NCBI RefSeq assembly: GCF_021533215.1
Contig: NZ_JAJNKA010000012.1
Span: forward strand, 124,001-188,000
Source of the DNA: Portibacter lacus
Lineage (GTDB): Bacteria; Bacteroidota; Bacteroidia; Chitinophagales; Saprospiraceae
Reading direction: 5' to 3'
DNA: 64,000 nt
Below the pieces are notes generated by a model. The model was not told the DNA's origin. It did not search any database and saw only the letters and a list, made by a program, of their open reading frames with translations. Made by a program: the position numbers and the translations under genes. This document shows, one piece after another, positions 1 through 64,000 of this stretch (its first letter is position 1; the number at the start of each line of letters is the position of its first letter).

Positions 1-1
1 T

Positions 2-1645
2 GCAATCCTAGGTGAAGGTGGCGGCGGTTATGGCTGGTCTGAGGAGAATGCGTTAGAACTTTACGCACTATACACAGGATTGGTATATTTCACACCGATG
101 ATAGGTGGATACTTAGCGGATAGATTTTTGGGTTATCGGAAAGCAGTAATTATTGGAGCTTTTGTAATGGCAGCTGGTCATGGATTTATGGCGTTAGAGA
201 TTCCGGTCTTTTTCTTTTTGGGTTTGACTTGTTTGATCGTAGGAAATGGACTGTTTAAGCCGAATATTTCTTCCATGGTAGGACAGTTGTACAAAGGAGA
301 AGAAGAGAAAAAAGATGGTGCATATACCATATTTTATATGGGGATCAATGCTGGAGCTTTTCTTGGAATTCTGCTTTGTGGATATATTGGAGAAAAAATA
401 AGTTGGTCATATGGTTTCGGACTAGCCATGATCTTTATGGTTGCAGGAGCAATTCAGTTTTGGTTATCTAAGCCAATATTTGGTGAAATAGGCGCGAAAA
501 TAACGAAGGCTAAGGAAGATGTAATTGATAAAGTAGTTGAAAAGGCAGGAAGTGATAGAATGAAAAAGTGGATCATTTCTGGGGTTGTTATATCTGCTTT
601 GGTTTTTATACTTCAGAGGTATTTAGTAGCACCAGAGGCAATTAATGATATTGCTTTAAAAATTGTAAATAGTTATGTAATACCACCGCTTCTTTTTGGT
701 AGTGTTATTGGAATAATAGGCTATATCGTGACAGATCCTAGTTTAACAAAAGTTGAAAAGGATAGAGTTTGGGTGATTGTAATCTTAACTTTATTTACGG
801 TCTTCTTCTGGTGGGCTTTCGAGCAATCTGGGGGATCGATGACTATATTTTCTAGAGATTATACAGATAGGAGCTTAACTGGAATAGGTGCTACCGTATT
901 TAACACCATTAATACTGTCTTAACAGCGGGAGCCTTGGCTGTAATTACTTGGGTTTTACTTAAGTTGTTTAAAGTTACATGGAAGAATATTTCAACTGCA
1001 AACATAGTGCTCTCGATCAGTTTTATTATTATTTGGATCATTGTAATTCTAATGTTAGGATTTGAGTGGGGGATGTTCAAAGGAGTTGCTGATGCACTCG
1101 GTTTAAAAATTGATGAAAATGTAACGGAGGTTCAAGCCTCTTGGTTCAGTATATTAAATTCCTTTTTCATTATTACGCTAGCGCCATTATTTTCTAAGTT
1201 TTGGGAAATGAAAATTATAAAATCAGGACCTGTGAAGTTTGGAATTGGATTAATACTAGTAGGCTTAGGTTTTGGAATTTTAGCATTCGGAAGTATGGGC
1301 ATACCTAAAGGAGCTGAAACGGCATCTGTAAGTATGATTTTCCTAGTTCTTGCTTATTTATTCCATACGATGGGAGAGTTATGTGTTTCTCCTGTAGGAC
1401 TTTCATATGTTTCTAAGTTGGCTCCAGTACGATTAGTAGGAATTATGTTTGGAGTATGGTTTATCGCTAATTTTATTGCTAACTGGTCTGCTGGTATGAC
1501 AGGTAGTGCTATTGAAGCAATATCAGCGAATTATGGAATTGCAGGATTCTTCTTATTATTCACAGGTGTCTGTGGAGTCGCAGGACTTGTGCTCTTTGCG
1601 CTTAATCCGATAATGAAGAAAATGATGCATGGTGTAGATGATTAG
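2..1645 (+). CDS. POT/PTR2-family proton-coupled peptide transporter, 5' end outside window
   Basis: Inner-membrane MFS protein expected to import di- and tripeptides with protons. The frame is open from base 2 (AILGEGGGGYGWSEENA...), well before the first possible TTG at 80, so the true start lies left of the window. Seen: many hydrophobic helices, the PTR2 signature FYMGINAGAFLG, and a late conserved stretch HTMGELCVSPVGLS, both typical of POT transporters. About 547 residues are present, so only a short N-terminal part is missing. A hairpin terminator follows at 1693. The peptidases elsewhere in the window would supply substrates, which is inference. The family call is firm; substrate range is not readable. 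Confidence 0.93.
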   Translation, partial: AILGEGGGGYGWSEENALELYALYTGLVYFTPMIGGYLADRFLGYRKAVIIGAFVMAAGHGFMALEIPVFFFLGLTCLIVGNGLFKPNISSMVGQLYKGEEEKKDGAYTIFYMGINAGAFLGILLCGYIGEKISWSYGFGLAMIFMVAGAIQFWLSKPIFGEIGAKITKAKEDVIDKVVEKAGSDRMKKWIISGVVISALVFILQRYLVAPEAINDIALKIVNSYVIPPLLFGSVIGIIGYIVTDPSLTKVEKDRVWVIVILTLFTVFFWWAFEQSGGSMTIFSRDYTDRSLTGIGATVFNTINTVLTAGALAVITWVLLKLFKVTWKNISTANIVLSISFIIIWIIVILMLGFEWGMFKGVADALGLKIDENVTEVQASWFSILNSFFIITLAPLFSKFWEMKIIKSGPVKFGIGLILVGLGFGILAFGSMGIPKGAETASVSMIFLVLAYLFHTMGELCVSPVGLSYVSKLAPVRLVGIMFGVWFIANFIANWSAGMTGSAIEAISANYGIAGFFLLFTGVCGVAGLVLFALNPIMKKMMHGVDD

Positions 1646-1692
1646 ATGATCATCGTATAAAATATATGTTACCTTCTTAAGAGAAGGACATG

Positions 1693-1745
1693 AATAGTCT
1701 TGTAATGTTTCCAGCAGTTTTGGAGAGATTACAGGACTATTTTTA
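1693..1745 (+). terminator. Rho-independent terminator after the peptide transporter
   Basis: AATAGTCTTGTAAT (1693-1706) pairs with ATTACAGGACTATT (1728-1741), 14 bp with one G-U pair. A T-run follows on the plus strand. It lies 48 bp past the transporter stop and would also insulate the convergent gene at 1804. Confidence 0.75.
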
Positions 1746-1803
1746 GTTTGAGAATAATGTTGTATTAACAGACTTGAGCTAGAAAAGCATTATGTTCTAT
1801 AAC

Positions 1804-2442
1804 TTAATATCTGAAAACTAATCCTAACGCTATACCCCACTGAAATGGATAATATGTTTTCTGCCAATTATAAGCTGTCAATGCTGATTTGTAAAATATA
1901 TCCGTGATAATCTGCGTCCGATCATTCATTTCTACCATTATTCCCGTGGCCAACTTAAGAGCTGCGCCCTGTTTTACACTAAAGTCTTTGATTATGTTTT
2001 GATCATATTGAAACTCAAAATCAATATATGGTCGAACATTTGTTTCACTTTTAAATTTATGTCTTATTCCAATTATGTAACTAAGAAAACGATAGTTGAA
2101 TTCCGTTTTGATAATTGGATAGGAAGGTAGACCAATAACCCACACATCCTCTCTTTCTTGGAAGAACGAATAAGAGGACAGACCAATACCGATTTTAATA
2201 TCTTGATTTGCTGAAATAGACTTAAGAAGAGCTAATTCATACTGACTTCTGCTTCGCGGATACTGCCTAAAGTAGTTGGTGCCTTCAATATAGGAAACAA
2301 CAGCAACTGGTGCATTATAATGAAGTGAGTTAGCGTAACTGTATTTTGCTTGAATACCAATTACTTTTTTTGATGTGGTCTGTGCACAAATACTGGACAT
2401 GGAAATAAGTAGGCAAAATGCAATTAAATTGGTCATTTTCAT
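1804..2442 (-). CDS. Exported outer-membrane beta-barrel-like protein, function unknown
   Basis: A 212-residue protein with a clear signal peptide (MKMTNLIAFCLLISMSSICA, cut near Ala-Gln). The rest shows alternating polar and hydrophobic segments, is rich in Tyr and Phe, and ends with WGIALGLVFRY. An aromatic C-terminal residue on a predicted beta strand is typical of outer-membrane barrels. No catalytic motif was recognised. It is convergent with the peptide transporter and downstream of purU on the same strand, but 169 bp away, so probably a separate transcript. Location is a reasonable inference; the specific family was not identified. Confidence 0.7.
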   Translation of the reverse strand: MKMTNLIAFCLLISMSSICAQTTSKKVIGIQAKYSYANSLHYNAPVAVVSYIEGTNYFRQYPRSRSQYELALLKSISANQDIKIGIGLSSYSFFQEREDVWVIGLPSYPIIKTEFNYRFLSYIIGIRHKFKSETNVRPYIDFEFQYDQNIIKDFSVKQGAALKLATGIMVEMNDRTQIITDIFYKSALTAYNWQKTYYPFQWGIALGLVFRY

Positions 2443-2611
2443 GGCATGGATGATTTTACATTTTGATCAAATCCTATACTTAGAACAAATGCAAATGCTG
2501 TATAATCCTTAAATTAATAATATTTTCAGAATAATATTTACTCTAAGACAGCTTCATCACGGAAAAGATTAACGCATAATCATCTTAAAACCCTTTCCCT
2601 CACACCCGTTT

Positions 2612-3475
2612 CTAATCAAAAACAACCGTCTTATTATTATAAGATAGCACTTGATGATTCAAGTGTGCCCAGCATGCATTTGCAAGAACGATCTTTTCTA
2701 TATTTCGTCCCTTCCTTTTCATATCATATATGGAATCTCGATGCGAAATATGGATAACGTCTTGGGCGATGATAGGTCCTTCATCTAGATCAGTCGTAAC
2801 GTAATGGGCAGTTGCACCCATAAACTTAACTCCACGGCGATGAGCTGACTCATATGGACGTGCTCCAGGAAACGCTGGAAGTGAAGAATGATGAATATTG
2901 ATAATCTGGTTTGGATAATTAGAACAAAAATCGTCAGAAAGAATTTGCATATATCTAGCAAGAATGATCAACTCAACTTTATGCTCTTTGAGCAAAGCTA
3001 ACTCTTTAGCCTCTAATTCAGTCTTATTAGCTTTCTTCACTGGGAAATAGTGAAAGGGAATTCCAAATTTCTCTGAAATACCTCTGAATTTTTCGTGATT
3101 ACTAATGATGCATTTAATATTAACTTTCCACTCTTTAGACTCATGCCTAGAAAGTATATCCAGAAGGCAATGGCTATACTGAGAAACGAATAAAGCGATA
3201 TTTATTTTCTTAGGAAGGAAATGCAGTTCATGAATAGCATTGAACTTGCTAACTATCATGGTCTCAAAGTATTCTGCTATCTTATTCTGAGGAATGATAA
3301 AGTGTTCTAGTTCCCATTCAATTCTCATATAGAAACGATTATCATCACTATCTACATGTTGATCTAGATTGATAATATTCCCTTGATTTCCCATGATGAA
3401 ATCGGTAACTTCTGCTAATATTCCACGCTGATCCTCGCAATGCATTAAAAGTACTGCCGTCTGATTCTTATCCAT
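2612..3475 (-). CDS. purU: Formyltetrahydrofolate deformylase
   Basis: Hydrolyses 10-formyl-tetrahydrofolate to formate and tetrahydrofolate, balancing one-carbon pools and feeding formate to PurT. An N-terminal ACT domain (about residues 1-80, starting AVLLMHCEDQRGILAEV) precedes a formyltransferase-fold domain with NIHHSSLPAFPG and GATAHYVTTDLDEGPI, which carry the catalytic Asn-His-Asp set. The frame can be extended to a TTG at 3514, but the ATG at 3475 (MDKNQTAVLL) starts directly at the ACT domain and gives 287 residues, the usual family length of about 280-290. No operon partner is evident. Confidence 0.95.
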   Translation of the reverse strand: MDKNQTAVLLMHCEDQRGILAEVTDFIMGNQGNIINLDQHVDSDDNRFYMRIEWELEHFIIPQNKIAEYFETMIVSKFNAIHELHFLPKKINIALFVSQYSHCLLDILSRHESKEWKVNIKCIISNHEKFRGISEKFGIPFHYFPVKKANKTELEAKELALLKEHKVELIILARYMQILSDDFCSNYPNQIINIHHSSLPAFPGARPYESAHRRGVKFMGATAHYVTTDLDEGPIIAQDVIHISHRDSIYDMKRKGRNIEKIVLANACWAHLNHQVLSYNNKTVVFD

Positions 3476-3588
3476 AGTAAATTGGTATGCAAGTATCTTA
3501 CCAAAATTATACAATAAGCCTAGTCCGTATGAAATAGTAGCCTAATATAATCTAATCCAAATCATCACCTTGAAGATTAAGTCGATAT

Positions 3589-3718
3589 AAAATCACCCAC
3601 TAGGGTGATTTTCAAATTCTCGGATTAATCTATTTTTGACCCATAAGTTTTTCATCCCCTGAAAAACGAATTGAACGCAAATTTTAGAGGCTGACTTTTT
3701 TCAAGAGTCAGCCTTTTT
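3589..3718 (+). ncRNA. Cluster of three hairpins ending in a U-tract, possible small RNA
   Basis: Three stems lie in the 221-bp gap between purU and the PDZ gene. AAAATCACCC (3589-3598) pairs with GGGTGATTTT (3603-3612) around a 4-nt loop. GTTTTTCA (3647-3654) pairs with TGAAAAAC (3660-3667). AGGCTGACT (3688-3696) pairs with AGTCAGCCT (3706-3714) and is followed by a T-run on the plus strand only. Both flanking genes are on the minus strand, so the third hairpin terminates no visible plus-strand gene. A -7-like TATTTTTG lies at 3631-3638. The first stem could be a plain bidirectional terminator. Confidence 0.3.
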
Positions 3719-3735
3719 GTGTAATAATGGGATAT

Positions 3736-4440
3736 CTATAGATTTACAGAAGTTGATTTTATTTCACCATTTCTCAGATAATGTATGATCGAACTTTCTT
3801 CAGATGATAGATTTTTTAACCGATCAGTAAGCTGGAGTGTGCTACCAATTGTTTTATCATTTATTTTGAAAATGATATCGCCTTTCTGGAGACCGGCTTT
3901 ATCTGCTGCAGAATCTTTGATGACTTCCTTGATTTCTACTCCATCTACATGATTCTCTGGAAATACACCTAATCTAGGTTTTTCATTAGAAATTACTTCT
4001 ACTCTAATATTACCATCAGTCGTTTCTACCACATCAATATCGACGTTGTCTTCTTCTATATATTTTTTCATTTTTTCTGGCATCTGACCGTCTCCATCCC
4101 ATTCAAGCTCCTGCTCATTACCTTCATCATCTATAATTTTGACTCTAATTTGCTTAGAATTGCTCGAGTCTTCTTCATTCACCTCAACGCTCACTTCTTT
4201 TCTTATGGTCTTTGTTTTGCCATCCATTTCTACATCTACACCAAGTTCCTTTTTCTTTTGTTTGATATATTCCTTCGCTTCATCTCCAGTTTTCACAATT
4301 TTATGAGTAACTACATTGCCGTTTGCGTCTGTTGTTTTTTCAATAACTTCAATCTTAGTTTCTTCTACTTTCTGGGCATTGGAAGCGAAACAGAAAAAAA
4401 ATAGGAAGACGAGTATGCTCGCAAAATTTAGTAATTTCAT
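3736..4440 (-). CDS. Exported PDZ-domain protein
   Basis: A 234-residue protein with a signal peptide (MKLLNFASILVFLFFFCFAS, cut after Asn-Ala-Gln). A highly charged Glu/Lys/Val-rich middle (residues 25-150) is followed by a C-terminal PDZ domain (about 155-230) with a GVEIKEVIKDSAADKAGLQKGDIIFKIND-type core, here seen as DSAADKAGLQKGDII. No protease domain is present, so this is not a DegP-type enzyme. PDZ domains bind C-terminal peptides, so a periplasmic scaffold or chaperone-adaptor role is possible. It is divergent from the glycosyltransferase at 4520. Confidence 0.8.
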   Translation of the reverse strand: MKLLNFASILVFLFFFCFASNAQKVEETKIEVIEKTTDANGNVVTHKIVKTGDEAKEYIKQKKKELGVDVEMDGKTKTIRKEVSVEVNEEDSSNSKQIRVKIIDDEGNEQELEWDGDGQMPEKMKKYIEEDNVDIDVVETTDGNIRVEVISNEKPRLGVFPENHVDGVEIKEVIKDSAADKAGLQKGDIIFKINDKTIGSTLQLTDRLKNLSSEESSIIHYLRNGEIKSTSVNL

Positions 4441-4519
4441 AACCTTATATTTGTTTCTTAAATTTAGTGAATTCTAATGGTAGTTAAACTAAAAGTATTG
4501 TTAAATAATTCCAAAACTG

Positions 4520-5494
4520 TTGACTAACAACATTTTATATTGTGTTTTAAACTGGGGGCTAGGACACGCTAGTCGTTCAGTTCCTATCATTCAAGGGCTT
4601 TTAGACCAAGGACATCATCTATCTATTGCTTCGGATGGAGTAGCACTGGACTTATTAAGAAAAGAATTTCCAAGTCTTCGATCATTTGAGCTCACTTCTT
4701 ATGATATTGTCTATAAGTATGAATCCATTGTGGTTAATATTTTAAGTCAATGTCATAAGTTATTCAATGCTGTAGCTGGTGAGAAGCAAGAAATTGCACG
4801 GTTAGTTGAAGAATATGGTTTCGATCAGATTATTTCCGATAATAGATTCGGTTGCTATCATGATCAATGTAAAAGTGTCATTATTACGCATCAGATACGT
4901 CTTTTACACATGAATTCCTTCATTCAAGCTTCTGGAACAAGGATGAATATGTATTTACTCAACAAATTTGATGAATGTTGGGTGCCTGATTTCGAAAATG
5001 AAAAAGGGTTGTCTGGACGAATGAGTCACGAAATTGACCTAAAAATCCCTATTAAATTTATAGGAACACAATCCAGGTTTTCATCTATTCCTCTGCCGAC
5101 TCATCCTAAGTTTGAGACGATTAGCATATTGTCAGGTCCAGAGCCGCAAAGAAGCAAATTCGAAGATGCTTTAGTCAAAAATTTGCAAAGACTAAGTGGA
5201 AAACATTTGATTGTAACGGGAAAACAAATCGACGACTATAGTGATGGTAACATCTTCTTTGTTGGATTAAGAGAAGTTAAAGAACTAGCATCATTAATTG
5301 CAGAAAGTAAAGTGATTATAAGCAGATCTGGTTATTCTTCATTGATGGATTTCGAAGCTATGGGTAGGAAATCAATATTGGTACCGACTCCTGGTCAGAC
5401 AGAGCAGGAATATTTAGCAAAGTGGATTGCTCCTACCAGTAAACATATTGTTTTAAGTCAAGACAATCTGGACTTACGTCATGTTATTCACTAA
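4520..5494 (+). CDS. MurG-like (GT-B) glycosyltransferase-family protein
   Basis: A 324-residue protein resembling UDP-sugar transferases of the GT28/GT1 type. NWGLGHASRSVPII near the N-terminus matches the Gly-rich donor/acceptor loop (GxGHxxR), and ISRSGYSSLMDFEAMGRKS with VPTPGQTEQEYLA near the C-terminus matches the donor-binding segment. The upstream in-frame stop is at 4502 and no ATG lies between it and the body, so TTG at 4520 is the best start. It overlaps the convergent lipoprotein gene by 11 bp. Donor and acceptor cannot be read; no lipid or cell-wall genes sit nearby. Confidence 0.75.
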   Translation: MTNNILYCVLNWGLGHASRSVPIIQGLLDQGHHLSIASDGVALDLLRKEFPSLRSFELTSYDIVYKYESIVVNILSQCHKLFNAVAGEKQEIARLVEEYGFDQIISDNRFGCYHDQCKSVIITHQIRLLHMNSFIQASGTRMNMYLLNKFDECWVPDFENEKGLSGRMSHEIDLKIPIKFIGTQSRFSSIPLPTHPKFETISILSGPEPQRSKFEDALVKNLQRLSGKHLIVTGKQIDDYSDGNIFFVGLREVKELASLIAESKVIISRSGYSSLMDFEAMGRKSILVPTPGQTEQEYLAKWIAPTSKHIVLSQDNLDLRHVIH

Positions 5495-6269
5495 ACGATT
5501 CTAAGTGATTCTCTATGCCCTTATTAACTTGTTCTAATCCATTGCATAGCATTGCAATTCTATTATTCGTATACTTCCAGTCGATGATCAAACCATCAAA
5601 GTAGTGCCTCAAAATTTTATCCATTTTATCACAATCATTTTCGGCAAAGTAAGTACACCATTGACCTGAATCTTTTAATTTTCTCATCATTAGGCCATTA
5701 TTTGCGAATTGTAAAGGACCTGATATATTCTTAAAACTCAAGTTGAAATCTTTGTTCTTAGACCACCGCATAAAGTGGATCATGTAATCATTATAAGCCT
5801 GAAACTTATTAATGAGCTCATTCGTGGATAATGAAGTAGTGGACTTAACTCGCCATTGGTTGTTTTCTGGTATAAATGGATAATCAGACGAATATTCGTT
5901 TTCGATTTTACGAAGCGTTACTAAATTTTTGCTGTCGGGAAAAATAAAGTGATTTAGGTGTTTTTCTGTTTTCAATACAAGTTTCCATTGTTGGCCATTC
6001 GATCGAGTTAAAGAAAGAGTATCGTTTGAATGTGTGTATGTTCCACTTTCGTAGTGATTAAGATACATGGAATAGGAACCATTTTCGAATAGATCGATAA
6101 AGGATTCTTGGACAAAGTGGCCTTTAAAATCTGAGTTGCTTTCATTGGCATTTTGAAAATTAGACCTAGAAGAATTAGCGGTATAGTAGTGCCCGCTTAA
6201 CTTAGCATTTTCATTGTGACAGCTTATGAAAGGCAGAATGAAGAGAAAAGAAATTAGAAACTTGGTCAT
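5484..6269 (-). CDS. Lipoprotein of unknown function
   Basis: A 261-residue protein starting MTKFLISFLFILPFISCHNE, a type II signal peptide with lipobox cysteine at residue 17, so it is expected to be lipidated and anchored after LspA processing. The mature part opens with a segment resembling lipocalin-like sensor repeats (GSYSMYLNHYESGTYTHSND, then SLTRSNGQQWKL). The C-terminal half is not recognised. It is convergent with and overlaps the glycosyltransferase at 4520. Upstream it is separated from gyrB by a terminator, so it has its own promoter. Confidence 0.7.
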   Translation of the reverse strand: MTKFLISFLFILPFISCHNENAKLSGHYYTANSSRSNFQNANESNSDFKGHFVQESFIDLFENGSYSMYLNHYESGTYTHSNDTLSLTRSNGQQWKLVLKTEKHLNHFIFPDSKNLVTLRKIENEYSSDYPFIPENNQWRVKSTTSLSTNELINKFQAYNDYMIHFMRWSKNKDFNLSFKNISGPLQFANNGLMMRKLKDSGQWCTYFAENDCDKMDKILRHYFDGLIIDWKYTNNRIAMLCNGLEQVNKGIENHLESFSE

Positions 6270-6288
6270 TCACGATTCTTTATCCAAA

Positions 6289-6331
6289 GCTAAAAATAAA
6301 AAACCATAGAGTTGGTATTACTCTATGGTTT
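6289..6331 (-). terminator. Rho-independent terminator of gyrB
   Basis: AAACCATAGAGT (6301-6312) pairs perfectly with ACTCTATGGTTT (6320-6331) around a 7-nt loop. On the minus strand a T-rich tail follows immediately. It lies about 120 bp past the gyrB stop. Confidence 0.8.
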
Positions 6332-6449
6332 ACGTTTTTAATTGGTAGATTAGAATGTATGTAAATGTGTATATTTTCTAATATAGAACCGAAACTAAGG
6401 TTAATTTTCTAATAAACAAACCAAATTTATACATTTAACGTTATGCCGA

Positions 6450-8399
<1,950 letters not shown>

Positions 8400-8430
8400 T
8401 TATAAATATTTTTTATAAGTTAACAGGCTG

Positions 8431-8438
8431 CAAAGATA
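8431..8438 (-). promoter_or_regulatory. -7 promoter box for gyrB
   Basis: Read on the minus strand this is TATCTTTG, an exact match to the Bacteroidota -7 element TANNTTTG, about 35 bp before the gyrB ATG. No TTG is visible at the -33 spacing. Confidence 0.5.
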
Positions 8439-8513
8439 CGTATTTTAAAGGTCTTTTTATAGTTTTGTTTTTCTATAAAAGTTGATACGTTTAAGTTATT
8501 TTTAAATAGATAA

Positions 8514-8927
8514 ATGGAGCATAAGTTTAACATTGAAACACTAGCGGATCTGGATGATCTATCCGTTAAAATTATCGCCTTATCGGAAGCTTATAAAGTT
8601 TTCATTTTCAATGGCGATTTAGGCTCCGGCAAGACTACTTTGATTAAGAAATTAATAGCGAAATTAGGTTGTGATGACCATGTAAGTAGTCCCACTTTTT
8701 CTATTGTCAATGAATATTCAGGGCCGATATATCACTTTGACTTGTATCGGATTAAGGATACAGAAGAGCTAGAAGATATTGGTTTTTTTCAATATTTAGA
8801 TTCTGGAAATTACTGTTTCATCGAATGGCCAGGTATTGCGGTACCATATTTGGATATGCCTTTTGTAGAAATTAAAATGTCAATATTGGAGAATAACACA
8901 CGAAATGTGCTAATTTTAGGGTCATGA
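8514..8927 (+). CDS. tsaE: tRNA threonylcarbamoyladenosine biosynthesis ATPase TsaE
   Basis: ATPase that works with TsaB and TsaD to form the t6A37 modification on ANN-decoding tRNAs. Walker A is FNGDLGSGKTTLIKKL (about residues 32-47). The family-typical SSPTFSIVNEY follows, then IYHFDLYRIKDTEEL and FIEWPG. At 137 residues it has the normal length. Its stop overlaps the next start by 4 bp (ATGA), so it is translationally coupled to the alanine dehydrogenase-like gene. Divergent from gyrB. Confidence 0.95.
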   Translation: MEHKFNIETLADLDDLSVKIIALSEAYKVFIFNGDLGSGKTTLIKKLIAKLGCDDHVSSPTFSIVNEYSGPIYHFDLYRIKDTEELEDIGFFQYLDSGNYCFIEWPGIAVPYLDMPFVEIKMSILENNTRNVLILGS

Positions 8928-10153
8928 GCAGTCCAGTGAAACCGGGATCATTTTCTACATTTTTCTCGAAAGGTCATTATGAGACCCAGACAGAGATGTT
9001 AGAAGTTGCCGAAAAATCAAGAAAGTTAACCATTGGGATTCCATTGGAGACCACATTACAAGAAAATAGAGTGGCCATCGTTCCACATTCTATCCGAATT
9101 TTGAAAGGCTATGGCCATGATGTGTTAGTGGAATCAGGCGCTGGTGCTAGTTCCAGCTTTACAGACAGAGATTATTCTGAAGCAGAAGCGGAAATAACAA
9201 AGAATAAGAAAAAAGTATATGAGTCTCACATCATTATCAAGACTCAACCTCCTACTTTAGAAGAAATAGACTTAATGCAAGTCGGACAGATATTGGTTTC
9301 GCCTCTACCTCTGCCGATTATTTCTAAAGAATACATCGAAAAATTACAATCTAAGAAAGTACATGCCATCGCGATGGAACACATACAGTCTGAAGATGGT
9401 AGTTATCCCATCGTAAGGATGATGAGTGAAATTGCAGGAATGGTTGCGATGCTTACAGGTGCCCAACTACTAACAAAGTCCAGTGGCGGGAGAGGTGTGT
9501 TGCTAGGCGGAATTTCCGGAGTGCCGCCTGCTAAAGTTGTTATTTTAGGAGCTGGAGTCGTAGGAGAACATGCTACTCGAACAGCACTAGGACTTGGAGC
9601 TTCTGTCAGAATATTCGATAATGATATCTATAAAATAATGCGTCTCCAGAATCAAATTGGGAGGCCATTACATACCTCTGCACTGAATCCAGTATACCTT
9701 GCTTATCAATTGCTTAGTGCGGATGTGGTGATCGGAGCCATTCATTCTAAAAACGGAAGATCTCCAGTAATTGTTACGGAAGAAATGGTGAGTAAAATGA
9801 AAGACGGTGCTGTAATTATCGATGTGAGTATCGACCAAGGTGGCTGCTTCGAAACTTCCGAAGTTTCTACCCTTAAGAACCCCACGTTTATCAAGCACGG
9901 AGTTATACATTACTGTGTGCCGAATATTGCCTCTAATGTGGGTCGAACAGCTTCTATATCTATCAGTAATATCATTACACCGATTATTCTAAAATTGAGC
10001 AACTCAAGAGACATCGCAAGGTTGCTTTTTAATGATGTGGGTATCCGAAATGGTGTTTATATCTTCCAAGGAAAATTGACGAATGCTTATTTAGCGAAGC
10101 GATATGACCTGAAGTATACAGACCTGAATTTGATATTGACGAGTGGTTTATAG
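8924..10153 (+). CDS. Alanine dehydrogenase-like NAD-dependent enzyme
   Basis: Member of the alanine dehydrogenase/PNT family, expected to interconvert L-alanine and pyruvate with NAD. The catalytic domain begins at IGIPLETTLQENRVAIVPHS (about residue 37). MSEIAGMVAM and the Rossmann signature VVILGAGVVGEHATRTALGLGA are present, as is IIDVSIDQGGC. The usual length is about 370 residues; here it is 409, with a roughly 35-residue N-terminal extension (SSPVKPGSFSTFFSKGHYE) and a C-terminal tail that ordinary Ald lacks. Substrate could therefore differ. The start is fixed by the 4-bp overlap with tsaE. Confidence 0.85.
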   Translation: MSSPVKPGSFSTFFSKGHYETQTEMLEVAEKSRKLTIGIPLETTLQENRVAIVPHSIRILKGYGHDVLVESGAGASSSFTDRDYSEAEAEITKNKKKVYESHIIIKTQPPTLEEIDLMQVGQILVSPLPLPIISKEYIEKLQSKKVHAIAMEHIQSEDGSYPIVRMMSEIAGMVAMLTGAQLLTKSSGGRGVLLGGISGVPPAKVVILGAGVVGEHATRTALGLGASVRIFDNDIYKIMRLQNQIGRPLHTSALNPVYLAYQLLSADVVIGAIHSKNGRSPVIVTEEMVSKMKDGAVIIDVSIDQGGCFETSEVSTLKNPTFIKHGVIHYCVPNIASNVGRTASISISNIITPIILKLSNSRDIARLLFNDVGIRNGVYIFQGKLTNAYLAKRYDLKYTDLNLILTSGL

Positions 10154-10219
10154 GTCAATGTTGATTCACCTGCTTCTGGATTTATTTTTTGCAGGGTGAA
10201 ATTTTAATTTTTGCTGGAT

Positions 10220-10476
10220 CTAATGGAAAATAGAGTCAAGTTCCATGATTAAAAGATCAAGACTTTCGATTTCTTCTTCGTATAAATCTGAGAAATAAGT
10301 TGCCACTTCATAATGAGGAAGGTCAATATTTTCAGGACCTACAAATAAATTAGATAAAATGGATGGAATTAAATATCCGATAGTTGCTTACGATATATCT
10401 GATGAGAAAAATAATCTATTATTGGATAGCAAATCCTATCTTTAAAGTAAAAAATTAGCTCTAGTATAAAAGCCAT
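10220..10476 (-). pseudogene. Decayed or frameshifted small reading frame in the gap after the alanine dehydrogenase gene
   Basis: Two overlapping minus-strand frames look protein-coding. One starts at the ATG at 10476 (MAFILELIFYFKDRICYPI...) and ends at the TAA at 10369-10371. A second, in another frame, runs from just before 10387 (IGYLIPSILSNLFVGPENID...) to the TAG at 10220-10222, ending in ELDSIFH. A single frameshift near 10372-10387 would join them into one protein of about 85 residues. No family was recognised. The rest of the gap, apart from the upstream extension of the next gene, holds nothing else I can identify. Confidence 0.3.
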
Positions 10477-10618
10477 ATTAATATTTGCGGGCATTCTGCT
10501 CTTTATCGTTTTCTACTTTAGAGCAAATGTAAGTGAATGTTCTGAAAGGATTTCATACGATGATATTGACCTTAATGCTAACATTGACATAGATTCTGTT
10601 TTTACTCCAATATCAAAA

Positions 10619-11461
10619 TTGGATAGCGCGGAGGTTAGAGCTGGCTGGAATAATATCCAATTGGAGGCCGAAAACAGTGTTGTAGAAAAAGGATACTCGC
10701 ATCTAAATATCGTCTATCATGGAACGCTAGGTCAAGGACATTATACAGCTTACTTTTTACCGATGAATTATGATGAGCAAAAGAAATATCCCACTTTAGT
10801 CTGGTTAAATGGTCTGAATCAGGTTGATCCTTCTGTTTTTTTAGAGCATGATTATTTTGAAAGGATGCGGATAGAACTGAGTGATTATATTATCATTGTT
10901 CCATCATTTAGAGGACAGGCTTTGGTGTATCGAAATAAGAAATATTGTTCAGATGGATTCTTTGGAGATGCCTATGATGGTGCAGCCACAGATGGTCTAA
11001 GAGCATTGAATCTAGGAAAAAAATTGTATCCCATAGATGAGTCAAGAATTGCTGTTGCAGGTCAGTCTAGAGGGGGAACTGTTGCATTGTTAATGGCTGC
11101 TAGAGACTCCATGATTCGAACGGTTGTGGATATAACAGGGCCAGTCGACTTTTATGATAAGCGAAGTTATTATAGGTATGGCAAGCAATTTAAGTATCAA
11201 TTTTTAAGTCAATCAAAAAACCTTAAAACCATCAGGCATAAAATGATTGCTTCTTCTCCTATTTATTTTTTGGAAGATTATAAGCACCCTATTTTAATTG
11301 TTTATGGAAAGTCAGATCGTGTTGTTCCTATAGAAAATGCTGAAAAGCTAATTTTAAAATTGAAAGGAAGAGATTATTTTGAAGCTAAATTATTAAATCG
11401 CGGACATGATATTAGGGCCACAAAAATTATTTTCGATTGGCTTAAAATTCATAATAATTAA
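10619..11461 (+). CDS. Alpha/beta hydrolase (prolyl-oligopeptidase-like fold), start uncertain
   Basis: A serine hydrolase domain with nucleophile elbow AVAGQSRGGTVALL, a late Asp in ILIVYGKSDRVVP and a catalytic His in LLNRGHDIRATK. TTG at 10619 gives 280 residues. However, the frame stays open back to the TAA at 10448 and encodes an apparent membrane anchor (ISSIKAILIFAGILLFIVFY) from about 10454, with no ATG, GTG or TTG in front of it. Either a rare codon is used, the short TTG form is real, or the original start was lost. The next gene follows after 15 bp, so the pair is probably co-transcribed. Substrate unknown. Confidence 0.65.
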   Translation: MDSAEVRAGWNNIQLEAENSVVEKGYSHLNIVYHGTLGQGHYTAYFLPMNYDEQKKYPTLVWLNGLNQVDPSVFLEHDYFERMRIELSDYIIIVPSFRGQALVYRNKKYCSDGFFGDAYDGAATDGLRALNLGKKLYPIDESRIAVAGQSRGGTVALLMAARDSMIRTVVDITGPVDFYDKRSYYRYGKQFKYQFLSQSKNLKTIRHKMIASSPIYFLEDYKHPILIVYGKSDRVVPIENAEKLILKLKGRDYFEAKLLNRGHDIRATKIIFDWLKIHNN

Positions 11462-11476
11462 TGAAAATAACAGATA

Positions 11477-12130
11477 ATGAGTAAGAAGTTAGTAATTATA
11501 GGTGGCGGTGGAAAAGGAGGACCCATAGCATCTTGTATAGAATACAATAAGATTAATTATGATGATAATGAATATGTGGTTTATGGTTTCTTGAATGATG
11601 TAGAAAGCCAAGAAATTAATGGCTATCCAGTATTGGGGAAAATTAATGAATACGAGAAACTCTTGAACGATCCAGATGTCTACTTTGTATTTGCCATTCA
11701 TTTAGTTAAGAATAACATAAAGGCAGATGAGCTATTTAAGACTTTCAAGATTCCGAAGGATCGATATGCAACAATAGTTCATAGAAGTGCTGTGATTGCT
11801 CAAGGTGCAATATTAGAACCTGGTGTAGTGGTATTAGCTCAAGCTTATGTCTCGAATGCACACTTGAAATTAGGGACTTTGGTAATGGCGGGAGTAATAG
11901 TAGGTCATGATGCGGTGGTAGGCCCGCTTGCATTTCTTTCAGTAGGGTGTATAGTTGGATCACGCACTAGAATAGGAAGAAGTGCATTCATCAGCTTGGG
12001 GGCGAAGATTGTAGAGCTCAATGAAGTGGAAGATTTTGCAATAGTGGCAGCTGGAGCGGTGGTTATTTCTAATGTTCCTACGAAAACCGTTTATGGTGGT
12101 GTACCTGCAAAGTTTATGAGAGAGATATAG
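11477..12130 (+). CDS. NeuD/PglD-type sugar O/N-acyltransferase
   Basis: A 217-residue protein. It has an N-terminal Rossmann-like half (KKLVIIGGGGKGGPIAS) that binds a nucleotide sugar in this family. A C-terminal left-handed beta-helix of hexapeptide repeats follows (AVIAQGAILEPGVVVLAQAY, then VIVGHDAVVGPLAFLSVG). The His in VGHDAVVG matches the catalytic base of PglD and NeuD. The end, TVYGGVPAKFMREI, is the usual hexapeptide-transferase C-terminus. These enzymes acetylate sialic-acid-like or bacillosamine sugars. No other sugar biosynthesis genes are adjacent, so the substrate is open. Confidence 0.85.
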   Translation: MSKKLVIIGGGGKGGPIASCIEYNKINYDDNEYVVYGFLNDVESQEINGYPVLGKINEYEKLLNDPDVYFVFAIHLVKNNIKADELFKTFKIPKDRYATIVHRSAVIAQGAILEPGVVVLAQAYVSNAHLKLGTLVMAGVIVGHDAVVGPLAFLSVGCIVGSRTRIGRSAFISLGAKIVELNEVEDFAIVAAGAVVISNVPTKTVYGGVPAKFMREI

Positions 12131-12287
12131 CAAACGCACTGGAATCTTAAATCCTATTTACTGGATCACTAATCTATATGCTTTCTGGTAGGAGCAAAAG
12201 GTGTCGTAGGAATTAGATATTGAAGGACTGACTTTTTCGATGGATCCAATAAAATAATGAGTCATGGTTTTGTACACTAGGGCTTTA

Positions 12288-12440
12288 ATGAAAAAACAGA
12301 TAATAAGTACAATTTCTAAAAATTACTGCCTTCTCGCTTACTAGCCCATATTAGTAAGAGGACAAATTTTAAATTTACAGAATAGAGATGCATTGGATAA
12401 AACTGAAAAACCTGAATATCAAATAATTCTGTATTTTTAA
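12288..12440 (+). pseudogene. Interrupted short reading frame
   Basis: From ATG 12288 the frame reads MKKQIISTISKNYCLLAY, hits a TAG at 12342-12344, then continues in the same frame as PILVRGQILNLQNRDALDKT and on to a TAA at 12438-12440. The first part resembles a weak signal sequence, and the second part has normal protein-like composition. One stop codon therefore breaks a frame of about 50 codons. No family was recognised. Nothing else stands out in the 328-bp gap 12131-12458. Confidence 0.25.
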
Positions 12441-12458
12441 GAATATAAAACACTACAA

Positions 12459-13754
12459 ATGAATAAAATACTGACCATCTTATTGTGTTTTTTGCTTTTG
12501 CCTTTCTTTGCTTTTAATCAAGGGAATCCAAAAGTTGAAAAATTAGCGAATCAAATTGAAGAAGAAGTTATTGAATTGCGAAGGCATTTTCACCAGTTTC
12601 CAGAATTGTCTAATAGAGAATTCAAAACTTCAGAAAGAATTGCAGAAGAATTGCGAAAACTAGGGCTTAAAGTAGACACTGGTATTGCCATTACAGGAGT
12701 AGTTGCAGTGCTGGAGGGTGGTAAGCCAGGACCTACCATCGGCCTACGAGCTGATATTGATGGACTGCCGGTCACTGAAAGGACGGACATTCCTTTTGTG
12801 TCTAAAGAAAAATCAGAATACCAAGGACTCGAAGTAGGTGTGATGCATGCCTGTGGTCATGATACCCATATTGCCATGCTATTAGGAACTGCAAAAATAC
12901 TTACACAGATGAAAGACGAAATTGCGGGTACCATTGTTTTTGTTTTCCAACCCGCCGAAGAAGGGGCGCCTCCAGGAGAAGAAGGTGGAGCAAAGTTGAT
13001 GATAAAAGAAGGTTTGATCGATAATTATGGCATCGAAGTCATGTTTGGTCAACATATAAGTTCTGATGCTCCTGTAGGAAGTATTACTTATAAACCAGCA
13101 GGTATGATGGCTGCAGCTGATCGTTTTGTTATTAAAGTCAAAGGAAAGCAAACGCATGGTTCAAGACCTTGGTCAGGTGTGGATCCAATAGTTACAGCTG
13201 CACACATAATTATTGGATTACAAACTATTGTAAGTAGACAAGTAGACCTTACTAACGAAGCTGCAGTAATAAGTGTAGGTAAAATATCTGGTGGTGTAAG
13301 AAACAATATTATTCCTGAAGAGGTTGAATTGGTCGGTACGATACGAACTTTGGATGAGGATATGCAAAAGAAAATTCATGAAAAAATAAAGCTTACTGCT
13401 GAACTGGTTGCTGAGTCACAAGGAGCGAAAGCAGAAGTAGAAATAACTATTGGTGTCCCAGTTACTTTTAATAATCTAGAACTTACTCGACAATTAGTTC
13501 CGACATTGTTCGCGGTTGCAGGTGAGGATCATGTTAGAATAATCCCGGCAATTACTGGTGCTGAGGATTTTTCATTTTATGCAAAAGAGATTCCAAGTTT
13601 TTTTTACTTTTTAGGAGGAAAATCGCTTGATACGCCTAAAGATGAGGCTTTTCCTCATCATACTCCTGACTTTTTCATTGATGAAAGTGGTCTATTGTTA
13701 GGTGTGAAAACACTTGCGAATCTAGCTTTGGATTATGGAAATAGTTTGAAATAA
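12459..13754 (+). CDS. Exported M20D-family amidohydrolase / N-acyl-amino-acid hydrolase
   Basis: A 431-residue metallohydrolase with a signal peptide (MNKILTILLCFLLLPFFAFN). M20D metal-binding motifs are in place: GLRADIDGLPVTERTDIPF, GVMHACGHDTHIAMLLG and FVFQPAEEGAPPGEEGGAKL. A small lid domain follows, and the late His is in ITGAEDFSFYAKEIPSFFYF and FPHHTPDFFIDE. Members cleave N-acyl or peptide bonds (hippurate, indole-acetyl-amino acids, N-acetyl-diaminopimelate). An exported copy suggests nutrient scavenging rather than lysine biosynthesis. It stands alone and is convergent with ilvA. Confidence 0.9.
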   Translation: MNKILTILLCFLLLPFFAFNQGNPKVEKLANQIEEEVIELRRHFHQFPELSNREFKTSERIAEELRKLGLKVDTGIAITGVVAVLEGGKPGPTIGLRADIDGLPVTERTDIPFVSKEKSEYQGLEVGVMHACGHDTHIAMLLGTAKILTQMKDEIAGTIVFVFQPAEEGAPPGEEGGAKLMIKEGLIDNYGIEVMFGQHISSDAPVGSITYKPAGMMAAADRFVIKVKGKQTHGSRPWSGVDPIVTAAHIIIGLQTIVSRQVDLTNEAAVISVGKISGGVRNNIIPEEVELVGTIRTLDEDMQKKIHEKIKLTAELVAESQGAKAEVEITIGVPVTFNNLELTRQLVPTLFAVAGEDHVRIIPAITGAEDFSFYAKEIPSFFYFLGGKSLDTPKDEAFPHHTPDFFIDESGLLLGVKTLANLALDYGNSLK

Positions 13755-13800
13755 GGAACGTTATAATGCTGTGCGGAGTGTTCAACTTCGCTTGAGAAAT

Positions 13801-13842
13801 CCACTTGATGGTCTCACCTCCAGCTGAGGCTATCAAAAGTGG
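13801..13842. other. Imperfect palindrome between convergent genes
   Basis: CCACTTGATGGTCTCA (13801-13816) pairs with TGAGGCTATCAAAAGTGG (13825-13842) with a mismatch, a G-U pair and two bulged bases. It sits between the convergent amidohydrolase and ilvA genes. There is no T-run on either side, so it is not a standard terminator; it may stabilise 3' ends. Confidence 0.35.
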
Positions 13843-13928
13843 CGGTCGGGCGGAAATTGATCAAATATAGGAAGACTGTAAGTCATGCGATCAGATCATT
13901 ATATCATCCTTTATAGCTCCATATCTCA

Positions 13929-15185
13929 CTATACCAACATGCCCAATAAATCAGGTTTGTCATTCACCGTTTCATACTGAATTCCTGCGGCATCCATTCG
14001 CTGTATTAAAGCAGGATAGTCTTCTTTTCTTTTCAGTTCTATTCCTACGATAGCTGGACCTGAAGTTCTACTCGTTTTCTTGGTATACTCGAAATAGGCA
14101 ATATCGTCATTCGGTCCGAGCACTTCTAAGAATTCTCGTAATGCACCAGCACGTTGTGGAAAACGAACTATGAAGTAGTGCTTTAATCCTTCGAAAAGCA
14201 AAGACCGCTCTCTGATTTCTTCTGTTCTGGTGATGTCATTATTACCACCGCTGACAATACAAACTATATTTTTACCTTTGATTTCTGTCTTGAATTGATC
14301 CAAAACTGAAATGGAAAGCGCACCCGCTGGTTCGACGACGATGGCTTCTTCGTTATACATCTGTAGAATCGTAGAGCAAACTTTTCCTTCATTGACCAAG
14401 ACCATATCATCGAGGACTTCCTGGCAAATTTTAAAATTGAGATCTCCCACTTTTTTCACTGCCGCTCCATCTACGAATGGATCTATTTTATCAAGAATAA
14501 CGACCTCACCTTTTTTTAGTGATTCGTACATTGCTGGTGCGCCGATAGGTTCAACACCGATAATTTTAGTCTGAGGACTTAGTTGTTTGAAATAACTTCC
14601 GATTCCTGCTGCTAGTCCTCCGCCACCTACAGCTAGGAAGAGATAGTCTATCGGTTCTTTGAAATCATCGAGTATTTCTACACCGACGGTACCTTGTCCT
14701 TCTATCGTTCTGAGGTCATCAAATGGATGAATAAAAGACTTTTCATTTTCCTTTGAAAACTTGCTAGCTTCATGAAAAGCATCATCGAAAGTATCACCAG
14801 TTAATCGGATGGTAATGAATTCCTTCCCAAATTGCTTAACCTTTTTTATTTTTTGTTGTGGAGTGGTGTTCGGCATATACACAACACCGTGAATTCCTAA
14901 GATTCGACATGCAAGTGCTACACCTTGAGAATGATTTCCTGCACTTGCGCAAACGACACCTTTCTGAGCTTGCTCTGGTGGAATGCTAATCATTTTATGA
15001 TAAGCCCCACGAATTTTATAGGATCTGACGGACTGAAGATCTTCTCTTTTTAGAAAAATATTCGATTGATATTCATCAGAAAGGGTCATATTCCTCATAA
15101 GCGGTGTATGAAGAACGACTTCTTTTAGCTTAGAAGCTGCAGTATCAAATGCTGCAAAAGGAATAATATGTGAGACTTTATTCAA
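13929..15185 (-). CDS. ilvA: Threonine ammonia-lyase (threonine deaminase), biosynthetic
   Basis: PLP enzyme converting threonine to 2-oxobutanoate, the entry step to isoleucine. The PLP lysine is in QSVRSYKIRGAYHKM (about residue 57); the Gly-rich phosphate loop is LAVGGGGLAAGIGSYF, and CASAGNHSQGVALAC is also present. At 418 residues it has the catalytic domain plus one C-terminal ACT-like regulatory domain (about 335-418, with YFIVRFPQRAGALREFLEVL), as in the shorter IlvA of Firmicutes and Bacteroidota. It follows ilvC on the same strand but beyond a strong terminator, so it may be separately expressed. Confidence 0.95.
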   Translation of the reverse strand: MNKVSHIIPFAAFDTAASKLKEVVLHTPLMRNMTLSDEYQSNIFLKREDLQSVRSYKIRGAYHKMISIPPEQAQKGVVCASAGNHSQGVALACRILGIHGVVYMPNTTPQQKIKKVKQFGKEFITIRLTGDTFDDAFHEASKFSKENEKSFIHPFDDLRTIEGQGTVGVEILDDFKEPIDYLFLAVGGGGLAAGIGSYFKQLSPQTKIIGVEPIGAPAMYESLKKGEVVILDKIDPFVDGAAVKKVGDLNFKICQEVLDDMVLVNEGKVCSTILQMYNEEAIVVEPAGALSISVLDQFKTEIKGKNIVCIVSGGNNDITRTEEIRERSLLFEGLKHYFIVRFPQRAGALREFLEVLGPNDDIAYFEYTKKTSRTSGPAIVGIELKRKEDYPALIQRMDAAGIQYETVNDKPDLLGMLV

Positions 15186-15237
15186 ATTTTGTTGATTTCA
15201 AGTAAATTAGAATTCAAGAAAACTCTAACATTGACCT

Positions 15238-15275
15238 AAAAAAAAGAGACCTTCGAAATAACCGAAGGCCTCTTT
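15238..15275 (-). terminator. Rho-independent terminator after ilvC
   Basis: AAAGAGACCTTCG (15243-15255) pairs with CGAAGGCCTCTTT (15263-15275) with a single mismatch and a 7-nt loop. Eight T residues follow on the minus strand. It ends the leu-ilv operon and separates it from ilvA. Confidence 0.9.
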
Positions 15276-15282
15276 AGATTTA

Positions 15283-16329
15283 TTAATCATTAGATGGTCT
15301 AAGTGATCTAACGGTTCGTCCCGTTGTCCACATTTCAGACTCTCTTAATTCTTTCAATTCTTCCTCTAATTTTACTCTATAATCTTCTTTACTATTAGAG
15401 TCGATAGATAATTGAGCTTCGTTTCCAGAAGCTACGCTATCATAAAGGTCTTCGAATACTGGTTTAGTAGCATCTCTGAATTTTTTCCACCAGTCTAGAG
15501 CACCACGTTGTGCAGTCGTAGAACAGTTCGCGTACATCCAGTCCATACCATTTTCAGCAACAAGAGGGTAAAGCGATTCCGTTGCTTCTTCCACTGTTTC
15601 ATTAAATGCTTCAGAAGGAGAGTGGCCTCTTGATCTCAATAGGTCATACTGAGCTGCAAAGATTCCTTGGATTGCTCCCATAAGCGTTCCTCTTTCACCA
15701 GTAAGATCACTAAATACTTCTTTTTTGAAGTCCGTTTCGAAAAGGTAACCAGATCCAATTCCGATACCCATTGCGATCACTCTATCTCTTGCTTTTCCAG
15801 TTGCATCTTGGTGGATAGCGAAACTAGAATTAAGCCCTTTTCCAGCTAGGAATAATCTTCTTAATGAAGTACCTGAACCTTTAGGAGCAGCTAAGATTAC
15901 ATCGATATCATCTGGAGGAATAATGTTAGTTCTTTCTTTATAGGTTACTGCAAAACCATGTGAAAAGTATAATGCTTTTCCAGGCGTAAGATATTTCTTA
16001 AGCGTTGGCCACATTTCTATTTGCGCTGCATCAGAAAGAAGGTATTGAATGATTGTGCCTTTTTCAGCAGCTTCTTCAATAGAAAACAAAGTTTCACCTG
16101 GAACGAATCCATCTTCGATAGCTTTGTCGTATGATTTAGAAGGTGATCTTTGGCCAATAATTACATTGAAACCATTATCTCTAAGGTTTAATGCTTGCCC
16201 AGGACCTTGAACTCCATATCCAATAATTGCAATAGTCTCATCTTTAAGGACATCTCTTGCGTGTTCTAACGGGAATTCTTCCCTAGTAACGACGTTTTCT
16301 TCGACGCCACCAAAATTCATTTTTGCCAT
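15283..16329 (-). CDS. ilvC: Ketol-acid reductoisomerase
   Basis: NADPH- and Mg-dependent isomeroreductase converting acetolactate or acetohydroxybutyrate to the dihydroxy acids of valine and isoleucine synthesis. Rossmann motif IAIIGYGVQGPGQALNLRDN (about residues 33-52) is followed by the phosphate-specificity loop GQRSPSKSYDKA. Metal ligands are in SDLTGERGTLMGAIQG, with a further Glu in NETVEEATESLYPL. At 348 residues it is a class I enzyme with a short charged C-terminal tail. It is the last gene of the operon, 42 bp after ilvH. Confidence 0.97.
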   Translation of the reverse strand: MAKMNFGGVEENVVTREEFPLEHARDVLKDETIAIIGYGVQGPGQALNLRDNGFNVIIGQRSPSKSYDKAIEDGFVPGETLFSIEEAAEKGTIIQYLLSDAAQIEMWPTLKKYLTPGKALYFSHGFAVTYKERTNIIPPDDIDVILAAPKGSGTSLRRLFLAGKGLNSSFAIHQDATGKARDRVIAMGIGIGSGYLFETDFKKEVFSDLTGERGTLMGAIQGIFAAQYDLLRSRGHSPSEAFNETVEEATESLYPLVAENGMDWMYANCSTTAQRGALDWWKKFRDATKPVFEDLYDSVASGNEAQLSIDSNSKEDYRVKLEEELKELRESEMWTTGRTVRSLRPSND

Positions 16330-16370
16330 TGTATTAAGCGGTTTTTTTATGTTTCTAAAAATTGTATAAT

Positions 16371-16913
16371 CTAATTTTGACTCATGCTTATTTCCATCTC
16401 CTCCATATATCTGTTCAGCTGTTCCATTGGTTTAGAAATAGCGACTCTTCCACTTCGGACAAATTCATAAATACCATGAGTTTTCAAATCTTTAAATAAT
16501 GCCTCGGTTTCGTGTTCGTGACCTGTTTTCTCAATAACCGTATATTCCGGCTCTATTCTTAAAATTCGAGCATTGTGTCTTCTGACGATTCTTTCTATCA
16601 CATCACCTCCTGAGAAAGCTTCGGTGGGAACTTTATAAAGTGCGATTTCTTGAAAAACGATTTCTTCGTTATCATAGTAAAAGGACTTTAAGACCTCGAT
16701 TTGCTTATCGAGCTGGCCGATTAGTTTTATAACTTGTTCATTCGTTGTCTGAATGACAATGGTGAATCTATGGATTCCTTCCATTGATGATTGAGAAGTT
16801 GTTAAACTATCGATATTGATGTGTCTTCGCGTAAAAATAGAAACGACTCTAGAGATTAGTCCAGTTCGGTTTTCCGTAAATACGGAGATCGTAAATTCTT
16901 TCTTTTCACTCAT
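16371..16913 (-). CDS. ilvH: Acetolactate synthase small (regulatory) subunit
   Basis: Regulatory partner of IlvB. It carries an N-terminal ACT domain ([20 protein letters not shown], about residues 6-80), which in the family binds valine for feedback inhibition. The C-terminal ALS_ss domain follows (about 90-170, with ELALYKV-like [12 protein letters not shown] and [15 protein letters not shown]). The length of 180 is normal. Its start overlaps the end of ilvB by 4 bp, indicating translational coupling. Confidence 0.95.
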
Positions 16914-18652
16914 TCTAAAATAATTTCTGATACACCAGCTCCTGTTGGAACCATTGGGAATATATTTTCTTCTTTAACAACCATACAGTGAAGAAGGAAT
17001 GGACCATCATAGTCTAACATTTCTTGAAGTCCAGCTTCTAGTTCTTCGTATTTCGTTATTTTCTTTCCTTTTACGCCGAAACCATCTGCGATTTTTATGA
17101 AATCAGGATTGACTAAGGCTACAGAAGAATATCTTTTTTCGAAGAACAGCTGTTGCCATTGTCTAACCATTCCTAAGTATTCATTGTCTAGGAGGATGAT
17201 TTTCACAGGGACATTCCACTGACTACACATTCCTAATTCTTGTAGCGTCATCTGAAAACCACCGTCACCGATTACTGCGATACAGACTTTGTTCTTATCG
17301 CCCAATTGTGCTCCGAAAGCAGCTGGAAGACCGAAGCCCATTGTACCTGCACCACCAGAAGAAACCCACTGATTAGTGCTATTATATTCATAGTATCTTG
17401 CTGCGACCATTTGGTGCTGGCCTACATCTGTAGCAACTGTTGCTTGACCTTCGGTCATGTCTGAAATCATTTTAATGGCTTGTGCCATTTTAATTTTTCC
17501 ATCGGAATCTGGCGCTAGATCTTTAGAGATAACTTTATCATACTCTACCGCTTCACATTCGTCAAATCTTTTATTCCACTCCGGGTAGGATTTCTTCTCT
17601 ACTTTTTCGATCAGTGCAGCAAGCGCTTGCTTCGCATCTGCATGAACAGGTGCATCAACAGGCACGTTCTTTCCTATTTCACACTTGTCTATTTCTATGT
17701 GGATTACTTTAGCTTGCTTCGCATACTTATCAAGATTCCCCGTTACTCGATCATCGAACCTCATCCCTATTGCGATTAATACATCGCATTCATTCGTCAG
17801 AATGTTCGGACCATAGTTACCGTGCATTCCTAGCATTCCCTTATTCAAAGGATGTTTCTTAGGGATCGATCCCCAGCCGTGAATAGTACATCCTACTGGA
17901 ATCCCTGATTTCTCAACAAAAGCTTTAAATTCTTCTTGCGCGTGTGCAATTTGAATTCCATGTCCTGCTAGAATATAAGGTCTCTTCGCATTGTTGATCA
18001 ATTCTGCTGCTGCATTAATTTCTTCCTCATTCAGTTTTGGAAAAGGGAAGTAACTTCTGATAACAGGTTTCTTGTTATAAGTATAGTCCAAAAATGCGTT
18101 TTGTGCATCTTTCGTGATATCGATCACAACGGGACCAGGTCTACCTGAATTAGCTATATAAAACGCCTTAGCAATAACGTCAGGAATTTCTTCCGCTTTA
18201 GTTACTTGATAATTCCACTTAGAAACAGGTGTCGTACATCCGATTACATCAGTCTCCTGGAATGCATCTGTTCCGATAACTGCACTATTAACTTGACCTG
18301 TAATACAGACTAATGGTGTTGAATCCAGCATCGCATCACCGATTCCAGTGATTAAGTTAGTCGCTCCTGGACCTGATGTTGCAATACAGACACCAGTCTG
18401 CCTAGTAACTCTTGCATAACCTTGAGCTGCATGTATAGCACCTTGCTCATGTCTTGCAAGAATATGTGTTAATCGATCTTCATAATCATAAAGGGCATTA
18501 TAGAATGGCATAATCGCACCACCTGGATACCCAAATATAGTATGTACATCTTCGGCTAGAAGGCATTTTATAATGGCTTCCGCTCCTGTGATTTTGATCG
18601 CTTGACCATTCTCACTCGGAGACGTTTTTGATTGAATTGCTTTTTCACTCAT
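16910..18652 (-). CDS. ilvB: Acetolactate synthase large (catalytic) subunit
   Basis: Thiamine-diphosphate enzyme condensing pyruvate with pyruvate or 2-oxobutanoate. The pyrimidine-binding domain contains [17 protein letters not shown] and the conserved Glu in [18 protein letters not shown] central FAD-binding domain is followed by the ThDP/Mg motif [14 protein letters not shown]...[11 protein letters not shown]. The frame can extend to a GTG at 18679 inside the ilvD stop, but the ATG at 18652 (MSEKAIQSK) is preferred: it leaves 13 bp after ilvD and gives 580 residues. It forms a holoenzyme with IlvH encoded next. Confidence 0.96.
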
Positions 18653-18665
18653 AGTACAATATTTA

Positions 18666-20336
18666 TTAATCAGTAACACATCCTTCAGAAGCAGTGGAAA
18701 CGGAATTGTAATATTTCTTAAGTATTCCCTTTGTTGCTTTTGAAACTGGTTTAACCCAATTTTTTCTTCTTAATTCTAACTCTTCGTCAGAAATCTCTAA
18801 TGTCAATTTATTGTTAACCGCATCGATCGTAATTACATCATCATTTTGGATAAGTGCGATGTTTCCACCTACTTCTGCTTCTGGTGTAATATGGCCTACT
18901 ACAAATCCATGTGTACCACCTGAAAAACGTCCATCAGTTATCAAGGCAACCGTATTTCCAAGTCCAGCACCCATAATTGCAGAGGTTGGCTTAAGCATTT
19001 CCGGCATTCCTGGTCCTCCTTTCGGCCCAGAATATCTAATTACGATAACTTGACCTGGTTCAATTTTTCCAGCAACGATAGCATCATTAGCATCTTGTTC
19101 TGCATCGAAAACTCTAGCAATTCCTGAGAAAAGTTCTCCTTCTTTACCAGTAATTTTAGCTACAGATCCTTCTAACGCAAGGTTCCCGTATAAAATTTGC
19201 AGGTGTCCTGTTTTCTTTACAGGTGTATCTATAGATTTTATTACTTTTTGATCATCAGCAAGTCCTGGAACTTCCGCTAAGTTTTCAGCAATAGTCTTTC
19301 CAGTAACGGTCAAGCAGTCTCCATGCAGAAAGCCAAGTTCCAACATTCTTTTCATCACAGCAGGCACACCACCTACATTAAATAAGTCTTCCATTACATA
19401 TTGCCCACTAGGTTTCAAGTCAGCTAAAAATGGAGTGATGTCGCTTAATCTTTGGAAGTCATCTATTGTTATTTCGATGTCTGCAGCTTTAGCCATTGCG
19501 ATCATATGCATTACTGCATTGGTAGATCCTCCGAGTACAATGATGGTTCTAATAGCATTCTCGAATGCCTTTTTCGTCATGATATCGGAAGGCTTAATAT
19601 CCTTATCTATAAGGTTTTGGATTGCGTTTGCAATTTTTGCAGATTCACTACTTTTTTGATCAGATGTTGCTGGAATAGAAGAATTGAAAGGAAGACTCAT
19701 TCCCATTGCTTCTATTGCTGAAGACATCGTGTTCGCCGTATACATTCCACCGCAAGCTCCTGGACCAGGACATGCTTTTTCTATAACTGCTTGAAAATCC
19801 TCATCTGATATTGTTCCTGCAGTTTTTTCTCCTAGTGCCTCGAATGCTGAAACGATGTCTAATTTTTTATCTAAGTGGCATCCAGGACTAATGGTCCCTC
19901 CATAAACTAGGATAGCAGGTCGATTAAGACGAGAAATACCCATCATCGCTCCTGGCATATTTTTATCACAACCGACTACTGCAATAATGGCATCATACCA
20001 CTGTGCAGAAGCAACTGTTTCTATCGAATCTGCAATAATATCTCTAGAAGGTAGAGAAAAATTCATCCCTGCTGTACCCATTGAGATACCATCACTCACA
20101 CCTATCGTGTGAAAGATCAGTCCGATTAACTCATCACTATTAATATTGTTCTTAATATCCTTTGCCAGCCCATTAAGGTGGACATTACATGGATTTCCTT
20201 CCCATCCCGTACTTACGATACCTACTTGAGGTTTTTTTAAGTCTTCCGTCGTTAAACCCAAAGCGTGAAGCATTGCCTGCGCAGCAGGTTGCGTCGGGTC
20301 TTGAGTAACGTGTTTGCTATATTTATTTTTTTCCAT
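18666..20336 (-). CDS. ilvD: Dihydroxy-acid dehydratase
   Basis: Iron-sulfur enzyme producing the 2-oxo acids of valine and isoleucine synthesis. Cluster cysteines are in [25 protein letters not shown] and [18 protein letters not shown]. Late conserved blocks are [16 protein letters not shown] and [19 protein letters not shown]. The length of 556 is normal. It lies between leuB (4 bp upstream) and ilvB in the operon. Confidence 0.97.
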
Positions 20337-20340
20337 ATCT

Positions 20341-21465
20341 CTAAATTATACTTGAAGATCCTACACTTAATTGTTTCTTGTTTATCTGTTCTAAATCTTC
20401 AGCAATAATACTGTAAATCAAATCTCCTAACTGTGAGCAGCTATAATGAACTTCTACTTCTAAGTCCTTCGTCATGATTCCTTCTTTCATGCATAAATCA
20501 ACTGCTCTTTCTACCTCTAACGCTTCTTGTTCCATTTCGAAGTGTCTAAACATCATCGCTACAGAAAGAATCGCTCCCATCGGATTCGCAATGTCCTTTC
20601 CCGCTGCTTGTGGAAAAGAACCATGCACTGGCTCGAACAAGCAGGAATTTCTCCCAATACTTGCTGATGGTAGCAGCCCTAGTGAACCTGGAATGATACT
20701 CGCTTCATCACTTAAAATATCACCGAACAAATTCGTTGTTAGGATGATATCAAACTGAGCAGGAGAATTCATCATTTGCATTGCTGCATTGTCAATATAT
20801 AAAAAGCTCGTTTCCACATCTGGATACTTTTTCGCTACTTCTTTTACTACAGATCGCCATAATCTGGATGTTTCCAGTACATTAGCTTTATCGACAAGGC
20901 AAAGTTTTTTTCGCCTGTCCATCGCAGCTTCGAATGCTAAAATGGCAATTCTCTTAATCTCTGATTCAGAATATACACAGTGGTCGTAGGCGATTTTTCC
21001 ATTTTCATATCGTCCTTTTTTGCCGTAGTATATTCCACCAGTTAATTCTCTATAAATGACGAAATTCACATTTTTAATCCGCTTTTCTTTAAGAGGGGAT
21101 AAGTGTGTTAGATTGTCATAAACTTTTATCGGACGAATGTTCGCGTAGAGTTGTAATTGCTTACGTAAAGCCAGTAAACCTTGTTCAGGCCTCAGGTCAC
21201 TCTCGAATTTTTCATCATATTTAGGATCGCCTATCGCACCCAACAAAATAGCATCCGCTTTTCTACATTTTCTCAATGTTTCTTCTGGAAATGGACTTCC
21301 TGTTTCTTCTATAGCATGAGCACCTATAAAGGCATAATCTAATGAAAAGTCATGATTGTAGCGGTAAGCTATCGCTTGAATACTTTTCTCTGCTTGAGCT
21401 ATAACTTCAGGTCCGATTCCATCCCCTGGCAGAATAGTGATATTTTTAAGTTGTTTAACTGGCAA
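20341..21465 (-). CDS. leuB: 3-isopropylmalate dehydrogenase
   Basis: NAD-dependent oxidative decarboxylase of leucine synthesis. It begins [20 protein letters not shown]. It has the substrate-loop arginine in [17 protein letters not shown], and [15 protein letters not shown]. The metal-binding Asp block is [20 protein letters not shown], and [19 protein letters not shown] is present. The length of 374 is normal. It overlaps the end of leuA by 11 bp. The isomerase genes leuCD, which act between LeuA and LeuB, are not in this window. Confidence 0.96.
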
Positions 21466-22621
21466 TCTTATAAATCTTACTTTTCAATAATTGCTCCAAA
21501 TCTTTATCCTCTACTTGCTTTAATTTGTCAGCTAAGTCTAAGAAGTGATCATAAGCAATATCGAGTTCCTCCTTTGTTAAATCATATCCTATTTGCTTTG
21601 CTCTATATGCAATAGCTGCTCTACCACTTCTGGCAGTTAAGACAATGGATGAATGATCAACTCCCACATCTAATGGGTCCATGATTTCATAAGTGGAACG
21701 CTCTTTAATAACACCATCTTGGTGAATTCCCGATGAATGTGCAAATGCATTAGCTCCGACGATTGCTTTGTTAGGCTGCACTATCATTCCCATTCTTTCA
21801 GAAACAAGACCGCTCATATAACTCAACATTTTAGTATTGATACCAGTCGTATATTGTCCTTTAAATCTTTGATTTATTATCATAACCACTTCTTCTAAAG
21901 AAGTATTTCCAGCTCTTTCTCCCACACCGTTAATCGTACATTCGATCTGTCTCGCTCCGAATTGCACACCTGCGATAGAATTTGCAGTAGCCATTCCTAA
22001 GTCGTTATGGCAGTGTGTAGATAAAATCGCCTTATGGATTCCATTAACATTATCTCTTAAGTATCCGATTTTTGCTGCATATTCTTCAGGTAAGCAATAT
22101 CCTGTAGTATCAGGAATATTTAATACCGTAGCACCTGCTTTGACAACCGCCTCACAGATTCTTGCTAAAAATTCATCGCCTGTTCTTCCAGCATCTTCTG
22201 CATAGAACTCAACATCCTCTACAAAGGTCTTAGCATATTTTACTGCTGCAACTGCTCTTTCTAGCACTTTATCCTGTGTCGACTTGAATTTATGAAGGAT
22301 GTGCGAATCAGAAGTACCGATTCCCGTATGAATTCTAGGTCTTACCGCATGAATAAGCGCTTCTCCAGCAACTTTAATATCATTTTCTACAGCTCGCGTT
22401 AATCCACAAACTGTTGCATTCTTTATAATTTTAGAAAGCTCGGAAACTGACTCAAAGTCACCAGGACTTGAAACAGGAAAACCGGCTTCTATGATATCTA
22501 CACCCAGCTCCTCTAGTTTTAGAGCGACCTCTATTTTTTCGTTCTTATTTAATTTGCATCCGGGGACTTGTTCGCCATCCCTTAGCGTCGTATCGAATAT
22601 GTGGACTTTTTCAGCAGACAT
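21455..22621 (-). CDS. leuA: 2-isopropylmalate synthase, short form without the leucine-binding domain
   Basis: First committed leucine enzyme, condensing acetyl-CoA with 2-oxoisovalerate. The HMGL-like TIM barrel shows [34 protein letters not shown] and [17 protein letters not shown], then [12 protein letters not shown]. At 388 residues it ends after the linker region and lacks the C-terminal LeuA dimer/regulatory domain of the usual ~500-residue enzyme, so leucine feedback inhibition is not expected in the standard way. Citramalate or homocitrate synthase activity is an alternative for short homologues, but the overlap with leuB favours LeuA. First gene of the operon. Confidence 0.9.
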
Positions 22622-22653
22622 CTTTTATTAATTTATTTGAATCATTGAACTGA

Positions 22654-22684
22654 CAAATATATCTGTGTGTTTTGCTTTCACCAA
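22654..22684 (-). promoter_or_regulatory. Promoter of the leu-ilv operon
   Basis: On the minus strand TTG (22682-22684), a 20-bp spacer, then TATATTTG (22654-22661). This closely fits the Bacteroidota sigma-A consensus TTG-N19-TANNTTTG. It is the best two-box match I found in the window, and lies about 33 bp before the leuA ATG. No leader peptide or obvious attenuator lies in the short leader. Confidence 0.65.
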
Positions 22685-22773
22685 TTCAAAATTCTGTTAT
22701 CTTACGATTTCTAATTTGTATTTGTATTTCGTAATACATTGACAATTAATAGAGTAACAAATATTTAACTACA

Positions 22774-24339
22774 ATGCCTAGTCATCAAAACACAAGTTTG
22801 CAGCAGCTGATTAATTGCTTAACTCAGGCTGAAAAGCGACATTTTAAAATAATGTCCAGAAGAAACTCAGGTGGGGAGGACTCGCTGTTTTTGAAGTTGT
22901 TTGACTATTTAGACAAGCATTCAGACCATAATGACAAGGAAATTCTAAAAAAAATACCAAAAATTAAGAAAGCACAGATTTCTAATATCCGTGCTAATTT
23001 ATACAAGCAACTCCTCGCATCCTTAAGATTATTTCATCGAAGTAATAATATTGACATTTACCTAAATGAGCAACTAGATTATGCTCATGTGCTATATGAT
23101 AAAGGACTCTATAAATCAAGTCTCGACATTCTGGATAAAGCGAAAACGAAGGCCCTAGAGCAAAAGCAATATATGATGGCGCAGAATATGGTGGAATTCG
23201 AAAAACACATCGAATCACAGCATATCACAGGTAGTATGTCTGCTAAGGCAATCGAACTAGATGAATTATCGCATTTTTTAATTCATAGGAATCAGAAGTC
23301 CGCAAGCTTGTCCTCTGCTTCGCTGCAATTATATGGCTTATACCTGAGACATGGTTACGTTAGGAATCAGAAAGATTATAAGTATGTAACAGAATTCTTC
23401 GAAGAAAAACTACCCGTTTATGACTTGGAAGATCTTGACTTCTATGAAAAGTTGTATTACTTCCAATCCTATGTTTGGTATTCTAACATGTGCCATGATT
23501 TCTTGAATTATTACAGGTATGCGCAGCGCTGGGTTAATTTGTTCCATGATAATCCAGCGATGAAAGATAAGGAGCTGGCGTCCTATATTAAGGGACTACA
23601 CAACTTACTCAATGCCTTATTCCTAGCTGGAAAATACAAGAAATTTAAAAAAGCCTATTTAGAACTAGAGCAATTTAATAGTGATGGAGTGCTGAGCATC
23701 AATCGGAATGAAGAATCCTTATTGGTATTGTTTAAGAATGTGCACATGATTAATTTGCATTATATGCAAGGTAGCTTTACCGAGTGCCTTGAAATGATGC
23801 CAGAGCTAGAGAAAATAATAGTATCTAATAAGTATAACTGGGATCAGCACCGTATCATGGTATTTTACTACAAGATTGCTTGCCTGTATTTCGGAGCAGT
23901 ACAAAACGAGAATTGTATACACTACTTGAACCTAATAATCAATAATTTCTTTCCAAAAGTTAGAGAAGATATCCAAAGTTTTGCTCGAATTTTAAATTTG
24001 ATCGCACACTTTGAGTTAGGTAATGAATTACTAATTTCTTATCAAATTAAATCTGTGTATCGATTCCTTTCCAAGATGAATGACTTGCATGAAGTTCAAA
24101 AAGAGATTTTCAAATTCCTCAGGAAAACACCGAGAATAGAACCGAAAAACTTAAACCATGAGTTTGGATTATTAAGAGATAAATTAGTAATAATTCGAGA
24201 AATGCCATTTGAAAAAAGACCATTTCTCTATCTTGATATCATTGCTTGGCTTGAAAGTAGAATAGAAGGAGTGGCTGTGGAAAAAGTTATCGAAAGAAAC
24301 TTTAACCTTTTACAAAATGAGAATGCCACCCTCGGTTAA
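22774..24339 (+). CDS. Large helical protein of unknown function
   Basis: A 521-residue soluble protein without signal peptide or membrane segments. It is almost wholly alpha-helical by composition: rich in Leu, Lys, Glu and Tyr, with regularly spaced Leu/Tyr as in TPR or similar solenoid repeats (for example LYDKGLYKSSLDILDKAKTK). The N-terminus (LQQLINCLTQAEKRHFKIMS) resembles a short helical dimerisation segment. No catalytic motif was recognised. It is divergent from leuA and its end overlaps the next gene by 23 bp, so the two are probably expressed together. Confidence 0.75.
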   Translation: MPSHQNTSLQQLINCLTQAEKRHFKIMSRRNSGGEDSLFLKLFDYLDKHSDHNDKEILKKIPKIKKAQISNIRANLYKQLLASLRLFHRSNNIDIYLNEQLDYAHVLYDKGLYKSSLDILDKAKTKALEQKQYMMAQNMVEFEKHIESQHITGSMSAKAIELDELSHFLIHRNQKSASLSSASLQLYGLYLRHGYVRNQKDYKYVTEFFEEKLPVYDLEDLDFYEKLYYFQSYVWYSNMCHDFLNYYRYAQRWVNLFHDNPAMKDKELASYIKGLHNLLNALFLAGKYKKFKKAYLELEQFNSDGVLSINRNEESLLVLFKNVHMINLHYMQGSFTECLEMMPELEKIIVSNKYNWDQHRIMVFYYKIACLYFGAVQNENCIHYLNLIINNFFPKVREDIQSFARILNLIAHFELGNELLISYQIKSVYRFLSKMNDLHEVQKEIFKFLRKTPRIEPKNLNHEFGLLRDKLVIIREMPFEKRPFLYLDIIAWLESRIEGVAVEKVIERNFNLLQNENATLG

Positions 24340-24925
24340 TAAAAACATTTTTAAATTGCGAGAAATAATTAAGAGTAAGATGGATGATGAATTAATAAAA
24401 ATCCAACAAAGGGTTAAAAAGTACCATGAAATTTTAGAAAATACGATTCAGTATAGGAAAGACTGGGATGAAGGGCTGAAAAAAATGATTATGGAAACGC
24501 TTGAAAATGTTTCGAAACATACTGGGCTGAAAGCAGAAGTCGAAGTGCAGGATCAGGTAGAAAACATGGAGATTATCGTGTACAATCTGGGACGATCTAC
24601 CAGTGGAATTTCTGAGAAGTTGGACGAAAAACTGAAGCGACCTATGATTAAGAGCAATGGGGCGCTGATCTATCAGCAGTTGTTTAACGGGAAGGTTCTT
24701 GTCCTTGTATCGCTGCCACATATAGAAGGATATGGTGAACCAAGACCACCTAAGACGGTCGAGATTCTCAGACCTGATGAGCTTAAGAAGCCTTTTATTT
24801 ATAGACATCTAGAAATTTTCTTGAAGGATGTAACGGACTGGGAAGATTACGATGATGACGCACCACAGGAGAGGAGCTCTTTTAATCCTATTGGATTTAA
24901 TACACAGATTGTACAGGAGGATTAA
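24317..24925 (+). CDS. Conserved-looking protein of unknown function
   Basis: A 202-residue soluble protein. The N-terminal third is a basic amphipathic helix (IKSKMDDELIKIQQRVKKYH). The middle has a mixed alpha/beta character (ENMEIIVYNLGRSTSGISEK, then KVLVLVSLPHIEGYGEPRPP), and the C-terminus is acidic (DVTDWEDYDDDAPQE). The ATG at 24317 lies inside the end of the previous gene, overlapping by 23 bp, which argues for translational coupling. I do not recognise the family. Confidence 0.7.
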   Translation: MRMPPSVNKNIFKLREIIKSKMDDELIKIQQRVKKYHEILENTIQYRKDWDEGLKKMIMETLENVSKHTGLKAEVEVQDQVENMEIIVYNLGRSTSGISEKLDEKLKRPMIKSNGALIYQQLFNGKVLVLVSLPHIEGYGEPRPPKTVEILRPDELKKPFIYRHLEIFLKDVTDWEDYDDDAPQERSSFNPIGFNTQIVQED

Positions 24926-24938
24926 TAATACATTATAG

Positions 24939-25090
24939 GGCGTGACCCTGAGGGTCGGGCTATCCGGCACTCTTCCCGATTATTATTGAAAAGACGTGAA
25001 ACATTAATTGTTATTGCTATTTGTAATGGCATCTCAGATTAGATAGAAATTGTAATCGGGATTCAGACAACACCTCCTATCCCTCACGCG
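24939..25090. repeat. Possible interspersed palindromic element
   Basis: The segment starts GGGCGTGACCCTGAGGGTCGGG and ends CTATCCCTCACGC, so the outer ends carry GCGTGA and TCACGC as inverted repeats. Inside, TCCCGATTA and TAATCGGGA form a second perfect 9-bp inverted pair. Its composition differs from the AT-rich surroundings. From memory, elements with ends of the type GGGCGT...GGTCGGGCT and TCCCT(A/C)ACGC occur between genes in other Bacteroidota; that cannot be checked here. No second copy was seen in this window. It fills half of the gap 24926-25232. Confidence 0.4.
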
Positions 25091-25206
25091 AACATTCACA
25101 TTCAAGAGTTTCCTTATGGTATCGGGAAGTATCTGCTGGAAGAAAGTAGGGCGAAATGGATAAAAGATCAGGCGTTTTTGATAAGAAAACAAGGTGCTAA
25201 CTTTCT

Positions 25207-25214
25207 TACTTTTG
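25207..25214 (+). promoter_or_regulatory. -7 box before the thioredoxin-like gene
   Basis: TACTTTTG matches TANNTTTG exactly and lies 19 bp before the ATG at 25233, implying a very short leader. No TTG is present at the -33 spacing. Confidence 0.4.
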
Positions 25215-25232
25215 CATCACAAATAGATTATA

Positions 25233-25820
25233 ATGAGAACGAATACAGCAATCAACTATCAACAATATTTCGAAAAGGGAATTTCATTTGAAGAATACCT
25301 TAAAAGATTTGCAGCGGAAATTGCGCTAGGAGAAGGAAGTCCTTTTGCACAGTATCTTCCACAGAACTGGCAACGTCAGAATCGCTTGATCAGAAAAATT
25401 AAGCTTAATGAAGATCTGCAGAAAGCGATTGATGATTTGAAACAACCTGTTAATTGGTTGTTGATTACAGAACATTGGTGTGGTGACGCATCGCAGATTA
25501 ATCCCGTGATCTTAAAGGCGGCTGAAGAAAGTAATGGAAAGATAGATCTTCGAATCAGTTATAGAGATGAGAATGAGGAATTAATCGATGCGCACTTAAC
25601 AGATGGAAGAAGTAGGTCCATTCCGATCTTGGTACAATTAGATGAAAACTATAATTTGCTAAACACTTATGGCCCAAGACCTGCTGAGGCGCAATTATTA
25701 GTCATGGATTTGCTTTCGAAAGGGGAGGATTATAATATTCCACTTCATACTTGGTATGCGAAAGATAGACAGAAGGCTATTCAGGAGGATCTAGTGAAAT
25801 TGATTGAATCTGCTGTCTAA
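25233..25820 (+). CDS. Thioredoxin-fold family protein (Thioredoxin_9-like)
   Basis: A 195-residue cytoplasmic protein. The thioredoxin core runs from about residue 68 (VNWLLITEHWCGDASQINPV) to the cis-Pro region RSRSIPILVQLDE. The active-site position reads WCGDAS, so only one cysteine is present, as in the family often annotated in Bacteroidota as thioredoxin family protein with a CGDS/A motif. A one-cysteine site would not do ordinary dithiol exchange. The C-terminal helix region (QAIQEDLV-like KAIQEDLVKLIE) is conserved-looking. Followed by a strong terminator. Confidence 0.85.
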   Translation: MRTNTAINYQQYFEKGISFEEYLKRFAAEIALGEGSPFAQYLPQNWQRQNRLIRKIKLNEDLQKAIDDLKQPVNWLLITEHWCGDASQINPVILKAAEESNGKIDLRISYRDENEELIDAHLTDGRSRSIPILVQLDENYNLLNTYGPRPAEAQLLVMDLLSKGEDYNIPLHTWYAKDRQKAIQEDLVKLIESAV

Positions 25821-25865
25821 AAGCTGGCTATGGCTTATGCTTGATAAATAGGAATTTTTAAATAG

Positions 25866-25907
25866 AAAAGGTCAGAAAAAGCAACTCGCTTTTTCTGACC
25901 TTTTTTT
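25866..25907. terminator. Strong bidirectional terminator
   Basis: AAAAGGTCAGAAAAAGC (25866-25882) pairs perfectly with GCTTTTTCTGACCTTTT (25888-25904) around a 5-nt loop. T-tracts lie on the 3' side of both strands. It serves the convergent thioredoxin-like and lipoprotein genes. Confidence 0.95.
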
Positions 25908-25929
25908 CTGATTTTATTTTTCTCTAATG

Positions 25930-26724
25930 CTACTCCACAACCTCTACCTCCGCTTCTGCTGGCATCTCGAATGTAGCTTGGTCGAAAGTTTCTTCGCTGA
26001 ACTTAATATCCTTGAATAAATTATCATATCGCTTCGTTGTCACAACCCCATCTTCAGATAAATACCCTGACATGGTTTCGGGCACGAGTAACCCATTTAC
26101 CTCTTTCCATCCATTGTAATTTAGTGCATTGTATTTCGTGCTTTTTTCTCCTGAGAAAAAGGTAACCGTATAGAATAACCACTCCATTTTATTGGTCTCA
26201 GGATCAGAATATATGATATACTCATCCTCTGGTGTGTCTCCTATGTTCTCTCCGTAAGTAATGCTAATTCTATTATAGGTTTTTCCTTTGACTTCTGCTT
26301 GATCCAGAACTTTATAATTGATACCAGGATCTGAAACGACAAATGGCATCGCATAGAAATAGAACAAAAGATTGTGATAAAATCTAGCTGATTTTCCACT
26401 ATATGCTTCTAAATTTGGGCTTACCCAGATGTTCTCACCGTCATTTCCGATTACATATCCGTCTCCTTCTATTCTAACTTTTCTGGTTTTAAGATCGATC
26501 TTTTGAATTTCCGTTTTCTCTCCTCTATTGAATTCATAACTTAATGAATTCATTTTATTCCATTGGTCTAATCCACCATGTGCATCCAAGACTAATTTCA
26601 GTTCAGCGGGAATGTTGCTCGCTCGAGTTTCTGTTGTTTCGATCGTTTCAGCATCGACTTGCTTTTCATCACAAGAGAAGAGGAGTAATAAAGTAGATAA
26701 TAGTAAAATACTGTAAAGTTTCAT
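25930..26724 (-). CDS. Lipoprotein, outer-membrane-lipoprotein-sorting-like fold
   Basis: A 264-residue protein with a lipobox (LLLLFSC, Cys at about residue 18). The mature part (ELKLVLDAHGGLDQWNKMNS, then SLSYEFNRGEKTEIQKID) resembles the Bacteroidota DUF6503/LolA-like beta-sheet proteins that start with a HGG(L)xxW motif. Lipid or hydrophobic ligand binding is typical of the fold, but no function is known. Nine bp separate it from the GH31 gene upstream on the same strand, so they are co-transcribed. Confidence 0.75.
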   Translation of the reverse strand: MKLYSILLLSTLLLLFSCDEKQVDAETIETTETRASNIPAELKLVLDAHGGLDQWNKMNSLSYEFNRGEKTEIQKIDLKTRKVRIEGDGYVIGNDGENIWVSPNLEAYSGKSARFYHNLLFYFYAMPFVVSDPGINYKVLDQAEVKGKTYNRISITYGENIGDTPEDEYIIYSDPETNKMEWLFYTVTFFSGEKSTKYNALNYNGWKEVNGLLVPETMSGYLSEDGVVTTKRYDNLFKDIKFSEETFDQATFEMPAEAEVEVVE

Positions 26725-26733
26725 TTATAGGTT

Positions 26734-29145
26734 TTAAAATTGAATAATAATTTCCGTAAAACTATTCTTAACGATGAGTTCTACTTTATTATCATGAACC
26801 CTTCGATATTCTTTACTTTCTACTCCATCTATGTGAATGTTTTGTATTTCAGAGGACAAACCTATAAACTGAATTCGATAATTATGGAAACTAGGTTCAT
26901 AACCTTTATTAAAAGATTGACCTAAAACAAAAGTACTTCCACTTCCTTTCGTGATAAATCGGGAATAACGATAAGCGCCTTCTTGGTATTGATAACCGTC
27001 TAGATCATCCATATAAAATCCACTCGTCGTTTCGCCTTCAGCAAAATAGGTTTTTAACGTAACGGTTTTGATCACTTTTTCACCGACATACTGCATCTTC
27101 GGAAAGGTAGGAATGACTGCTCCAGCTCTAATAAAGAATGGGATTTTAGTCAATGGAGCTCTGACAATAAACATTTTGCCGCCTTCGAAAACTTCTGTTG
27201 ATTCATAGTCATACCATTTACCTTTAGGCAGATAAATCTTCTTAGATCGGATGTTTTTTTGAAAAACAGGGCTGAAAAGCAGGTGCTCCCCTAGAAATCC
27301 TTCTTCATTTATATTGACATCAGCGTCATCTGTAGAATTAAAGATGACGGGTCTAAGCATAGGTCGGCCTGTAATGGTATGCTCATAGAAACAGGTATAT
27401 AAATAAGGAAGCAGCTTGTATCTTAACTCTATAGCTTTCCTGACTATCGCCGTATTTTTAGATCCGAAAGACCAAGGCTCCTGACTACCATGATCTCCTG
27501 ATGAATGTGTTCTGAAAAATGGATGAAAAACTCCCAGCTGAATCCATCTGACATATAACTCGCCTTCAGGCTGATCAATAAAGCCACCGATATCAGAGCC
27601 ACAGAAGGAAACGCCCGAAATACTTAATCTTAGGGTCTGGAGATGTGCAAGGTATAAGTGCTCCCATGACGCTAGATTGTCTCCTGTCCATGTACTTGAA
27701 AATCGTTGCATCCCACTGAAACCAGATCGTGTAATTATTAATGGTCTTTTATTTCCTGCAAATTTTTTAACTCCTTCTGAAGTGGCTCTAGCCATCTGCA
27801 TTCCGTATACATTATGGGCTTTTCTGTGGGAACTAGGATGGCCCTCATAATGATGTCGTACATCCAAGGGGAATGTTTTCGAAGGCACATCGAATAGTGC
27901 TGGTTCATTCATATCATTCCATATTCCAGCCAAACCAATGTCTTCTATTAGCTCCTGGAAAAGGCCAGCCCACCATTCTCGTGCTTCTGGATTAGTGAAA
28001 TCAGGAAAGTAGCATTCGCCTGGCCATACCTTGCCTTGCATGTAGGGACCATCCATTCTTCTGCAGAAATATCCCTTAGCTAATCCCTCTTTGAAAACGG
28101 AATAATCAAAGTCGATTTTTATCCCAGGGTCGATAATGGCTACAGTTTTAAAGCCATTCGTTTTCAAGTTAGATACCATCTGCTTAGGATCTGGAAAACG
28201 CTCTTTGTTCCATGTAAAACATCTGAAACCATCCATATAATCAATATCTAGATATATGGCATCACAGGGTATTTTTTCAGCTCTCATCCTTTCCGTAATT
28301 TCCATTACGTTAGATTCTGGGAAATAAGACCACTTGCATTGTTGGTATCCAAGGGCCCATAGTGGAGGCATTTCCGGGACACCTGTAAGCTGTGTATATT
28401 GAGCAGAAACATCAAGTAAATCATCACCATAAAAAAAGTAATAATCCATTTCTCCGCCGTTAGCCCAAAAGCTTAAAATATCCTTTCTCTCTTGACCGAT
28501 ATCATAAAAAGTCCTGAAACTATTATCGAAATAGAGACCGAAAGTCTTTCCTTTATAATAGCTGTATAGGAAGTTTATATTTTTATAGAGTGGATCTGTC
28601 CCTGCTTTGAATCCAAATTCGTCAGATCCCCAATTGGTAAATCGATTTCCTTTGATATTCTGAAGCGTTGTTTTATCTCCTAATCCATAAAATGCTTGCT
28701 CTGGAAAGATCGACTTACTCATTTTTACGTTTTCTCCACCATATTCATGATTTTCTTCCCAGTGAAATCCCTTTTCATCTGATGAAATAAGATTTCCTTC
28801 AGCATCATATATGTGGACAAACATTTTATGCTTTAGAATATGTATTTCTAGGTAGTCTGTTTTGATGATAACTCTTTGTTCATCAACATTGCATTCATAG
28901 TTGACATGTTCTTTTTTGAACTTAGGATCTATGGCGTAGGAAAAGTCATGTGGAAAATACGGCTTAACGGTATATCTGAATCGAACGATTTTAGAAGTCA
29001 GGAGCTCAATTCGTAAATGGCATTCATTGTCCGCTGAACAAGTAATTACCTGGTCCGTTTCGTTAAAAGAGACCATTTCACCTGGGTGCTTTTCTTGAGG
29101 ACCGTAGACAACATTCATTAGTCCTTCCTCACTGATATCTATCAT
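26734..29145 (-). CDS. Glycoside hydrolase family 31 (alpha-glucosidase type)
   Basis: An 803-residue retaining hydrolase acting on alpha-glucosides or alpha-xylosides. An N-terminal beta-sandwich (about 30-240) precedes the (beta/alpha)8 barrel with the nucleophile Asp in GIWNDMNEPALFD and the acid/base Asp in TWTGDNLASWEHL. SFCGSDIGGF and HPFFRTHSSGDHGSQEPW follow; the last block is typical of alpha-glucosidases. C-terminal beta domains finish the protein. No signal peptide is seen, suggesting cytoplasmic action on imported oligosaccharides. The downstream lipoprotein is 9 bp away. Confidence 0.93.
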   Translation of the reverse strand: MIDISEEGLMNVVYGPQEKHPGEMVSFNETDQVITCSADNECHLRIELLTSKIVRFRYTVKPYFPHDFSYAIDPKFKKEHVNYECNVDEQRVIIKTDYLEIHILKHKMFVHIYDAEGNLISSDEKGFHWEENHEYGGENVKMSKSIFPEQAFYGLGDKTTLQNIKGNRFTNWGSDEFGFKAGTDPLYKNINFLYSYYKGKTFGLYFDNSFRTFYDIGQERKDILSFWANGGEMDYYFFYGDDLLDVSAQYTQLTGVPEMPPLWALGYQQCKWSYFPESNVMEITERMRAEKIPCDAIYLDIDYMDGFRCFTWNKERFPDPKQMVSNLKTNGFKTVAIIDPGIKIDFDYSVFKEGLAKGYFCRRMDGPYMQGKVWPGECYFPDFTNPEAREWWAGLFQELIEDIGLAGIWNDMNEPALFDVPSKTFPLDVRHHYEGHPSSHRKAHNVYGMQMARATSEGVKKFAGNKRPLIITRSGFSGMQRFSSTWTGDNLASWEHLYLAHLQTLRLSISGVSFCGSDIGGFIDQPEGELYVRWIQLGVFHPFFRTHSSGDHGSQEPWSFGSKNTAIVRKAIELRYKLLPYLYTCFYEHTITGRPMLRPVIFNSTDDADVNINEEGFLGEHLLFSPVFQKNIRSKKIYLPKGKWYDYESTEVFEGGKMFIVRAPLTKIPFFIRAGAVIPTFPKMQYVGEKVIKTVTLKTYFAEGETTSGFYMDDLDGYQYQEGAYRYSRFITKGSGSTFVLGQSFNKGYEPSFHNYRIQFIGLSSEIQNIHIDGVESKEYRRVHDNKVELIVKNSFTEIIIQF

Positions 29146-29166
29146 GTTTTAAGAATTTTAGCGCCG

Positions 29167-29174
29167 CAAAAATA
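29167..29174 (-). promoter_or_regulatory. -7 box before the GH31 gene
   Basis: On the minus strand TATTTTTG fits TANNTTTG, 21 bp before the ATG at 29145. No -33 TTG at the right distance. Confidence 0.45.
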
Positions 29175-29206
29175 GCATTCTCTTAGCTTGGAAGTGCTTA
29201 CAAAGG

Positions 29207-29272
29207 TTATTTTTTCGGAGGACCGACCCATTTAAAACCTTTGATTTCGGTGAAAAAATAGAAATTGATCAA
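29207..29272 (-). CDS. Possible very small protein or gene remnant upstream of GH31
   Basis: A minus-strand frame bounded by stops at 29291-29293 and 29207-29209 reads FILALILINFYFFTEIKGFK and ends WVGPPKK. If the TTG at 29272 is used it makes 21 residues: a hydrophobic segment plus a basic tail. The composition looks protein-like rather than random. It could be a micropeptide or the 3' end of a decayed gene. Confidence 0.2.
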   Translation of the reverse strand: MINFYFFTEIKGFKWVGPPKK

Positions 29273-29417
29273 AATTAGGGCTAGAATGAATTAAAAAATA
29301 TCGTAAAGTGTAAATAATAGGTTGTCAGTAGAATGTGTCGCGATGAATACATGAATTTTACTTTTTAGGCACGATTTGTGCTTCCATTTATGGTATTAAC
29401 TAAAAATAAATTTTGAA

Positions 29418-30314
29418 ATGAAAACTACGCTTTTAACAACCTTATTAATCCTAGGTTTAGGATTTTCCAACAGCATTTTTGCGCAGGACGATTGTCCTCA
29501 GAAAAATAAAATGAAAGATGGATCTTGTTTGACAATTGTTTATCCTACTGCTGAAGCTGCAGCTAAGGCAGTAAGCGCACCTGCAGAAGTTCTTGTTCTT
29601 ACAGAAAGTACCGACGGAGCATCGAATGGTACTTATATAGCTCAGTTTGCATGTAGTGAAACAGAAGTCATCTTCACAAAAGGTGGACCTTGTAATTGTT
29701 CAGGATATGATGGAACAATCTTAGGAACCTTTAGATTTACCCAAGCAGATATGACTTGTAAATACGACGAAAGAGGAGTGCTTCCTGTAGAATTCTCTTT
29801 CTTTAAAGTTGCTTCAGACAGAGATATGGCAATACTTTCTTGGGCTACAGCATCTGAAACTGAAAATGATGGTTTTTATGTAGAGAAAAGTAACGATGGT
29901 AAGTTTTTCCAAGAATTCGCTTTTATCGTTGGTGAAGGAAATTCAACGGAAGAAGTGAATTATGAGACTACAGATAGAGATCCATTTTCAGGTGTTAATT
30001 ACTACCGATTAAAGCAAGTAGACTATAATGGAAGTGAAAGATATTCTAAAATCGTGAAATTAGATTTGAGAGATAAGAATGGCGCACTTGTTAATTTTAA
30101 TGCGAACAACAATGAACTAGTGATTCGTTCAGAGAAGAAACTAGTATCTATAGAAATCTATGATATGGGTGGAGTAAGAGTGCATAAGTCTACCTTTGAC
30201 AAGAATGCGAATGAACATACAATTAGCTTGAGTAACCAGAATACGGGTCACTTTGTCGCTGTTATTACGGACGAAAATGGATCAGTAGAAACAAGCAAGT
30301 TCGTGAAAATGTAA
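29418..30314 (+). CDS. Secreted protein with T9SS type A sorting domain
   Basis: A 298-residue protein with signal peptide MKTTLLTTLLILGLGFSNSI (cut near Phe-Ala-Gln). A cysteine-containing N-terminal part (about 24-120) is followed by a fibronectin-like segment common in T9SS cargo (DMAILSWATASETENDGFYV and NYYRLKQVDYNGSERYSKIV). The C-terminal type A sorting domain (about 220-298) contains IEIYDMGGVRVHKST and ends in SVETSKFVKM. It should cross the outer membrane by type IX secretion and be anchored or released. Own transcript; convergent with menE. Confidence 0.88.
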   Translation: MKTTLLTTLLILGLGFSNSIFAQDDCPQKNKMKDGSCLTIVYPTAEAAAKAVSAPAEVLVLTESTDGASNGTYIAQFACSETEVIFTKGGPCNCSGYDGTILGTFRFTQADMTCKYDERGVLPVEFSFFKVASDRDMAILSWATASETENDGFYVEKSNDGKFFQEFAFIVGEGNSTEEVNYETTDRDPFSGVNYYRLKQVDYNGSERYSKIVKLDLRDKNGALVNFNANNNELVIRSEKKLVSIEIYDMGGVRVHKSTFDKNANEHTISLSNQNTGHFVAVITDENGSVETSKFVKM

Positions 30315-30326
30315 AAATTCCATAAA

Positions 30327-31286
30327 CTAAAGTTCTGAAAGCTGCTGGGGCGTAAGTCTCCGCAGCTTTCCATTTTCAGTATAACTGAATTCTTCTACCA
30401 GATGGATGTGCTTAGGTTTTTCATACTTACTTAGGTTCTTAAAAAGGGGGGGTGTTGCTTTGGTAATCATTACGAGTTTTTCACCCAGAATGTCATCACT
30501 AACTTTTGTTAAATAAAACTCTCCATCGAATTCTAATTTAATTTTCTCCTCGATTTCTTCTATTAATAATTTTAACCCACCAGAATTAACCACATTGTCC
30601 TTTCGTCCTTTCCAGATCATTTTTTTGGGTCCTTTTAAGTCCACGATGTCATTCGTTAGCAATGGCTGATCCAGAATTTCGGGCGCATGAATAATAAGCT
30701 GGCTTTCGACATTGACCTCAAAATCTACATTATCCAAAGCATGGAATGCTATTTCTGATTTGCTCAGATTCTTCACTGCAATATGACTAATCGTTTCCGT
30801 CATACCATAACTATGGTAGAACTGTCCGGTTTCTTCATGAATTTTTTCTAAAAGTGATGTAGGAACAGCCGAACCACCGAGTAGTATCTTATCTATTTTT
30901 CTGAGTTGATTTAGGCTGCTTGGATTTTGATAAATAGAGGCGAGCTGAGAAGGGGTAAGAGAACAGAACTGAATATTTTTTTCTAGGTCAATGTTATAAA
31001 AAGGATCTAACTTAGGTTCTATATATTCGAGTTTGAGATTTCCTATGATAGATCGAATGATCAACATGGTTCCTCCGATCTTGTCAGCAGGAATAGCTAG
31101 CAGAACACGATCATTTTCCTTGAGCCCGAAGTAGGAAAGTGAGATTCTAGCAGAAGCAGCCATTTTGCTTTTTTCAAGTAGAATTACTTTTGGTTTTCCA
31201 GTGCTCCCTGAGGTAGTAATCTCAAAGAATTCTGAGGTATCATTCCATTTGTCATAGACTGCTTCTATTTTCTCAAAGTAGCTCAT
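30327..31286 (-). CDS. menE: O-succinylbenzoate-CoA ligase
   Basis: Acyl-adenylate-forming enzyme activating o-succinylbenzoate for menaquinone synthesis. The AMP-binding P-loop is TTSGSTGKPKVILLEKSK (about residues 24-41). HSYGMTETISHIAVK and the late WKGRKDNVVNSGGLKL hinge region are present, with the catalytic Lys near the end in ENGKLRR. At 319 residues it is much shorter than the ~450-490-residue classical MenE; short forms lacking N-terminal subdomains are usual in Bacteroidota. It overlaps menC by 14 bp; last gene of menFDCE. Confidence 0.93.
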   Translation of the reverse strand: MSYFEKIEAVYDKWNDTSEFFEITTSGSTGKPKVILLEKSKMAASARISLSYFGLKENDRVLLAIPADKIGGTMLIIRSIIGNLKLEYIEPKLDPFYNIDLEKNIQFCSLTPSQLASIYQNPSSLNQLRKIDKILLGGSAVPTSLLEKIHEETGQFYHSYGMTETISHIAVKNLSKSEIAFHALDNVDFEVNVESQLIIHAPEILDQPLLTNDIVDLKGPKKMIWKGRKDNVVNSGGLKLLIEEIEEKIKLEFDGEFYLTKVSDDILGEKLVMITKATPPLFKNLSKYEKPKHIHLVEEFSYTENGKLRRLTPQQLSEL

Positions 31287-32292
31287 CTAATTGCCATTGT
31301 CGATTTGGATTATAATGAATATGCTCTCCTTGGATTTCTAGGGGGGAATCTATGTTATTAGTGTATAAACTACCTGTTCCTAAGCCTTGATGACCATTCG
31401 GATTTTTGATATAGGTCCACTGACTAATTGCATTAAGTCCGATATTACTTTCTAATGCAGAAGTCGCCCACCAATCTATTCCTAATTTTTCTGCTTCAGA
31501 TATCCATTCATCAGAAGACTCGAAACCACCTACAAGGCTTGGTTTTAGAATAATGTAAGGTGGTTTGATGGTTTCTAAAAGTTTCTTCTTATCAACTAAA
31601 TTAAGCACTGGGATAAGCTCTTCGTCCAGAGCAATATCGAGTGGGCTTACTTCGCACAACCTAGCCATCTCTGCTTCTTGTCCCGCTTTAATGGGTTGTT
31701 CAATAGAATGAAGTGATAATTCACTTAATCTTTTGAGTTTTTCAAGTGCTTCAGCAGGTGAAAATGCACCATTAGCATCAACCCTAAGAATTAAGTCAGA
31801 TGCTGGATACTCCTTTCTAATTCTGGCTAATATTTCTAATTCGTCTTGAAAATTGATGGCGCCGATTTTCATTTTCAGGCAGGTAAAGCCTCTTTTTAAT
31901 AGATCGTTTATCTGGGATTTCATAAAATCTGGTGCGCCCATCCATATCAGCCCATTTATTGGAATTCCATCCCTTCCTTGGGAGAAAGCGGATTCATATA
32001 TCATACGTTGTCCTCCATTAGCATGATCTAGCTTAGCCATTTCTAATCCAAAGCGAATGGATGGAAATGCCATCAGATCGATCTCAGGATTGTTAACTAC
32101 CGTGTCTAGCTGATCTTCATAATCTGGTCGATCATCAATGCTTAATCCTGAAAGCGGACTGCATTCGCCTATTCCGATCTTTCCTTCTTCTTCCAGGATC
32201 AGATAGTAGGTAGGTTTTTGTTTCAAAACACCACGTGATGTTCCGCTCGGACGCTTAAAATTTAAGATTCTTTTCTTCCAGCGTATTCTCAC
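31273..32292 (-). CDS. menC: o-Succinylbenzoate synthase
   Basis: Enolase-superfamily dehydratase making o-succinylbenzoate from SHCHC. Catalytic Lys is in GFTCLKMKIGAINF; metal ligands are in LRVDANGAF, HSIEQPI and ALDEELIP, followed by the second Lys in PPYIILKPSLVGGF. A length of 339 is normal. It overlaps menD by 4 bp and menE by 14 bp, showing tight coupling. Confidence 0.95.
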   Translation of the reverse strand: MRIRWKKRILNFKRPSGTSRGVLKQKPTYYLILEEEGKIGIGECSPLSGLSIDDRPDYEDQLDTVVNNPEIDLMAFPSIRFGLEMAKLDHANGGQRMIYESAFSQGRDGIPINGLIWMGAPDFMKSQINDLLKRGFTCLKMKIGAINFQDELEILARIRKEYPASDLILRVDANGAFSPAEALEKLKRLSELSLHSIEQPIKAGQEAEMARLCEVSPLDIALDEELIPVLNLVDKKKLLETIKPPYIILKPSLVGGFESSDEWISEAEKLGIDWWATSALESNIGLNAISQWTYIKNPNGHQGLGTGSLYTNNIDSPLEIQGEHIHYNPNRQWQLDELL

Positions 32293-33980
32293 ACTTTCGT
32301 CCTTTTGTAGATGAAAGAAAAATAGTCCTTAAGCACTTTGTCATTTATCACTGGCGGAGTGAAAACTTCTAGAATCTTAGCTTTTTCTGAAGTGTTGTAG
32401 AAGGATTTTAAGACCTCGCTTAATTCGTTTTCATTCTCAGCGGTTAAGTATTCTAAGTCAAATTTCTCAGCATTTTTTTCACCAGTCATATCATGACTTG
32501 CTTCAAAATAGCTGGAAAGTTGAGGAGTGTCTGAAGGTCCTTTTATAATTCTGAAGATACCGCCTCCTTTGTTATTAATGATGATGATTCTTAAGTTGGG
32601 ATTGATATACTTGTGCCATAATCCATTACTATCGTAAAGAAAACTTAAGTCACCCGTAACTAAAGTAGTAATGCCTAGATAATGATGTGCCGCTCCGCAT
32701 GCGGTGGACGTGCAGCCTTCGATACCTGAAACACCTCGATTAGCAAAATAAGAAATGTCTTTTCGCTGATTAAAGAGTTGGACATACCGAACTGACGCGC
32801 TATTGCCCATCTGAAGCATTGAATTAAATGGTAGCTCAGGTAGTATTAAGCTAAAAGCCTTTAGATCACTGAACGCCGCATCGCGTATAAATAAGTCATG
32901 CGCTTCACAACATGCTACTTCTCGTTCATTATATGTTTTTTGAAAATCAAATGGAATATGATGCTCTATAGGAATAAAGGTGGTCAGAAAGTCAACTGGC
33001 GCCATCTTGATATGATGTGTCAAATGCTGAAAAGTATCATTCGGATCATTGATGCTGTCGACATGCCAGTGTGATTTTATGGACATTCGATGGAGCAACG
33101 CCTTCACCTTTTTAGAGATAATAGAGTGACCAAATGAAAGTAGCAAATCCGGTGTGAAATCATCTAATTTTCCTTCATCAAAACTTTCGATCAGGCGGTC
33201 TATACATTGAAAAATAATATCTCCATTAACATTGCTATGCGATTCCGAAAGCACGACGACTGAAGGATCTTCGGCAAGTTGGTTGATCTTTTTATTTATC
33301 ACATCATTGTTAGGTAGCATTCCACAGATGATCATTTTCTTATCATGTGATGCCCAGATTGCCTGTAATTCCTTTAAACTAGAGTTGGTTAAGGTTCTCC
33401 TTGTTTCTACTGGTGTAATGATTTTAGGAAGGTGATCATTTGCTTCCCTATCATACAATGGTTCTTCCAGCGGAATATTGATATGAACAGGACCAGGAAC
33501 TGCACTATGAGCCAGATTAATCGCTTCATTTATGATTCGATCATTATACCATTGGTCCTCTTTAGTATGGATGCTTTGAGGAAGCTGAAAACTTTTCAAA
33601 ACGTAGTTGTCATAGATGTTTTGCTGACGTAAACTTTGTCCAGCACCTTGGTCTATCCATTGTACAGGGCGATCGGCAGTCAGAATAATCATCGGAATTC
33701 TTTGATAATAAGCTTCCGCAATGGCTGGGGCGTAATTCAAGGTTGCTGTTCCAGAAGTACAGCAGATTACACTGGCTATCCTGGATTGTTGAGCAAGACC
33801 TAACGCAAAAAAGCCAGCAACCCTTTCATCTGTAATTTGGAAGTGATGAAAGTTTTTATTGTTGTCAAATTCAATAGCCAGAGGAGCATTACGAGATCCT
33901 GGAGAAAGTACAATATTCTTTATATCCTTTAGTTCACAGATCTTAACAAGAGACTGTACTGATTTTTTTGTTGTCGACAT
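32289..33980 (-). CDS. menD: SEPHCHC synthase
   Basis: Thiamine-diphosphate enzyme adding a succinic semialdehyde unit from 2-oxoglutarate to isochorismate. ICELKDIKNIVLSPGSRNAP opens the protein, and the conserved Glu region is ITDERVAGFFALGLAQ. QWIDQGAGQSLRQQ and the ThDP/Mg motif TLVTGDLSFLYDSNGLWH with a following NNKGGGIF are present. The length of 563 is typical. It overlaps the upstream menF by 38 bp. Confidence 0.97.
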   Translation of the reverse strand: MSTTKKSVQSLVKICELKDIKNIVLSPGSRNAPLAIEFDNNKNFHHFQITDERVAGFFALGLAQQSRIASVICCTSGTATLNYAPAIAEAYYQRIPMIILTADRPVQWIDQGAGQSLRQQNIYDNYVLKSFQLPQSIHTKEDQWYNDRIINEAINLAHSAVPGPVHINIPLEEPLYDREANDHLPKIITPVETRRTLTNSSLKELQAIWASHDKKMIICGMLPNNDVINKKINQLAEDPSVVVLSESHSNVNGDIIFQCIDRLIESFDEGKLDDFTPDLLLSFGHSIISKKVKALLHRMSIKSHWHVDSINDPNDTFQHLTHHIKMAPVDFLTTFIPIEHHIPFDFQKTYNEREVACCEAHDLFIRDAAFSDLKAFSLILPELPFNSMLQMGNSASVRYVQLFNQRKDISYFANRGVSGIEGCTSTACGAAHHYLGITTLVTGDLSFLYDSNGLWHKYINPNLRIIIINNKGGGIFRIIKGPSDTPQLSSYFEASHDMTGEKNAEKFDLEYLTAENENELSEVLKSFYNTSEKAKILEVFTPPVINDKVLKDYFSFIYKRTKV

Positions 33981-35034
33981 GTTTTGGTAAAATATCGGTC
34001 AAGGTAGACATTTTTACATTTGTTTCTTCCCATTCCTTATCAATATCTGATTCAGGTGTAATTCCACCACCTCCGAAAAATGAAACTTGATGATTAGCAA
34101 TTTTCATGCAACGTAGATTGATGAAAAGGTTAAATTGGTTGATATCATCTACATATCCTAAGAAACCACAATAATAGGATCTCTCATGCTGCTCCACTTC
34201 ATAGATTAAGTCTAAAGATTGTTCTTGGGGCAGCCCAGAAATAGCTGGAGTAGGGTGGAGTTTATTTAAAAAAGGGACAATGCTTTGCGGAGGGATTTCT
34301 ATCTCAAAGTCTGATTTTAAATGATATACCTTGCCCGTATTATTTGTTCTTACACTAGACTTTTCGAAAGGCAAATCCATAGATTCGCAAAGGGATATAA
34401 TGTGCTTTTCTACCAATCGGTGTTCATCTATCTCTTTTCGAGTCCATTCTGGAGCGGCCTTCTTTGGATCTATTTTTAAAGTACCAGCAAGAGCAACTGT
34501 TTTTGCTTTTTGCTGATGATAGGAGAGTAATAATTCTGGACTTGCTCCCATCCATATTCCATCCCCAGGAATGTGAACTACATACACAAAAGCCTTAGGG
34601 TAATGGTCGATTAAGTTTTCAAAAAAGGATTCGATATTTAATTCGCCAGATAATTCTTCCGTTTTGATTCTGGAGTAAATAGCTTTCTTAATACCTTGAC
34701 TCTTAAATGTTTCTAAATACTTGTTGAGGTCTTTGATGTACTCTTCTTGTCCTACTTCATACAGCAATTGAGGTCTGATTTCAGGTGCGTTTAATGTAGG
34801 CAAATCTAAATCTTGCTTTTCCTTTGAATGATAGTCGAAAATATAATCAGGAGAGAAAAATAAGGGAGAGGATTCCTCTCTTTTTGAAAATGGAAAGATG
34901 TAAAATCCTTTTTGAGATATTGTAAGATCATCAACCAAAGAAAGCGGTGATTTCTGGATAATAAAAGTTGTTTCTTGTCCAGGTTCTCTGAAAATTACAA
35001 AAGGAATATTTTTAGATATTAAGTCTTTGACCAT
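33943..35034 (-). CDS. menF: Isochorismate synthase
   Basis: Chorismate-to-isochorismate isomerase that starts the menaquinone branch. The chorismate-binding domain covers about residues 100-360, with KKAIYSRIKTEEL, DGIWMGASPELLLS, KTVALAGTLKID, EHRLVEKHI and LHPTPAISGLPQE, ending with FVGGG-like SFFGGGGITPESD. The frame extends upstream to 35124, but that stretch is hydrophobic and unlike the family; ATG at 35034 (MVKDLISKN) gives 363 residues. EntC is an alternative name, but the men genes that follow settle the pathway. Confidence 0.95.
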   Translation of the reverse strand: MVKDLISKNIPFVIFREPGQETTFIIQKSPLSLVDDLTISQKGFYIFPFSKREESSPLFFSPDYIFDYHSKEKQDLDLPTLNAPEIRPQLLYEVGQEEYIKDLNKYLETFKSQGIKKAIYSRIKTEELSGELNIESFFENLIDHYPKAFVYVVHIPGDGIWMGASPELLLSYHQQKAKTVALAGTLKIDPKKAAPEWTRKEIDEHRLVEKHIISLCESMDLPFEKSSVRTNNTGKVYHLKSDFEIEIPPQSIVPFLNKLHPTPAISGLPQEQSLDLIYEVEQHERSYYCGFLGYVDDINQFNLFINLRCMKIANHQVSFFGGGGITPESDIDKEWEETNVKMSTLTDILPKHVDNKKISTVSC

Positions 35035-35199
35035 AACCGCTCTTTCTTGTCGTAAAATATAACAGTAAAAATGAAAAATTGTTATTTGAAAGGACAAAAA
35101 TACATCGCTAAAGATGAAAGTCAATTAAAATATGATGAATTGGAATCTACTTCAAGTGAGATGTCTCATATTCACCATAATATAAGAGCATCTTTTTAT

Positions 35200-35207
35200 T
35201 ACATTTG
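35200..35207 (+). promoter_or_regulatory. -7 box before the S15 peptidase gene
   Basis: TACATTTG fits TANNTTTG, 25 bp before the ATG at 35233. It lies in the divergent region between menF and this gene. No matching -33 box. Confidence 0.4.
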
Positions 35208-35232
35208 TAAGCTTGATATAAAATAACTGAAT

Positions 35233-37050
35233 ATGAATTATAGAATCCTGATTTTCCTTTTCACATTGACGATAACTCAAATGAGCTTCGCTCAAGTCGG
35301 TCCAATTATAGAAAATGGAGAAGCTCAAATAGTACCTGAATTTTCTGATAGAACTAAATACATCAGACACGATCTATGGGTAGAAACAGAATTTGATACA
35401 GATGGAGATGGAATACTAGATAGAATGCATGTGGATGTAACGCGACCGTGGCAGACAGATTCTATGGATTTGAAACTTCCAGTTATTTATGCAAGTAGTC
35501 CTTATTATGCAGGGACACAAGGAAATGTTCCGGGAGCATTTTGGGATGTGCGTCATGAGCTTGGAGAGAAAGCTGGACCTAGAACTCAAGCACCAGTTAA
35601 ACGAAGAGGAGAAAGACCAGTCATTTCTAATGATGAAATTGACAAGTGGGTACCAAGAGGTTATATTGTTGTACACTCTTCTTCTCCAGGAACCGGACTT
35701 TCGGATGGTGTTCCAACTGTGGGTGGTGATAATGAATCATTAGGGCCTAAATCAGTTATCGAATGGTTGTCAGGAAAGGATAATGGTTATACAGAAGGAA
35801 AAGGTGGTGAGAAAGTGAAAGCTTTTTGGTCTACAGGAAAAGTAGGAATGACGGGAACGTCTTACAATGGCACTTTGCCACTTGCAGCAGCGACTACAGG
35901 AGTGGAAGGATTAAAAGCGATCATTCCGATTGCACCTAATACATCTTATTATCACTACTACCGATCGAATGGCTTGGTAAGGTCACCTGGGGGATACTTA
36001 GGGGAAGATATCGATGTACTTTTTGATTTTATTTACAGCGGTGACGAAAGCAAGCGGCCATATGGAATGGCTACTGTAAGAGATAAAGAAATGGCAGAAG
36101 GAATGGACCGGGAGACTGGAGATTATAACGATTTCTGGGCAGGAAGAGATTATGTGAATGATATGGGACCGATGAAGGCTGCATTATTAATGTCTCATGG
36201 TTTTAATGACTGGAATGTAATGCCTGAGCATAGTTATAGAATATACAAAGCTGCGAAAGAGAAAGGGATTCCACATATGGCATACTACCACCAAAATGGC
36301 CACGGAGGTCCACCGCCATTATGGTTAATGAATAAGTGGTTTACGAAGTACTTACATGGTGTAGATAATGGTGTAGAAAAACTTCCTAGAGCGTACATCG
36401 TAAGAGAAAATGATGATCGTGAGAAACCAACAGAATATGCTGATTATCCGAATCCAGATGCGAAAGATGTTGATCTTTATCTTACGCCAGGTGCTCCTGA
36501 GACAGGAAGCCTTTCGTTAAATAAAGGTGCAGGTGGAAAAGAAACGCTTGTTGATAATTTTTCATTTGATGGAGCTTCATTGGCTAAAGCGGAGATTACG
36601 AATCACCGATTGCTTTACCTCACTCCAGTGCTTGAAAAACCAGTTCATATTTCTGGGGAAGCAAAAATTAACATCAAACTTGCAGCTAATGCTAAGGCTG
36701 CAAATTTATCTGTATGGTTAGTTTCACTACCTTGGAATGATGGAAGAAGATCTAAAATCACAGATAATATCATCACAAGAGGATGGGCTGATCCACAGAA
36801 TCATCGATCTATTTCAGAAAGTGATCCACTTGTACCAGGAAAGTTTTATGAGTTCTCTTTTAATTTACAACCTGATGATCAGATCATCAGAAAAGGACAA
36901 CAAATAGGGCTGATGATATTTTCAAGTGATAAGGAATTTACTTTATGGCCAGATCCAGGAACAGAACTTACAGTAGATCTAGGAAGTACGGTTTTGACTT
37001 TGCCAGTAGTAGGTGGAGAAAAAGCACTTCAGGAAGCCATAGTTGAGTAA
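35233..37050 (+). CDS. Exported Xaa-Pro dipeptidyl-peptidase-like S15/CocE hydrolase
   Basis: A 605-residue serine hydrolase with a signal peptide (MNYRILIFLFTLTITQMSFA). The nucleophile is in GMTGTSYNGTLPLAAATTG, the acid in LMSHGFNDWNVMPEHS and the His in YYHQNGHGGPPPLW. A C-terminal jelly-roll domain (about 400-600) matches the PepX_C fold. Family members release X-Pro dipeptides or cleave esters and amides. An exported form points to periplasmic peptide breakdown. A calcium-loop-like DTDGDGILDRMH lies near the N-terminus. Monocistronic by spacing. Confidence 0.9.
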   Translation: MNYRILIFLFTLTITQMSFAQVGPIIENGEAQIVPEFSDRTKYIRHDLWVETEFDTDGDGILDRMHVDVTRPWQTDSMDLKLPVIYASSPYYAGTQGNVPGAFWDVRHELGEKAGPRTQAPVKRRGERPVISNDEIDKWVPRGYIVVHSSSPGTGLSDGVPTVGGDNESLGPKSVIEWLSGKDNGYTEGKGGEKVKAFWSTGKVGMTGTSYNGTLPLAAATTGVEGLKAIIPIAPNTSYYHYYRSNGLVRSPGGYLGEDIDVLFDFIYSGDESKRPYGMATVRDKEMAEGMDRETGDYNDFWAGRDYVNDMGPMKAALLMSHGFNDWNVMPEHSYRIYKAAKEKGIPHMAYYHQNGHGGPPPLWLMNKWFTKYLHGVDNGVEKLPRAYIVRENDDREKPTEYADYPNPDAKDVDLYLTPGAPETGSLSLNKGAGGKETLVDNFSFDGASLAKAEITNHRLLYLTPVLEKPVHISGEAKINIKLAANAKAANLSVWLVSLPWNDGRRSKITDNIITRGWADPQNHRSISESDPLVPGKFYEFSFNLQPDDQIIRKGQQIGLMIFSSDKEFTLWPDPGTELTVDLGSTVLTLPVVGGEKALQEAIVE

Positions 37051-37159
37051 AAACCAAATCATTAGATTTGATTTTAGAAGATTTGTTATGAAAAAATCCT
37101 AGCAAAACATTCAGTAAAATTAGGCCATTGTGTGAGAACAATATATAATTTTTCTTAAA

Positions 37160-37324
37160 CTAAGTAAGGTTATGAATTTCTTCAAAATACCATGCCATAT
37201 CTTCTTCGAAACGGAGAATCTCAGCCAATGATTGAGTGTCAATTTCCACATCTAGATTATTATTAACCTTATTAATTGTATCTGAGAAATCATACTTCAT
37301 TTTGCTTAAATTATTTCGTTCCAT
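37160..37324 (-). CDS. Very small protein B of the phytochrome cluster
   Basis: A 54-residue acidic protein (MERNNLSKMKYDFSDTINKV...) ending FEEIHNLT, with a probable C-terminal helix rich in Glu and Trp/Phe. An upstream ATG at 37345 would overlap the previous gene, but the ATG at 37324 sits one base after that gene's TAA (TAATATG), the arrangement expected for coupled translation. No family recognised and no membrane segment. Same strand as bphO, bphP and the response regulator, so a role with them is inference only. Confidence 0.5.
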   Translation of the reverse strand: MERNNLSKMKYDFSDTINKVNNNLDVEIDTQSLAEILRFEEDMAWYFEEIHNLT

Positions 37325-37325
37325 A

Positions 37326-37514
37326 TTACACTCTAAATATTTCATCGAATTTTAGTATCAAGAGTTCAAGTTTGGAAATTAACTCTTCTTCATTAAAATT
37401 ATAAACTTGAAAATTGTTCTTCAATTGAACTTTCTGAAAAAGTGCAGTATCTTTTTTGTCAACATTAAGAACATTGTTCGGTACTGTTTCTAATTTCATC
37501 ATTCTAGCTTCCAT
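37326..37514 (-). CDS. Very small protein A of the phytochrome cluster
   Basis: A 62-residue soluble protein (MEARMMKLETVPNNVLNVDK...) ending in LLILKFDEIFRV, with a likely amphipathic C-terminal helix (EEELISKLELLILKFDEIF). It starts with ATG 146 bp after the heme oxygenase stop and is followed directly by the second small gene. No family was recognised. A protein-binding partner of the sensor kinase or regulator would fit the size and position, but nothing in the sequence proves it. Confidence 0.5.
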   Translation of the reverse strand: MEARMMKLETVPNNVLNVDKKDTALFQKVQLKNNFQVYNFNEEELISKLELLILKFDEIFRV

Positions 37515-37620
37515 TGTGGTTAATATTAAAGTGATTAATTTACAATCCCATTAACCAAGTTTGTGCCAATTTTTTAAGTAGTTGATATTTAGTGAGTTAC
37601 GAAGATGTGCCAAGGGGTAT

Positions 37621-37658
37621 ATTGATTAAATATGAGAATTTGATGATATTTAATCAAT
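37621..37658. other. 13-bp perfect inverted repeat behind bphO
   Basis: ATTGATTAAATAT (37621-37633) is the exact complement of ATATTTAATCAAT (37646-37658), separated by 12 nt. It lies 2 bp past the heme oxygenase stop and 107 bp before the small-protein start. No T-run follows, so it could be an attenuating hairpin, an mRNA-processing or stability structure, or a protein-binding site. Confidence 0.5.
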
Positions 37659-37660
37659 AA

Positions 37661-38239
37661 CTAAGTGTTGGATTGGATTTGAAATATTTGTTCAAAAATT
37701 AGTTTGCTGTAAGTGCTTAACTCTTCATCTGTAATGGTCATAGGGTAGTATTGAATTTCTTTTTTGAATTCATTCCATCTAGGTTGCAAGTGCGACATTT
37801 TTTCAAGAAAAATGGTTGAAGCTTCTGGTATATTTTGACTTACATATTTTAGAATCATCATGGAGCCTAAGCTACTTCCTAAAAAAGTATATAAAAGAGC
37901 GATAAGGTAATCTGGATGATAGGATTGATCAGAGATAGGTGTAATAGATGATTCTGTTTTTTCTATTTCTAAATTTAAAAAATTGAGACGAATATCTTCA
38001 GCTAATTCAGTTAATCCTAAATCAAAATCGAGAAAATGATAAAGTTGCGAATCTGAAAAATTTATCTTTTCACTAAACAACATTTGATTAGTTTGTCTAG
38101 TAACGAGGAGCCAATTTTGATAATCCTTTAAATCAAAAGTTTTATTTCTGATTTTGTTGCCGATGCCTCCATTATCAAGTTTTTGGTGAATTGGCATGGT
38201 AGCCGCTCTTAGCAGGTCTAGAATAGGACTAGATGACAT
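37661..38239 (-). CDS. bphO: Biliverdin-producing heme oxygenase
   Basis: Opens heme to biliverdin IXa, the chromophore of bacteriophytochromes. LLRAATMPIHQKLDNG near the N-terminus matches the proximal-helix LRxAT..xHxxL motif with the heme-ligand His. YTFLGSSLGSMMILKYV matches the distal-helix GSxLG motif. The ATG at 38239 (MSSSPILDLL) overlaps the response regulator gene by 11 bp and gives 192 residues; a TTG at 38275 would add 12 unconserved residues. Overlap with the regulator and closeness to the phytochrome gene support the role. The family is divergent in sequence, so the call rests on motifs plus context. Confidence 0.85.
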   Translation of the reverse strand: MSSSPILDLLRAATMPIHQKLDNGGIGNKIRNKTFDLKDYQNWLLVTRQTNQMLFSEKINFSDSQLYHFLDFDLGLTELAEDIRLNFLNLEIEKTESSITPISDQSYHPDYLIALLYTFLGSSLGSMMILKYVSQNIPEASTIFLEKMSHLQPRWNEFKKEIQYYPMTITDEELSTYSKLIFEQIFQIQSNT

Positions 38240-38762
38240 TTTGGATATTGTTTTCGATAATTTTGAGGCATTCAAGTATTTGTTCTTTAGGAGCGTTTAA
38301 CTCTAATTTCCTGCTAGCTTTTTGCACATTTAATCTGATGAGATTTAAGTATTCACTTTTATCAAGATCAGCTTTTATCTGAGCTTTACCTTCTTCTAAG
38401 ATATTAAAAACAGTTCTGTAAAGGTCTTGAATATTGTCTTTTAGCACATAACCATTTGCTCCTTTAAGGATTGTTTGAGCAACTTTTTCCTCGTTATTAA
38501 GCGCACCAGTTACAAAGATAAAGGGAACATTCCATGATTTTCGTGATTCTATTAAAATATCTAGTCCATTACAATCTCTCATTTCATAATCGCAAAGGAT
38601 GATATCCGGTTTAACCCAAGTAACTCGCTCTTTATAATCTGCAAGTCCTTCACCAAGAATGAAGGTGGCATTCGGAAAATGTTTCTTAAGCTTTGCTTTT
38701 ATAAGTTCTCTATCCGAACTTGTGTCGTCTATAATTAATATGTTTATAATTTCGTCGTTCAT
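38229..38762 (-). CDS. Single-domain response regulator of the phytochrome kinase
   Basis: A 177-residue protein. The receiver domain (about 5-125) has the acidic pair DDTS, the phosphoacceptor Asp in IILCDYEMRDCNG (about residue 57), the Thr in FIFVTGALNNEE and the Lys in GYVLKDNIQDL. The C-terminal 50 residues are helical (SEYLNLIRLNVQKASRKLEL) without a DNA-binding domain, so the output is probably protein-protein. It lies 109 bp downstream of the kinase and overlaps bphO. A Rcp-type partner of the phytochrome is the likely role. Confidence 0.88.
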   Translation of the reverse strand: MNDEIINILIIDDTSSDRELIKAKLKKHFPNATFILGEGLADYKERVTWVKPDIILCDYEMRDCNGLDILIESRKSWNVPFIFVTGALNNEEKVAQTILKGANGYVLKDNIQDLYRTVFNILEEGKAQIKADLDKSEYLNLIRLNVQKASRKLELNAPKEQILECLKIIENNIQNVI

Positions 38763-38834
38763 GATCTTAATTATGAAGCAAGATATTTATTATTCTGTCT
38801 AAAATAAATAATATTTCATATAAAAAATAATGCG

Positions 38835-38850
38835 ACACTTTTAAAAGTGT
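38835..38850. promoter_or_regulatory. 16-bp perfect palindrome before the response regulator gene
   Basis: ACACTTTTAAAAGTGT is a perfect palindrome in the 109-bp gap between the phytochrome stop and the response regulator start. It could bind a dimeric regulator or form a short hairpin. No T-run follows on the minus strand. Confidence 0.4.
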
Positions 38851-38871
38851 TAGTGCTCTATACTTACTTAC

Positions 38872-41100
38872 TTACTTTCTATCTAAGAAATCCAGGGTTT
38901 TTTTATTTGTGGGAAGGGTTATGATAAATTTGCTACCATTCCCATTTTTATCAGTTATTTTGATTTCGCCCCCATGTCTTTCGACAGCTTTCTTTACAAT
39001 AGAAAGTCCTATTCCACTTCCTTCATATTCATTATCACTTACTAACCTTCTAAAAAGCTCGAAGACTTTCTCTCGATATTTGACTGGGATCCCAATCCCA
39101 TTGTCTGAATAATAAAATGTAGAATAATTATCATCCTTTTCACAATCAATTCGAATTAACGGTGATTCTCCTTTCGAGACATATTTTATACTGTTACTTA
39201 TAAGATTAGAAAAAATTTGATGCATTAATCTAGAATCGCCATAAACTTTTGGTAATTGATCAGCAATTATTAATTGTGCATGAGGAGCGCCAATTTCAAA
39301 GTCTTTCCAGATTTCAAAAATAAAATTTTTAAGATTGATCTCATGAAAAAATAGCGCGTCATTGTTTAATTTTGAAAAACTTAAAATATCCTCTATGAAT
39401 TGTTTCATTCTATCCACGCCATTGCTGATCATGCCTAAGAGTTGCAGCCCATGTTCGTCCATTTTATCTTGATAATCTTCAGCTAATATTTGAGTAAATC
39501 CTTCTATTGCTCTAAGGGGTGATTTTAGATCATGACTTACGGTATAGGTGAAACTTTCTAAACTTTTATAGGCATTATCAAGTTCTTTATTTAAGATAGT
39601 TAATTCTGTAAATTTTCTGTATAAAAGCTCTCGAATTTCGGACTTAATGAGATGTGCTAATTCAATGTCCTCATCGCTCCATGGAACAGCAGTGTTTTTA
39701 GTTTTTCCTATCCATTTTTCGAATGATTTCCGAGGTGTTAAACGACCTTTTTCTTTATCAAACGTTTTTGTTTTATTCGGATTTCCAGCCCATTTTATTT
39801 CTAATTCTTGGGCTTCCCTAAAAAATATAATGTAATCTTTAGTATTTTCTGAAAGTTGAATAACAAGAATTCCTGCCATTTTATCATCATAAATTTCCGT
39901 TGGAAGTACAGTTATACTCTTATTATAAGCTAATACATCGAAAGATTCTTTTTCATTCAACCAATTAACTAAACCATCTAATTTTTCTTGTGAAATTAAA
40001 TGATTACTTCCTTTCGATGTGTCTTGACTTTTCAAATATATTCCTTTGGCATTAATTATGTCAAGTAGATTAGGTTTATTTTCAATCAAACTATGCACTA
40101 GATTTTTGGAATCTAAAAGGTTGAATAAAATCTCTTGTTGGTTTACTGTTGCGGTTAATTTTTTTGTCCTAATTTCTTCCCTATTAAGATTTTTCAAATT
40201 ACTTGAAATGAAATTTGATAGAAATTTAAGCGAATTCCGTTTTTTGAAATCTATTAGATTTGCTTTGGTATGATGACAAGCTATTAATCCCCACAATTGA
40301 TTCTCAAGAACTATCGCAACACTAAATGATGCAGTAACACCTATATTTTTAAGATATTCTAAATGTATCGGAGAGACACCTCTAACATGGACTTTTGATA
40401 AGTTAATTCCTTGTTCTGGGGTTTCCTTATTATTATTACGAATAATTAATTGCTCTGCATTAACATCAGCGATGGTTCTAATTGATTCCTCAAAATAAAG
40501 CGCCCTAGCTTGTTCAGGAATATCGCTTGCAGGAAATTTTAATCCTAAATATGATGGCCGATGATCTGCCCTACGTTCTCTAATAACCAGACCATTAAAT
40601 TCCTGATCAAATTCATATATCATGATATGCTCATAATCAGTTATTTTATATACCTCCTCTAATACCTGATCTAGAAAAATATTTAGATCTGGGGAGTTGG
40701 AAATTGATAAGATCGAGGATTGTAGCGCCTCGTTAAATTCGTGTTCAGAGGGTTTTGCTTCAAGTTCGAATTCTAAATAGATGAGGCCACCATCTTTATG
40801 CTTAATTAACAAGTATGACTTCTTATTTAGATTAATACTTTTTGGTTTCCAAGCATTTTCACTGGTTAAATCTTGCAGTTCACTAGGACTTAGAAATTTT
40901 AGTAAAAATTGAGTTAAGGAAGTTGATTTTAATTCTTCATAAACATTTTCAGAGACATGAAACCACTTGGTCATTTCTATATCTGTGACAAGTAAAATCC
41001 CATAAGATTGAATCCTACTTATTGATCGAATAGGTTCCGCATCACAATTTTTGATGTCATATGGTTGATTATAGTAGGGTTGCTCTTGGTTACTTCGCAT
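38872..41100 (-). CDS. bphP: Bacteriophytochrome histidine kinase
   Basis: Red/far-red photoreceptor kinase of 742 residues. PAS domain first, with chromophore-binding Cys at residue 19 in KNCDAEPIRSISRIQSYG. The GAF domain carries the signature FPASDIPEQARALYFEE (about residue 188) and SPIHLEYLKNIGVTASFSVA, then LWGLIACHHTK. The PHY domain covers about 310-500. The HisKA H-box is TYTVSHDLKSPLRAIEGF (about residue 521), followed by HATPase N, G1 and G2 boxes (NLISNSIKY, SDNGIGIPVKYREKVFELF, GSGIGLSIVKKAVERHGGE). The phosphorelay partner is probably the regulator encoded next. Motif IQSYG departs from the usual IQPHG. Confidence 0.95.
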   Translation of the reverse strand: MRSNQEQPYYNQPYDIKNCDAEPIRSISRIQSYGILLVTDIEMTKWFHVSENVYEELKSTSLTQFLLKFLSPSELQDLTSENAWKPKSINLNKKSYLLIKHKDGGLIYLEFELEAKPSEHEFNEALQSSILSISNSPDLNIFLDQVLEEVYKITDYEHIMIYEFDQEFNGLVIRERRADHRPSYLGLKFPASDIPEQARALYFEESIRTIADVNAEQLIIRNNNKETPEQGINLSKVHVRGVSPIHLEYLKNIGVTASFSVAIVLENQLWGLIACHHTKANLIDFKKRNSLKFLSNFISSNLKNLNREEIRTKKLTATVNQQEILFNLLDSKNLVHSLIENKPNLLDIINAKGIYLKSQDTSKGSNHLISQEKLDGLVNWLNEKESFDVLAYNKSITVLPTEIYDDKMAGILVIQLSENTKDYIIFFREAQELEIKWAGNPNKTKTFDKEKGRLTPRKSFEKWIGKTKNTAVPWSDEDIELAHLIKSEIRELLYRKFTELTILNKELDNAYKSLESFTYTVSHDLKSPLRAIEGFTQILAEDYQDKMDEHGLQLLGMISNGVDRMKQFIEDILSFSKLNNDALFFHEINLKNFIFEIWKDFEIGAPHAQLIIADQLPKVYGDSRLMHQIFSNLISNSIKYVSKGESPLIRIDCEKDDNYSTFYYSDNGIGIPVKYREKVFELFRRLVSDNEYEGSGIGLSIVKKAVERHGGEIKITDKNGNGSKFIITLPTNKKTLDFLDRK

Positions 41101-41275
41101 TGTTTACTTATTCTTACCCTTTTAAGCGAAGGGAGTAGAGTTCGTTCTTAACAAAAGTAGTTGGAAATTCTACATTTCATAATTTATTTTCTTTTTATTT
41201 AGTTTATTTATTGAATCAATTTTATAGATTATTCTAAAGTTTACAAACATATTACCACTAGTAAGGAATGCTTCC

Positions 41276-42973
41276 TTGTCGATTTCCCCTACTTATTGTA
41301 TTTTCAATAGCAACGGTGAGGCAATCTATATTAGCGATGAACTGTATGATTTTCTGAAATTGGACAAAGCTAGTTCCTATACCATATTTGAAATAAACCC
41401 TGAATTTAGTTTCTTAAAATGGAAAGAAATACATCAAGTGAAAACTGAGGATTTTCAAATGTTAGAAACGAGCTATCTAGAAGGTGGCTTTAATGCGAAA
41501 AATTGCTTAGTTAAATATCTTAATTTTGAAAACTTTACGATCTATTATATCATTGATGATAAAGAGGTAAAGTCTAAGGAAGCAGTTACATCCTATGAAA
41601 ACAATGATATTAATTATGATCGAGACTCACCTAACCCTGTAATATACTTTTGCGAAAATGGAATAGTGGGCTTTAAAAATAGAGAGGCAGAAAAGTATAA
41701 TCCTAATTCGACGAATGTTACAGATCTTTTCTTAGAACCTGATTCTGGGCCTATTGCCGATTGCGTAAAAGGTTACCAAGACGACAAGGAGTATGTTATT
41801 AGAATGATAATGAGGACTAATGCTGGATTAAAAGAAGGTTATAGTAGGATATTTTTTATCTCAAGTAATTCTTTACAAAAGAGATTTAGACTTGAATTTC
41901 ATTTTTCTGAAAAAGGCACACATTTTGATGAACCGTTGAAAGAGGCAATGGTAGAATTAAATAGATTGGAAGAAGTTATTTCTAGCAATAAAGAAATAAT
42001 GATAGAGGATAGTATTGCTCAGTTTTCTTTAGATGATATTGTAACTCAGTCTCCTAAATATAAAGAAGTTCTAAGGCAAGTTGCCACTGTAGCAGATACG
42101 AGTTCAACTGTTTTAATTACGGGTGAAACAGGAACTGGGAAAGAAATGTTATGCAATACATTATATAAACTAAGTGATAGAGCAGAGGAGATAATTATTA
42201 AAGTTAATTGTGCCACAATTCCTGAAAATTTAATAGAAAGTATCCTTTTTGGACACGAGAAAGGTTCCTTCACAGATGCTAAAGAAACTAGAATAGGCAA
42301 ATTCGAATTAGCACATAAGGGGACGATATTTTTAGACGAAATCGGAGAAATGCCTTATGAAATGCAAGCTAAGTTATTACGTGTTTTGCAGGAAGGTGAA
42401 ATAGAAAGATTAGGCAATCCGAATCCAATTAAAGTTGATGTAAGAATCATCGCCGCAACAAACAGGAATTTGAAAAAATTAATTAAGGAAAAGAAGTTTA
42501 GAGAAGATCTTTATTATCGATTAAATGTTTTCCCCATTTTTAATTTACCTTTAAGGGAAAGAAAAGAAGACATTCCTTTATTAACAAATCATTTTATTAT
42601 AAAGGCGAACAAAAAGACAGGAAGGGAAGTAAAAAGAATTAGAGAGCAAGATATTAAGTTACTAGAACAATACGAATTTCCAGGAAATGTGCGAGAATTA
42701 GAAAATATAATAGAAAGGTCAGTAATCTCATCTTATGGAGAAGTATTGTTATTGAACACTTTTAAAGGTAGTCCCAGTAAGAAAAAGCATGCAGAATTTG
42801 AATTTCTTACGCTTGAAGAAGCTGAAAGGAATCATATAATTAAAGCTTTAAAATATACAAATGGGAAGGTTTCTGGAACTAATTCTGCTTCAGAATTATT
42901 GAAATTAAATAGTAAGACTCTTACTTCTAGAATAAAAAAGCTTAATATTAATCCTAGAAAATTTATGAACTGA
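41276..42973 (+). CDS. Sigma-54-type transcriptional activator with PAS-like N-terminus
   Basis: A 565-residue AAA+ enhancer-binding protein. The N-terminal ~250 residues (starting PTYCIFNSNGEAIYISDELY) look PAS-like and carry no receiver domain. The AAA+ domain has Walker A ITGETGTGKEMLCN (about residue 282), the sigma-54 contact loop as GSFTDA instead of GAFTGA (about residue 329), Walker B GTIFLDEIGEMPYEMQAKLL and RLNVFPIFNLPLRERKEDIP. A FIS-type helix-turn-helix (about 525-560) ends the protein. No in-frame ATG exists after the upstream stop; TTG at 41276 is the likely start. Divergent from bphP, so it may control the light cluster. Confidence 0.9.
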   Translation: MSISPTYCIFNSNGEAIYISDELYDFLKLDKASSYTIFEINPEFSFLKWKEIHQVKTEDFQMLETSYLEGGFNAKNCLVKYLNFENFTIYYIIDDKEVKSKEAVTSYENNDINYDRDSPNPVIYFCENGIVGFKNREAEKYNPNSTNVTDLFLEPDSGPIADCVKGYQDDKEYVIRMIMRTNAGLKEGYSRIFFISSNSLQKRFRLEFHFSEKGTHFDEPLKEAMVELNRLEEVISSNKEIMIEDSIAQFSLDDIVTQSPKYKEVLRQVATVADTSSTVLITGETGTGKEMLCNTLYKLSDRAEEIIIKVNCATIPENLIESILFGHEKGSFTDAKETRIGKFELAHKGTIFLDEIGEMPYEMQAKLLRVLQEGEIERLGNPNPIKVDVRIIAATNRNLKKLIKEKKFREDLYYRLNVFPIFNLPLRERKEDIPLLTNHFIIKANKKTGREVKRIREQDIKLLEQYEFPGNVRELENIIERSVISSYGEVLLLNTFKGSPSKKKHAEFEFLTLEEAERNHIIKALKYTNGKVSGTNSASELLKLNSKTLTSRIKKLNINPRKFMN

Positions 42974-42977
42974 AATT

Positions 42978-43307
42978 TTGAATAATATTAATGAAAATAT
43001 ACATGCTCCTAATGAATTGATTTCATTGTATATGAAACAAGAAAACAATCCTATTTTACTTGTATTTGATGCGGAATGGTCCAGTACATCTTCTATGACT
43101 GAAATTATAACAAAAAAAATTAGAAAGGAAGCCAAAAATATTAAGTTAGTAAAAATTGATATAGACCAAGAAGAAAATTTAGCAAGAAAATATCGGATAA
43201 AAAAGGTACCGACTTGTATGTTGCTTATCAATAATGAATTAAAATATAGATACGAGGGTCTTTTTTCTAAGTCAATGGTTTTACAAGCATTGGCTAAGAA
43301 TTCATAG
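42978..43307 (+). CDS. Thioredoxin-fold protein without active-site cysteines
   Basis: A 109-residue protein with a thioredoxin fold: strand ILLVFDAEWSSTSSMTEII where the WCxxC motif should be, then KLVKIDIDQEENLARKYRIKKVPTCMLLIN, with the cis-proline in KKVPTCMLL. The site reads WSSTS, so both redox cysteines are gone and disulfide chemistry is not expected; binding or scaffold use is more likely. It starts with TTG 4 bp after the sigma-54 activator stop, so the two genes are co-transcribed and probably linked in function. Confidence 0.8.
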   Translation: MNNINENIHAPNELISLYMKQENNPILLVFDAEWSSTSSMTEIITKKIRKEAKNIKLVKIDIDQEENLARKYRIKKVPTCMLLINNELKYRYEGLFSKSMVLQALAKNS

Positions 43308-43552
43308 CACAGATTTCTCATCCACTTCCGAGCCCTACATCGAACATCTCCAAAACGCATTTCCATTTTAATTCCTCGACGAAATTTGTTTGTAAAGGTT
43401 AAGTAGGAAAGGTCAAATATTAAAGCCAGTTTACTTTTCAATAAAAATTAATCAATAGGAATGCTATATGCAATCAAAAGATTAGGACATCTTACTAATC
43501 CAGGACGAACAAATCTAGTATAAATTCAATTAGATAAAAAAACAAAAATACA

Positions 43553-43852
43553 ATGAAAAGATGGATGACTTTTTACGCTTTACTTACTACTTTTTGTGCA
43601 ATGCTTTTATATTTCAATACCACATTATTTGCTAAATGCCTCTCATTTTTTCTAACACTCTCTTTTTTTATCTTTTTCATCTTATCGATACTTTCATATG
43701 TCAGAAAGAAAAGAAAATTGTGCAATTTGACAGTTGAGTTTAATTACCTAGATTCAACTAAGCGTGGCACTTTAGATAAATCCCAGTCAATGACTAATCC
43801 TTTAGCCAAGGAAGCCGCTATTTCTTCTCCATACAACAACTCAGAAAGATAA
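43553..43852 (+). CDS. Possible small membrane protein
   Basis: A 99-residue frame with two hydrophobic segments (MTFYALLTTFCAMLLYF and LSFFLTLSFFIFFILSILSY) followed by a basic stretch (VRKKRKL). The last third overlaps the 3' end of the convergent DJ-1/PfpI gene by 109 bp and has less protein-like composition, so either the gene ends oddly or only its first part was once coding. No family recognised. Nothing else was seen in the gap 43308-43552. Confidence 0.4.
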   Translation: MKRWMTFYALLTTFCAMLLYFNTTLFAKCLSFFLTLSFFIFFILSILSYVRKKRKLCNLTVEFNYLDSTKRGTLDKSQSMTNPLAKEAAISSPYNNSER

Positions 43853-44460
43853 AGTGCAGCTTCGAATGATTTAGCCCCTCCAGCTGATGTAATCGCTTTT
43901 CCATCATGTACAAATAAAACATCGCTAACTACATCTAATTCTGGGAACATTTTTTCGTATTCATCGATGTCTGAAGGAAAGGTTGTAGACTTAAGACCAT
44001 CTAGCAATCCAGCCTTCGCTAATACAAATGCGCCATCACAATGAGATGTTATAAATTCTGCTTTTTCGCCTACTTCTTTTACAAAATCAATCATCACCTT
44101 ATTTTCTAGATCTGAATCCAAATGATGCTCTGCACTGGGCACTACTAATATATCAATGTGGGGATAGTTTTTTAGATAGTTGAAATCGGGCAGGATGTAC
44201 ATCCCTTCGAAAGTTTTAATCGGTTGATCCGTGTCAGCAATAGTGAAAACATTCATTGCTTTTATCCCATCTCGAAACCTAGTGTGCTGGAAGATGTCAT
44301 AAGGTGCAGTCAATTCCGTATTATAAACACCGTCCATTATCAATATGCCTACATTATACCATTCATCGTTTAATTCTATGTCTGTCTTATGACTAGAAGT
44401 ACATGAATTCATTAGAATAAATACGATAGTGAGTATTTTGACATAAAATAGAGGCTTCAT
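43744..44460 (-). CDS. DJ-1/PfpI-superfamily lipoprotein
   Basis: A 238-residue protein with lipobox cysteine near residue 19 (VFILMNSCTSS). The class I glutamine-amidotransferase-like fold follows: YNVGILIMDGVYNTELTAPY, DILVVPSAEHHLD and the nucleophile-elbow Cys in EFITSHCDGAFVLAKAGLLDG, then SAGGAKSFEAALYLSELLYG. The arrangement resembles the sensor half of GlxA-type regulators, but there is no DNA-binding domain and the protein is membrane-anchored. Substrate unknown. Confidence 0.85.
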   Translation of the reverse strand: MKPLFYVKILTIVFILMNSCTSSHKTDIELNDEWYNVGILIMDGVYNTELTAPYDIFQHTRFRDGIKAMNVFTIADTDQPIKTFEGMYILPDFNYLKNYPHIDILVVPSAEHHLDSDLENKVMIDFVKEVGEKAEFITSHCDGAFVLAKAGLLDGLKSTTFPSDIDEYEKMFPELDVVSDVLFVHDGKAITSAGGAKSFEAALYLSELLYGEEIAASLAKGLVIDWDLSKVPRLVESR

Positions 44461-44610
44461 TTTTGTAGGCTTTAATTTGTTAAGCTGAATTCGTAATGTA
44501 ATTTCAAGTATTATGAATATATGTAATATTTATAATCATAGTAATTATCTTGCATGGTGAAATGATTTAACAAAGTTAATAAACCACGAATCTTTAATTA
44601 ATTTTTCAAT

Positions 44611-46755
44611 ATGTATAAACTTACTTTCTTTTTTCTATTTGCATCCTTTTTTGCTTTACAAATGAATGGTCAGAAAGCCATAACACTTGAGGATTTATGG
44701 TCTTCCGGTGAATATTACGAGGCGAATATTCCAGGATTTAATTTTTTAAAAGACGGAGAGCACTACACAAGACTTGAATCGAACAAGATCAATAAGTATG
44801 ATTTTTCTAGCGGTGAGTTCGTAGAAACGATATTCGAAAATGATGAAAGACTTTCAGGATATGAATTCTCAGTTTCGGAAAATTTGATTATTTATAAGGT
44901 CAATGTTGAAAGCATCTACAGAAGGTCAAGCAAAGCTGATTATTATATCTATAATCGCAAAACAAAGCAGATCAGTAGAGTGCATCCAGAATCGAAAATA
45001 GGTTATGCTACGGTTTCTCCGGATGAAACACATGTAGCCTATACTTTAGATAATAACTTATTCGTAAAAAAAATCGGAAGTAAAACAGCAATTCAGATTA
45101 CGCAAGACGGTAAGTGGAATGAGATAATTAATGGTTCCGCGGACTGGGTTTATGAAGAAGAATTCAGTATGTCTCAGGCGTTCGATTGGTCGCCAGATAG
45201 TAAAAAAATTGGCTTTCTTAAGTTTGATGAAAAGGAAGTGAAGGAATTCACTATTCAGAAAGATGTTGCAGACCTTTACCCAACTTATGAAACATTCAAA
45301 TATCCCAAAGTCGGAGAAAAAAATGCCTTTGTTAGTGCTCATATCTATAACATTGACCTAAAAAAAACTACAAAGGTTCAAGTGGGTGACGAAGGAGAAT
45401 ACTATCTTCCTAGATTCAAGTGGTTGCCTTCTAGCGAGCAAATGATCGTATTCAAGATCAATAGACTTCAGAATCACTTAGAATTATTAGCAGCTGATCC
45501 ACAGACTGGAAAAGCATCTGTTCTGCTAGCGGAAAAAAACAAGTATTATATCAGAATTCATGATGACTTAACTTTCCTGAAGAATGGAAAAGAATTTATA
45601 TGGTCCAGTGAGAAAAATGGATATTCCCAGTTATTTATTTATGATTTAAAAGGAAAGGAGAAAGTTAATCTCACGCCGGGAGAATATGATGTATCTAGAT
45701 TTTATGGTGTAGATGAGCATCGAAAAGAAGTTTACTACCAAGCCGCGAAAAAGAATCCATTAGAAAGTGAGGTGTATGCAGTGAGTTTGGATGGAAAGAA
45801 AAGCCGCTTAATCGCAGGGGAGAAAGGAACAAGTTCTGTTCAATTCAGTAGCAATTTTGACCATTATGTATTGAGACATTCTACGATTAACTCCCCTACA
45901 ACAATCAGGATCTTCAATCAGGCAGGAGAAAAAGTAAGAACTTTAGAAGAGAATGAAGCATTAGTTCAGAAGATGAAAAGAACTGGCGTAGTTAATGTTG
46001 AGTTTTTTAATTTCAAAACAAGTGAGGATGTGAGCTTGAATGGCTGGATTATCAAGCCAGCAAATTTCAATCCTAAGAAAAAGTATCCAGTATTTATGAC
46101 TCTCTATGGTGGTCCTGGATCGCAGACAGTTACAGATTCATGGAAAGGCCAGAATTACTGGTGGTTCCAATTACTTGCTCAGCAAGGATATGTGGTCGCA
46201 AGTGTAGATAATCGGGGTACAGGAGCTAGAGGGGAGGAGTTTAGAAAAATGACATATCTCCAACTTGGTAAGTACGAAACGATAGATCAGATAGAAGCGG
46301 CAAAGTATTTGGGTAGTTTAGATTATACGGATGCAAAAAGAATAGGAATTTTTGGCTGGAGTTATGGAGGGTACATGTCGACTTCGTGTCTATTAAAAGG
46401 GAACGATGTTTTCAAAGCTGCGATTGCAGTTGCTCCAGTTACTTCTTGGAGATGGTACGATTCTGTTTATACAGAACGTTATATGAGGACCGAAAAGGAT
46501 AATGCGAAGGGATATCTGGATAATTCTCCTGTTTATTTTGCAGATCAACTAAAAGGAAAGTATTTAATTATTCACGGAATTGCCGATGATAATGTTCATT
46601 TTCAGCAATCTTCAGAGATGGTTAATGCGTTAATAAGGGCTAATAAGCAATTTGAAAGTTTTTATTACCCGAGCAGAAATCATGGTATCTATGGAGATAA
46701 TGCCCGATTACATCTGTACACAATGATGACAAATTTTTTATATAATAATTTATAA
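44611..46755 (+). CDS. Exported dipeptidyl-peptidase IV-type S9 peptidase
   Basis: A 714-residue exoprotease releasing N-terminal X-Pro (or X-Ala) dipeptides. Signal peptide MYKLTFFFLFASFFALQMNG. An N-terminal eight-bladed propeller (about 40-480) contains the DPP IV substrate-anchoring Glu pair in SADWVYEEEFSMS. The catalytic domain has the nucleophile in IFGWSYGGYMSTSCLLK, Asp in IIHGIADDNVHFQQ and His in YPSRNHGIYGDNA. Followed 2 bp later by a small lipoprotein gene, so the pair forms an operon. Confidence 0.95.
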   Translation: MYKLTFFFLFASFFALQMNGQKAITLEDLWSSGEYYEANIPGFNFLKDGEHYTRLESNKINKYDFSSGEFVETIFENDERLSGYEFSVSENLIIYKVNVESIYRRSSKADYYIYNRKTKQISRVHPESKIGYATVSPDETHVAYTLDNNLFVKKIGSKTAIQITQDGKWNEIINGSADWVYEEEFSMSQAFDWSPDSKKIGFLKFDEKEVKEFTIQKDVADLYPTYETFKYPKVGEKNAFVSAHIYNIDLKKTTKVQVGDEGEYYLPRFKWLPSSEQMIVFKINRLQNHLELLAADPQTGKASVLLAEKNKYYIRIHDDLTFLKNGKEFIWSSEKNGYSQLFIYDLKGKEKVNLTPGEYDVSRFYGVDEHRKEVYYQAAKKNPLESEVYAVSLDGKKSRLIAGEKGTSSVQFSSNFDHYVLRHSTINSPTTIRIFNQAGEKVRTLEENEALVQKMKRTGVVNVEFFNFKTSEDVSLNGWIIKPANFNPKKKYPVFMTLYGGPGSQTVTDSWKGQNYWWFQLLAQQGYVVASVDNRGTGARGEEFRKMTYLQLGKYETIDQIEAAKYLGSLDYTDAKRIGIFGWSYGGYMSTSCLLKGNDVFKAAIAVAPVTSWRWYDSVYTERYMRTEKDNAKGYLDNSPVYFADQLKGKYLIIHGIADDNVHFQQSSEMVNALIRANKQFESFYYPSRNHGIYGDNARLHLYTMMTNFLYNNL

Positions 46756-46757
46756 AT

Positions 46758-47252
46758 ATGATATTGAGAATAGGCCTTTTTGTTTTTTTGATGAGTCTGA
46801 TGGCTTGCGGAGAAAAAACAACAGAGGCCGAAACCCCGAAAAAAACAACCAACCAAGGTACAGAGCTTTCAGAATTAGACTGGATGCTTGGAAAGTGGAA
46901 GAGAGAAGATACAGGCGAATTAGCGCTATGGTCTAAAAAAGAAAATAGTTATTTCGGTGGCATGAAAGTCACCCTAAATAATAAAGAACAGGCGGTCATA
47001 CAAGGAGTATTAGCATTAGAAGGTAGAAAAGATGGAATCTTTTTTTCTACTAAAGAAAAGGGACAACGGAATGCTAATAGAGTGGAATATAAAATGTCTA
47101 ATACAAATTTTGATGCCCCCAAATTTACCAATCCCAACCAAAGTTATCCAAAGCACATCTCCTATATGAAAATAGGGAACGATAAGATAAAAGTGGAAGA
47201 AACAGGAGTCGGTGGTAAAGGAACTTCGTATTATTTTGTCAGAGAAATATAG
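46758..47252 (+). CDS. Small lipoprotein (DUF6265-like)
   Basis: A 164-residue protein with lipobox cysteine at about residue 17 (FLMSLMACGEKT). The mature domain opens with SELDWMLGKWKREDTGELAL and continues with KEQAVIQGVLALEGRKDGIF. The LxWMxGxW start is typical of lipocalin/FABP-like DUF6265 proteins, which form a small barrel. Co-transcribed with the DPP IV gene. Function unknown. Confidence 0.75.
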   Translation: MILRIGLFVFLMSLMACGEKTTEAETPKKTTNQGTELSELDWMLGKWKREDTGELALWSKKENSYFGGMKVTLNNKEQAVIQGVLALEGRKDGIFFSTKEKGQRNANRVEYKMSNTNFDAPKFTNPNQSYPKHISYMKIGNDKIKVEETGVGGKGTSYYFVREI

Positions 47253-47282
47253 TATTCTTCAAGAAATGCACCGTACGGAAAA

Positions 47283-47813
47283 TCAATCTCTTTTTCGATA
47301 GATAGCTTGCAGGTTTCTGCCTAGTCCATTATAGTCTAGACCGTATCCAACAACGAAAACATCTTCTATTTCGAATCCAGTTTGGTGAACTGTTATATCA
47401 TGTTGTAGCGCTGAAGGTTTGACAAGAAGACTAACGACTTCCACGGTTTTAGGTTCCTTCGCAAAGACCTTAGGAAGAAATTCATGCAAAGTGTTTCCAG
47501 TGTCTACGATATCTTCTATTAGAATCACAGTTCTGCCTCGGATGCTGTCATCCACACCGATCACTTCATTCAGCTTTCCAGTTGACTTGACGCCGTCATA
47601 AGAATAGTACTTTACAAAAGTGACTTCACAGTCTCCATCAAAAGCTCTGATGATATCTGCCATAAATACAAATGCTCCACTTAGCATGCCTAAGAAAATA
47701 GGATTTTCATCTTTATATTTCTTAGTTAATTCATAGCCTATTTCACCGATCCGATCATTAATGGCTTCTCTGTCGATAAATGCTTCAAACTCTAAATCTT
47801 GGATTTTAATCAT
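47283..47813 (-). CDS. hpt: Hypoxanthine phosphoribosyltransferase
   Basis: Purine salvage enzyme converting hypoxanthine (and guanine) with PRPP to IMP/GMP. PRPP-binding motif VILIEDIVDTGNTLHEFL (about residues 95-112), the Lys-Tyr region EVTFVKYYSYDG, and the C-terminal FVVGYGLDYNGLGRNLQAIY typical of Hpt. The length of 176 is normal. Its ATG overlaps the end of the upstream M28 peptidase gene by 4 bp. Confidence 0.96.
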   Translation of the reverse strand: MIKIQDLEFEAFIDREAINDRIGEIGYELTKKYKDENPIFLGMLSGAFVFMADIIRAFDGDCEVTFVKYYSYDGVKSTGKLNEVIGVDDSIRGRTVILIEDIVDTGNTLHEFLPKVFAKEPKTVEVVSLLVKPSALQHDITVHQTGFEIEDVFVVGYGLDYNGLGRNLQAIYRKRD

Positions 47814-49195
47814 ATTCCGTATTGATCAATTAAGAAAATAAGAGAAGCCATTGCTGCACTTCCTAAGTTTAATTCTCTTTTATTCACGGCTTCTATATGA
47901 TCATCTGGCGTATGATGATAGTCGAAGTAGCGCTGCGAGTCAGGTCTTAGCCCGAACAATAGTGGACCCTGATCTTTTAATGGAGAGATATCTGCACCTG
48001 ATCCACCTTTCGAAAGCGAAACACCGTATGGTTCAAGTAGATTAAACCAATCAGAAACCTTCTTGAATTTCGCATCAAAGAAAGAACTTAACCCATCTGC
48101 ACTAAATCCTCTAGGAGAAAATCCACCTGCGTCAGACTCTATTGCAGCGATATGATTTTCACCATTTTCTTTTGCGAGTTTAGCGTACTCTTGGCCACCT
48201 ACTAGTCCATTTTCTTCATTTGCAAATAGAACAACTCGGATCGTGTGTTTTGGCTGATAATTCATTTTCTTAAATATTTCGACTACTGCCATCGATTGAA
48301 CACAACCCGCACCATCATCATGCGCTCCTCCCGCAAGATCCCACGAATCTAAGTGACCGCCGACAACTATGATTTGATCAGGAAACTCAGAACCCTTCCA
48401 TTCACCGATAATGTTATAATTCTTCTGATTAGGCACTGTTTCATTATCATTCGAAAGGCCAACCATTATATCAGGGCTTGAAACCAAAGTTTCGCTGAGC
48501 AGGTTTGCTGCCATTGTGCTAATGGCAATGGAAGGAATTTTGTTAATTCCATCTTCATATATACTAGTCCCAGTATGAGGTACATCGTCTAATTTATTAG
48601 TCATAGAACGCACAAGCACAGCAACTGCACCGAATTCCGCCGCTCTTGCAGCACCGAACACACGCTGATCTACAGCACCACCATAAGCATTAAAGCTATT
48701 TACTAATTTGGCATCCATCGGTCGATTAAAGAATACGATTTTTCCAGCTATTTCGTCTTCTCCAAGTTTCTTCAGTTCGTTTAATCCGTGAACTTCGATG
48801 ACATTAGCTTTGATTTCTTTATTATTCGTGCCGATCGTATTCCCTAGCGAAGTAGAAGTAAGTTGCACTTTCACATTAGGAGAAAGATACATATTAACCT
48901 CAGATTCCTTTTTCCTGTGCCACCAATTGGTCGTGCATTCTTGTCTAAATGAAGAATTGACACCTAGTGAATCGAGAATCCTTTGTGTGTAATCTTCAGC
49001 TTTGCTAGAATTAGGTGAGCCGGCAAGCCTTCCTCCTATGTTTTCACTTAAGTGCGTTAACCACACATAAGCATTGCTTTCTGTTAATGCAGTTTCATAT
49101 ATTTTTTTAATGGTAAATGCATCAGACTCTGTTTGGGCATTTAAAGAAAAGGTTAATAGAATGATAAAACACGTTGAAAAAAAGTTCTTAGACAT
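47810..49195 (-). CDS. Exported M28-family aminopeptidase/carboxypeptidase Q-like
   Basis: A 461-residue zinc exopeptidase with a signal peptide (MSKNFFSTCFIILLTFSLNA). A PA-type insert domain (about 130-260) precedes the di-zinc centre: His and Asp in VVGGHLDSWDLAGGAHDDGAG, Glu in LFANEENGLVGGQEYAKL, Asp in AAIESDAGGFSPRGF and the final His in DYHHTPDDHIEAVNK. It resembles plasma glutamate carboxypeptidase/carboxypeptidase Q. Coupled to hpt by overlap, an unusual pairing without obvious functional link. Confidence 0.93.
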   Translation of the reverse strand: MSKNFFSTCFIILLTFSLNAQTESDAFTIKKIYETALTESNAYVWLTHLSENIGGRLAGSPNSSKAEDYTQRILDSLGVNSSFRQECTTNWWHRKKESEVNMYLSPNVKVQLTSTSLGNTIGTNNKEIKANVIEVHGLNELKKLGEDEIAGKIVFFNRPMDAKLVNSFNAYGGAVDQRVFGAARAAEFGAVAVLVRSMTNKLDDVPHTGTSIYEDGINKIPSIAISTMAANLLSETLVSSPDIMVGLSNDNETVPNQKNYNIIGEWKGSEFPDQIIVVGGHLDSWDLAGGAHDDGAGCVQSMAVVEIFKKMNYQPKHTIRVVLFANEENGLVGGQEYAKLAKENGENHIAAIESDAGGFSPRGFSADGLSSFFDAKFKKVSDWFNLLEPYGVSLSKGGSGADISPLKDQGPLLFGLRPDSQRYFDYHHTPDDHIEAVNKRELNLGSAAMASLIFLIDQYGI

Positions 49196-49275
49196 ATTGG
49201 TAGTTATTTGATGCCAATATAAAGAAACTTAATAAAGATTACTTGGTCTTGCAGAGGGATATGTATATTCCCTGT

Positions 49276-49374
49276 ATGAAATATCTTACTTTTTTACTTC
49301 TTTTTGTTTCTATGTCAATGTTAAACGGGCAGCATTTAAAACTGTGGTATCAAGAAGCAGCACTAGACTTTTGA
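49276..49374 (+). pseudogene. Truncated gene start resembling a GH95 alpha-L-fucosidase
   Basis: ATG 49276 opens MKYLTFLLLFVSMSMLNGQH, a clean signal peptide, followed by LKLWYQEAALDF and a TGA at 49372-49374. The motif LKLWY followed by a small residue pair is how secreted GH95 fucosidases begin after the signal peptide. In intact members the text continues into a long beta-sandwich; here it stops. The following bases to 49450 contain no continuing long frame, so this is probably a remnant after deletion. Confidence 0.4.
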
Positions 49375-49483
49375 CATCTAATAAAAATGGAATAGTAACA
49401 TATAAAGGAGGCTTATTCCTAATTAAAAAAATGACCAGATGATCAAATTACAAACAAAAAAGAATTCAAAAAATCTAGGATCC

Positions 49484-50950
49484 TTATAGTTTTAGCAATT
49501 GCCTATCCTTAATAAATGCATAGGCCATAAATGCAATAACCAATAATCCTTTTAATACTAATTGAGCGATAGAATGAAGTCCACTTTGCCCTATCCAAAG
49601 GCTTATGAAATAGAAACTGATAGCAAGCAAGAAGTATATGGATAGATTCTTTATATCATAAGGAATGGCAAGATTTCTCTTTCCAGAAGTGTAAGCGAAA
49701 ATGCACATGAAAATATAGCAAATCAATGCAGACCATGCAGCACCTATGTAGCCAATCTTTGGAATTAAAATCACATTACACATGATCGTGATGATGGCAC
49801 CGGTTATTGCAATGAGTGCCCCCATGTAGGTTTTGTCTTTGAGCTTATACCATATGGAAATGTTATAGTAGATACCTAAGAAAAGGTAGGCCATTAGTAA
49901 TATAGGAACGATATCTGAGACACCTCTATAATCTTTGCCAATAAGAAGCATGGCTTGATCGAGAAAGATAGCTATCGTGAGAAATACTACTAAACCAGCA
50001 ATAGTGAATGCTTTAAGAACATAGGCATACAATTGAGTCGAGTCTTTATCCTTGAAACTTTTGAAGAAAAACGGCTCCGCTGCATAATTGAAAGCAGTGG
50101 CGAACAAACTCATGATGACAGCAACTTTGGCGGCGCCATTATAAGCCCCGGAAGTCTCTAATGCATCTGCACTTGGAAGCAATTGCGACACAAATACACG
50201 ATCGAAAACTTGATTGATTGCTGCAGCGATTCCGACTAATATTAAGGGTATGGAGTACATAAGCATCTTTTTCATTAATGCTTTATCTATATGCAAACGA
50301 ACTTTGATTAATTGGGGTAGAAGAAGTACGAGCACAACAATACTTGCTACTAAATTGGCAAGAAAAACATAATCCAATTCTCTTCCGACGGAGTAGTAAA
50401 ATGGAAAGCCCTGAAGTACTCCTGGATTTTCCAGGGCAGGAAAAACAGATAAATACGAAAGGATTAGAACAGCGGATACGAGTACATTTATAATCTTAAT
50501 GGCTGAAAATTTGATGGCTTTATTTTCAAGTCTTAACCTTGCAAATGGAAGTGCAGCCAGCGCATCGAATAGCAGTATTAATGAAAACCACCTGATATAT
50601 CTAGCATCTTCTGGTCCTGTAAGCCAAGAAGCAATGACTTGAGCATTCATAAAGATGAGGAAAGCACATAGCGTAGAAAAAATTAGAATGGTTGTAAATC
50701 CAGAAGCATATGCATTCTTACTATCCTTCTCCAGTGTTGCAAATCGGAAATAAGCCGTTTCTAATCTTAGTGTAAATAGACTGATGAGTAAGGCTACATA
50801 GGCATATAAAATCCCATGGATCCCAAAATTCTCCTTGTCTAATACCCTTGTTAAATAAGGTGCTAAAAGCAAGAAGTTTAATACTTTAGGGAGGATACTT
50901 CCGAGACCATAGATTACCGTTTCTCCTGCTAATTTTTTAACCTGCGACAT
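49484..50950 (-). CDS. Polysaccharide flippase (Wzx/MATE-like, MOP superfamily)
   Basis: A 488-residue integral membrane protein with about 12-14 hydrophobic helices. The N-terminal LAGETVIYGLGSILPKVLNF is the usual start of Bacteroidota lipopolysaccharide/polysaccharide biosynthesis flippases, which move lipid-linked oligosaccharides across the inner membrane. IPLILVGIAAAINQVFDRVF and a late loop IPKIGYIGAAWSALICY match the family. No glycosyltransferase cluster adjoins it, so the glycan carried cannot be read. Confidence 0.88.
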   Translation of the reverse strand: MSQVKKLAGETVIYGLGSILPKVLNFLLLAPYLTRVLDKENFGIHGILYAYVALLISLFTLRLETAYFRFATLEKDSKNAYASGFTTILIFSTLCAFLIFMNAQVIASWLTGPEDARYIRWFSLILLFDALAALPFARLRLENKAIKFSAIKIINVLVSAVLILSYLSVFPALENPGVLQGFPFYYSVGRELDYVFLANLVASIVVLVLLLPQLIKVRLHIDKALMKKMLMYSIPLILVGIAAAINQVFDRVFVSQLLPSADALETSGAYNGAAKVAVIMSLFATAFNYAAEPFFFKSFKDKDSTQLYAYVLKAFTIAGLVVFLTIAIFLDQAMLLIGKDYRGVSDIVPILLMAYLFLGIYYNISIWYKLKDKTYMGALIAITGAIITIMCNVILIPKIGYIGAAWSALICYIFMCIFAYTSGKRNLAIPYDIKNLSIYFLLAISFYFISLWIGQSGLHSIAQLVLKGLLVIAFMAYAFIKDRQLLKL

Positions 50951-50998
50951 AGTTCTAATAATAAAGAAAACAAAGATACATTAAACGTGGACTATAAA

Positions 50999-51127
50999 AT
51001 GAATGCATCGTTATTGACATTTTTAAAAATGAATATAAATTATGAAATACACGCTAATTTTTTTGCTGGACTAAAAGTAGATAAAAGGGAACATTCGTTC
51101 GCGATCCTTTATTATTTGTCTGGATGA
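50999..51127 (+). CDS. Possible 42-residue reading frame
   Basis: ATG 50999 to TGA 51125-51127 reads MNASLLTFLKMNINYEIHAN and ends FAILYYLSG. It lies between the flippase and the M42 gene. Composition is plausible, but no ribosome-binding site, family or neighbour supports it. Weak. Confidence 0.15.
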   Translation: MNASLLTFLKMNINYEIHANFFAGLKVDKREHSFAILYYLSG

Positions 51128-51156
51128 ATGTATTATCCGAAGTATATTCCGTGTTA

Positions 51157-51170
51157 ATTGTAATTACAAT
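51157..51170. promoter_or_regulatory. 14-bp palindrome upstream of the M42 peptidase gene
   Basis: ATTGTAATTACAAT is a perfect palindrome about 55 bp before the ATG at 51225, flanked on both sides by CCGTGTT (the 3' copy followed by a T-run). Position and symmetry suit an operator for a dimeric regulator; none is identified. Confidence 0.35.
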
Positions 51171-51224
51171 CCGTGTTTTTTTACTTTTTTGTACTAAATT
51201 CGGGCTCAATGTAAAAGATACAGA

Positions 51225-52274
51225 ATGATTGATGTTAGCTTATTAAGCAAAACTTGTGAAATACCTGGAGCTCCTGGCTATGAAGATAGAATTAGAAACT
51301 TTGTTATAGAACAAGTTAAAGACCTTGTCGATGAGGTTACCATAGACCCAATGGGGAATGTGCTTGCGGTTAAGAAAGGAAGCGGTGATAAAAAAGTGAT
51401 GGTCGCTGCTCATATGGATGAAATTGCCTTTATAACGAAGTACATAGACGATGAAGGATTTATTAGATTTCATACGCTAGGAGGATTTGATCCGAAAACG
51501 TTAACTGCTCAGCGTGTTATCGTTCACGGAAAAGAAGACGTAATCGGAGTGATGGGATGTAAGCCAATCCACGTAATGACTCAGGAGGAAAGAAAGAAAA
51601 TGGTGGGCATCACGGAGTATTTTGTGGACACTGGATTACCTGCAGAAAAGGTTAAAGAAATAGTGGAGATAGGAAGCCCTATAACCAGAGAAAGATCTTT
51701 AATAGAGATGGGAGATTGTGTAAATTCGAAGTCAATCGATAATAGAGTTTCCGTTTACATTCTAATAGAAGCACTTAAAGAATTAAAGAATAAGGAGATC
51801 CCTTATGATCTTGTTGCAGCATTTACGGTGCAAGAAGAAGTAGGACTTAGAGGAGCGATTACTTCTTCATCTGGAGTTAATCCTGATTTTGGAATAGCAT
51901 TAGATACGACGATCGCATTTGACCTGCCGGGTGCTAAGCCTGAGGAGAAAATTACAAGTTTGGGAAGTGGCGCGGCGATAAAGATATTAGACGGTGCTAC
52001 AATTTGTGATCATAGGATGGTTTCGTTCTTGAAGAAAACAGCGAATGAGCATGCTATCAAATGGCAACCTGAAATTCTTCCGGCTGGTGGAACAGATACC
52101 GCTGGATTACAACGTTCATCTCCTGGTGGATCTATTGCGGGAGCAATATCTATTCCTACGAGAAATTTACACCAAGTAATTGAAATGGCACATAAAGGCG
52201 ACATTCGAAATTGTATAGACTTGCTTGTCGCGGCCTTACTAGAAATAGAAGATTACGACTGGTCATTCAAATAA
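51225..52274 (+). CDS. M42-family glutamyl/leucyl aminopeptidase-type metallopeptidase
   Basis: A 349-residue cytoplasmic co-catalytic metallopeptidase (FrvX/YsdC/TET type). Metal ligands: His and Asp in VMVAAHMDEIAFI, the bridging Asp in SKSIDNRVSVY, the Glu pair in FTVQEEVGLRGAITS, the Asp in IALDTTIAFD, and the late His in RNLHQVIEMAHKGD. The PDZ-like insert domain covers about 70-165. Family members form dodecameric shells that trim short peptides. Downstream, 62 bp away, is a DUF1059-like gene. Confidence 0.94.
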   Translation: MIDVSLLSKTCEIPGAPGYEDRIRNFVIEQVKDLVDEVTIDPMGNVLAVKKGSGDKKVMVAAHMDEIAFITKYIDDEGFIRFHTLGGFDPKTLTAQRVIVHGKEDVIGVMGCKPIHVMTQEERKKMVGITEYFVDTGLPAEKVKEIVEIGSPITRERSLIEMGDCVNSKSIDNRVSVYILIEALKELKNKEIPYDLVAAFTVQEEVGLRGAITSSSGVNPDFGIALDTTIAFDLPGAKPEEKITSLGSGAAIKILDGATICDHRMVSFLKKTANEHAIKWQPEILPAGGTDTAGLQRSSPGGSIAGAISIPTRNLHQVIEMAHKGDIRNCIDLLVAALLEIEDYDWSFK

Positions 52275-52336
52275 ATATTTTAGGCACACCACTTGAAAAT
52301 TTGAATTGCTTAATGAGTATATATAAAACATAGAAG

Positions 52337-52567
52337 ATGAAGAAAACAATGACTTGTAATCAGCTAGGTGGTGCTTGTGATCTTGAGTTTCAAGCTGAGA
52401 CTTTTGAAGAAATAGCAGAGATGAGTAAGCAACATGGAATGGAAATGTTTCAGAAAAAAGATGAAGCGCATCTCAAGGCAATGGATGAAATGCAGAAATT
52501 GATGCAAACTCCTGATAAAATGCAGCAATGGTTTATGGATAAGCGACAAGAGTTCGAAGCATTATAG
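52337..52567 (+). CDS. DUF1059-like small protein
   Basis: A 76-residue protein starting MKKTMTCNQLGGACDLEFQA, the typical DUF1059 opening with two cysteines, followed by ETFEEIAEMSKQHGMEMF. A helical C-terminus rich in Met, Lys and Gln completes it. Function is unknown in the family; the Cys pair may bind metal. The reading is supported by the family pattern despite the short length. Confidence 0.85.
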   Translation: MKKTMTCNQLGGACDLEFQAETFEEIAEMSKQHGMEMFQKKDEAHLKAMDEMQKLMQTPDKMQQWFMDKRQEFEAL

Positions 52568-52572
52568 CTAGA

Positions 52573-52609
52573 AATTAAGTCGCTTTTCGAGGGTCGATGA
52601 GACTTAATT
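52573..52609. terminator. Weak hairpin between convergent genes
   Basis: AATTAAGTC (52573-52581) pairs with GACTTAATT (52601-52609) around a 19-nt loop, between the stops of two convergent genes (52567 and 52604). There is no clear T-run, so termination is only possible. Confidence 0.3.
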
Positions 52610-53047
52610 CGACTCTTTGACCAGTTTAACGTCCGTTAAAATATACATCAGTCGATTAACATCCGAATCGTTTAACTGTAATTTACCTTGTATTTCTATT
52701 TGCTCGGCAGTGTATTTCACAGCTTCTACTGCGCTCACTTCCATGACTGTTTCTGGTCCTGCACCTCCACAGAAGAAACACATCGCATATGGATAAGCTG
52801 AAAAGATAAACTCTTTATGAGATTTGTATCCCTCTACTGGAATGATGTATCCTTTGATTTTAATCTCCTTGCCCTCCATTTCCTTGATATCATCACTAAA
52901 AACAGGAACATCTACCTTGAAACCCATTAATTCATCGTACTCTTTTTTATAAGTGATCTTTCCTAAGGTTTTCCAAGTATTCGCTTCAGTCTGAGCGTTT
53001 ATTTGAAAAGAGATGGCTAATAAAAAAAGTGCTAAAATGTATTTCAT
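52604..53047 (-). CDS. Exported protein of unknown function (DUF3299-like)
   Basis: A 147-residue protein with signal peptide MKYILALFLLAISFQINA. The core has VDVPVFSDDIKEMEGKEIKI, then KGYIIPVEGYKSHKEFIFSA and a cysteine cluster in AMCFFCGGAGPETVMEVS. This resembles DUF3299 or OB-fold-like exported proteins found with metal-handling or ABC systems, but the match is by eye only. A -7 box lies at 53065-53072. Confidence 0.75.
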   Translation of the reverse strand: MKYILALFLLAISFQINAQTEANTWKTLGKITYKKEYDELMGFKVDVPVFSDDIKEMEGKEIKIKGYIIPVEGYKSHKEFIFSAYPYAMCFFCGGAGPETVMEVSAVEAVKYTAEQIEIQGKLQLNDSDVNRLMYILTDVKLVKESN

Positions 53048-53064
53048 AATATTCCGTTGTGCTA

Positions 53065-53072
53065 CAAATTTA
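53065..53072 (-). promoter_or_regulatory. -7 box before the DUF3299-like gene
   Basis: On the minus strand TAAATTTG fits TANNTTTG, 17 bp before the ATG. No TTG at the right -33 distance. Confidence 0.35.
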
Positions 53073-53138
53073 AAAAAACTAAGTCAAGCATGAATGAAAA
53101 CGCTCCTTTCCTTCTGTTAATTTTCTGTTATTTTAAAC

Positions 53139-53975
53139 TTAGGAAGATTTTTGTTTTTTCATCTTGTTAATTAACAAACCTAAAAATGGATGTTTTGGTT
53201 CCCCCAATGCACCTTGATAAGGTTCTCCCATTCGTAAATAATACTTGTAAAAGTAGCGAGCGGTTATGCCCCACTTTTGAAGAAAAATCTTTCTCCCAGT
53301 ATTAACTCCTAGTCTCTTAGTGGATTTAGATCCGAAATGATATACACGGCTTTCAGCAATGCCTTTGAATATTCTTGTTCCAGCATCCCACGCTTTCATT
53401 GCCATGTCAGGATCGGAATACATACCAGGTGAAAACTCTTCGCTGAATCCTCCGATTTTATCCCAGAGTTTTGCGGTTACCCATAACGGTGGCCAGGCGC
53501 TTCCACTCCAATCTTTTTTAGCAAAATCGGCATGTTCAGCTAACAGCTCTTTTTCTCGGAAAGAATCGAGATCATTTCCATAATCTCCATTAATCGAGCA
53601 AGCATTTCCTGCAGCATTAGGCTCGATCATCGTTGAGGAAATAAAGAAATCTGATTCTGTTTTATTTATTTCTGCTAAGACATAGGTGTCCCAATTTGGC
53701 AAGACATACATGTCATCATTAAGATAGCAGAGTATAGGCGCATCAGCAATCTTTCTCAGAGCATTCATCGCGACACATATCCCGACATTCGTACTGCTTT
53801 CAAGAAATAAAATTCCTTCTTGTGATAGCCATTCCTGGGTGCCGTCGCTTCCTTCATTGACATAAATTAAAAGCTGAAAATTATGGTGACTATGCGCTCG
53901 AATGCTAGAAATACACTTCTTTAGTAAATCGAGATTATTCCATGTAGGAATTAATATGCTATAATCAGGCTTCAT
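53139..53975 (-). CDS. Family 2 glycosyltransferase
   Basis: A 278-residue GT-A enzyme. It begins DYSILIPTWNNLDLLKKCIS; the donor-binding acidic motif is CYLNDDMYVLPNWD (about residues 82-95) and the acceptor-side region is FSEEFSPGMYSDPDMAMKAWDAG. The C-terminus (LRMGEPYQGALGEPKHPFLG) is soluble and basic. It overlaps trmB by 11 bp, so both come from one transcript. Sugar and acceptor unknown. Confidence 0.9.
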   Translation of the reverse strand: MKPDYSILIPTWNNLDLLKKCISSIRAHSHHNFQLLIYVNEGSDGTQEWLSQEGILFLESSTNVGICVAMNALRKIADAPILCYLNDDMYVLPNWDTYVLAEINKTESDFFISSTMIEPNAAGNACSINGDYGNDLDSFREKELLAEHADFAKKDWSGSAWPPLWVTAKLWDKIGGFSEEFSPGMYSDPDMAMKAWDAGTRIFKGIAESRVYHFGSKSTKRLGVNTGRKIFLQKWGITARYFYKYYLRMGEPYQGALGEPKHPFLGLLINKMKKQKSS

Positions 53976-54666
53976 CTTTAAAGCGGAATCTGATGAATTT
54001 GATTAATCGGCCATCGAGTAAGTGTGATCTTTCGTAATACGTTTTTATATCTAATTCTGGAAAATCTAGCGGATCTTTATAGATGTCGTCTTTGTCGTAA
54101 AGTACTTCTACACCTGGCTCTGTGCTAAGAATTTCTCGAGTATAAGCATATAGCTCAGGAGAGTCTGTTTTCAAATTTATAACACCATCCTTTTTGAGGA
54201 AATCACGAAATCTTTTCAAGAAATTCGGAGAAGTCAATCGGCGATTTTCTTTACTATCTTTTAAGAAAGGATCGGGGAAAGTTATCCAGATTTCATCTAC
54301 TTCGTCTTTCTCGAAAAAGAGATTTATTTGTTCAATTCGAGTTCGAAGAAATGCAACATTCGTTAAGTTTTCATCTAGAGCAGTCCTAGCTCCTCTCCAT
54401 ATTCTTGCGCCTTTCACATCCACTCCTATGAAGTTCCGATTAGGATACATCGTACCTAAGCCTAGGGAATATTCGCCACGCCCGCAAGCTAATTCTAATA
54501 CAATAGGTTGATCGTTTTTGAAATGTAATTCATTCCACTTCCCTTTTAGGTCTATGGGTTCTTGATTAACGCCAACTAGCCCGGGATTCTTCGGGTCATA
54601 ATTTTCGTAAACGTTTGGAAATGATACGATTTCAGCAAACTTCTGGAGTTTGTTCCTTGAAGCCAT
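53965..54666 (-). CDS. trmB: tRNA (guanine-N7)-methyltransferase
   Basis: SAM-dependent enzyme making m7G46 in tRNA. The SAM-binding motif is PIVLELACGRGEYSLGLG (about residues 53-70), followed by FIGVDVKGARIWRGARTALD. The signature ITFPDPFLKDSKENRRLTSP contains the PDPxxKxxxxxRR block of TrmB. The length of 233 is normal. A -7 box lies at 54683-54690. Confidence 0.96.
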   Translation of the reverse strand: MASRNKLQKFAEIVSFPNVYENYDPKNPGLVGVNQEPIDLKGKWNELHFKNDQPIVLELACGRGEYSLGLGTMYPNRNFIGVDVKGARIWRGARTALDENLTNVAFLRTRIEQINLFFEKDEVDEIWITFPDPFLKDSKENRRLTSPNFLKRFRDFLKKDGVINLKTDSPELYAYTREILSTEPGVEVLYDKDDIYKDPLDFPELDIKTYYERSHLLDGRLIKFIRFRFKDEA

Positions 54667-54682
54667 TCTTTGTTTTTTTTCG

Positions 54683-54690
54683 CAAAGGTA
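54683..54690 (-). promoter_or_regulatory. -7 box before trmB
   Basis: TACCTTTG on the minus strand fits TANNTTTG and is followed by GCG; it lies 16 bp before the trmB ATG, implying a very short leader. Confidence 0.45.
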
Positions 54691-54697
54691 AGCCTTA

Positions 54698-55504
54698 TTA
54701 GAGAATTTCGTCTAGTACAGCTTGATAATCGTTGAATTCATGCAAATTTCTATGTCCAGCACCTTTTATGGTAAAGAAGTGATCGTCTGTTTCAAGGATT
54801 TTTTTCAATTTACTTGCAGACTTAAATGGTACGATGCTATCCTTTGTTCCCTGAATAATCAAGGTCGTCATCTTGTTATTCTTAATGTTCTCATGATTCG
54901 GAAACTTATATTTTAATTCTACAGGAACAATTAAAAGTGGAAATCTAGTTTTAACCAATTCTGGCATATTATAAAAAGGCGTCTCTAGAATTAATTTTGT
55001 TGCGGGTTGTTGAGTAGAAAGATGAGAAGCTACACCAGTGCCTAGAGATCTTCCCCAGAGAATAATGTCTTTTTCAGGATGGTTTTCTTGCGCCCACTTA
55101 TAGACGAGTTGGGCATCTTCATACATGCCTACTTCACTTACAGTCCCATCACTTTTCCCATACCCTCGATAATCGATAGCCACCACATCGTATCCTCGGT
55201 TAACGACATCTGGAAGGTAATTTCCCCAGTGTTGTAAATTTCTGGAATTGCCATGGAAATAAATGACTAGTGCTTTGGATTCTGATTCACTCGGAAAAAA
55301 AAGGGAATTAACTTTTTCACCATTTGTGTGCTCAAGATTGAATTCATTATACGGAATGTCAAATTGAAAAGTATGATCCTTCGCAAGCGCGTCAGGTCTA
55401 AAGATCAATTTTTTCTGTACTGTAAATAAAAAACTCACGATAATAGAATAAAATCCGATGGTGGATAATAAAGATACGCTAGTTTTTCTTGTAAATGAGG
55501 ACAT
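54698..55504 (-). CDS. Membrane-anchored alpha/beta hydrolase
   Basis: A 268-residue protein with one N-terminal membrane segment (SLLSTIGFYSIIVSFLFTV) and an ABHD13/BEM46-like hydrolase domain. Oxyanion strand VIYFHGNSRNLQHWGNYL, VVAIDYRGYGKSDG, nucleophile in DIILWGRSLGTGVASHL, Asp in IIQGTKDSIVPFKSA and His in IKGAGHRNLHEF. Probably an esterase or thioesterase on the inner membrane. It has its own short leader and is followed by trmB after 31 bp. Confidence 0.88.
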   Translation of the reverse strand: MSSFTRKTSVSLLSTIGFYSIIVSFLFTVQKKLIFRPDALAKDHTFQFDIPYNEFNLEHTNGEKVNSLFFPSESESKALVIYFHGNSRNLQHWGNYLPDVVNRGYDVVAIDYRGYGKSDGTVSEVGMYEDAQLVYKWAQENHPEKDIILWGRSLGTGVASHLSTQQPATKLILETPFYNMPELVKTRFPLLIVPVELKYKFPNHENIKNNKMTTLIIQGTKDSIVPFKSASKLKKILETDDHFFTIKGAGHRNLHEFNDYQAVLDEIL

Positions 55505-55675
55505 TCATGTTAATTATATCTTATAGACGTATTTTGAATGCGTTTTGTTCCCTTTGAGATACTATTTGATGTGGATCAATGATGAAAATGTATTAAAAAA
55601 CACAGTTTAGGTCACATTTTGGGAAATCAATTCGTTCTATCCACACCTAATCACACAACAATAAACAAAATTAAA

Positions 55676-55683
55676 TATCTTTG
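55676..55683 (+). promoter_or_regulatory. -7 box of the outer-membrane protein gene
   Basis: TATCTTTG fits TANNTTTG exactly and is followed by CGCCC. It overlaps the TTG at 55681, which therefore cannot be the translation start; the ATGs at 55699 and 55705 fit the expected transcript. Confidence 0.55.
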
Positions 55684-55698
55684 CGCCCTCAATTACAT

Positions 55699-56577
55699 AT
55701 GATTATGAAATTAAAAGGTTTATGCTTATCTATTTTGATCGTTTTTACGGTAACAAGTATTAACGCTCAGCGATACAACATAGGAATTAGAGCAGGTTTG
55801 AATTACTCTAAAATTCTTGGCCCTTCAGAAGAAGGAATGATAGAAGGCCATGGTCTTAACAATGGAATCCACTTTGGACTAACTTATGCATACAAGTTAA
55901 CAGATAAGTTCGGTGTGAAAACGGAATTAGCTTATTCTTCTGTAGGATCTAAAGATTCGATTATTGGAGATTCTTATTATATCTTCGGAATAGCTGTAGA
56001 TAATAACGTTCAGAAAGGATATGCGAAAAGAACTTTCGAGCGAACGAATTCATATATCAATATGCCTTTCCATGCATATTACAAACCAAATGATAAGTTT
56101 GAAATTTTTGGTGGAATATATGTTGGTTTCTTAATTAACCCAACTTCAGGTGGAACCTTAAAATTTGATGACCAGAGTGATGAAACAAAATTCAGCTTTA
56201 TCCAATCATTAGATTATAACTACTATTCTGATAAACCACTTACGGACCCAGATTATAGATCTAAAGGAACAGGCGCAATAACTACCATCGTAGGTGATAA
56301 TACCTATCAAATGCCTCAAGTAGCAGGAGCTTACTACCAGTTCACGAATAAAGATGGTGGATTGTACAAGTGGTTCGATGCAGGTCTTTCTGGTGGAGTT
56401 TCTTACTACATCAATAAAAGTTTCTTTGCAAGTGTAAGAGTCGACTATGGATTAATGGATATCACGAGAAAAGCAATGGATGTTTCTTATAAAGAACTGA
56501 ATGGATCAGAATACATCTTGCGTGATGATTATGATCAAAACTTATCTTTCCAGTTTTCGGTAGGGTTTAAATTCTAG
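55699..56577 (+). CDS. Outer-membrane beta-barrel (porin-like) protein
   Basis: A 292-residue protein with signal peptide KLKGLCLSILIVFTVTSINA cut before Gln. The mature part is the OMP_b-brl type seen across Bacteroidota: RYNIGIRAGLNYSKILGPSE, then IHFGLTYAYKLTDKFGVKTE and YINMPFHAYYKPNDKFEIFG. It ends LSFQFSVGFKF, with Phe last as in barrel insertion signals. A role as a porin or adhesin-like barrel cannot be told apart. ATG 55705 is an equally good start. A hairpin follows at 56600. Confidence 0.85.
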   Translation: MIMKLKGLCLSILIVFTVTSINAQRYNIGIRAGLNYSKILGPSEEGMIEGHGLNNGIHFGLTYAYKLTDKFGVKTELAYSSVGSKDSIIGDSYYIFGIAVDNNVQKGYAKRTFERTNSYINMPFHAYYKPNDKFEIFGGIYVGFLINPTSGGTLKFDDQSDETKFSFIQSLDYNYYSDKPLTDPDYRSKGTGAITTIVGDNTYQMPQVAGAYYQFTNKDGGLYKWFDAGLSGGVSYYINKSFFASVRVDYGLMDITRKAMDVSYKELNGSEYILRDDYDQNLSFQFSVGFKF

Positions 56578-56599
56578 ACTAGAATCAAGATTAAAAGAA

Positions 56600-56624
56600 A
56601 AGAGATGATCAACGATCATCTCTT
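56600..56624 (+). terminator. Hairpin behind the barrel gene
   Basis: AAGAGATGATC (56600-56610) pairs perfectly with GATCATCTCTT (56614-56624) around a 3-nt loop. The following sequence is only moderately T-rich, so it is a likely but not classical terminator. The remaining gap to 56962 (about 340 bp) holds no gene I can recognise. Confidence 0.55.
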
Positions 56625-56962
56625 GAAGTTTATAAACTTAATAAACTTTAGGACTTTTTTCTCTTTCAAAGAATAGCATCCCTAAGACTTTGTGCAAATT
56701 TATACAATTATTCTTAATTGCTATGAAAATGCAGCTTTATTTTCCTTGTTTCTCTATCAATTAAGAACAAAAACAATGTTTGTGGTTATCTTCCTTTAAT
56801 TTTCTTCTTAAAAATTGGATTTCGAAAGAAGTTCTGATCTTAGCTTAATTACATATAATCAGAGGAACGAATATGACACATCTTCATATTAAACCACATT
56901 TATTCTAGAATTAACAGCGATAAGTATACTTTTGTTCATCATTTAATAAACCTAACACCCAC

Positions 56963-58009
56963 ATGTATTTTAAACTACTTTGGTTATCCATAGTATTAAG
57001 CTTTATTTGTTGCAAGTCAGAAGTTAAAGAAAACACAATTTCCATTTCGGAAGAATCTCCATGGCCTATTACGCAAGACGAAGTTAGTGATCTCTCTAAA
57101 GCATATGACCAATGCATACCGCTCAAGAAAAGCATGATACCTGGGCGATTCGCAGTTGAAAAAGATGGTTATTGGAGTATTGTGGATGAGAAGAATCAGC
57201 TATATTTCCCATTTGAGTATGATACGATAATATATAATTCTAGTCTTTTTGCATTAAAGAAAGGTCTAGAATATGAAGTCTACGATACTTCTAGAAACTT
57301 TATAATGGCCATCAAAGGGAAAGAGCTTAGGCCAGTTATGTCTAACTTTTTTGCAAGTGTGAAGAATGAAAAGTTAGCTTTGTTTAATCCGAATGGGTTT
57401 ATGATCAGAGATTACGAATTTGATAATTTATCAGGACCGATCGATGAATCATACTTTCTTGGTTTTAAGAATGGAAGTTGGGCCGCATATGACTTAATCG
57501 GCGAAGAACTTGATTCTAATGCAAGAGCGACGTCAGCAGTTAAGTTTTTGACGGAATATAAAGTTGGATTAAAATCTTATGGTCCCCTTCAGATCGGAAT
57601 GAATAAAACGCAGATAGAGTCTGTTCTTGGATTTAATTTAACAGAGCTCTATAAAGGAGAGACCTGTTCTATATATAGCTTAGGGAATGATTTTCTTGAT
57701 GTCCAATTAATGATTAATAGTACGGTAGGAAAAGCATTATTAGAGCGAATATACATTAAGACTCATGGAATTGCGACTAAGTCAGGAATTGGTATTGGAT
57801 CGCTTAAAGAAGATGTATTGGATGCATATGGTGTTAAAATAGAAGAGATGCCTAATAAATACGATACCCTTGCACAGGATTTATTTTATGTTCCTTCAGA
57901 TCGAAAAGACAGGAATTATCGACTGAATTTTCTTTATAAAAATGGAAAAATTGACGCTTACAGTATTGGTCGTTTGCCGAGTATCGAATATGTAGAAGGA
58001 TGCTTTTAG
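56963..58009 (+). CDS. WG-repeat-like lipoprotein of unknown function
   Basis: A 348-residue protein with lipobox (LSIVLSFICCKSE, Cys at 16-17). The N-terminal half shows weak WG-type repeats: FAVEKDGYWSIVDEKNQLYF, then SVKNEKLALFNPNGFM and GFKNGSWAAYDLIGEE. These form a beta solenoid in known WG proteins. The C-terminal third (about 205-340; QIGMNKTQIESVLGF, GIGIGSLKEDVLDAYG) resembles a SmpA/OmlA-like domain. Role unknown; probably a surface or periplasmic lipoprotein. Confidence 0.75.
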   Translation: MYFKLLWLSIVLSFICCKSEVKENTISISEESPWPITQDEVSDLSKAYDQCIPLKKSMIPGRFAVEKDGYWSIVDEKNQLYFPFEYDTIIYNSSLFALKKGLEYEVYDTSRNFIMAIKGKELRPVMSNFFASVKNEKLALFNPNGFMIRDYEFDNLSGPIDESYFLGFKNGSWAAYDLIGEELDSNARATSAVKFLTEYKVGLKSYGPLQIGMNKTQIESVLGFNLTELYKGETCSIYSLGNDFLDVQLMINSTVGKALLERIYIKTHGIATKSGIGIGSLKEDVLDAYGVKIEEMPNKYDTLAQDLFYVPSDRKDRNYRLNFLYKNGKIDAYSIGRLPSIEYVEGCF

Positions 58010-58037
58010 TATCTTTTAGGCTAGTAGGCCAAAGTGC

Positions 58038-58706
58038 TTAGGATGCAACTTCTGGTTTGGCAACTCCATCTGCGTCGGTATTTTTAGTAGCTGACTTAGT
58101 GAAGTACCTCCGATAAAACAATAAGATACCAATTACACCAACAGAAATAGAGGCGTCCGCTATATTGAAAACAAATCGGAAAAACTTAACGATCTGACCG
58201 CCCCATAAAGGTGACCATTCAGGCATTCTGAATTCGAACAAAGGGAAGTAGAGCATATCTACCACTTTACCAAAGAAAAACTTAGCGTATCCTCCTCCTT
58301 CAGGGAACATTTCAGCGATGTTTTGCCCATGTTGCATGGATTCTGAGAAAATCACTCCGTAAAACATACTGTCGATAATATTTCCTATTGCACCAGCGAT
58401 AATCAGCGAAAAGAAAACTAAGAAACCTAGTGGTTCTTTGGATTGGATCATTTTCTTGATCATATAGATTAAGAAACTCACCATAAATATTCTAAAAATA
58501 CTTAGCGCCAGCTTTCCCGCATCACCGCCATATTTCAAGCCAAAAGCTGCTCCTTCATTTTCTACAAAATGGATCTGCGCCCAGTTGAGCCCTAGAATAC
58601 CAAAGGTCTCGCCATAGAACATGTTGGTTTTTACCCATATTTTTAAAATCTGATCAAGGATTAAAACGGCAATAATAACGAGAATTACAATGGTAGTTTT
58701 CTTCAA
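58038..58706 (-). CDS. lspA: Lipoprotein signal peptidase (signal peptidase II)
   Basis: Inner-membrane aspartic protease that cleaves diacylglyceryl-prolipoproteins, including the lipoproteins encoded in this window. Seen: four hydrophobic segments, IHFVENEGAAFGLKYG, the first catalytic Asp region AGAIGNIIDSMFYG...GKVVDMLYFP, and the second in FRFVFNIADASISVGVIGIL. At 222 residues it is longer than the usual ~160 because of an insert of about 30 residues between the two Asp motifs plus a polar C-terminal tail, as is common in Bacteroidota. Confidence 0.96.
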   Translation of the reverse strand: MKKTTIVILVIIAVLILDQILKIWVKTNMFYGETFGILGLNWAQIHFVENEGAAFGLKYGGDAGKLALSIFRIFMVSFLIYMIKKMIQSKEPLGFLVFFSLIIAGAIGNIIDSMFYGVIFSESMQHGQNIAEMFPEGGGYAKFFFGKVVDMLYFPLFEFRMPEWSPLWGGQIVKFFRFVFNIADASISVGVIGILLFYRRYFTKSATKNTDADGVAKPEVAS

Positions 58707-58726
58707 TTTGTTGAATTTTCAGTGGA

Positions 58727-58734
58727 CAAAAATA
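58727..58734 (-). promoter_or_regulatory. -7 box before lspA
   Basis: TATTTTTG on the minus strand fits TANNTTTG, 20 bp before the lspA ATG. It faces the trhO promoter in a 135-bp divergent region. Confidence 0.45.
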
Positions 58735-58773
58735 TAAGTTATAACGGAATTTTTTATTATTTAATTTAAAATC

Positions 58774-58781
58774 TACCTTTG
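58774..58781 (+). promoter_or_regulatory. -7 box before trhO
   Basis: TACCTTTG fits TANNTTTG and is followed by TGCTCG, about 60 bp before the trhO ATG. Confidence 0.45.
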
Positions 58782-58841
58782 TGCTCGATTTTGTCGAGGT
58801 AAAATTTCCTGCAAAAGTTTAAAATCATAAAATCAAATTTC

Positions 58842-59885
58842 ATGAAAAGTCTTCACAACAGAGTGAATAAGGAGTTGTTGAAAAAGCAACTTCAAGAAAG
58901 CAATGAAGAAAGATTAACGCTTTCATTTTATCATTATTATCACATCGCGAATCCTAATTTCTTCCGAAATCATTTATTCGTTATTTTCCAGAAGGTAGGA
59001 GTGCTAGGTCGGATCTATGTCGCTAAAGAAGGAATTAATGCTCAGATATCAATTCCAGCGGCTAGAAAGGATGAATTCAAGGAAACCCTAGATCAGATTA
59101 TCTTCTTGAGAAATTTAAGACTTAACTACGCCATCGAAGATGATGGAAAGTCATTTTTCAAATTGACCATCAAAGCAAAAAATAAGATTCTAGCAGATGG
59201 TTTAGCTGACGATGCATTCGATGTAACGAAAAAAGGTGTTCATGTAGATGCAGCGAAATTTAATGAGCTGGCGTCTAGTGATAAAACAGTCGTTTTAGAT
59301 ATGCGGAATCACTATGAATCTGAAGTAGGTCACTTTGAAAATGCAATTACTCCAGATGTAGAAACATTCCGTGAATCTCTACCGATTATCGAGGAAATGT
59401 TAGAAGATAAAAAGGATCACAACCTGCTCATGTACTGTACTGGTGGTATAAGATGTGAAAAGGCAAGTGCTTATTATAAGTCTAAGGGATTCGAAAATGT
59501 TTTTCAGTTAGAAGGAGGAATTATAGAATATGCGCGGCAAGTGAAAAATAAAAACCTAGAAAATAAGTTTATAGGTAAGAACTTTGTTTTTGATGAACGT
59601 ATGGGCGAGCGAATTAGTGAAGATGTGATAGCGAAATGTCACCAGTGTGGCAATGATTGCGACGTTCATGTGAATTGCGCCAATGATGCATGTCATATTT
59701 TATTCATCCAATGTGATGAATGTGGGAAAAGATATGAAGGATGTTGCTCAATTAAATGCAAAGATTTTATAAATTTGCAGGAAGATGAGCGTAATGCTTT
59801 GAAGACTACAATCAAATTTAATGGGACAAAATTTGGAAAAGGACGGTTTCAGTCTGATCTGAAAGATGAACCATTAGAAATATAA
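58842..59885 (+). CDS. trhO: tRNA uridine(34) hydroxylase, rhodanese-like
   Basis: Oxygen-dependent enzyme forming 5-hydroxyuridine at tRNA position 34. An N-terminal UPF0176 acylphosphatase-like domain (about 20-115, with GRIYVAKEGINAQISIPAA) precedes a rhodanese domain (about 130-235) with active-site Cys in LLMYCTGGIRCEKASAYYKS. The C-terminal cysteine-rich segment CHQCGNDCDVHVNCANDACH with CDECGKRYEGCCS probably binds zinc. A length of 347 is usual for the family. Confidence 0.93.
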   Translation: MKSLHNRVNKELLKKQLQESNEERLTLSFYHYYHIANPNFFRNHLFVIFQKVGVLGRIYVAKEGINAQISIPAARKDEFKETLDQIIFLRNLRLNYAIEDDGKSFFKLTIKAKNKILADGLADDAFDVTKKGVHVDAAKFNELASSDKTVVLDMRNHYESEVGHFENAITPDVETFRESLPIIEEMLEDKKDHNLLMYCTGGIRCEKASAYYKSKGFENVFQLEGGIIEYARQVKNKNLENKFIGKNFVFDERMGERISEDVIAKCHQCGNDCDVHVNCANDACHILFIQCDECGKRYEGCCSIKCKDFINLQEDERNALKTTIKFNGTKFGKGRFQSDLKDEPLEI

Positions 59886-59943
59886 GAAAACTATTTAGAA
59901 TAGACTAAGCAGATTAGCTCTAAACTAGGAACCGTGGCATAAG

Positions 59944-62892
59944 ATGACGAAACCGATAGCGACTTTATTCTTTACAATTGTACTGCTATGCAATATGCTC
60001 AGTGCACAGTGCAATTTACCAGATCCGGATAAAGGGCTGATTATTACAAAGTCAACTTTTCTTTGTGGTGACATCTTGGACGGTTATACGGGTAAACTTC
60101 CAGATACTGAATCACCTGTTGTAGGACAACCAGCATCGTTATGCGAAGGTTTTCCGGGTGGTGGAGGAAAAGCAGATAATGTACTTTGGTTTTCATTTAT
60201 CGCGACTTCATTTCAGTTTGATATTGATATTTTTTATTCTAACTGTGGCGCCGATCCCAATGCTAATATTCAAGTTGGGGTTTACGGTGATACTGAATTT
60301 AATGAAAAGGTAGTCTGTAATTCATTCCCTAATGCAAGCCCAGCTAATTTATGGACAGATGCTGCAATACCAGGAAAAGTCTACTATTTATATATAGATG
60401 GATATGAAACGCCAGGATTAACCTCTACATGCGATTTTAGAATAGAAGTAAATTCCGGAATAAATACTACACCATATATATTTGACTGGAAGGATGATGT
60501 TTCAGGGATAAGTACTGAAGAAGATGGAATTGTAATTCAAGATAACCACAACGTTTGTTCTGGAAATAATATCATTTATAATTATCAAGCTCCTACTTGT
60601 GAAGCAAAAGCTGGTGCATTTCCACTCGATAGCTTTAGCAATTTGGATTTATACTGTTATGAATGGACCATTGAACCTGCGGGAAGTGGTGTTATTCTTG
60701 GAGATCCCAATGCAAGAGAAATAGACGTTGATTGGCAAGTGCCAGGAGACTATGTGCTTTCAGTTGAAATTTTTCCTCATGATGACATCGAGATGTGTTC
60801 TCCTTCTTTGTGCTTGGATGCATCACCGATCAATGTATTTTCTAGAGATATAACACAAATGACAGCGGATACAATCTATGTGTGTTCACACGAACCATAT
60901 CCGTATTGCGGTGAGTTGATTGCTGAAACGACAACCATCACATGTATTGAAAATACAGCAAATTGTATAGAAGTCGTGCAGCCGTTTAAGTTATTAGAAA
61001 ACGATACGGTTGATTATGGGACATTTGTAAATTGTGGGTCTGAAGGTTGCTTCGAACTATTCGGGATAGAGTATTGCACGCCAGGAGAATATTTAAGACC
61101 AGATAAAGATGTTTGTAACATTTTTCACAAATTTATCATAGAAGGATTTAACATAGATATAGACTTACCTACCACCGTATCATTAGATTGTGATACAGAT
61201 GATCTACTTATATCTCCTGAGGTTTCTACGAATTACACAGGAAATGTAACCTATGAATGGAGAAGTAATGGAGTAGTTATAGGTAATGATATCAACTTAA
61301 GTGTGTCGGAAACTGGAGCATATGAATTCAAAGTGATTTTTCCTGATCTAGAATCGGTATGTGAAGGTACAGCTGTTCTAAATGTAGTGGAAAGTATGGG
61401 TGCACCGAAATTTGACCTTAATATTCCAGTCATTTCATGCTTGAATCCTATTGGAATGGTTGAATTTGTGGAGATAGACCCAATTGCCAGCTTAATGTGG
61501 GAAGGCGCTAATGGATTCGTTAATACCAATCCAAGTTTTACTTTAAATCAAGGAGGAACGTTTACGTTATCCATCATTGGTGAAAATGGCTGTGTTAATG
61601 ACACCACTTTTACAGTGCTAGAAGATAAAAATAAACCGCTTATAGAATTAACTTACGGTAAGTTGACTTGTTTAGAAGAAACAACAACCGCATCATTTAT
61701 TTCAGACTTGCCAGTTAATAATGCGAATTGGATTAAGCCGAATGGACTTGTAGTCGCAGCGGATGAACTACAGATCGCATTGCCTGGAGACTATGAAGTT
61801 TCTGTTATCGCGAATAATGGGTGTGTAACGAGAGTACCATTTACAGTTGAAGAAAATAAAGATATGCCGACTGCTAATGCAGGAGATGATCAAATGTGGC
61901 AATGTAATACGAAAGAACTATCTATTGATGGAGTAGTGTCTAGCGGGCCTTTAGATATAGAATGGACTTTTGTAGAAAAAGGAATTATTAACACACCTCC
62001 ACATCTGAAAAGCATTGTCGTGGGTTCTGAAGGGACTTATATATTAAATGTGATTAATAGCGAGAGTGGATGTGAAACCAGTGATTCTATGAATGTATTC
62101 AGGAATGAAAATGTTCCAGATTCAATGGAAGTCGTGAAAATTGACCCTTCCTGCTTCGAAACAGAGGATGGTTTAATCCAAGTGATTAATGTAGAAGGAG
62201 GAACAGCGCCATTTAAGTATTTTTTAAACGGTATTCAGGCGGAAGATGACTTTATGGATAACCTGACCGCTGGTTTATATGAAGTAATGGTTCTAGATAG
62301 TTTCGATTGCCAGCTAGTTGTAGAAATAGAAGTAGAGCAGCAACCTGAGATCATTTTTGAAATGCCTGATTATGTTACGATAGGATACAATGAATTGTAC
62401 ACTTTCGTTGCAAGTCATAATACACCATTTGACGAAATCCAAAGCGTGAATTGGTTTGATGCTAATGGTAACTTAATTGGTGAATCTGATACCCTTTATT
62501 TTAAGACAATAGATGACACGACCATAAGTCTAGAAGTAACGAATATTAATGGATGTTCTAATACAAGATCTATCCCTGTAGAAGTGGACATCGATGTTCC
62601 AGTTTTTGCTCCAAATATTTTTTCTCCTAATGATGATGGTGTTAATGACCGATTTACCTTATATGCTAGAGATGAATACCCGACTAAGATTAATAGCCTT
62701 GCTATTTTTAATAGATGGGGAGAGCAGGTATTTCTTGTTCAAAATCTAGGAATGGGTGATGAGGAAAACGGATGGGACGGCCGCAAAGATGGCCAGGCGC
62801 TTAATAATGCAGTGTTTACATATGCTGCAGTAGTTGAACTGATAGATGGTACGACTAAGCTTGTTCGAGGAGAAGTTACCCTCTTAAGATAG
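59944..62892 (+). CDS. Large secreted protein with T9SS type B (gliding motility-associated) C-terminus
   Basis: A 982-residue surface protein. Signal peptide KPIATLFFTIVLLCNMLSAQ. An N-terminal domain (about 25-175) resembles Bacteroidota pre-peptidase/adhesion modules. Repeated Ig/PKD-like beta domains of about 90 residues follow (for example GAYEFKVIFPDLESV, GTFTLSIIGENGCVNDTTF, GDYEVSVIANNGCVTRVPF, GTYILNVINSESGCETSD). The C-terminal CTD-B domain begins FAPNIFSPNDDGVNDRFTLY and includes SLAIFNRWGEQVF and NGWDGRKDGQALNNAVFTYA. Likely an adhesin or matrix protein. Confidence 0.93.
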   Translation: MTKPIATLFFTIVLLCNMLSAQCNLPDPDKGLIITKSTFLCGDILDGYTGKLPDTESPVVGQPASLCEGFPGGGGKADNVLWFSFIATSFQFDIDIFYSNCGADPNANIQVGVYGDTEFNEKVVCNSFPNASPANLWTDAAIPGKVYYLYIDGYETPGLTSTCDFRIEVNSGINTTPYIFDWKDDVSGISTEEDGIVIQDNHNVCSGNNIIYNYQAPTCEAKAGAFPLDSFSNLDLYCYEWTIEPAGSGVILGDPNAREIDVDWQVPGDYVLSVEIFPHDDIEMCSPSLCLDASPINVFSRDITQMTADTIYVCSHEPYPYCGELIAETTTITCIENTANCIEVVQPFKLLENDTVDYGTFVNCGSEGCFELFGIEYCTPGEYLRPDKDVCNIFHKFIIEGFNIDIDLPTTVSLDCDTDDLLISPEVSTNYTGNVTYEWRSNGVVIGNDINLSVSETGAYEFKVIFPDLESVCEGTAVLNVVESMGAPKFDLNIPVISCLNPIGMVEFVEIDPIASLMWEGANGFVNTNPSFTLNQGGTFTLSIIGENGCVNDTTFTVLEDKNKPLIELTYGKLTCLEETTTASFISDLPVNNANWIKPNGLVVAADELQIALPGDYEVSVIANNGCVTRVPFTVEENKDMPTANAGDDQMWQCNTKELSIDGVVSSGPLDIEWTFVEKGIINTPPHLKSIVVGSEGTYILNVINSESGCETSDSMNVFRNENVPDSMEVVKIDPSCFETEDGLIQVINVEGGTAPFKYFLNGIQAEDDFMDNLTAGLYEVMVLDSFDCQLVVEIEVEQQPEIIFEMPDYVTIGYNELYTFVASHNTPFDEIQSVNWFDANGNLIGESDTLYFKTIDDTTISLEVTNINGCSNTRSIPVEVDIDVPVFAPNIFSPNDDGVNDRFTLYARDEYPTKINSLAIFNRWGEQVFLVQNLGMGDEENGWDGRKDGQALNNAVFTYAAVVELIDGTTKLVRGEVTLLR

Positions 62893-63157
62893 AATACTTC
62901 TCGCAAATTCTATGATGTTAGCGCTTTAAGCGATGATATCAGTGATGGTTGAAGAATTCTAGCATAGCCAAAGTGCTTCCAGATCGAAACTGCTGTCGGA
63001 TTGAACGACCTCCTTATTAGCCTTTCTTCTGCTTCAATGTGTCACTATCGTGGTTAAAATACAATAGGCCAAGTCCTATATTACAGTACCATTGATTTTC
63101 TGATTAGGAAATTTGCTAGAAACTCCTAATCTTGTGAAGAAATTATAGTTAAGTATT

Positions 63158-64000
63158 TTGGATATTTCTTTTGAGAAAATAGGGTTGGTATTCTTTTTTG
63201 TTTGCTTTTCAATGGTAATGAAAGCACAGGAAATTCCTAAGATTATTCCATTCTCTCCAGTTGATTATAATGCCGTAAATCAGAATTGGTCCATTACAGA
63301 AGGATGCGACGGTAATATATATGTTGCTAATTCAGGAGGTGTTCTTGTTTATAATGGGATGAAATGGACATTGATCAAGCTTCCACAAAATAGAGGATCA
63401 CGTTCCGTTTTTTTAGGTAAAGATTGCAAGGTGTATGCTTCTGGATATGAGACTTTCGGAAGGGTTGAAGAAAACTATATTCCTATTGCAGATACGATAC
63501 TCATCAATACAGATCAAGAATACTGGAATATATTCGGTGATACCTCTAAGCTTTTCTTCCAATCTTTTTCTGAGGTCTATGAATATGACTATGAAAAATT
63601 AGTCAAAGTCGAATCTCCTGGAAATATTATGTTTGGAAAAACAGTAGATGGTCAATTTCTACTCCCTAAGATCGAATCAGGGATATATGAAATTACGAAT
63701 GCTGGTGGAAACTCAGTAATCAGTGAAGTCCTGTCAGAAAATGAGCTTCCAGAAGGCTCTAAAGTGGTGGGGATGTGCGAAGGAGGAATTTTCGCTACCC
63801 AGAATAGTGGATTATTTAGGAAGTCAGTGAAGGGTTTTATTCCGATTAAATCGGAGTTGAACAACCTGCTCCAAAAAGAACAAATCAATAGCCTTATAAA
63901 AACTATGAACGGCTACTTCGTTATAGGAACAATTCTGAATGGTGTTTATATCTCTGAAGATTTAATGTCGATTAAGTATCATATCAATAAGTCCAACGGA
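63158..64000 (+). CDS. Beta-propeller sensor protein, 3' end outside window
   Basis: An open frame runs from the TAG at 63146-63148 to the right edge without a stop. TTG 63158 gives a good signal peptide (LDISFEKIGLVFFFVCFSMV, then MKAQ); an ATG at 63206 (MKAQ) would cut it off. The 281 visible residues are propeller repeats of the two-component-regulator type (TEGCDGNIYVANSGGVLVYN, then FLGKDCKVYASGYETFGRV and CEGGIFATQNSGLFRKSVKG). Such N-termini usually lead into a Y_Y_Y domain and a LuxR-type or histidine-kinase output, which lies beyond the window. Confidence 0.75.
   Translation, partial: MDISFEKIGLVFFFVCFSMVMKAQEIPKIIPFSPVDYNAVNQNWSITEGCDGNIYVANSGGVLVYNGMKWTLIKLPQNRGSRSVFLGKDCKVYASGYETFGRVEENYIPIADTILINTDQEYWNIFGDTSKLFFQSFSEVYEYDYEKLVKVESPGNIMFGKTVDGQFLLPKIESGIYEITNAGGNSVISEVLSENELPEGSKVVGMCEGGIFATQNSGLFRKSVKGFIPIKSELNNLLQKEQINSLIKTMNGYFVIGTILNGVYISEDLMSIKYHINKSNG

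Follow-up and report, generated by a model that had tools for sequence, protein, structure and literature searches.

Which genes might a bacteriophytochrome govern in a member of the Saprospiraceae, and through which proteins? For bacteria that do not photosynthesize, the steps that follow a bacteriophytochrome are described as poorly understood (PMC6932827). The locus analyzed here comes from a marine bacterium with a Portibacter-type genome (Saprospiraceae), and the window, that is, the whole stretch of DNA that was analyzed, is 64,000 nucleotides long. Our main proposal, which we regard as probable from the arrangement of genes and DNA sites, is that the locus encodes a light-linked sigma-54 regulatory module, in which a signal would run from the bacteriophytochrome BphP to a response regulator (RR), then, probably by way of a thioredoxin-fold protein (Trx), to a sigma-54 activator (EBP), and finally to two small genes, sp1 and sp2. 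As this photoreceptor locus comes with probable DNA target sites defined to the base pair, the wiring is directly testable.

Photoreceptor set, activator and thioredoxin-like protein

All seven genes listed in an initial annotation were located, including a light-sensing set in which bphP, the RR gene and bphO adjoin and bphO overlaps the RR gene. The product of bphP (38872..41100, minus strand) is a bacteriophytochrome histidine kinase whose PAS_2, GAF, PHY, HisKA and HATPase_c domains all score above the Pfam cut-offs; it has the PAS-GAF-PHY photosensory core and kinase output of its class, NCDAEP and DIP motifs, and an N-terminal Cys, which we take to be the bilin-binding residue. The RR (38229..38762, minus strand) is a single-domain regulator with a C-terminal extension (PF00072, 46.5 bits, above cut-off) and with Asp at 12-13 and 58. 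For bphO (37661..38275, minus strand; alternative ATG at 38239), a putative heme oxygenase, the match to PF01126 (E 0.0064, 16.8 bits) falls below the Pfam cut-off of 23, so that its name derives mainly from homologues and from a position after the RR gene that is kept in relatives. The gene order of bphP with a stand-alone receiver of the BphR/Rcp1 type and bphO is a familiar one. The Portibacter set shares this composition but is tied to a sigma-54 activator and a likely target operon, and among solved sequences the RR is nearest to LvrB and NarL, Rcp1 being a weaker match. BphR, a response regulator of this type, is described in PMC6932827.

Divergently from bphP lies the EBP gene (41276..42973, plus strand), and its earlier description as a receiver-less sigma-54 activator stands: the protein has an AAA+ sigma-54 interaction domain (PF00158, 239 bits), a Fis-type HTH (HTH_8, 22.8 bits against a cut-off of 22) and no Response_reg match. 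The GAFTGA-like loop of such activators is present as the variant GSFTDA, and the N-terminus models as two PAS-like domains; an AlgB-type N-terminal receiver with a phospho-Asp was absent in the Pfam scan. A pattern scan for this N-terminus retrieved four loci, all from Saprospiraceae, a search in which absence elsewhere is weak evidence because a single peptide pattern was used. The starts of both EBP and Trx are uncertain, since both are listed with TTG.

The Trx gene (42978..43307, plus strand), which immediately follows the EBP gene, encodes a thioredoxin fold without CxxC. PF00085 matches at 44.3 bits (cut-off 23.5), Trp and cis-Pro are invariant in a 16-row family alignment, WSSTS replaces WCGPC, and the score against TIGR01068 is 51.9, the cut-off being 96.8. 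The initial annotation had called the protein a cysteine-less thioredoxin that lacks the redox cysteines; the loss of the redox motif is borne out, but one Cys remains beside the cis-Pro, as in several relatives. A redox sensor or reductase working through this single Cys is highly unlikely, given that CxxC occurs in 0 of the 22 family members from a genome search and 0 of the 17 from the bphP-locus set, 11 of the latter being devoid of Cys throughout the matched region. Thioredoxin-fold regulators that are not redox-active are known in KaiB and HyaE/HupG. As in these, the fold would here serve protein binding rather than redox chemistry, but the window protein best matches the generic thioredoxin model, and its HyaE score (15.9 bits) is below cut-off. 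The protein clearly illustrates how a thioredoxin fold has, it appears, become a component of signalling.

The closest known system is BphP-AlgB of Pseudomonas aeruginosa, in which BphP directly phosphorylates AlgB, an NtrC-family activator with its own receiver (PMC6932827). This relay has in common with Portibacter a bacteriophytochrome kinase, an NtrC-family activator with a sigma-54 interaction domain, and bphO in the locus, whereas the Portibacter activator is PAS-like without a receiver, the receiver is a separate protein, and a redox-dead thioredoxin is added. That BphP phosphorylates EBP directly thus has a precedent, but with no receiver match and a PAS-like N-terminus in EBP we consider it very improbable; lacking a receiver in its activator, BphP should act via the separate single-domain RR.

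Small genes and the DNA upstream of them

The two tiny tandem genes of the initial annotation are real and conserved, with families of five (sp1) and three (sp2), the window's own members counted. The first, sp1 (37326..37514, minus strand; 62 aa, no Pfam match), has members in the window and in loci L040, L041, L137 and L153, which are 22-39% identical to the window protein and share a motif around LFxK..LsNG..iyDFdE..i.K.e.li..D. The second, sp2 (37160..37345, minus strand; 61 aa as listed, no Pfam match above cut-off), has homologues in L041 and L137, with whose second small gene its C-terminal half is alignable; its translation may instead begin with the ATG at 37324, immediately past the stop codon of sp1, which would give 54 aa. 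It is conceivable, given how small and divergent these reading frames are and that neither has a Pfam match above cut-off, that they are untranslated and that a sigma-54 transcript acts as a regulatory RNA; the retention of the sp1 amino-acid motif in four other genomes and of sp2 homologues in two makes this very unlikely. We treat sp1 and sp2 as two new small-protein families, one of them with a defined promoter.

A profile was run on 57 loci, of which 44 had been selected because they contain bphP. It placed sp1 in five genomes, all five with bphP and the sigma-54 promoter, and in none of 13 Trx loci without bphP, the set being weighted towards bphP loci. When 150 genomes were searched with sp1 only, two matches besides the window lay in the correct place (L010 and L011, that is, 2 of 149 others), and eight further weak matches were judged to be chance. 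A fold search for sp1, with a low-confidence model as query, returned nothing significant. A protein of about 110 aa in the small-gene operons of L041 and L137 was considered as a ribosome-hibernation factor and set aside, as Pfam gave no support.

The region from 37555 to 37656, absent from the initial annotation, contains a sigma-54 type -24/-12 promoter, TTGGCACAAACTTGG (37555..37569, minus strand), with its first base 55 bp ahead of the ATG of sp1, and two enhancer-like dyads of 16 bp each: dyad 2, TGATTAAATATGAGAA read on the plus strand (37623..37638, minus strand), 69 bp upstream of the -24 element, and dyad 1, TGATTAAATATCATCA (37641..37656, minus strand), 87 bp upstream of it. The putative target of the activator thus has a -24/-12 promoter with upstream dyads, to which binding is predicted, and sp1-sp2 are likely targets of EBP. 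Common regulation had originally been read from the divergent spacer between bphP and the activator gene; the evidence for it lies instead in this promoter and its dyads. The genome itself has rpoN and four strong EBPs.

Taken alone, the -24/-12 pattern is not enriched, either in the window (32 matches, 47.7 expected) or in the genome (74 matches against 78 for the reversed pattern). Twenty of these 74 sites were read: 14 fall within long ORFs, and at each of the other six the nearest ORF that follows is by eye unlike ECF or Dps. The dyad, allowing up to two mismatches, has 76 genomic matches against 30 for its reverse, and TGATTAAATATNATCA has a single exact one, dyad 1 at sp1. Of the 76 loci, 30 were read, and among these none besides sp1 has a correctly spaced promoter; the link to ECF and Dps genes set out below therefore rests on relatives and not on Portibacter itself. 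Apart from sp1, only L266 among the loci read has any such element, a weak TGGCAC that is wrongly spaced from the dyad. Scans for sigma-70 promoters and terminators stayed at chance level.

The same promoter architecture in relatives

In relatives, both ECF-sigma/Dps operons and small-gene operons have sigma-54 promoters that are preceded, at equal distances, by matching dyads. Of 19 target genes that head an operon, 18 have a sigma-54 element no more than 200 nt upstream (expected, 0.0105 per 200 nt): sp1 in five of five genomes, a gene for a protein of about 140 aa in eight of eight, and ECF-first operons in five of six. The sole miss, L236, has the dyads and the variant TTGGTAT...TTTGC. Once the genes used to build the profiles are left out, 10 of 11 targets have the element. 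The dyads match 32 times in 29 loci (911,102 strand-bases), and 24 of the 32 sit 50-110 nt upstream of a sigma-54 element, every one of the 24 spaced 68-69 or 87-88 from it; 30 shuffles gave a mean of 2.1 matches and none paired with a promoter, the motif having been derived from the same promoters on which it was counted. Only weaker dyads were found at 2 of the 18 promoters, in L042 and in L040, the locus of the nearest relative, Portibacter marinus. DNA control of sp1-sp2 by the sigma-54 promoter and dyads is, as a prediction, well supported by this comparison, and linkage makes EBP the likely reader of the dyads.

The operons that stand with the EBP-Trx unit and the dyads in relatives encode an ECF sigma factor, the protein of about 140 aa, and Dps, which suggests that the response is probably a stress or dormancy programme. 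The composition of the locus, initially presented as one not known from described systems, is also one particular form of an EBP-Trx module that is more widespread and is elsewhere found with ECF-sigma/Dps operons.

Genomic associations of Trx and the proposed circuit

Trx genes without CxxC were found within 5.5 kb of bphP at 15 of 44 Saprospiraceae bphP loci (43 listed places and one fragment, L065 of G074). Beyond the family, where 26 of the 29 listed loci were read, there was none. Many of the stretches are cut by contig ends. The earlier suggestion that the small proteins and Trx are tied to bphP thus largely holds, within Saprospiraceae only. A Trx-centred search covered 248 genomes, 20 of which yielded 22 family members in all; the stretch read contained bphP for nine of these and an activator for 16, so that Trx also occurs without bphP, and most members of this set lie away from it. 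Joining the bphP-centred and Trx-centred sets gave 28 Trx loci (22 of the genes having been retrieved with a model that some of them had helped to build), of which seven have EBP and bphP, 11 EBP only, eight bphP only and two neither; Trx is thus common to the photoreceptor and the sigma-54 switch. An EBP gene is near Trx on the same strand in 18 of the 28, directly adjoining in 15 and 1.9-2.6 kb off in three. Among Trx genes that lack CxxC, 12 of 20 have an EBP gene within about 1.5 kb, against 0 of 10 among those with the motif. At 15 of the 28 loci bphP is at most 5.5 kb away, and these are scattered over several Trx subclades; an RR gene stands beside Trx without bphP in five (L232-L235 and L240).

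These associations bear on whether light enters the circuit at all. EBP, Trx and sp1 could form a sigma-54 stress switch whose input comes solely from PAS sensing, with bphP-RR-bphO as a neighbour that lies in a stress-gene island and signals elsewhere. EBP does have PAS-like domains of its own, and 11 of the 28 Trx loci have EBP without bphP in the stretch, four of them with bphP on another contig (G113, G079, G852 and G279). We nonetheless hold this to be rather unlikely, since in eight loci Trx is near bphP and the stretch read contains no EBP gene, an RR gene accompanies EBP-Trx without bphP in four of the five loci just named (L233-L235 and L240), and sp1 goes with bphP in all its genomes under the bphP-weighted search above. 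By genome, too, bphP and Trx co-occur (both 14, bphP only 7, Trx only 6, neither 221; Fisher p = 1.4e-13, relatedness ignored), in a count made by hand that assumes the 248 Trx-searched genomes to be among the 398 searched for bphP and treats L065/G074 as bphP-negative. Given the same 11 loci, light can be no more than one input.

In the light-linked module that we favor, BphP and RR would act on EBP, probably via Trx, which, as the component that accompanies bphP as well as EBPs, is most likely an EBP regulator. It would work by protein-protein contact, either as an adaptor on which the phosphorylated receiver docks or as an anti-activator that this receiver releases. EBP would then bind the two tandem dyads and, with RNA polymerase-sigma54, turn on the sp1-sp2 operon, so that the stress or dormancy programme would be gated by red/far-red light in some lineages, Portibacter included.

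The alphaproteobacterial general stress response, PhyR-NepR-EcfG, also includes light kinases. The logic is analogous, in that a kinase that senses light feeds into a stress programme under ECF control, but control here is apparently by sigma-54 and EBP, with no PhyR among the genes examined: neither PhyR nor NepR was found among nine window proteins scanned, and the ECF of one relative scored 17.5 bits against PhyR_sigma2 (cut-off 27). Cascades from sigma-54 to an alternative sigma factor are represented by Rrp2-RpoN-RpoS. The hrpL system is another (PMC5263251). The module's relatives resemble them in having sigma-54 promoters before an ECF sigma gene, whereas the Portibacter target is sp1-sp2 and those systems are not known to combine a PAS-type EBP, a Trx partner and a light sensor. 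In the open-licence literature we found no description of light-to-sigma-54 wiring or of a general stress response in Saprospiraceae; in this family light may be wired into a stress response. More tentatively, the redox-dead Trx could be the hinge of such a response, taking the phosphorylated receiver from the bacteriophytochrome and other kinases and unlocking the PAS-type EBP, which would drive an ECF-sigma/Dps cascade in most lineages and, in Portibacter, two new small effectors.

Gene content of the bphP locus

The window lies on contig 3 of a 6.3 Mb genome, and was compared with the same-genus genome of Portibacter marinus 10MBP4-2-1 (G080) and with further relatives, which are Saprospiraceae MAGs. 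The light-sensing module proposed in the initial annotation is borne out in its gene set and layout, with corrections. The minus strand carries bphP (38872-41100), a single-domain response regulator gene (RR, 38229-38762), a putative bphO (37661-38275), named from its position and homologues and scoring under the Pfam cut-off, and the small genes sp1 (37326-37514) and sp2 (37160-37345). Divergent from bphP, on the plus strand, the gene of the sigma-54 activator (EBP, 41276-42973) precedes that of a thioredoxin-fold protein (Trx-like, 42978-43307), which begins 4 bp past it. A DJ-1/PfpI-family protein with an N-terminus that looks lipoprotein-like by eye is encoded next to the module (43744-44460, minus strand); its P. 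marinus counterpart is 74% identical and occupies the same place.

No receiver domain was matched in EBP. In the predicted model of its N-terminal 249 residues (mean pLDDT 71, pTM 0.46), a long helix comes after two PAS-like domains. Foldseek returned proteins with tandem PAS domains, among them MmoS, HIF-2/ARNT, FixL and PpsR (E about 1e-6), at a TM of only about 0.3, so that the domain arrangement is unmatched. The genome holds four strong sigma-54 activators, among which EBP is the best match, and one copy of rpoN. The sigma-54 contact loop reads GSFTDA in EBP and GAFTDA in P. marinus; a G[AS]FTGA loop was read in 13 of 16 other activators, and the search string was not found in the remaining 3. 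One relative's EBP (L042:7364-9157, MAG G113) has an in-frame stop inside its AAA+ domain, due to a pseudogene or a sequence error.

A thioredoxin-like family without CxxC

The Trx-like protein fits the thioredoxin profile, and thioredoxins also come back when solved structures are searched by profile. The label 'cysteine-less' is right about the active site, where WSSTS replaces the expected WCGPC, but not literally, since one cysteine is present in the protein. When a 16-member profile was run against 248 Saprospiraceae genomes, the best 22 matches (20 genomes) all lacked CxxC, while CxxC was found in 10/10 of the next-ranked matches that could be read, which separates the family cleanly. 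In a tree of 27 Trx-like members and 10 normal thioredoxins (the short row L133 was omitted), the latter form one group (support 98/94), and bphP-linked members fall in several subclades.

Trx-like genes were collected at 28 loci: 15 from a bphP-centred survey, two known earlier (L042, L047) and 11 added by the profile search. Seven have both EBP and bphP, 11 EBP only, eight bphP only and two neither, these being a 4.6 kb contig and L232, which has two RRs, a ~140-aa gene and Dps. Wherever EBP occurs it lies on the Trx strand (18/18), and it is the adjacent gene in 15 of the 18, the distance being 1.9-2.6 kb in L237, L239 and L240. Within about 1.5 kb, EBP accompanies 12/20 genes without CxxC versus 0/10 with CxxC, some stretches being shorter. 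In the Trx-centred set only (n=22), EBP is present in 16 and bphP in 9.

The proposed linkage with bphP holds in part: the bphP-centred survey found the Trx-like gene at 15/44 Saprospiraceae loci versus 0/26 other loci, and 14 genomes have both genes, 7 bphP only, 6 Trx only and 221 neither (p 1.4e-13, counted by hand and ignoring kinship), but 11 of the 28 loci have EBP only. Comparison supports both a recurrent linkage with bphP and a role of the Trx without CxxC as dedicated partner of EBP. Since it associates with each on its own, Trx is a candidate link between bphP and EBP; RR, found beside Trx without bphP in L232-L235 and L240, fits the same role less strongly. G828, the genus's third genome, gave no bphP match, and its best Trx match (6.1e-21), known from its score alone, is weaker than every match found without CxxC; the whole module may therefore come and go as one unit.

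Two closely similar Trx genes without CxxC occur in one genome (G035; L231 and L059), one of them on a short contig.

A common promoter architecture

The interpretation first given to the locus, partly right overall, is improved by a sigma-54 promoter and paired, enhancer-like 16-bp dyads ahead of sp1. The promoter, TTGGCACAAACTTGG (37569-37555, minus strand), has its first base 55 bp 5' of the ATG. Dyad 1, TGATTAAATATCATCA (37656-37641), stands 87 bp upstream of the -24 element. Its second copy (37638-37623), 69 bp upstream, has the opposite orientation; in the genome examined, the only exact occurrence of TGATTAAATATNATCA is the sp1 site. A further TTGGCAC between dyads and promoter (37600-37613, minus strand), with the -12 G missing from its usual place, is possibly a second or relic promoter.

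The 28 loci and L153, which has sp1 and bphP, contain 19 operon-leading target genes: sp1 (5), an ECF sigma gene (6) and a ~140-aa gene of unassigned family that is followed by an ECF sigma or Dps gene (8). A -24/-12 element lies within 200 nt of 18/19 leaders, against about 0.01 expected for each, and in 10/11 leaders left out of profile building; the exception among the 19, L236, carries dyads together with a variant promoter. Allowing no more than one mismatch, the dyad matches 32 times in 911,102 strand-bases; 24 of these matches, spread over 16 promoters, are followed by a -24/-12 element 50-110 nt downstream, the distance always being 68-69 or 87-88 nt. Thirty dinucleotide shuffles gave a mean of 2.1 matches and none paired with a -24/-12 element. 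Dyad presence is partly circular, because the motif was derived from these very promoters, but the fixed spacing was not imposed by that derivation. L040 (P. marinus) and L042 have just weaker dyads at about the same position.

Comparison with the relatives' EBP-Trx loci supports the view that the sp1 dyads and promoter are of the same kind, and sp1-sp2 and the relatives' ECF/Dps operons appear to be under one regulatory code, whose likely reader is EBP, encoded in most of these loci. Dyad matches also occur directly 5' of the Trx gene at L233:3203-3236 and L238:9294-9309, suggesting autoregulation, with no clear -24/-12 element seen.

The sp1 family has five members (window, L040, L041, L137 and L153), all in loci with bphP, RR, bphO and a sigma-54 element. 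The association with bphP is seen in every known member, within a search of 57 loci of which 44 were picked for bphP; the remaining 13 gave no member. A low-confidence three-sequence model suggests that sp1 is a short beta hairpin with a C-terminal helix. Homologues of sp2 (L041, L137) share a C-terminal W-[YF]-F motif; the L041 operon has a third small gene after sp2, and in both loci a ~110-aa protein gene lies further on. The four scanned products of these small-gene operons had no Pfam match over the cut-off.

A candidate signalling route

BphP would pass phosphate to RR, RR or Trx would act on EBP, and EBP would bind the dyads, with an output that would depend on red/far-red light and, judging from the relatives' ECF/Dps operons, would serve stress or dormancy. 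BphP signalling and sigma-54 activation are known in kind, and one added part is unusual here. The BphP of P. aeruginosa phosphorylates AlgB, which is an NtrC-type regulator bearing a GAFTGA motif and a receiver (PMC6932827); EBP, in which the receiver is absent, is not an AlgB. The same source places AlgB in about 93% of species in a tree built from 150 BphP orthologues; the species that lack AlgB have BphR. For the Bacteroidota, work on Flavobacterium psychrophilum connects sigma-54 with envelope stress and protein quality control (PMC9723704), and a second report links it across classes to chaperones and proteases (PMC12316311); in the main text of that second report, Dps, thioredoxin, phytochrome and Saprosp- do not occur. 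A literature search covering few subscription journals returned no paper on bacteriophytochrome and sigma-54 in Bacteroidetes, Saprospiraceae phytochrome, a thioredoxin-like protein with an enhancer-binding protein, or a bacteriophytochrome-thioredoxin gene neighborhood.

At L041:4814-6046, a gene for a histidine kinase that matches the kinase region of BphP adjoins Trx on the side opposite EBP and is a possible further input. Nine Saprospiraceae loci (L064 and L145-L152, genus g7) carry an additional BphP-like gene in tandem, upstream of bphP.
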